Under the pieces are notes generated by a model. It did not search any database. It was not told the DNA's origin and saw only the letters and a list, made by a program, of their open reading frames with translations. A program made the translations under genes and the position numbers. 20,280 nucleotides of DNA from positions 1 to 20,280 of IMG/VR virus record IMGVR_UViG_3300031788_000131. One strand, 5' to 3'. The stretch's first letter is position 1, and each line of letters opens with the position of its first letter. This stretch comes from a virus. This document shows, piece by piece, positions 1 to 20,280 of this stretch.

Positions 1-149
1 GCGTCCGAATTGCGTCCGAGCAGGGTGATGGTGACCGGCTTGCCTTCATTGTCGAGAAAGGGGAGGCCGCTCTTGGGGTTCAGGATGGGGAAGTCGACGC
101 CCGATTCGGACCGTGACCGCGTGTCGAACAGAGCGATATCAAAAGACAT
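1..149 (-). CDS. Phage tail gene following the tube protein, 5' part only (possible tail assembly chaperone)
   Basis: The frame opens with ATG at 149 and remains open to the window edge, giving 49 residues that begin MSFDIALFDTRSRSESGVDF. It starts 13 bases after the TGA of the second tube gene, and a purine-rich GAGGGGG lies about 9 bases before the ATG, so translation looks well supported. The pattern 'GVDFPILNP(K)SG...GKPVTITLLGRNSD' resembles the N-terminus of small phage tail proteins that sit between the tube gene and the tape measure gene in siphovirus-like genomes. That position is typical of the tail assembly chaperone, which coats the tape measure protein during tail assembly. Only the N-terminus is visible, so the chaperone role is inferred from position plus weak resemblance. 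The stop codon lies outside the window. Confidence 0.6.
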   Translation of the reverse strand, partial: MSFDIALFDTRSRSESGVDFPILNPKSGLPFLDNEGKPVTITLLGRNSD

Positions 150-162
150 CCCGGTGGCCCCC

Positions 163-1437
163 TCAGTAGCTGGTGCTGTCGATGACGGCGATCGTGGTCT
201 GGTCATACCAGCCGTTGCCGTCGCAACGCTCGAGCGCCATGAAGTTGAACGAGCGGCTGATGGCCTTGTCGGAATCCGTCTTCGTGGAGGAGGCCAGCTT
301 CACCCGGGGCAGGTTGATCGAGATGAACTCACCTGAATTGGGGTTGGGTGACGTTGTCATCGTGATGACGATCTGCACCTCGACCTCGTTCAGGAAATTG
401 GCCTGCAGAATGTCGTTCGCCATGAAGCAGGTCAGTGACCCGCGGACCGAGTTGGTGCCCTGGAAGATATCGGGAACGATTTCCGACCCGACCACCGGAT
501 CCGCTTGCATGTCGGCCTGAATTTGCAGCGACATGCTGGTAATATAGCCAAGCGGCACCCCGTTATAGGAGATCTGTCCCCCGGTGGCCGTCAGCGAGGT
601 GTCGGTGTCGACCGGCAGCGGCACGGTGTAGAGCTGGTTGCCGGAGGTGACCATATTCTGGCCGGTGACGGAGGCCGAGAAGGTGACAAAGCCGCTCGCC
701 GGAATCGTGAGCGAGATCTGGGTGACACGACAGCCGGTAAAGACCTGCGATCTTGCGATGTCCGAGTACCACTCCTCGAACGTGTAGGAGAGGAGCTGCT
801 GGTTGTTCGCCGGCATGATGAGCTTGAAACCCGGCACATAGACCGAGACGGCCGTCTGCGGATTGATTGTCGTGCTGTTCCAGGCCGGCAGCCCGCCATT
901 CAGGACGGCGACGTTGCCGCCCACGTTGAAGCCGACAATCTGGACGTTGCTGTTGTTATATTCGCTGATGTTTCCGGTCAGACCGGACACCCTGACGACG
1001 TCGCCGATCCGGAGACCGACAGCGGCGTAATTCACGGTCTGCGATGCCAGATCGATCATCTCCCATGGCGTGGTGCCGACCTGATAGGGTGGTGTGCCGC
1101 TATCGGCGCCAATCGAGCTGTCGGTGATGGCGGCGACCGAGCCCTGACCGGCCATCCAGCGCCAGCGGAACAGCCCCTCGAAGAACATCTTGTAGCTGGT
1201 CGGGCTGAGCTCTCCCGAGATGGTGCCGGACACCTGCCGCGGGCCGAGGCGCATGTCGCGCACCTGCTGGCTCGCAATGATCTCCTGGCTCTCGATGCTG
1301 CTGGCATTGAGGTTGAGATTGGCCGCGGTCCGCCGCAGCAGCTGGCCCACAGAGGTGCCGGCGACGCCAAAGGTGACCGTCTCCTCGGCCATGGTGACGA
1401 CCTTGTTGACGCCGCGAGCGTAAAGGCTTCCGGGCAT
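163..1437 (-). CDS. Phage tail tube protein, second copy (TTP2)
   Basis: A 424-aa protein clearly paralogous to the 426-aa tube protein at 5125-6405. N-terminal blocks align: LRRTAANLNLNASSIESQEI with MRRTSADFALVGSAITSDEI, and RLGPRQVSGTISGELSP with WLGPRSIKGQIAGDLSA, both followed by an FFEGL/LFEGL block. C-terminal blocks also align (FISINLPRVKL with FISIFLPVVKL, then F-x-F-x-ALE). The family is the all-beta phage tail tube group whose subunits stack as rings to form the DNA conduit. I chose ATG 1437 because AGGGG lies six bases upstream; the frame stays open to 1626, but that stretch runs through the end of the fibre gene. It follows the fibre gene after 79 bases, a large gap for this compact operon, and that gap carries the GGGGACCAA motif. 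It could be a second tube subunit, a specialised ring, or a decoration protein. Confidence 0.8.
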   Translation of the reverse strand: MPGSLYARGVNKVVTMAEETVTFGVAGTSVGQLLRRTAANLNLNASSIESQEIIASQQVRDMRLGPRQVSGTISGELSPTSYKMFFEGLFRWRWMAGQGSVAAITDSSIGADSGTPPYQVGTTPWEMIDLASQTVNYAAVGLRIGDVVRVSGLTGNISEYNNSNVQIVGFNVGGNVAVLNGGLPAWNSTTINPQTAVSVYVPGFKLIMPANNQQLLSYTFEEWYSDIARSQVFTGCRVTQISLTIPASGFVTFSASVTGQNMVTSGNQLYTVPLPVDTDTSLTATGGQISYNGVPLGYITSMSLQIQADMQADPVVGSEIVPDIFQGTNSVRGSLTCFMANDILQANFLNEVEVQIVITMTTSPNPNSGEFISINLPRVKLASSTKTDSDKAISRSFNFMALERCDGNGWYDQTTIAVIDSTSY

Positions 1438-1503
1438 GTGCATCCCCTGCTGGGTTCGGACCGCCAGCGGATGACGCCGGCTGCGCCCAAACAGGCACGC
1501 CGC

Positions 1504-1512
1504 TTGGTCCCC
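1504..1512 (-). promoter_or_regulatory. GGGGACCAA motif before the second tube gene
   Basis: Coding-strand GGGGACCAA, starting five bases after the TAG of the fibre gene and about 67 bases before the ATG of the second tube gene. The same word, in the same orientation, occurs at 8812-8820 and 12728-12736, with a one-base-shorter form at 10453-10460. Function is unknown. Confidence 0.4.
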
Positions 1513-1516
1513 GTGG

Positions 1517-4500
1517 CTACGGCACGCAGGCGGTGCTGCTGGCGACGATCTGTCCGCCGGAGGCGAAGCAGGCATAGGCAACGGGCGCGCCGCCGCCGCC
1601 GACGCCGACCGTGAGCGTGCCGGCAACCACCAGGTCGCCCGCGCCGTCGAGATCGGAGACCACGCTCCCGGACATCCCGCCGGCGCGTATGCGCATATGC
1701 GCGCTGCCCGGGAAGAACGCCGTCAGTTCGTTGTCGTTGATCCCGAAACCGTAACCGGTGGCGCCCGAGCCGTACAGGTCGATCAGCTCGGTGATGCGGT
1801 TGCCGAAGCCGATCGTGCTGCCCACCGTGAAGGTCCCGGCGGTGTTCAGATCCCCGGTGCTGTCGAGCAGCAGCAGGTTGGACCCGCCGATCTGGACGGC
1901 AATCGGGTAGGAGCCGTTGCTGCCGGCGATCTCGATGCCGCCGTTCAGGGTGGCGAGGCCGGTGAGGGTCGAGGACCCGGCGACCGTCAGGCCACCGGAG
2001 AAGCTTGCGGCAGCGCCGCCGATATTGCCGGAGACCCCCAGATTGCCGGAAGAGTCCAGCAAGAGCTGGTTTGTCGTGCCGTCGGCCGATTTCACCACGA
2101 CGGAATAGCTCCCGTCGGGGCCGGTGATGATGAGACCGGTGGCCAGCGAGGCCACTCCGGCGGCGGTGAGTCCGGTGAAAGTCCCGTTCGCGGCCTGGAA
2201 ATTCCCCGGGATGGTCATATTGCCCACCAGGTCGAGCAGCAGCTGATTCACCCCGGACCCGGCGACCTGGACCACGAACGGATAGCCGCTGTCGCTGCCA
2301 CGGACGATCAGGCCGCCGGTGAGGTCGAGCTTGCCGGAGGTGACGGTCACATTGCCGGTGACGTTGATGCCATTGGTGAACGCACCTGTGGCGCCCCCGA
2401 TGTTCCCGGCGACCGATAGGTTGCCGCTGCTGTCCGTCGTGGAGACGACGGTGCCTGCGTTGCCGCCGGACCGCACCCGGAACACCATGCCCCCCGGGAT
2501 GAAAGCCGTCATCTCGTTGGTGTTGATGCCGAAGCCGAGGCCCCCGGTGCCCGAGCTGTAGAGATCGAGCAGCTCGCCGAAGCGGCTGCCGAAAGTTTGG
2601 GTGCCGGCCGCCACGGTGAGGTTGCCGGCGATGTTCAGATCCCCGGTGCTGTCGAGCAGCAGCAGGTTGGACCCGCCGATCTGGACGGCAATCGGGTAGG
2701 AGCCGTCGCTGCCACGGATGATCAGGCCGCCGGCGAGGTCGAGATCGCCGGTGCCGTCGATGGAGGCGAGGCGCGCAGCCCACCGGGTGGTCGCGCCGTT
2801 CGAGGTGCTGGTCGGCTCGTTGTAGAAGCTGAACCCGCCCGTGCTGGTTTCATTGAAGAAATCGCCCTCCGAGCCGCCGGCGGTGAAGTTCCAGCCGATG
2901 GCGACATCCCCCGTATAGACCGGCATCCCGCCATTCAGGTTGCCGGTGATGTTGATGCCGGTGAACGAGTTCGAGGCTGTCGTGACACTGGCGGCGGAAA
3001 GGGTGCCGGTGACCGTCACGTTCCCGAGTGTGGTCGTCCCCGTTGCGCTGAGATTGCCGGTGGCATTGATGTTGTCCGCGGTCAGGCCGCCGGTCACGTA
3101 GGTCCCGGCGCCTCCCACCGTGATCTGGTGAGCGGGGTCGTTGATCCCGGCCCGGACATAGACGGACCCGAGTGCCACCGGGGCGGACACATAGGTGCTC
3201 GTGGCGTCGGTCATCACGAGGTAGTTGAGCCCGTTGAAAAGACCGGCATACGGGGTGCCGTAGCTGGCGCTGGTCCCAAGGATCAGGCCCGGCGCGCCGG
3301 GAAAGTCGATCATGAGCTGATTGCTGATGGTGGAGGCGCCGGTGATGACCAGCCCGCCGGCGACGGCGGTGATGTTGCCCTGCGCCTGGAATCCCCCGGC
3401 GATCGAAGCATTCCCGGCGGTGTCCAGGGCGAACTGGGTGACCAGGCTTCCGGACGGGTTGTTTTCGTGGACGAAGATCGGATAGTTCCCGCCCCCGGCG
3501 ACGGCGTTGAAGCCCCCGATCGTCAGGCCGCCGAGGATGGTGCTGATGGCGTTTCCGGCCTGGAGGTTTCCGGCGACGGCGGCATTCCCGGTGGTGTCCA
3601 GCACGAACTGGTTGATCAGAGTTCCGGACAGGTTGTTTTCACGGACGAAGATCGGGTAGTTCCCGCCCCCGGCGACGGCGTCGAAGCCGTTGATGACCAG
3701 GCCGCCGATGACCGATGAGAGGTTGCCCTGCGCCTGGAAACCTCCGGTGATGCTCATGTTGCCGCCCGTGTCGAGCAGCAGCTGGCTGAGACCACCCGAC
3801 TGTACGCGGAGGAAGTAGCCAGAGTCGCTGCCGGTGATCGCGACCCCGCCATCGGCATACACCTGAAAATTGTTCGCGCCCGCCGAATTCCCGACGTTGA
3901 ATGCGATGCCGTTGGTCATCTCGATATCGATGCCCACGCCGCCTGACCCGGTGGTCTGGCTGATATACAGCCCGGTATTGGCAAAATTCGCGAGCCAGAT
4001 GTCGCGCTGGAAGCCGGTTGTGTTGCCACCCTGGCCGGCGATGTAGAGGCCGGTGCCCACGGAGTGCGCGCCGAGCGAGAGGACCGAGAGACCGTTCAGG
4101 TTCGATGGCTGCGCCACCCCGGTGTTGTTGACGACGTCGAACTCGGTGCAGATGGAGCTCTTCACCGCCGGGTTGGTCTCGAGCGCGCAGACCTCGTTGG
4201 TGGTGAACAGGCTGGTCGGCTGGCCGAGCCAGGTGATCGGCGCCGCCCCGGTCCCGGCCTGGTAGGTGGCTGGCGGAATTTGCCCGGCGGCGCTGTCGCC
4301 GCTGCCCAGGGCGGTCCAGCCGGCGACGGTGATCGACGCGCCGTTCGATGCAAAGCCGGTGATGTAGGAGCCGAAATTCCGCGAGCTGGCGTCGATGGAA
4401 TTGGTCAGCACATACATGCCGGCCTGCAGCTTGCCCATCTGCGATGACGACAGCGGCTGTGCCGGGTAGACGTGAGTGGCGTCATAGGTCGGTCCGGTGA

Positions 4501-5125
4501 GCGTGACCGGAGCCACATGGGAATCGTTGAGCAGGTACAACGCCGCGGAATCGAAGGACCCGTACGACGCGAGTGCGGGCAGCCCGGAGCCGCAGCCGCC
4601 ATTGATGCCGGCATATTGCGACAGACCGCTGCCCGCGGCGGCGATGGCGCCGTCGAGGATCACCGACAGCCCGACACCCAGATCCTCGCACCCCATCGCG
4701 CCGCCGCGTATCGCCATGGCGCCGTTCGGAATGACCAGGCCGGTATTGGGAAAATCGTTGCCTGGCGGGTTGCCGGTGAGCAGCACGCCGCTGACCGTCA
4801 GATCGGGCATGGTCACGTTGCCGGTGAAAACCGGGTTCGCAAGCGGCGCGTAGAGCGACAGGTTGGGCGCACTGAGCCCCGTGATGTCGGACGCGGAGAG
4901 CTGGCGCCAGGTCGGTGGCCCGGTTCCGTAAAGCGGCCCGGCGAGAACCAGGCTGGCGCTGATGGACCCCGGATAGTCCAGCTTGGACGCCATGAAGGCC
5001 ATCCACTGCTCGAAAGTCCAGACCTCCTTGTAGCTAAGCGTGGGTGTGGTCTGGGCCAAGGACGGAGCGACGGCGAGCCCCATCAGCAAGGCCGCGACCG
5101 CCAGGCGCCGAAGCAGCGTGACCAT
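1517..5125 (-). CDS. Large repeat-built tail fibre protein with a Sec signal peptide
   Basis: A 1202-aa protein. Residues 1-24 form a classical signal peptide: basic MVTLLRR, hydrophobic LAVAALLMGLAVAP, then SLA before Q25. The start is set by AGGAG seven bases upstream of ATG 5125, overlapping the previous TGA (TGATG); a longer frame to 5167 runs inside the tube gene. Residues 90-105 (LYAPLANPVFTGNVTM) match the 'ANPxFTGxVT' repeat common in phage tail fibres. From residue 426 onward there are at least seven copies of a module of the form GGLxIxGSDGxYPIxVQ...LLLDxxGNLxVAGN. Six cysteines occur, two of them (C313/C326 and C1186/C1200) closely spaced pairs. No C-terminal self-cleaving chaperone is recognised. 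Likely role: receptor-binding or tail-decorating fibre. A cleavable export signal is unexpected for a virion part assembled in the cytoplasm, so surface display is an alternative. Confidence 0.75.
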   Translation of the reverse strand: MVTLLRRLAVAALLMGLAVAPSLAQTTPTLSYKEVWTFEQWMAFMASKLDYPGSISASLVLAGPLYGTGPPTWRQLSASDITGLSAPNLSLYAPLANPVFTGNVTMPDLTVSGVLLTGNPPGNDFPNTGLVIPNGAMAIRGGAMGCEDLGVGLSVILDGAIAAAGSGLSQYAGINGGCGSGLPALASYGSFDSAALYLLNDSHVAPVTLTGPTYDATHVYPAQPLSSSQMGKLQAGMYVLTNSIDASSRNFGSYITGFASNGASITVAGWTALGSGDSAAGQIPPATYQAGTGAAPITWLGQPTSLFTTNEVCALETNPAVKSSICTEFDVVNNTGVAQPSNLNGLSVLSLGAHSVGTGLYIAGQGGNTTGFQRDIWLANFANTGLYISQTTGSGGVGIDIEMTNGIAFNVGNSAGANNFQVYADGGVAITGSDSGYFLRVQSGGLSQLLLDTGGNMSITGGFQAQGNLSSVIGGLVINGFDAVAGGGNYPIFVRENNLSGTLINQFVLDTTGNAAVAGNLQAGNAISTILGGLTIGGFNAVAGGGNYPIFVHENNPSGSLVTQFALDTAGNASIAGGFQAQGNITAVAGGLVITGASTISNQLMIDFPGAPGLILGTSASYGTPYAGLFNGLNYLVMTDATSTYVSAPVALGSVYVRAGINDPAHQITVGGAGTYVTGGLTADNINATGNLSATGTTTLGNVTVTGTLSAASVTTASNSFTGINITGNLNGGMPVYTGDVAIGWNFTAGGSEGDFFNETSTGGFSFYNEPTSTSNGATTRWAARLASIDGTGDLDLAGGLIIRGSDGSYPIAVQIGGSNLLLLDSTGDLNIAGNLTVAAGTQTFGSRFGELLDLYSSGTGGLGFGINTNEMTAFIPGGMVFRVRSGGNAGTVVSTTDSSGNLSVAGNIGGATGAFTNGINVTGNVTVTSGKLDLTGGLIVRGSDSGYPFVVQVAGSGVNQLLLDLVGNMTIPGNFQAANGTFTGLTAAGVASLATGLIITGPDGSYSVVVKSADGTTNQLLLDSSGNLGVSGNIGGAAASFSGGLTVAGSSTLTGLATLNGGIEIAGSNGSYPIAVQIGGSNLLLLDSTGDLNTAGTFTVGSTIGFGNRITELIDLYGSGATGYGFGINDNELTAFFPGSAHMRIRAGGMSGSVVSDLDGAGDLVVAGTLTVGVGGGGAPVAYACFASGGQIVASSTACVP
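1843..1917 (-). repeat. 75-base perfect direct repeat, copy A (in fibre gene)
   Basis: These 75 bases read identically to 2632-2706, offset by 789 bases (263 codons, in frame). They encode the module core SYPIAVQIGGSNLLLLDSTG and flanks. Perfect identity, against looser matching of the other modules, indicates a recent duplication or gene conversion. Confidence 0.85.
2632..2706 (-). repeat. 75-base perfect direct repeat, copy B (in fibre gene)
   Basis: Partner of 1843-1917. Protein similarity continues beyond the identical stretch (GINTNEMTAFIPGG against GINDNELTAFFPGS), so the duplicated protein unit is about 105 residues long. Recombination between the copies would delete 263 residues in frame. 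Confidence 0.85.
3356..3850 (-). repeat. Three tandem fibre modules of about 60 residues
   Basis: Residues about 426-590 of the fibre contain three consecutive units beginning GGVAITGSDSGYF, GGLVINGFDAVAGGGNYP and GGLTIGGFNAVAGGGNYP. The last two are strongly similar at DNA level too, with a period near 180 bases. Each unit carries a LLLD/FVLD/FALD strand followed by GNxxxxG. Such units would be expected to stack as a beta-rich shaft. Confidence 0.8.
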
Positions 5126-6405
5126 CAGAAAGCTCCTGTACCAAACCCCGACACGCCGAACACCCAACCGCCGGCGGGCGCCGCCATGGTGCTCGGCCCG
5201 AGACTGTCCTGTATGACGATGGTGGACCCATCGAGGGTCGGGTCGGTTGTTTGCTCAAGCGCCTGGAAGGTGAAGGTCTGCACGATCGCGGTGGCGGAAT
5301 CGCTTGTGTTGCCGGTCAGCAGCTTCACCACCGGCAGGAAGATGGAGATGAAGTCGGCGCCCGGCGACGTGCTGTCGGTGAGCAGCAGCGAGATCTGGAA
5401 CGTGTTCTCGGCCAGCATGTCGCTGACCATCTGGTCGTTGCTGATCATCAGGATCGACAGCGAACCGGTCACCCGCAGCCGGCCCTGCAGGATCGTATCG
5501 AGCGTATTGGAGGCGCAGTTGGCGTCGGCGTTGGTCTCGGCGGCGATGCCGAGCGCGAACGACGTGATATAGCCGATGCGCTCCCCGTTCAGCATCAGCA
5601 CGCCGCCACAGGCCATCAGCGGCGGCGACGTGGTGATCTGGGCCGGAACCCCATAGAGGGGGTAGACCGCCTGGACCATGGTCTGGCCGGTCAGGGTGGC
5701 GACGAAGGTCGCGATCCCGCTGGCGGACGCGGTGATGGTCAGCCCGTCGACCACGCAACCGGCGAACCGCTCGACCACGTCGCGGTCGAGAAACTGGTCC
5801 TCGATCGTGTAGGTGAATTTCTGCAGCCCGGTGGCGGGCATGAAGCATTTGGCGCCGACCACGGCGACGATGTCGGGGCTCGCGCCGGCGGCGAAGACGA
5901 CCGCCGAGTTGTAGAGGTTGAGCTGGGTGGCGAACGCGGTGGTGGTGATGAAATCGATCGCGTTGTCGGCGGAAGCGTCCCCGCCGACGCCATTCAATCT
6001 CACGATATCCCCGCCGCGGAAGCCTGCCGCCACCAGGTCCTGGCCGGGCACCGCGAGGATCGACAGGCCGAGATCCTGGGTGAGCGTGGCACCGGGGAGC
6101 GGAGTGAGGGTGGTGCCGGCCGTGAACGGACTGCGCAGCAGGCCCTCGAACAGCATGGTGCAGCTGCCGGCCGAGAGGTCACCGGCGATCTGGCCCTTGA
6201 TGCTGCGCGGTCCGAGCCAGAAATTCGCCACCTGGTTCGAAGGGCGTATCTCGTCGGAGGTGATGGCGCTGCCCACCAGCGCGAAATCGGCCGAGGTGCG
6301 GCGCATCATCTGCCCGGGGCCGGCGGAATCGATGCCCGGGGTGGTTTCGGGCGCCATGACGACAACGCGGTGGCCGCCGATGGCCGCACCACCGTACTCG
6401 CTCAA
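5125..6405 (-). CDS. Phage tail tube protein, first copy (TTP1)
   Basis: A 426-aa predicted all-beta protein, placed directly after the tail terminator gene as in siphovirus-like gene orders, and paralogous to the protein at 163-1437. Tube proteins polymerise as stacked rings around the tape measure protein. The start is a TTG at 6405 overlapping the previous stop (TTGA). The TTG start is supported because its N-terminus (HRVVVMAPETTPG...GQMMRR) aligns with the paralogue (NKVVTMAEETVTFG...GQLLRR); an ATG start at 6357 would remove half of this matched region and has no visible Shine-Dalgarno sequence. The C-terminus ends in glycine-rich GGWVFGVSGFGTGAF, absent from the paralogue. A weak coupled TTG start could mean tightly controlled synthesis. 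Confidence 0.8.
   Translation of the reverse strand: MSEYGGAAIGGHRVVVMAPETTPGIDSAGPGQMMRRTSADFALVGSAITSDEIRPSNQVANFWLGPRSIKGQIAGDLSAGSCTMLFEGLLRSPFTAGTTLTPLPGATLTQDLGLSILAVPGQDLVAAGFRGGDIVRLNGVGGDASADNAIDFITTTAFATQLNLYNSAVVFAAGASPDIVAVVGAKCFMPATGLQKFTYTIEDQFLDRDVVERFAGCVVDGLTITASASGIATFVATLTGQTMVQAVYPLYGVPAQITTSPPLMACGGVLMLNGERIGYITSFALGIAAETNADANCASNTLDTILQGRLRVTGSLSILMISNDQMVSDMLAENTFQISLLLTDSTSPGADFISIFLPVVKLLTGNTSDSATAIVQTFTFQALEQTTDPTLDGSTIVIQDSLGPSTMAAPAGGWVFGVSGFGTGAF
5133..5137 (-). promoter_or_regulatory. Shine-Dalgarno AGGAG for the fibre gene
   Basis: Coding-strand ACAGGAG ends seven bases before ATG 5125. It is one of the strongest ribosome-binding sites in the window, decides the fibre start, and lies inside the end of the first tube gene, whose TGA shares a base with the fibre ATG. 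Confidence 0.75.
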
Positions 6406-6809
6406 GGGTCGGTCGCGAAGAAGCTGATGGAGATGGGGACGGTGAGCCAGGCACCGTCGGGGATGGCCGGCAACGCGCTGGCGACCAGGATCGAGATGAA
6501 CTGCCCGCCCGGCGTGGTCAGGGTGCGTCCGCGCGGGAACAGGGCGACGACCTGTTCGGCGATCGCCGAGGCCCCGTTTCTGCCCTCCGCCGCATCGACG
6601 CGCAGGCTGACCATGTAGGACCCGCTCTCCTGCATCACGCAGTTCGCCCCGGGGCCGGTGGGCACGCGGCTATAGGCGGCGAGCTTGGTCATGACGTAGG
6701 GGCGACCTTCGACCGGCGTGTAGGGATCGCCTTCGGTGACGATGTCGCCGTTGGCCGCGAACGTGCTGAAGGCGAGGTCGAAGGCATTCCAGATCTGGTC
6801 GTAGCTCAT
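6402..6809 (-). CDS. Tail terminator-like protein (DUF4128-type)
   Basis: A 135-aa protein beginning MSYDQIWNAFDLAFSTFA. The layout fits the small phage tail-terminator family often labelled DUF4128: an N-terminal helix, a central ESGSYMVSLRVDAAEGRNGA segment, an A-x-I-A-x-x-V-x-x-L-F-P-R-G helix, and a C-terminal W-L-T-V-P-I-S-I-S-F-F strand. Terminators cap the tail tube and contact the neck. It overlaps the HK97-gp10-like gene by four bases (ATGA), and the tube gene overlaps its stop (TTGA). The order gp10-like, terminator, tube is standard in long-tailed phages and supports the assignment. Confidence 0.72.
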   Translation of the reverse strand: MSYDQIWNAFDLAFSTFAANGDIVTEGDPYTPVEGRPYVMTKLAAYSRVPTGPGANCVMQESGSYMVSLRVDAAEGRNGASAIAEQVVALFPRGRTLTTPGGQFISILVASALPAIPDGAWLTVPISISFFATDP

Positions 6810-7228
6810 CCCTGGCCGGCCACGATGCGGGCGGTCGCATTGGCGGCGATGGCGGGCATCTCGGCGACCGTCTGCTCTATCATGTATTTGCCGTTCTGGT
6901 TGTAATGACGCCCCAGACTGTCGGTCCCGGTAAAGCCCCAGTTGACGCGCGGCGCGTAGACAACGGGATTGCCAATGATGATCTGATCGCCCACCTCGAA
7001 TTTTGCGATCACGTCCTGCGAGTTGACGTTTCCGTCGATGGTGTCGGCCGCGCCCTGCAGCATGATGGTCCAGTTGGCGCGCAGGTTCCCGGTGACCACG
7101 GGGGTGAGTTCCTTGACGCGCGCCAGCGCGTCGGTGGCGGTGGCCATCATGGCGGCGTTGGCGTCGGCCTTCGCCTTTGCGACCCAGCGCTCGACCTGGA
7201 CCTGGAACGGATCGCGTGTGCCGCTCAT
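6806..7228 (-). CDS. HK97-gp10-like neck/tail completion protein
   Basis: A 140-aa protein with the hallmark order of this family: a long N-terminal helix (residues about 5-35), then K-E-L-T-P-V-V-T-G-N-L-R-A-N-W, equivalent to the family's 'TPvdTGxLraSW', and later N-P-V-V-Y-A-P-R-V-N-W-G-F, equivalent to 'vyAxyvEyG'. These proteins complete the neck or tail interface after DNA packaging. The start is ATG 7228, which overlaps the previous TGA as ATGA; the frame is open to 7327, but the extra residues are arginine-rich and lie inside the preceding gene. Confidence 0.78.
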   Translation of the reverse strand: MSGTRDPFQVQVERWVAKAKADANAAMMATATDALARVKELTPVVTGNLRANWTIMLQGAADTIDGNVNSQDVIAKFEVGDQIIIGNPVVYAPRVNWGFTGTDSLGRHYNQNGKYMIEQTVAEMPAIAANATARIVAGQG

Positions 7229-7815
7229 CGCGCCAGCGCCCGCCAGGAGACGATCTGGTCCTGGACGTAGTTGGGCGAGGCGCTGATCAGCGTGCGCTCG
7301 ACGCCATCGGGCAGGATCAGCTTCCACGGCAGCTTCGGGTTGAAGCCGTCGAGCGCGGGCATGACGACGTTCATGTCGCCGACGATGATGAGCTGGCCGT
7401 CGATCAGGTTGAGGGGGAAGGAGCTCACCACGGCCCAGGTGTTGATGTCAGCCGACCAGGTGGGCAGCACGGGATCACCCGAACTGCCGGTTCCGGTGAA
7501 AGGCGGGGAGAAGCTGATGGCATCGAAACCGGCATTGTTGGCGGTGTTCGGTCGCGACCGGACCTGTGTGGTGACGGTCAGCGACTGGCCGTCCACCAGG
7601 AGGATGTCGCCGGCGAGGATGACCCCGAAGGCCGAACTGGCATTGATGGAGAGCGCCGTCGCACCGGGCGCGAGCGGCGTCGCGAGGACCGGATTGACGA
7701 AGGTGGGCGGGTTGGGCATCTGCGGCGAGCCGGTCCGGGTGACGGCGCGCAGCACCACCTCGGTGCCGCGGCGGCGGATCGCGGCGGCGACCTGGAGCTG
7801 CAGGCGCCCGTTCAT
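7225..7815 (-). CDS. Head closure / head-tail joining protein with an inserted beta-rich segment
   Basis: A 196-aa protein lying between the connector and the gp10-like gene, where head closure (stopper) proteins are encoded. The opening MNGRLQLQVAAAIRRRGTEV and the ending (WKLILPDGVERTL, then a terminal strand ending SWRALAR) resemble small head-closure beta barrels. Those are usually nearer 100-120 residues. Residues about 35-115, containing PLAPGATALSINASSAFG and ILAGDILLVDGQSLTVTTQV, look like an additional beta-rich domain set into the barrel. Overlaps are ATGA on both sides. The assignment rests on position plus weak pattern match; 'neck protein of unknown type' is the fallback. Confidence 0.6.
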   Translation of the reverse strand: MNGRLQLQVAAAIRRRGTEVVLRAVTRTGSPQMPNPPTFVNPVLATPLAPGATALSINASSAFGVILAGDILLVDGQSLTVTTQVRSRPNTANNAGFDAISFSPPFTGTGSSGDPVLPTWSADINTWAVVSSFPLNLIDGQLIIVGDMNVVMPALDGFNPKLPWKLILPDGVERTLISASPNYVQDQIVSWRALAR

Positions 7816-8417
7816 GTGGCATGGAGTTTCTTGGTGTAGGCGTTGAGCAGCCGGATCGCCTGCGGCGGCACTGCGCCGGGACCGCTCGGCCAGAAATTCT
7901 GGCTGAGCACCCCGTTATAGGATTCGCCCGAGGCGTTGTGGTCGACATCGGACGCCGCCCACATGGCGGCCAGGGTGTAGAGCGTGGCGCGCTGGATGCT
8001 CCCGGGGATGGTGGCGTAGCCGGCGGCGTAGCTGACGGTGACGTTCTTGATCCCTGGCGGGAAGCAGCCGCAGGGCCAGATGATCTGTCGCCCGTCGACC
8101 ACCAGGGTGGTGACATCGACGACCAGCGGATTGGGCGGGGCGAGGTCGAGATAGGCGTAGCCGAGCGCGATCGAGACCGAAAGCACCGCGGTGATCGGCT
8201 GGCGGTTGACGATCAGCACGCAGCCGCCGAGCCCGTCATACAGCTCGGTGGCGGTCTGCGGGGTCGGGTCCCAGTCCATGTAGTCGAGCACGGCCTGGCT
8301 GGCGTCGTTGATCGCTGCTTCGAAGACGTCGATGTCGAAGCTCGGCATGTCGAGCTTGTCGGCCATCCACGCCTGGGCGACCGGGGTGGTGACCAGCGGC
8401 GTGGTGACCTGGGGCAT
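7812..8417 (-). CDS. Head-tail connector (gp6-like adaptor)
   Basis: A 201-aa protein matching the gp6-like adaptor layout. An N-terminal helical part (DVFEAAINDASQAVLDYMDW) is followed by a beta segment (IVNRQPITAVLSVSI), then the characteristic FPPGIKNVTVSYAAGYATIP strand and turn, leading into a helix (IQRATLYTLAAMWAA). The adaptor binds under the portal and begins the neck. The gene starts at ATG 8417, three bases after the upstream stop, and its TGA overlaps the head-closure ATG. The C-terminal tail ending NAYTKKLHAT is basic. Confidence 0.77.
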   Translation of the reverse strand: MPQVTTPLVTTPVAQAWMADKLDMPSFDIDVFEAAINDASQAVLDYMDWDPTPQTATELYDGLGGCVLIVNRQPITAVLSVSIALGYAYLDLAPPNPLVVDVTTLVVDGRQIIWPCGCFPPGIKNVTVSYAAGYATIPGSIQRATLYTLAAMWAASDVDHNASGESYNGVLSQNFWPSGPGAVPPQAIRLLNAYTKKLHAT

Positions 8418-8420
8418 CGG

Positions 8421-8765
8421 TCAGGCTGCTTCGAGCTTGCTGGCGTCTTTCTGGCGCTGGATTTCGGTCGCCTCGGCGTTGAACAGCACATCCTCGAGCG
8501 CCGGCAGACTGAGACGGTTGTCCACCTTCATCTTGAGCTCCTTGAGGCGGGCGACGATCACGGTGCGGCGTTCGTTCTCCTCGCGCTTGGTCTCGGCGGT
8601 GATCGCGTCATCGGCGACGGCGAGGGTGCAGCCGGCGTGCAGCAGCAGCTTTTCGACGGCCTGGCTGTCGAGGTTGCCGACATCGATGATGCCGTTGGCA
8701 CCCCCGAGATACTCGCGGCCATCGACGGAGACGGAGGTGACGTGATCGGGCAGCAGCAGTTTCAT
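8421..8765 (-). CDS. Small structural-cluster protein, unknown function
   Basis: A 114-aa protein. The start is ATG 8765 (MKLLLPDHVTSVSVDGREYL), with a weak AGGA about eight bases upstream; the frame is open to 8876, but the extra part is cysteine-rich and reads through the hairpin region after the capsid gene. The N-terminal 50 residues look like a small beta domain ending GIIDV, a pattern I associate with short phage proteins encoded next to the capsid gene. The C-terminal half (residues 55-114) is charged and helical (TAETKREENERRTVIVARLKE), probably a coiled coil. It may be a minor capsid, decoration or assembly factor, but I do not recognise a function. It has its own leader with several sequence elements, unlike the overlapping genes that follow. 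Confidence 0.65.
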   Translation of the reverse strand: MKLLLPDHVTSVSVDGREYLGGANGIIDVGNLDSQAVEKLLLHAGCTLAVADDAITAETKREENERRTVIVARLKELKMKVDNRLSLPALEDVLFNAEATEIQRQKDASKLEAA

Positions 8766-8778
8766 GGCCGGGTCCTGT

Positions 8779-8800
8779 TGAACGGATGAACGGATGAACT
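8779..8800 (-). repeat. 8-base tandem repeat in the leader of the small structural gene
   Basis: The plus strand reads TGAACGGA twice and then TGAACT, that is 2.6 copies of an 8-base unit. It lies between the GGGGACCAA motif and the ribosome-binding site of the gene starting at 8765. It could be a binding site or a slippage-prone spacer. Confidence 0.6.
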
Positions 8801-8811
8801 GTCGTGCCCGG

Positions 8812-8820
8812 TTGGTCCCC
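8812..8820 (-). promoter_or_regulatory. GGGGACCAA motif before the small structural gene
   Basis: Coding-strand GGGGACCAA, 46 bases before ATG 8765, in the gap that follows the capsid gene. Its downstream flank (CCGGGCACG) differs from the other copies, so the conserved part is short. See also 1504-1512, 10453-10460 and 12728-12736. Confidence 0.4.
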
Positions 8821-8849
8821 GCGGCAACATGACACGCCAGACAAAGTAA

Positions 8850-8875
8850 TGGCGGGAAGATTTCTCCCCCCGCCA
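8850..8875 (-). terminator. Hairpin after the capsid gene (attenuator or leaky terminator)
   Basis: The coding strand reads TGGCGGG, a 12-base loop, then CCCGCCA, a perfect 7-bp GC-rich stem about 25 bases after the capsid stop. The following bases (TTACTTTG) are T-rich but not a clean U tract. It could lower transcription of the downstream neck genes relative to capsid, or protect the 3' end of capsid mRNA. Confidence 0.45.
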
Positions 8876-8882
8876 AGTATTC

Positions 8883-8899
8883 AGCCCTCTCGCTGGGCT
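8883..8899 (-). other. Small stem-loop overlapping the capsid stop codon
   Basis: AGCCC (8899-8895) pairs with GGGCT (8887-8883) around a seven-base loop, beginning at the last base of the capsid TAA. Together with the stronger hairpin at 8850-8875 it forms a double hairpin immediately 3' of the capsid gene. Confidence 0.35.
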
Positions 8900-10401
8900 T
8901 AGATATTCGCGAGATTGGTCAGTATTCCCATCGCTGGCGGGAAATAGTGTTGAAGGACTTCGTCTGAATAGAGGCCGTATTCGTATTGGCGTGTCCTTTT
9001 GGGCCATTCTATTTGATAGTAATCGCGCCGGCACCGGAGTTGCTTGATGTTTCCGATGTTATTCATTGGATACGGCACGTCGTCGGTGTCGAACAGGACG
9101 GTGCCTGCCGGCATGTTCGGATGCAGCTCGAAGGGCAGTTCCGCCGGGCCATTCCCGGCCGCGAACGGGTTCAGATAGCCTTTCGGCATCCCGCCGCCGG
9201 TGATCTGGCCCTGCTGGACGTTGAACACGAAGCGGGTCATCGCCGCCTGGGCCCCGACTCCCAGGATTTTTTTCCTTATGTTAATCATCTCCTGCGAGCT
9301 GATTATTATTTTAGACGGAGACAACCGCAGGACATCCCAGAAGTATTTTAGGACGATGTCGAACTCGACGATGCCGCCGATTCCGTCCGGTGTCAGGCCG
9401 AGACCGGGGGTCTGGGACAGATAATAGGAGCCGAAGGCGGGGTTGGAGGCGATGGTCAGCAGGCCGTCGAAGACCAGCGAGGACTTCGAGTTGTCCGAGG
9501 TCGGCATCGCGGCGGCCGTCTGGGTGCCGGTGCCGGCGGCGGTGGTGATCAGCACCTGGCTGGTGTTGGTGATCGCGCCCAGCGTCTCGTTGCCGACCGC
9601 GCCCCAGTACCAGCCATAGGACATCGCCCCGCGCACCGGGGTGACCGAGGCGAGGACCGAGTTGGTCGCGGTGCCGCCGCCGGTCGCTCCGGTGGCGTTG
9701 GCGGATTTCTGCGCCGACCCCCCGGAGGTGGTGAAGGAACCCTGACCGTCGGTCGGGGTCACCGTCAGAATGCCGGCCAGACCGGTCAGAAGCGTCGAAC
9801 GCAAGCCGCCCTCGGTGGTCAGCGCGACACAGATCACGGAGACCGTGGTGGTCGCCGGGATGAACCCGTTGACGGTTGCGATGGCGAGCGTGGGCGTCGG
9901 CGTGACGCCGAGCGAGAGCGAGGTGTTGCCGCCAAGGATGATCTTCTCCTCGTCGAGCATGACCTGCTGGAGCAGGCCGTTCACCGCACGCGCGCGGAGG
10001 TCGTCGAAGCCCTCGGCCGCGAAATCCGCCTCGTAGGTGACCGAGGATTCACGGCCGATGGTCCGGTAGGCCGCGAAGTATTCGGCGGTCTGCTGGGTCA
10101 TCAGGGCGCCGCGGCGACCTTCCATGACACCGGCGAACTGGTAGATCGCGTCGAGACCTACCACGGCTTTCCAATTTGCTTGGATTCCTCCCTTTCCTGA
10201 GACTCGTGGTATCCTGTTGCGAAGTGGTGTCAGCACAGGATACAGATTTTTGGCCGGCGCTTCAAGGTCGTAGGTTTGGAGTCCTACGGTGGCGACGGTC
10301 GACTGCGTGAAGGTGGCGGCTTTGGCCAGCTCGGCTGGATCAGCCGCCTTGGCCAGACACTGCTTGAGCAGGTCCAGCGTGTTGTTGATGGAACCGGACA
10401 T
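8899..10401 (-). CDS. Major capsid protein, HK97-fold-like, with an inserted domain
   Basis: A 500-aa protein. Residues 1-30 are helical and contain CLAKA and ELAKA, possible protease sites. Residues about 65-115 (GKGGIQANWKAVVGLDAIYQ...GRRGALMTQQ) fit an E-loop region, and 118-155 (ESSVTYEADFAAEGFDDLRA) the spine helix. The C-terminal core includes FWDVLRLSPSKIIISSQEMI and IKQLRCRRDYYQIEWPKRTR. Residues about 165-300 are a Gly/Thr/Ala-rich insertion, with AMSYGWYWGAVGNETLGAIT resembling an Ig-like or surface domain found in some phage capsids. ATG 10401 gives MSGSINNTLDLL; a TTG at 10443 would add 14 unlikely residues. Three patches (about 10284-10168, 9366-9259, 9066-8899) use rare AT-rich codons unlike the rest. 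The gene lies alone between two regulatory-looking gaps, consistent with separate high-level control. Confidence 0.82.
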   Translation of the reverse strand: MSGSINNTLDLLKQCLAKAADPAELAKAATFTQSTVATVGLQTYDLEAPAKNLYPVLTPLRNRIPRVSGKGGIQANWKAVVGLDAIYQFAGVMEGRRGALMTQQTAEYFAAYRTIGRESSVTYEADFAAEGFDDLRARAVNGLLQQVMLDEEKIILGGNTSLSLGVTPTPTLAIATVNGFIPATTTVSVICVALTTEGGLRSTLLTGLAGILTVTPTDGQGSFTTSGGSAQKSANATGATGGGTATNSVLASVTPVRGAMSYGWYWGAVGNETLGAITNTSQVLITTAAGTGTQTAAAMPTSDNSKSSLVFDGLLTIASNPAFGSYYLSQTPGLGLTPDGIGGIVEFDIVLKYFWDVLRLSPSKIIISSQEMINIRKKILGVGAQAAMTRFVFNVQQGQITGGGMPKGYLNPFAAGNGPAELPFELHPNMPAGTVLFDTDDVPYPMNNIGNIKQLRCRRDYYQIEWPKRTRQYEYGLYSDEVLQHYFPPAMGILTNLANI

Positions 10402-10452
10402 AGGGTGTTGCTCGCGCAACTCATGGCCGCGGCCGTGCGGCAAAGACCGGCC

Positions 10453-10460
10453 TTGGTCCC
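10453..10460 (-). promoter_or_regulatory. GGGACCAA motif before the capsid gene
   Basis: Coding-strand GGGACCAA, 51 bases before capsid ATG 10401, matching eight of the nine bases of the motif at 1504, 8812 and 12728. A second, weaker relative (GGGGGGACCAGA) lies about 80 bases further upstream. Spacing to the start codon is close to that of the other copies. Confidence 0.35.
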
Positions 10461-10505
10461 GGAGCTCATGCGGGGAGTGACGAGCCTACCGGCGCAGGGT
10501 TGGCA

Positions 10506-10532
10506 CCCGGCGCCGGGCTCTGTTCGGCGAAC
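10506..10532. promoter_or_regulatory. Two adjacent palindromes upstream of the capsid gene (operator-like)
   Basis: CCCGGCGCCGGG (10506-10517) is a perfect 12-base palindrome, and GTTCGGCGAAC (10522-10532) a perfect 11-base one with a central G. They lie between a TTGACG box (10551-10546) and the capsid gene, so a regulator could act there. I see no convincing -10 box. They could instead form RNA hairpins. Confidence 0.35.
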
Positions 10533-10561
10533 CGTCTGGTCCCCCCGTCAACAGAAACCGG

Positions 10562-10590
10562 TTGCCGGGCTCAAATAACGTCGCTAGCTG
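10562..10590 (+). promoter_or_regulatory. Possible promoter for the plus-strand tRNA
   Basis: TTGCCG (10562-10567), a 17-base spacer and TAGCTG (10585-10590) form a weak sigma-70-like pair. The -10 box would lie six bases before the mature tRNA 5' end. Support is limited to correct spacing and position; the -10 match is poor. Confidence 0.28.
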
Positions 10591-10596
10591 TGGGGA

Positions 10597-10673
10597 GGCA
10601 GAATGGAGCAGTCCGGTAGCTCGTCAGGCCCATAACCTGAAGGTCGAGGGTTCAAATCCCTCTTCTGCTCCCA
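10597..10673 (+). tRNA. Initiator-type tRNA-Met (CAT), antisense to the phage operon
   Basis: The 77 bases fold as a full cloverleaf: acceptor GGCAGAA/TTCTGCT, T8, D stem GAGC/GCTC, anticodon stem TCAGG/CCTGA with loop CCCATAA (anticodon CAT), T arm GAGGG-TTCAAAT-CCCTC, encoded CCA. The body (GGTAGCTCGTCAGG and CATAACCTGAAGGTCG) closely matches bacterial initiator tRNA-fMet. Departures are C33 in place of the near-invariant T33, a G1-T72 wobble where E. coli fMet has the C1-A72 mismatch, discriminator C73 rather than A73, and A29-T41 in place of one of the three G-C pairs. It is the only plus-strand gene I accept. It may be phage-encoded, or a diverged copy that is inactive or has another role. 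Confidence 0.8.
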
Positions 10674-10700
10674 TGACCGAGGAGACTGCGTGGCCGAAGG

Positions 10701-10723
10701 CAATTTGCGAAAAACGCACATTG
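10701..10723. other. Hairpin between the tRNA and the helix-turn-helix gene
   Basis: CAATTTGCG and CGCACATTG pair around an AAAAA loop with a single T-C mismatch, giving nine stem positions. It begins 28 bases after the tRNA CCA and 29 bases after the helix-turn-helix stop on the other strand, so it could end or process either transcript. No U tract follows on either strand. Confidence 0.35.
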
Positions 10724-10751
10724 CGCAGCTGAGCCGCGACCTCGTCCTCGC

Positions 10752-11066
10752 TCACTTCCCTGGCCACGACTCGCCCGCCATGCAGGTTCCAGCCACCAGC
10801 AGACCCCAGGTCTCCGGGGCGCCGGCGGGATAGGCTTCGCGCCCACGCAGCCGCAACAGGGGGGACGCCCTCGGAGCCCGCGTCCGTACCACATTGGTTT
10901 CGGCGGCCCGCGCTATCGCGGCGTTGCGCGATATCCCCAGGGCAAACGAGATCGCATCCCACGAGGCCCCGGGCACGGCAGCAAGGGCGACCAGGCGGTC
11001 TTGCAGGCCATTGTCCCAGTCAAGGCGGCCCCTTGGATGGGGGCGTGTGGTGATTTGCCGCGTCAT
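10752..11066 (-). CDS. Small helix-turn-helix protein, GcrA-like
   Basis: A 104-aa protein starting at ATG 11066, which overlaps the TGA of the secreted-protein gene as ATGA. Residues about 14-45 (LDWDNGLQDRLVALAAVPGA followed by SWDAISFALGISRNAAIARA) match the helix-turn-helix layout of GcrA-like proteins (W-x-x-x...L...S...IA-x-x-L-G...RNAVIGKA). GcrA is an alphaproteobacterial cell-cycle regulator. The C-terminal part ends YPAGAPETWGLLVAGTCMAGESWPGK; a proline-glycine 'PAGxPxTWGxxxxGT' block is one I associate with small phage proteins in alphaproteobacteria. Probable role: DNA-binding regulator, perhaps of the adjacent palindromes or of host genes. The family match is by eye and short, so only the helix-turn-helix reading is firm. 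Confidence 0.5.
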   Translation of the reverse strand: MTRQITTRPHPRGRLDWDNGLQDRLVALAAVPGASWDAISFALGISRNAAIARAAETNVVRTRAPRASPLLRLRGREAYPAGAPETWGLLVAGTCMAGESWPGK

Positions 11067-11365
11067 GGCTTCGCAGGCGTCACCGGACATGCGGCCGGGC
11101 TCTGCTGCTGACGCGCGGCGGCCGTCTGCAGCTCCAGCTTCAGCTGCGCGGCCGTGCCGGGCCGGTCCGACAGATAGACCATCAGCATCAGCGCCGTCTG
11201 CTCCGGCACCGGAATGGTCCCAGGCGGCAGCAGCAGGTTCGGCGCCGGCGGCGGCGCCTGCTTCTGGGGCGGCGGCTGGGGCTCTGATCGCGAGGTGCCG
11301 ACCTGCGCCATGGCCGGCCCGGCGTTCAGCAGAAGAAAAGCCAGGATGGTGGGAAGCTGACGCAC
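11063..11365 (-). CDS. Small secreted proline-rich protein
   Basis: A 100-aa protein starting at GTG 11365, four bases after the previous stop. Residues 1-20 (MRQLPTILAFLLLNAGPAMA) form a signal peptide with an A-M-A cleavage site before Q21. Residues about 25-50 are proline/glutamine-rich (SEPQPPPQKQAPPPAPNLLL), followed by a helical part (PEQTALMLMVYLSDRPGTAA then QLKLELQTAAARQQQ) and one cysteine near the end. No lipobox is seen, so it is probably periplasmic rather than a lipoprotein. It lies between the scaffold-like and helix-turn-helix genes, overlapping the latter by four bases. I recognise no family. A secreted protein inside a head cluster suggests a moron that changes the host envelope, or a lysis or exclusion accessory. 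Confidence 0.6.
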   Translation of the reverse strand: MRQLPTILAFLLLNAGPAMAQVGTSRSEPQPPPQKQAPPPAPNLLLPPGTIPVPEQTALMLMVYLSDRPGTAAQLKLELQTAAARQQQSPAACPVTPAKP

Positions 11366-11369
11366 CGGA

Positions 11370-12893
11370 TCAGCCTATCGCGCCGATCGACACCGGGCGG
11401 CGGAAGGCGGCCTTGGTCATCACCAGGAAACGGTCCTCCGGGCTCATCTTCGCCAGCGCTTCCTCCGACAGATCGTCGTCGATCGGCGCGAAGACGGTAT
11501 CGGCCGCCTTCAGCGAAGCCGGCGTCGCAGCCGCGCCGATCACCGCCCGGCCTGGCATCGGTTGGCCGAGCATCTTTTCGAGCTGCGGACGCAACGACGA
11601 CAGTTCCTGCTCGACCCGGGCGTCGACCATCTTCTGCAACGTCTCCTCGTCGATCGTCGGCGCACGCTTGCCCATCATGCCCGACGGGGCAGCAGGCGCC
11701 AGGCTGGCCTGCGGCGCGGTCGGATCGTTCATGCTCGGATCCGTCGTCCCCTGGATGATCTCCTGGATGTGGTTGATCTGGATCAGCAGCGCCGCGGCGA
11801 GCTGGCCGGCAACCGTGAGCGGATCGTCGCCCTGGTCGTCGGTCCCGGGCATCTGGCCCCCGCCCATCGACGGGTCGGGCGCCTGGGAGGGATCGTTGGC
11901 CGGGTCGGGCGAGCCGCCGGCGGTCGGATCGGCGGCGGCCGGGTCGGTCGCCGCGTCGCTGTCGGGATTGGACGGCCCGGAATCGGTGTCGGATGGCGCG
12001 GCCGGCTTCTTCTTCGGCGGGAACGGGGATCCGGCCTTCTGCAGTTCGTTGTCGAAGCCCAGCGCCTTGACCAGCTGCTGCTCGCTGATCCCGGCCGCGA
12101 TCAGCATCGCCGAGCCGCTCTGGACGCGCGCGGCGTCGATGTCGTCGGGGTCGGTGATGAACTTCGACAGCTCCTCCGGGAGCGCTGTCTTCAGCGTGAG
12201 CTCGCCGCCCTTCAGCAAGGGCACGCTGACATAGGTCATCCCCTTCTCGAACTCCTCGCCTTCCTCGGGGAAGTCGACGTGCTCGTTGACGGCGGCGCGC
12301 AGGGCCAGACCACCGACGGCAACCATGTGGTCGAGCAGGTCGGCGACCTCCTCGGAGGCCGGGTCCGCCTCGTTCGTGTCGGACGAATAGTCCTTGCCGT
12401 CCTTGATGCGCTGCACCTGGCTTGCCACCATGCCGATCAGGTTGGCGACACGCCCGACCGCACCCAGACCTTTGTAGAGTTCCTCCTCGTTGGAGGTGGC
12501 CTCGACCTCTTCGGCGAGTTTGCCGAGCTCGTCCTCGGTGGTGGCGACCAGCATCTCCTGGAACTCGCCAAAACTCTTCTTCAGCAGCTCGTCGCGATCG
12601 ACCGGTGCCGCGGTGACGATGTCGGCCACCGATTTCGACAGCAGGCTGACCATTTCCTCGATGGTGTCGGTCATCGTCGGCATCTGAGAGTTACCCTTCC
12701 TCATCTGCCGACCGTCATGGGCATTGCTTGGTCCCCGGCGCGCGCTTCGTCTTGCGGCGAGCAGGCGGCGGAGCTTCGTGATGCGCGATTCCCCGAGATT
12801 CGGGCCGGGGTAGAGGTTCAGCACCGGCTTCTCGATCGGATAGGCGGCGAGTCCGGTGGTCGGCGATGACGGGCTGCTGAACGTCGCGCTCAC
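11370..12893 (-). CDS. Acidic scaffold-like capsid assembly protein
   Basis: A 507-aa frame if it begins at GTG 12893, which overlaps the giant gene's TGA (GTGA); 437 aa if it begins at ATG 12683 (MPTMTDTIEEMVSLL), which has AGGAAGGG about ten bases upstream. Codons 1-47 look native, but codons 48-70 include rare AGA and CGA and cross a GGGGACCAA motif, so both starts are open. Numbered from the GTG: 75-165 acidic helical region, 180-285 a second helical part containing QLVKA and ELQKA, 291-358 a Pro/Asp/Gly-rich disordered linker, 359-445 helices likely to coil (TIDEETLQKMVDARVEQELS), and a basic C-terminus with FRRP. Acidic, helical, disordered proteins just before the capsid gene are typical of scaffolds. 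This is inferred from composition and position, not from family identity. Confidence 0.55.
   Translation of the reverse strand: MSATFSSPSSPTTGLAAYPIEKPVLNLYPGPNLGESRITKLRRLLAARRSARRGPSNAHDGRQMRKGNSQMPTMTDTIEEMVSLLSKSVADIVTAAPVDRDELLKKSFGEFQEMLVATTEDELGKLAEEVEATSNEEELYKGLGAVGRVANLIGMVASQVQRIKDGKDYSSDTNEADPASEEVADLLDHMVAVGGLALRAAVNEHVDFPEEGEEFEKGMTYVSVPLLKGGELTLKTALPEELSKFITDPDDIDAARVQSGSAMLIAAGISEQQLVKALGFDNELQKAGSPFPPKKKPAAPSDTDSGPSNPDSDAATDPAAADPTAGGSPDPANDPSQAPDPSMGGGQMPGTDDQGDDPLTVAGQLAAALLIQINHIQEIIQGTTDPSMNDPTAPQASLAPAAPSGMMGKRAPTIDEETLQKMVDARVEQELSSLRPQLEKMLGQPMPGRAVIGAAATPASLKAADTVFAPIDDDLSEEALAKMSPEDRFLVMTKAAFRRPVSIGAIG
12728..12736 (-). promoter_or_regulatory. GGGGACCAA motif before the scaffold-like internal start
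   Basis: Coding-strand GGGGACCAA, 44 bases before ATG 12683. It lies inside the doubtful N-terminal extension of the scaffold-like frame; at the other sites the motif is intergenic, which argues that translation there begins, at least partly, at 12683. Confidence 0.4.
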
Positions 12894-15800
12894 GCGAAGC
12901 GGCCGCGCTGGTCGTGGTTGGGATCACCGCCATGACCGCCCAGACCCGAAGGTGCTGCGCGCGCCGATCCGTTGCGCAACGCCTGCTGCTGCGCGGCTTG
13001 ATAGGTAGCAAGCCCTGGTGACGGAGCGGACGCGGTTGGCGGGCCGCGACCGGGCTGCATGGCGGTGATCGCCGGCGCGTGACGCTGCGCCGTTGCTGCC
13101 GCCCCGCCCACGTAGCGCGATGCCGCGCGCTGGGCGGTGGGTGCGTCGTAGCCGGCGAAATACTTGCCGATATAGCTGCCGGCCTCCCCGCCGGCCCATG
13201 AGCCGAGCGCGCCGCCGACCACCGAACCGACCGGGCCGAGAAGGTCACCGCCGATGCCGCCGACCGTCTTGCCGACGAGCTTCCCCACACCCGCCCCGGC
13301 CGCCATGCCGGCGATGTTGCCGCCGAGGTTGCCGCCCAGGCGCCCCACGGTCGGCCCAGGCGCCTCCTCCGGCGCGGCGTAGGCGGGCGCGGTCTTCCCG
13401 CCTGCCGCATAGGCGGCCTGGATACCCCTGTTGGCGAGCGCGCCACCGGCGTATCCAACGCCCACCGATGCGGCGAGGCTGGTCCCCTGGATCGCCGCGT
13501 TGCGCAAGGTGAGCGCCTGTTTCGCCGAACCGACGGCAGCCGAGGCCGCTCCGGCGATGCCGCCCGGCGTCAGGAACGATCGTGCCCGAGCGATGAAGCT
13601 GCCGAGCCCGGCCCGGAAACCGGGGCTTGCGGCGGCGTCGGTCCCGAGCTGCAGCGCGGTCCCCGCCGCCTGGCCGCCGGGGATGAATTTCTCCGCCAGC
13701 TTGCCGGCGATCATCCACGCGGAATCCGCCGCGAGATTGCTGCCGAGTTCGTTGGCGACCCGGACCGGGTTGAGGAACGCCAGTGGTGGCGCGGTGCCGG
13801 CGGCAAGCTTGCGTCGCACCACCCCCAGGCCCGCATCGACCGCCCCTTCCGCACCTTCCTTGATCACCGTGCTGCCGAGGCTGCCTTGGCCGTCTTTCGC
13901 CAGCGGTTCGAACGTCTTCATCAGCGCGTCGAAATCGTCGAGCAGAACCGCCGCTTCTTTGACGCGCTCGTCGAGCACGGCGCGGGCGTTGCTCATCAGC
14001 GACCCGGCAAAGTAGTTGAGGTCGTTCGTGCGCACGGCGTCCATCGCCATGGCCCGGTTTTCGTCGCCGCCGCTGGCCATGTCGACCAGGGTCTGGTAGG
14101 CGGCCTTCGTCCCCTCGTGGACGGTGATTTCCTCGTCGGGATGCAGACCATGCACCGCCCGCGCCATGCGATCGACCATGTCGATGACAGCCGCGTGGTC
14201 GGTGGCTATATGAACGAGGTGATCGGCGTGGTCCAGGTTTCGGGCCATGAAACCGGCGCTCCGCTCCAGCGCCTCCTGCGACCAGCCGTCCGGCAGCTCC
14301 GTGGTCTCGTGGAGCGGCGGCGGTGCCCGAGACCCGCGCCGCGTTTCCTCCCAAGGCGGCGGCTCCCCCGAAGCCTCGGCACCCGTCGCCTCGGCACCCG
14401 AAGCCAGCTGCTGGTGCAAGGCCTTGACGCTGTCGGTCGACAGCTGCTTCGCCGTCGCCACGGTGGCGATCGCGCGGTGCAGGTTCTTGGCCAGCACTGG
14501 ATCCGTCGCCGCGCGGGCGGCGAATTTGGTGATCTCGGACTGCAGCGCGTCCGACACCTCCTCCTTGTCCGTCGTCGACCCGAACCGCTTGTCGTCGAAG
14601 ATGCCGCGGGCGGCTTGCTGGCCGCCGGTCTTCCAGCCGGTCAGCAGCTCATAGGTCTGACGGTTGGTGAGAATACGCCCCTGTGCCGAGTAGAGCGAAC
14701 GCAAAGCCGACGGCTTGTTGCCCATCTGGTTCAGGACGTGCTTTTTGAAACTGTTCGACAGGTTGACGTAATGCTGCTCGCCCGCGTCGTTGTCGCGATA
14801 GGAGATGTCTCCGGCCGCATCCGCCGGCGTCGATTTCAGCTTGCCGCTCGATTTCAGCTTGTTGATCGCGTCGTCGATCTGCCGCTTGTCGTGGTGGTTG
14901 AGGCCGGGCGCGTCACTGTACGAGCCGGTGCCGCCCCCGGCGTTGTTTTTGCGCTTCTGGGCCTGCTCGGCCTGGTAGCTGCGCACGCTGGACAGGCTGC
15001 CGCCAACATGCAGCGGCCTCGGCGGCTTGTTGATGTCTTCGTAGGTCTGGCCCCAGAGCACGACACGATCATTCGGGTTTTTCGGGTCGGGCACGCTGAG
15101 CGCGGTGTAACCCTGGCCGGTCACCGCATCGATCTTGTGCTCCATCTTGACCTGCTTCGGGAACTCGGCGGGTGTTCCTCCGTCCTTGGAGCCGAGGACC
15201 TTGTCGTGCGCGTAGGCCAGCGACTCCCGCCCGAAATCCAGCAGGGCAGCGGAGTTCGCCGCCCTTATGGCGATCTTGCCCGGCGAATGGACCCATTTGC
15301 CGTCTTTCTCCTGGCGCATGAACAGCTCGGCGTAGGTGTCGCGCACCGACTGGTTGATCGCATTTCCGGCTTTGGTGGCGGCGGCGACGCCACCGTCCTT
15401 GACCGCTTTTTTGGTCGGATCGCTTCCGCGCACCGCGGTGACGAACGCCTTCATCGCCGCCGCGCCGGGGGCTGCCATCAGCGCGCGGGCCGCCGAGCGT
15501 GGTGTGCGGCTGATCAGCTCGAGATCGTCGCGCAATTCGGCCGGTAGCCAGGACGGAAGACGGAACTTGCCCTCCTTGGCGTTGCCCGAGGCGTCAAACG
15601 CTTCCTGATAGGCGATGGCGGCCTTGTTGCGCGCGCCCCTCAGCTTCGTGTGTTCGGTGCGCGCATTGGTGACGAGGACGTTTGCCTCTTCGTCGGTCCG
15701 GACGATGTCGGCCGCCGTATCCTGCAGCTTCTGGATGTCGGCGTCGCTCATGTCCTTCGGCTTGAAGCCCTTCTGGATGAGCCGCAATTCGTCCAGATCG

Positions 15801-18148
15801 GCTTTGGCCGAGGTTTTTTTCTTCAGTGCCCGCTCCAGGATGGCCTGCTGCTGCGTCAGCGCCTTCTCGCTGTCGAGGAAACTCCTGGCCGCTGCCTTTG
15901 CGTCCCTTGGAATCGCGCCGGTGCGGCGCCCGAGCAGCACATGCGCGGCGAGGTCGCTGTTTTGCCGGCCGATGAGGTCGGAGACGTATTCGCTGCGTGC
16001 GATGGCGATTCGCTTGTCGACATGGAGTTCCGCGCGTCTCTTCGCATCGCTCGCCAGCTTCCGCTTCTGCGTGTTCAGCGCGTATTCCGTTGGGCGCTCC
16101 AGCGGGTCTCCGGTGATCGGCGAACGGATATCCGCGCCCGCATCCGAGAGTTTCGCGTGCAGGTCGGCGTGTTTGCCGTATTCGTCGTAAACGGCGTCGT
16201 GCGCCGCCTTCGCCTGGTCGAACGTCGCCTGCAACGGCGCCATCTCTTCCACCGACGCGCCCTTCTGATGGGCTTCCGACAGTTTTATCGAGGCTTCGGT
16301 CTTGACGCCGCGGGTCTTTTTTTGCTGCGCCTCCAGCCGGTCGAGCTTCTTCTGGCTCGCCTTCAGCGCCCGGTCATGCGCGGTGATGACCTCGTTGACC
16401 TTCGCCAGCTGGGCGCCACGGCCATTGAACAGCGACAGCGCCAGCGCGCGCTCCTTGTCGGGCAAGCCCGCGACAGCACGTTCGAAATCCGCCGGCGACA
16501 GGCGCTCGACCGCGCGCTGGACGGCGGTCTGCGTGGACGCGGGCGTGGACGAGCTCCTGCGCCGCAGGTCGCCCACGGTCTCCCAGACATCGGCCCCTTT
16601 TTCGGACGCTTTCGTGCTCGGCAGGGAGGTCGCATCGTGAGCGGCCAGCACGCCGGCGATCTTGCCGTTGATCTCGTTGCGCACCAGGGTCTGGTAATGC
16701 ACCGCGGGATCCAGCCCGTGCGCGTCGAGCGCCGCCTGGGCCGCCGTGTGTTCTTCGTCCGCCTCGTAGCGCTCCCGGACCAGCGTGGACCGTTTGGCCC
16801 ACAGGTCGCCATGCGGCGTGCCTGTCGGATACTCGGTCCGCGCCGCCCGCATGGCTGCCGCGGCCTCGTCGATCGTCTTGCGCCCAAGGGTGCGGAACGC
16901 GCCTGCATTGTGCCGGCTGAGCGCCAGCAGGGCGCCCCCGCCGGCCAGCGCGCCGCCCACCACAGCGCCGGCGATGCCGGCGCCGCGCGAGGTGAAGCGG
17001 CCTTTGGCGTCGTGGTTGGGGTTGCCCTCGTGGACACCGATCTCGCCGCCGGCAACGGCCCCGGCCGCAACCGACGCCGCCGCCCCGAGACCGCGCGCGA
17101 TGGCTTTGCGTGTCGCGACATGCCCGACCGCCGCTCCGGCGGCCCCGGCCAGGGTGGCGAACAGCGTCTTGCCGTAGCGGGAATACAGCCCGCCGGCCTT
17201 CTGCAGCGCGTCATCGTCGCGCAGCGCCGCGAGCATCGCCTGGTGGGCGGCGACGATCTCCGGCGCCTGCACCATCTTCTGGATGGTGCGGTACGAGTAG
17301 GCATCGAGGGTCCGTCCGACGAGCTGCGGGTCCACCGGACTGTCCTTGAGTTCGTTGTTGAGGACATACGCCGGAGGCAGCGCCAGGCCGGCGAGTGCCA
17401 GGCCGCGATACAGGGCCGCTGTCTTCTTCCCGGAACCCTTGCTGGCCGCCATGTCGAGGATGGCATTCACCCCGAAGCTCGCGCCGCTGGTCGACAGGCG
17501 CCCGAGACCACGTCCGAACTTCTGGCCGAATTCGCCTGACTGGCGGACCGCCGTCGACAGCTCGGCCCGGGTCAGCAGGCGCGGCGCCAGGCGGCGGGTG
17601 GCGTAATGCACCGCACTGCCGGCAGCGTCGATGGGCAACGCGAAGGCCTGGCGCCCAAGCGCGCCGAGGGCGCCCTGTGCGGCGCGTGTGACCAGCCCGT
17701 TCGGCCGGCCGCGCGCGAGGCTGGCGATCAGCGCGAGACCGGCCGCCGTCGACCCCAGCTCGCGGTAGAAGCCGTAGTTCATCTCGTTGCGCCGCTCGGG
17801 GATCACGTCGCTGGTGAGCGCGTTGTAGCCCGCGCTGCTGTCCTGCAGTGCGGCGTGCGCGCCGCCATCCGCCGGGACGTGTTCGGCGACGGCCTTTGCG
17901 CTGAATTCGCCCGCCTTTCCGCGTGGGTGCTTGCCGGCATCGAACGGCTCGGCCTTGCACAGTTTCTCCAGATGACGATCGACGGCGCCCATGGCGTGCT
18001 CGCCCGGGTTCTGGCCGCGATAGGCGCCCTGATAGACTTTCTTCAGCTCTCCGAGCCGGGTCGGCGCGGCGCCTGGCGCCTCGTTATGGGCGATGACGCG
18101 CTGGCGCAGGTCGGAGATCAGGCCCGAGGTGAAGGTGAGGCGACCCAT
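12890..18148 (-). CDS. Giant 1752-aa glycine-zipper and coiled-coil protein, candidate internal/ejected virion protein
   Basis: The largest gene here. Residues 20-66 contain RLGELKKVYQGAYRGQNPGE followed by HAMGAVDRHLEKLC, a block I have seen in phage head proteins. Glycine/alanine-rich stretches with membrane-like patterning occur at about 130-180, 325-410 and the last 250 residues (for example GGNLGGNIAGMAAGAGVG, VGSVVGGALGSWAGGEAGSY). Residues about 450-860 are long charged helices, probably coiled coil. Three short peptides recur: KHPRGKAGEF (73-82), NHDAKGRF (378-385) and NHDQRGRF at the extreme C-terminus; GNAKEGKF (855-862) may be a fourth. It starts at ATG 18148, six bases after the protease stop, with GAGGGGG upstream. 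Large glycine-zipper proteins in head clusters are often packaged and ejected with DNA; that is my inference. No catalytic motif was found. Confidence 0.7.
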   Translation of the reverse strand: MGRLTFTSGLISDLRQRVIAHNEAPGAAPTRLGELKKVYQGAYRGQNPGEHAMGAVDRHLEKLCKAEPFDAGKHPRGKAGEFSAKAVAEHVPADGGAHAALQDSSAGYNALTSDVIPERRNEMNYGFYRELGSTAAGLALIASLARGRPNGLVTRAAQGALGALGRQAFALPIDAAGSAVHYATRRLAPRLLTRAELSTAVRQSGEFGQKFGRGLGRLSTSGASFGVNAILDMAASKGSGKKTAALYRGLALAGLALPPAYVLNNELKDSPVDPQLVGRTLDAYSYRTIQKMVQAPEIVAAHQAMLAALRDDDALQKAGGLYSRYGKTLFATLAGAAGAAVGHVATRKAIARGLGAAASVAAGAVAGGEIGVHEGNPNHDAKGRFTSRGAGIAGAVVGGALAGGGALLALSRHNAGAFRTLGRKTIDEAAAAMRAARTEYPTGTPHGDLWAKRSTLVRERYEADEEHTAAQAALDAHGLDPAVHYQTLVRNEINGKIAGVLAAHDATSLPSTKASEKGADVWETVGDLRRRSSSTPASTQTAVQRAVERLSPADFERAVAGLPDKERALALSLFNGRGAQLAKVNEVITAHDRALKASQKKLDRLEAQQKKTRGVKTEASIKLSEAHQKGASVEEMAPLQATFDQAKAAHDAVYDEYGKHADLHAKLSDAGADIRSPITGDPLERPTEYALNTQKRKLASDAKRRAELHVDKRIAIARSEYVSDLIGRQNSDLAAHVLLGRRTGAIPRDAKAAARSFLDSEKALTQQQAILERALKKKTSAKADLDELRLIQKGFKPKDMSDADIQKLQDTAADIVRTDEEANVLVTNARTEHTKLRGARNKAAIAYQEAFDASGNAKEGKFRLPSWLPAELRDDLELISRTPRSAARALMAAPGAAAMKAFVTAVRGSDPTKKAVKDGGVAAATKAGNAINQSVRDTYAELFMRQEKDGKWVHSPGKIAIRAANSAALLDFGRESLAYAHDKVLGSKDGGTPAEFPKQVKMEHKIDAVTGQGYTALSVPDPKNPNDRVVLWGQTYEDINKPPRPLHVGGSLSSVRSYQAEQAQKRKNNAGGGTGSYSDAPGLNHHDKRQIDDAINKLKSSGKLKSTPADAAGDISYRDNDAGEQHYVNLSNSFKKHVLNQMGNKPSALRSLYSAQGRILTNRQTYELLTGWKTGGQQAARGIFDDKRFGSTTDKEEVSDALQSEITKFAARAATDPVLAKNLHRAIATVATAKQLSTDSVKALHQQLASGAEATGAEASGEPPPWEETRRGSRAPPPLHETTELPDGWSQEALERSAGFMARNLDHADHLVHIATDHAAVIDMVDRMARAVHGLHPDEEITVHEGTKAAYQTLVDMASGGDENRAMAMDAVRTNDLNYFAGSLMSNARAVLDERVKEAAVLLDDFDALMKTFEPLAKDGQGSLGSTVIKEGAEGAVDAGLGVVRRKLAAGTAPPLAFLNPVRVANELGSNLAADSAWMIAGKLAEKFIPGGQAAGTALQLGTDAAASPGFRAGLGSFIARARSFLTPGGIAGAASAAVGSAKQALTLRNAAIQGTSLAASVGVGYAGGALANRGIQAAYAAGGKTAPAYAAPEEAPGPTVGRLGGNLGGNIAGMAAGAGVGKLVGKTVGGIGGDLLGPVGSVVGGALGSWAGGEAGSYIGKYFAGYDAPTAQRAASRYVGGAAATAQRHAPAITAMQPGRGPPTASAPSPGLATYQAAQQQALRNGSARAAPSGLGGHGGDPNHDQRGRFA

Positions 18149-18154
18149 CTGCTG

Positions 18155-19888
18155 TCAGTCCCCCTCGGCCAGCAGATCGCGGCGCGCGCGAGAGCCGAGC
18201 TCATCGAGCCCGCCCGCGGATTTCCCCATGGCGTCATGCACGCGCTTGAGCCTGAAGGCGACGGCGGCAGCGGTGGCGCCGGCTCGCGTGGCCTGCTTGA
18301 GCGAGGTGGGACGGACGGTGACCTTCCGGTTGAGACGGTGGTACTGCTCGAGCTTGCCGGCCCGCTTGGCGCGCCGGACGCGCATGTAGCGGTCCGCGAG
18401 CGCACCCACGGCAGCGCCGGCGAAGGTGCCGGCCGCACCCAGGGCGAACGCGCCCCCGACAGGCGCGTGTCTTCCGGCGTACCGCCCCAGAAAGGCAGGA
18501 AAGTGACTGTCTGAACCGGCGGCCTGCGACCAGGCGCGACCGGCTTTCTCGCCGAGATGGCCGAGCTTGTTGGCGTATTTCGCGCCGAGCGCGAAGCCGC
18601 CGATTGCCCCGGCCGCGCCACCGACAAAGCGTGCCGCGCGCTCCACGGTCTTGCCGGCGAATTTGCCGTCGTGCTCGCGCGGGTGCTTGGTGTTGTCGTA
18701 GGCCTTGCAGAGCTCGCCGAATGTCATCGGCGCGTCGGCTGACTTGCTGAAATGGCGGACCGCAGCGAGCCCGGTGGCGAGACTAATGCCACCCGCCGCC
18801 AGCTCCCCACCCAGCTTGACGTGTTCGCGGGTGATCGGGTGTACGCCGACGTTTCTGCGTATCCAGTCTTCCTGCTCGTGATCGCCGGCCTGCTTGGCGC
18901 GTCGCATACGCAGATAGCGATCGGTCAACGCACCCAGGGTGGCGCCGGCCACGTAGCCACCGGCACCCAAAGCGAACGCCCCAACATGCGCTCCCTGACC
19001 CGCGCCAAGTCTGATTACACGCGCCGCGGCCCTCTCCCCAGCCCGAAGGCCGAATTCTCTGCCGACCGCTTCCCGAACAGCGCCCCCGATCCTGGCAGCG
19101 GCGCGGCCGCCGTAGTGGCTGCCCAGAACATGCCCCGCGACCCCGCCGGCCGCGATGCCGCCATAGGCCCCGGCACTCTGCACCGTGTTGGAGGAAAACC
19201 TGCCGTCGGTCTCGCGCGGATGCCGGGTTTCCTCGTAGGCCTTGACGAGACGCTCGCCGAACGTCATCGGCGGCGCGAGCGGGATCGGGCGCGTTTCCCA
19301 GGCCCGGGCGAAACTCTTCGGGCGCGACTTCCACAGCTGACCGAAGGAATGCACCACGCCGACCAAAGGCAGCAGCTCGACCAGGCCGTCCGCCTTCACC
19401 AGCTCGGCGAAGCGGGCCGTCGGGATGCAGGGATTGTCCACCAGGGACATCTCGCGGACGATCGGGGTGTAGCGCGTGTGCCCGGTGGCGGGGTCGCTCC
19501 ACTTCTTGGCGTAGCCGCCCCCAACACTGAAGCCGGTATAACACCCGGCAAGGCATTTTTTCCATTCGTTATCGTCAGCGATATACGCACCAAGTTTTAC
19601 GAGCTGCTTGTCGTCGTCAAAGTCTATTTCAGGAATGGTTCCGGCGACGGTCTTCGTGTGCATGACACGCAGGTTGCCTTTGGAGAGGCCGTTGCTGCGC
19701 TCGAAGCAGTCGTTGGACCACGCCTCGAACGCGGGGCGCGCGGTCGGGTAGTCCATGATCTCCTTTGACTTGTCGACGATGTCGCCCTGCGCGCCGATGC
19801 CGTAGATCATCCGCTTTTCGACGTCGATCTTGGTCAGCGGGATGACGAAGCCGAGCTCGGCCGCACCGCCCGGCGTGTAGATGGTCAC
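18155..19888 (-). CDS. XkdF-like phage prohead serine protease with duplicated glycine-rich C-terminal module
   Basis: A 577-aa protein from GTG 19888 (overlapping the previous TGA as GTGA; AAGGGG nine bases upstream). Residues 13-170 match the XkdF-type prohead protease family: IVDKSKEIMDYPTARPAFEAW, NLRVMHTKTVAGTI with candidate catalytic His77, CYTGFSVGGGY with candidate nucleophile Ser121, and EMSLVDNPC. Such proteases mature the head by cutting scaffold and capsid. Residues 207-351 and 387-527 are a duplication: each begins PMTFGE followed by L-x-KAY and an HPRE-x-DG(R/K)F block, and ends with a glycine-rich segment (GAFALGA) and a basic D-R-Y-(L/M)-R helix. Fusion of a protease with membrane-like glycine-rich modules is unusual. 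The longer frame to 20206 is arginine-rich and out of frame with the better-coding upstream ORF, so I reject that start. A patch of AT-rich codons covers the active-site segment. Confidence 0.75.
   Translation of the reverse strand: MTIYTPGGAAELGFVIPLTKIDVEKRMIYGIGAQGDIVDKSKEIMDYPTARPAFEAWSNDCFERSNGLSKGNLRVMHTKTVAGTIPEIDFDDDKQLVKLGAYIADDNEWKKCLAGCYTGFSVGGGYAKKWSDPATGHTRYTPIVREMSLVDNPCIPTARFAELVKADGLVELLPLVGVVHSFGQLWKSRPKSFARAWETRPIPLAPPMTFGERLVKAYEETRHPRETDGRFSSNTVQSAGAYGGIAAGGVAGHVLGSHYGGRAAARIGGAVREAVGREFGLRAGERAAARVIRLGAGQGAHVGAFALGAGGYVAGATLGALTDRYLRMRRAKQAGDHEQEDWIRRNVGVHPITREHVKLGGELAAGGISLATGLAAVRHFSKSADAPMTFGELCKAYDNTKHPREHDGKFAGKTVERAARFVGGAAGAIGGFALGAKYANKLGHLGEKAGRAWSQAAGSDSHFPAFLGRYAGRHAPVGGAFALGAAGTFAGAAVGALADRYMRVRRAKRAGKLEQYHRLNRKVTVRPTSLKQATRAGATAAAVAFRLKRVHDAMGKSAGGLDELGSRARRDLLAEGD
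18308..18730 (-). repeat. C-terminal module, copy 2 (in protease gene)
   Basis: Encodes residues about 387-527, paralogous to 18836-19270. Matching blocks are PMTFGELCKAYDNTKHPRE, then GAFALGAAGTFAGAAVGALA and DRYMRVRRAKRAG. The period is about 180 residues. Confidence 0.8.
18836..19270 (-). repeat. C-terminal module, copy 1 (in protease gene)
   Basis: Encodes residues about 207-351. Blocks are PMTFGERLVKAYEETRHPRE, GAFALGAGGYVAGATLGALT and DRYLRMRRAKQAG. Similarity to copy 2 is clear at protein level and partial at DNA level, so this is an older duplication than the 75-base fibre repeat. Confidence 0.8.
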
Positions 19889-20082
19889 GCCGTCCGCCCC
19901 TTCGCGTGCGCCCAGCGGGCCTTCGCGGCGGCGACGCGTTCCGCCCGCTGCCTGGCGGAGAGCGCCCTGTGCTGGGAGAGTTTGTCGTGCGCAGCGGCGA
20001 CCTGTTTGCGATAGCGGTCGGCCCCGATGACCGCACCGGCCGCGGCTGCGACCGGAATGACGTGGTGATGGAGGGCCGCCAC
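19885..20082 (-). CDS. Small basic protein upstream of the protease, start uncertain
   Basis: From GTG 20082 the frame gives 65 residues: HHHVIPVAAAAGAVIGADRY, a short alanine-rich hydrophobic stretch, then basic helical residues with ARQRAERVAAAKARWAHAKG. Its TGA overlaps the protease GTG (GTGA). The same frame stays open up to an in-frame TGA at 20280-20278, and that upstream stretch (with KQRAHRWKRSGGPKIGFDP) uses GC-ending codons like real genes, yet contains no ATG, GTG or TTG before 20082. The gene may therefore be longer, with an unusual start, a frameshift, or a link to a gene beyond the window. It could be a small membrane-linked head protein or the tail of a larger protein. No family is recognised. 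Confidence 0.45.
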   Translation of the reverse strand: MAALHHHVIPVAAAAGAVIGADRYRKQVAAAHDKLSQHRALSARQRAERVAAAKARWAHAKGRTA

Positions 20083-20280
20083 TGCCTTCTGCTCCCAGCC
20101 GCGGGGCTTGCCGCGGGGCTGGGCCCCCCGGGCGCCCCCGTAGCCGGATGTGAACGTCGGATCGGCAGGATCGAACCCGATCTTCGGACCACCGCTGCGT
20201 TTCCAACGGTGCGCGCGCTGCTTGTTCGTCTCTCCCGCCGGGATCGCCGGCCCGTCCGGCTCATCGTCCCACTGATCTCA

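Follow-up and report, generated by a model that had tools for sequence, protein, structure and literature searches.

The window analysed here is the whole viral record, 20,280 bases in length. A second record, IMGVR_UViG_3300029954_000064 (28,199 bases), carries the same phage and reaches beyond the gene in the tail-chaperone position to a 1528-aa tape-measure-like gene. The phage contigs end short of the distal tail-tip genes, and another receptor-binding protein could be encoded there. On the minus strand of the window the gene order is protease-like, 1752-aa, 507-aa, 100-aa, capsid-like (phrog_13692), adaptor, neck, terminator, tail tube 1, fibre and tail tube 2 (Table 1). The two tail tube proteins are paralogues with 36% identity, and they lie on either side of the fibre gene. 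The ATG of the fibre overlaps the TGA of tail tube 1 (TGATG), and the fibre is therefore probably made late, with the tail. In L086, L087, L089 and L090, which hold distant relatives of the tubes, a single tube follows the gene in the terminator position and a fibre was not seen there. The refined family profile described below likewise found no fibre homologue in some 150 capsid-relative loci, from viral and genome contigs; because these relatives of the capsid occur without it, the fibre gene does not move together with the capsid.

Two further features of this gene neighbourhood can be recorded. In L005, the relative whose capsid, neck and terminator genes are closest, the tail terminator continues in the same frame into a fibre-like stretch of 980 aa or more (L005:13831-17193). 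This stretch occupies the slot just downstream and runs to the contig end. Within the window, the 1752-aa and protease-like proteins (12890-20206, minus strand) have short motifs in common in several places, such as HPRxxDGRF / NHDxxGRF.

Table 1. Features of the fibre gene and of the adjoining tail tube genes, in window positions.
Feature	Positions	Strand	Remarks
Tail tube protein 1 (PF18906)	5125..6357	-	directly upstream of fibre gene, overlapping
Ribosome binding site AGGAG	5133..5137	-	7 nt from ATG
Fibre/tailspike-like protein, 1202 aa, with predicted Sec signal peptide	1517..5125	-	ATG 5125-5123, stop 1519-1517
Signal peptide, residues 1-24	5054..5125	-	predicted cleavage SLA/QT at 24/25; home-made scorer
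Linker GSISASLVLAGPLYGTGPPTWRQLSASDITGL, residues 53-84	4874..4969	-	common to tailspike-like ORFs of Acetobacteraceae
Core domain, residues 108-437 in alignment, ~122-437 conserved	3815..4804	-	family-wide, tailspike-depolymerase type
Cysteine pair C146/C178	4592..4690	-	not in the initial annotation
Cysteine pair C313/C326	4148..4189	-	
Low-charge Gly-rich region, ~residues 430-1160	1646..3838	-	seven repeats of 58-64 residues around [LF]xLD
C-terminal cysteine pair C1186/C1200	1526..1570	-	
Tail tube protein 2 (PF18906)	163..1425	-	directly downstream of fibre gene

The fibre protein and its predicted export signal

The N-terminus of the fibre has the form of a classical Sec signal peptide, MVTLLRRLAVAALLMGLAVAPSLA/QTT (the slash marks predicted cleavage), in which R6/R7 and a hydrophobic core of 12-16 residues precede the SLA/QT site with its small residues at -3 and -1. 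A strong Shine-Dalgarno site is found at ATG 5125 only; the in-frame internal starts have no match or one of 3 nt, and upstream of M42 and M45 there are weak GAG motifs. The initial annotation had described a textbook signal peptide with an AGGAG site fixing the start, and this description is borne out by the position of the site and by a score of 7.86 with our home-made scorer. Ten window proteins were tested in this way: besides the fibre, eight score 0 and one, a 100-aa ORF, also scores as a signal peptide. Among genes in related phage loci, 11/1034 were flagged (Shine-Dalgarno required, score >= 7), a count that includes duplicates, namely the fibre gene and the 100-aa ORF in two copies each. 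This Pro-rich ORF lies between the capsid and 507-aa genes (window 11063-11365, minus strand), begins with the predicted signal peptide VRQLPTILAFLLLNAGPAMA/QV and has no known relatives.

Several other readings of the N-terminus were rejected. A dual start, with a cytosolic virion form made from M42 or M45, is missing strong Shine-Dalgarno support. A lipobox is missing near residue 24, which removes the lipoprotein reading, and the autotransporter reading was dropped when no such Pfam domain was found. No outer-membrane element of any kind (lipobox, autotransporter or other) was recognised in the fibre, and this counts against surface display.

The protein is rich in glycine (17%) and poor in lysine (0.5%), and it has exactly six cysteines, those listed in Table 1. 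The pairs 313/326 and 1186/1200 were given exactly in the initial annotation, but the third pair, 146/178, was overlooked. The whole protein has no match in Pfam, PHROG, NCBIfam, INPHARED or PLSDB, and a PDB search with it alone returned nothing significant.

A family with a tailspike-type core

Relatives were found in the Acetobacteraceae. Ten of 299 genomes of this family gave matches to fibre residues ~122-350, and a core profile (A2) identified members in 32/397 sampled Acetobacteraceae genomes, including several prophages; a class-level sample had a member in 1/385 genomes, an Acetobacteraceae genome already found. The refined profile matches the window fibre at E = 7.7e-31, a value that is not independent since the fibre is one row of the seed alignment. 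In a tree of 40 cores the fibre is a distant member (best identity 27%) on a long, poorly placed branch. Multiple copies per genome occur. One genome (G018) carries five (L174, L175, L214, L217 and L218), three of them near-identical and situated in prophage fibre regions. Copies L182, L222 and L250 are broken or split, and thus some chromosomal copies are decaying.

A profile of 33 family members reaches one solved structure, the tailspike depolymerase PDB 24qj (gp83 of the Acinetobacter phage Solidus), at E = 9.5e-7 over two stretches. By this profile comparison the core is akin to phage tailspikes. AlphaFold modelling gave nothing usable for the window core or for L251 (mean pLDDT 34). The top Foldseek match of the L251 model is 24qj as well (E = 1.4e-4), which from so poor a model is worthless alone and is cited since the sequence profile reached 24qj independently. 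Catalytic residues were not identified in the core. Several family members end in a stretch of 40-76 residues that matches PHROG 17312 (tail protein); such a match was not found in the window fibre itself. The label 'tail fibre' is fair with respect to the architecture, with its seven repeats, and to the kinship of the core with a tailspike depolymerase; the incorporation into virions that the label implies is putative.

The feature that runs through the family is the N-terminus. Our scorer finds a signal peptide in 36/38 distinct full-length members. With equally lenient scoring, by which membrane proteins are counted too, the background among other genes of >=300 aa in these loci is 52/206. 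The two misses look signal-like by eye: L224 begins with MAVNPLYLLYPILLLLFCFSAKA/D and L238 has an in-frame hydrophobic stretch ending IANGA/D. Nearly all relatives, standalone chromosomal genes included, repeat the n-h-c layout and the small residues at -3/-1 on sequences that are unrelated. The signal sequences differ among members, and therefore it is the feature that is kept and not the letters. Homologues lacking the signal peptide had been named in the initial annotation as the finding that would speak against export; the search for them gave the opposite outcome.

The cysteines follow a similar pattern. Mature family members have an even number in 36/38 cases against 95/186 background genes (Fisher p ~1e-7, a value that overstates independence, the members being related). 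The number per protein is between 6 and 14, and spacings of 3, 11 and 15 recur among the pairs, which vary by subgroup; the C-terminal pair is also present in most members, with a spacing of mostly 3 or 14-15. Such parity and pairing across the family are as expected of disulfides formed in an oxidising compartment. The signal peptides of the homologues and the cysteine parity lend strong support to the proposed export, and we regard it as very probable, as far as sequence can tell, that the fibre leaves the cytoplasm by the Sec pathway.

The linker of Table 1, or the APLANPVFTG stretch right after it, recurs in ORFs from other Acetobacteraceae that resemble spikes or fibres, and these ORFs come in two N-terminal forms. 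Four such ORFs outside the core family have a signal peptide (L278:6026-8428, L279:2155-4449, L284:3365-6625 and L285:3330-8498), whereas two begin with segments that by eye resemble those used for virion attachment (MPTLQQLPQATVIDPTDQIFIEKDG in L282 and MPDARISELPAASAAADTDLTALVQ in L286). To judge by this small sample of four against two ORFs, the signal peptide and the attachment segment may be alternatives to each other. In the window fibre no known virion-attachment family was found; residues 25-52 are without any match and may yet serve in attachment.

Genomic settings of the family

Family members occur both in phage tail regions and by themselves. In the prophages L251, L255 and L234 the member follows genes for baseplate-type, short-fibre and Gp77-like adaptor proteins, the Gp77 match being above the Pfam cut-off in L251, as it is in L214, and just below it in L255 and L234. 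In the prophages L174 and L214 it stands beside a Gp77-like or phrog_4137 protein, in L225 it follows phrog_863/1833 and phrog_4137 proteins, and in L179 and L226 it adjoins a tail-sheath gene. A Gp77-like adaptor gene was not recognised in the window, nor was one seen with the standalone copies. Just downstream of the family member in L251 there is a second signal-peptide gene (L251:10856-12424), with tailspike-like sequence and a phage-like C-terminus.

Standalone copies, a term that we apply from flanks of at most ~10 kb in a subset of loci, adjoin nhaA and copB (L173), gyrA (L180), rluD (L218), umuC (L215) and MFS (L236) genes, while L176, L217 and L229 adjoin glycosyltransferase genes; these names are our readings of Pfam matches. 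For the copies that sit alone beside housekeeping genes, at least, dependence on a virion is unlikely. In the tree of 40 cores a minimum of seven changes between phage and standalone settings is needed.

Neither the libraries nor the open-access papers that we searched describe the family, or a Sec signal peptide on the fibre of any tailed phage.

Possible roles and known systems

From these observations we infer the cellular location of the fibre, its passage of the outer membrane and its function. We propose an exported, disulfide-bonded tailspike-type protein that acts on the envelope of the producing cell, probably by masking or altering receptors, and we give this proposal an even chance of being right. 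Hypothetically, the fibre would leave by the Sec pathway, lose its signal peptide through cleavage after Ala24 and form three disulfides as it folds in the periplasm. It would then act on the envelope of its producer, occupying or altering a glycan or protein receptor. Once this receptor was blocked, further phages could not adsorb and released progeny would not be lost on the receptors of lysed cells. For masking or alteration of receptors as the role of the fibre, the arguments seem to us evenly balanced. On this reading the family is cargo that Acetobacteraceae phages bear within or next to their tail operons, and on host chromosomes it also stands alone. A wider proposal is that Acetobacteraceae and their phages use exported, disulfide-stabilised tailspikes as surface shields, receptor-binding proteins directed at the envelope of their own producer that block or remove phage receptors and serve exclusion or progeny protection in phages and defence on chromosomes; we offer it tentatively, as a possibility on the doubtful side.

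The main rival reading draws on the prophages. The distance of the window fibre from the rest of the family also counts against masking. Copies placed after a Gp77-like adaptor or phrog_4137 (L174/L214, L225, L234, L251 and L255) suggest attachment to the virion, which counts against masking, and because adaptor genes precede several prophage copies, incorporation into the virion may still follow folding in the periplasm. The fibre would in that case be exported, become oxidised and trimeric outside the cytoplasm, and join tails via an adaptor protein only once lysis had mixed the compartments. Its tail-fibre position after baseplate, short-fibre and Gp77-like genes in L251, L255, L234 and L214, its place by phrog_4137 in L225, its transcription along with tail genes in the window and its fibre-like repeats would all agree with such a protein. 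We nevertheless consider it unlikely: many standalone copies by housekeeping genes keep both the signal peptide and even cysteines, some linker-sharing spikes have an attachment-like N-terminus and do without a signal peptide, no tailed-phage precedent was found in the open-access papers searched, and an adaptor homologue was not recognised in the window.

It is also improbable that the family is a host extracellular one, a polysaccharide depolymerase or adhesin that acts on exopolysaccharide and was picked up by phages as a moron, clearing or binding slime and masking no receptor. The match of the core to a tailspike depolymerase, the glycosyltransferase genes next to several chromosomal copies and the several copies per genome speak for it; against this, catalytic residues were not identified, some members have C-termini matching a family of phage tail proteins, and the co-transcription of the window fibre with tail genes better suits a role in the phage cycle. 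Much less probable than either is that the N-terminus is no signal peptide, being instead a hydrophobic anchor in the virion, or that the true start lies downstream at M42 or M45. Hydrophobic N-termini can be structural and GAG motifs do precede both methionines, but these are weak beside the Shine-Dalgarno site at ATG 5125, and an anchor would hardly recur as an n-h-c pattern on unrelated sequences in nearly all relatives, standalone chromosomal genes included.

In tailed phages, tailspikes and tail fibres are regarded as virion parts that are assembled in the cytoplasm. A conserved family with a tailspike-type core, a Sec signal peptide and near-strict cysteine pairing, mobile between tail operons and chromosomes, points to a second, non-virion use of receptor-binding proteins. 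It also makes a question testable, namely whether a cell that exports the receptor-binding domain of its phage becomes resistant to that phage. If these fibres instead mature in the periplasm for the virion, this would be a new assembly route in tailed phages.

Among known systems, the tailspike depolymerases represented by Solidus gp83 are the nearest, with a core that is homologous by profile and the top fold match; the family differs from 24qj in its Sec signal peptide and paired cysteines, and in that catalytic residues were not identified. Likeness to the tail protein PHROG 17312 is limited to a C-terminal stretch in several members. With the partner fibres of the podophage GP4 gp77 fibre-tail adaptor (PF23148), several prophage members share a position after a Gp77-like gene, whereas none was recognised in the window. 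A precedent for exported superinfection-exclusion proteins of phages is T5 Llp, which disables the phage's own receptor; it is a small periplasmic outer-membrane lipoprotein, and exclusion proteins of its kind are expressed early (PMC9586334). The fibre is in contrast a large, non-lipidated tailspike relative, probably made late, and we claim no relation in sequence. What the two would share is that both are phage proteins exported by the cell, proposed to stop the use of a receptor by further phages and the loss of progeny on debris.
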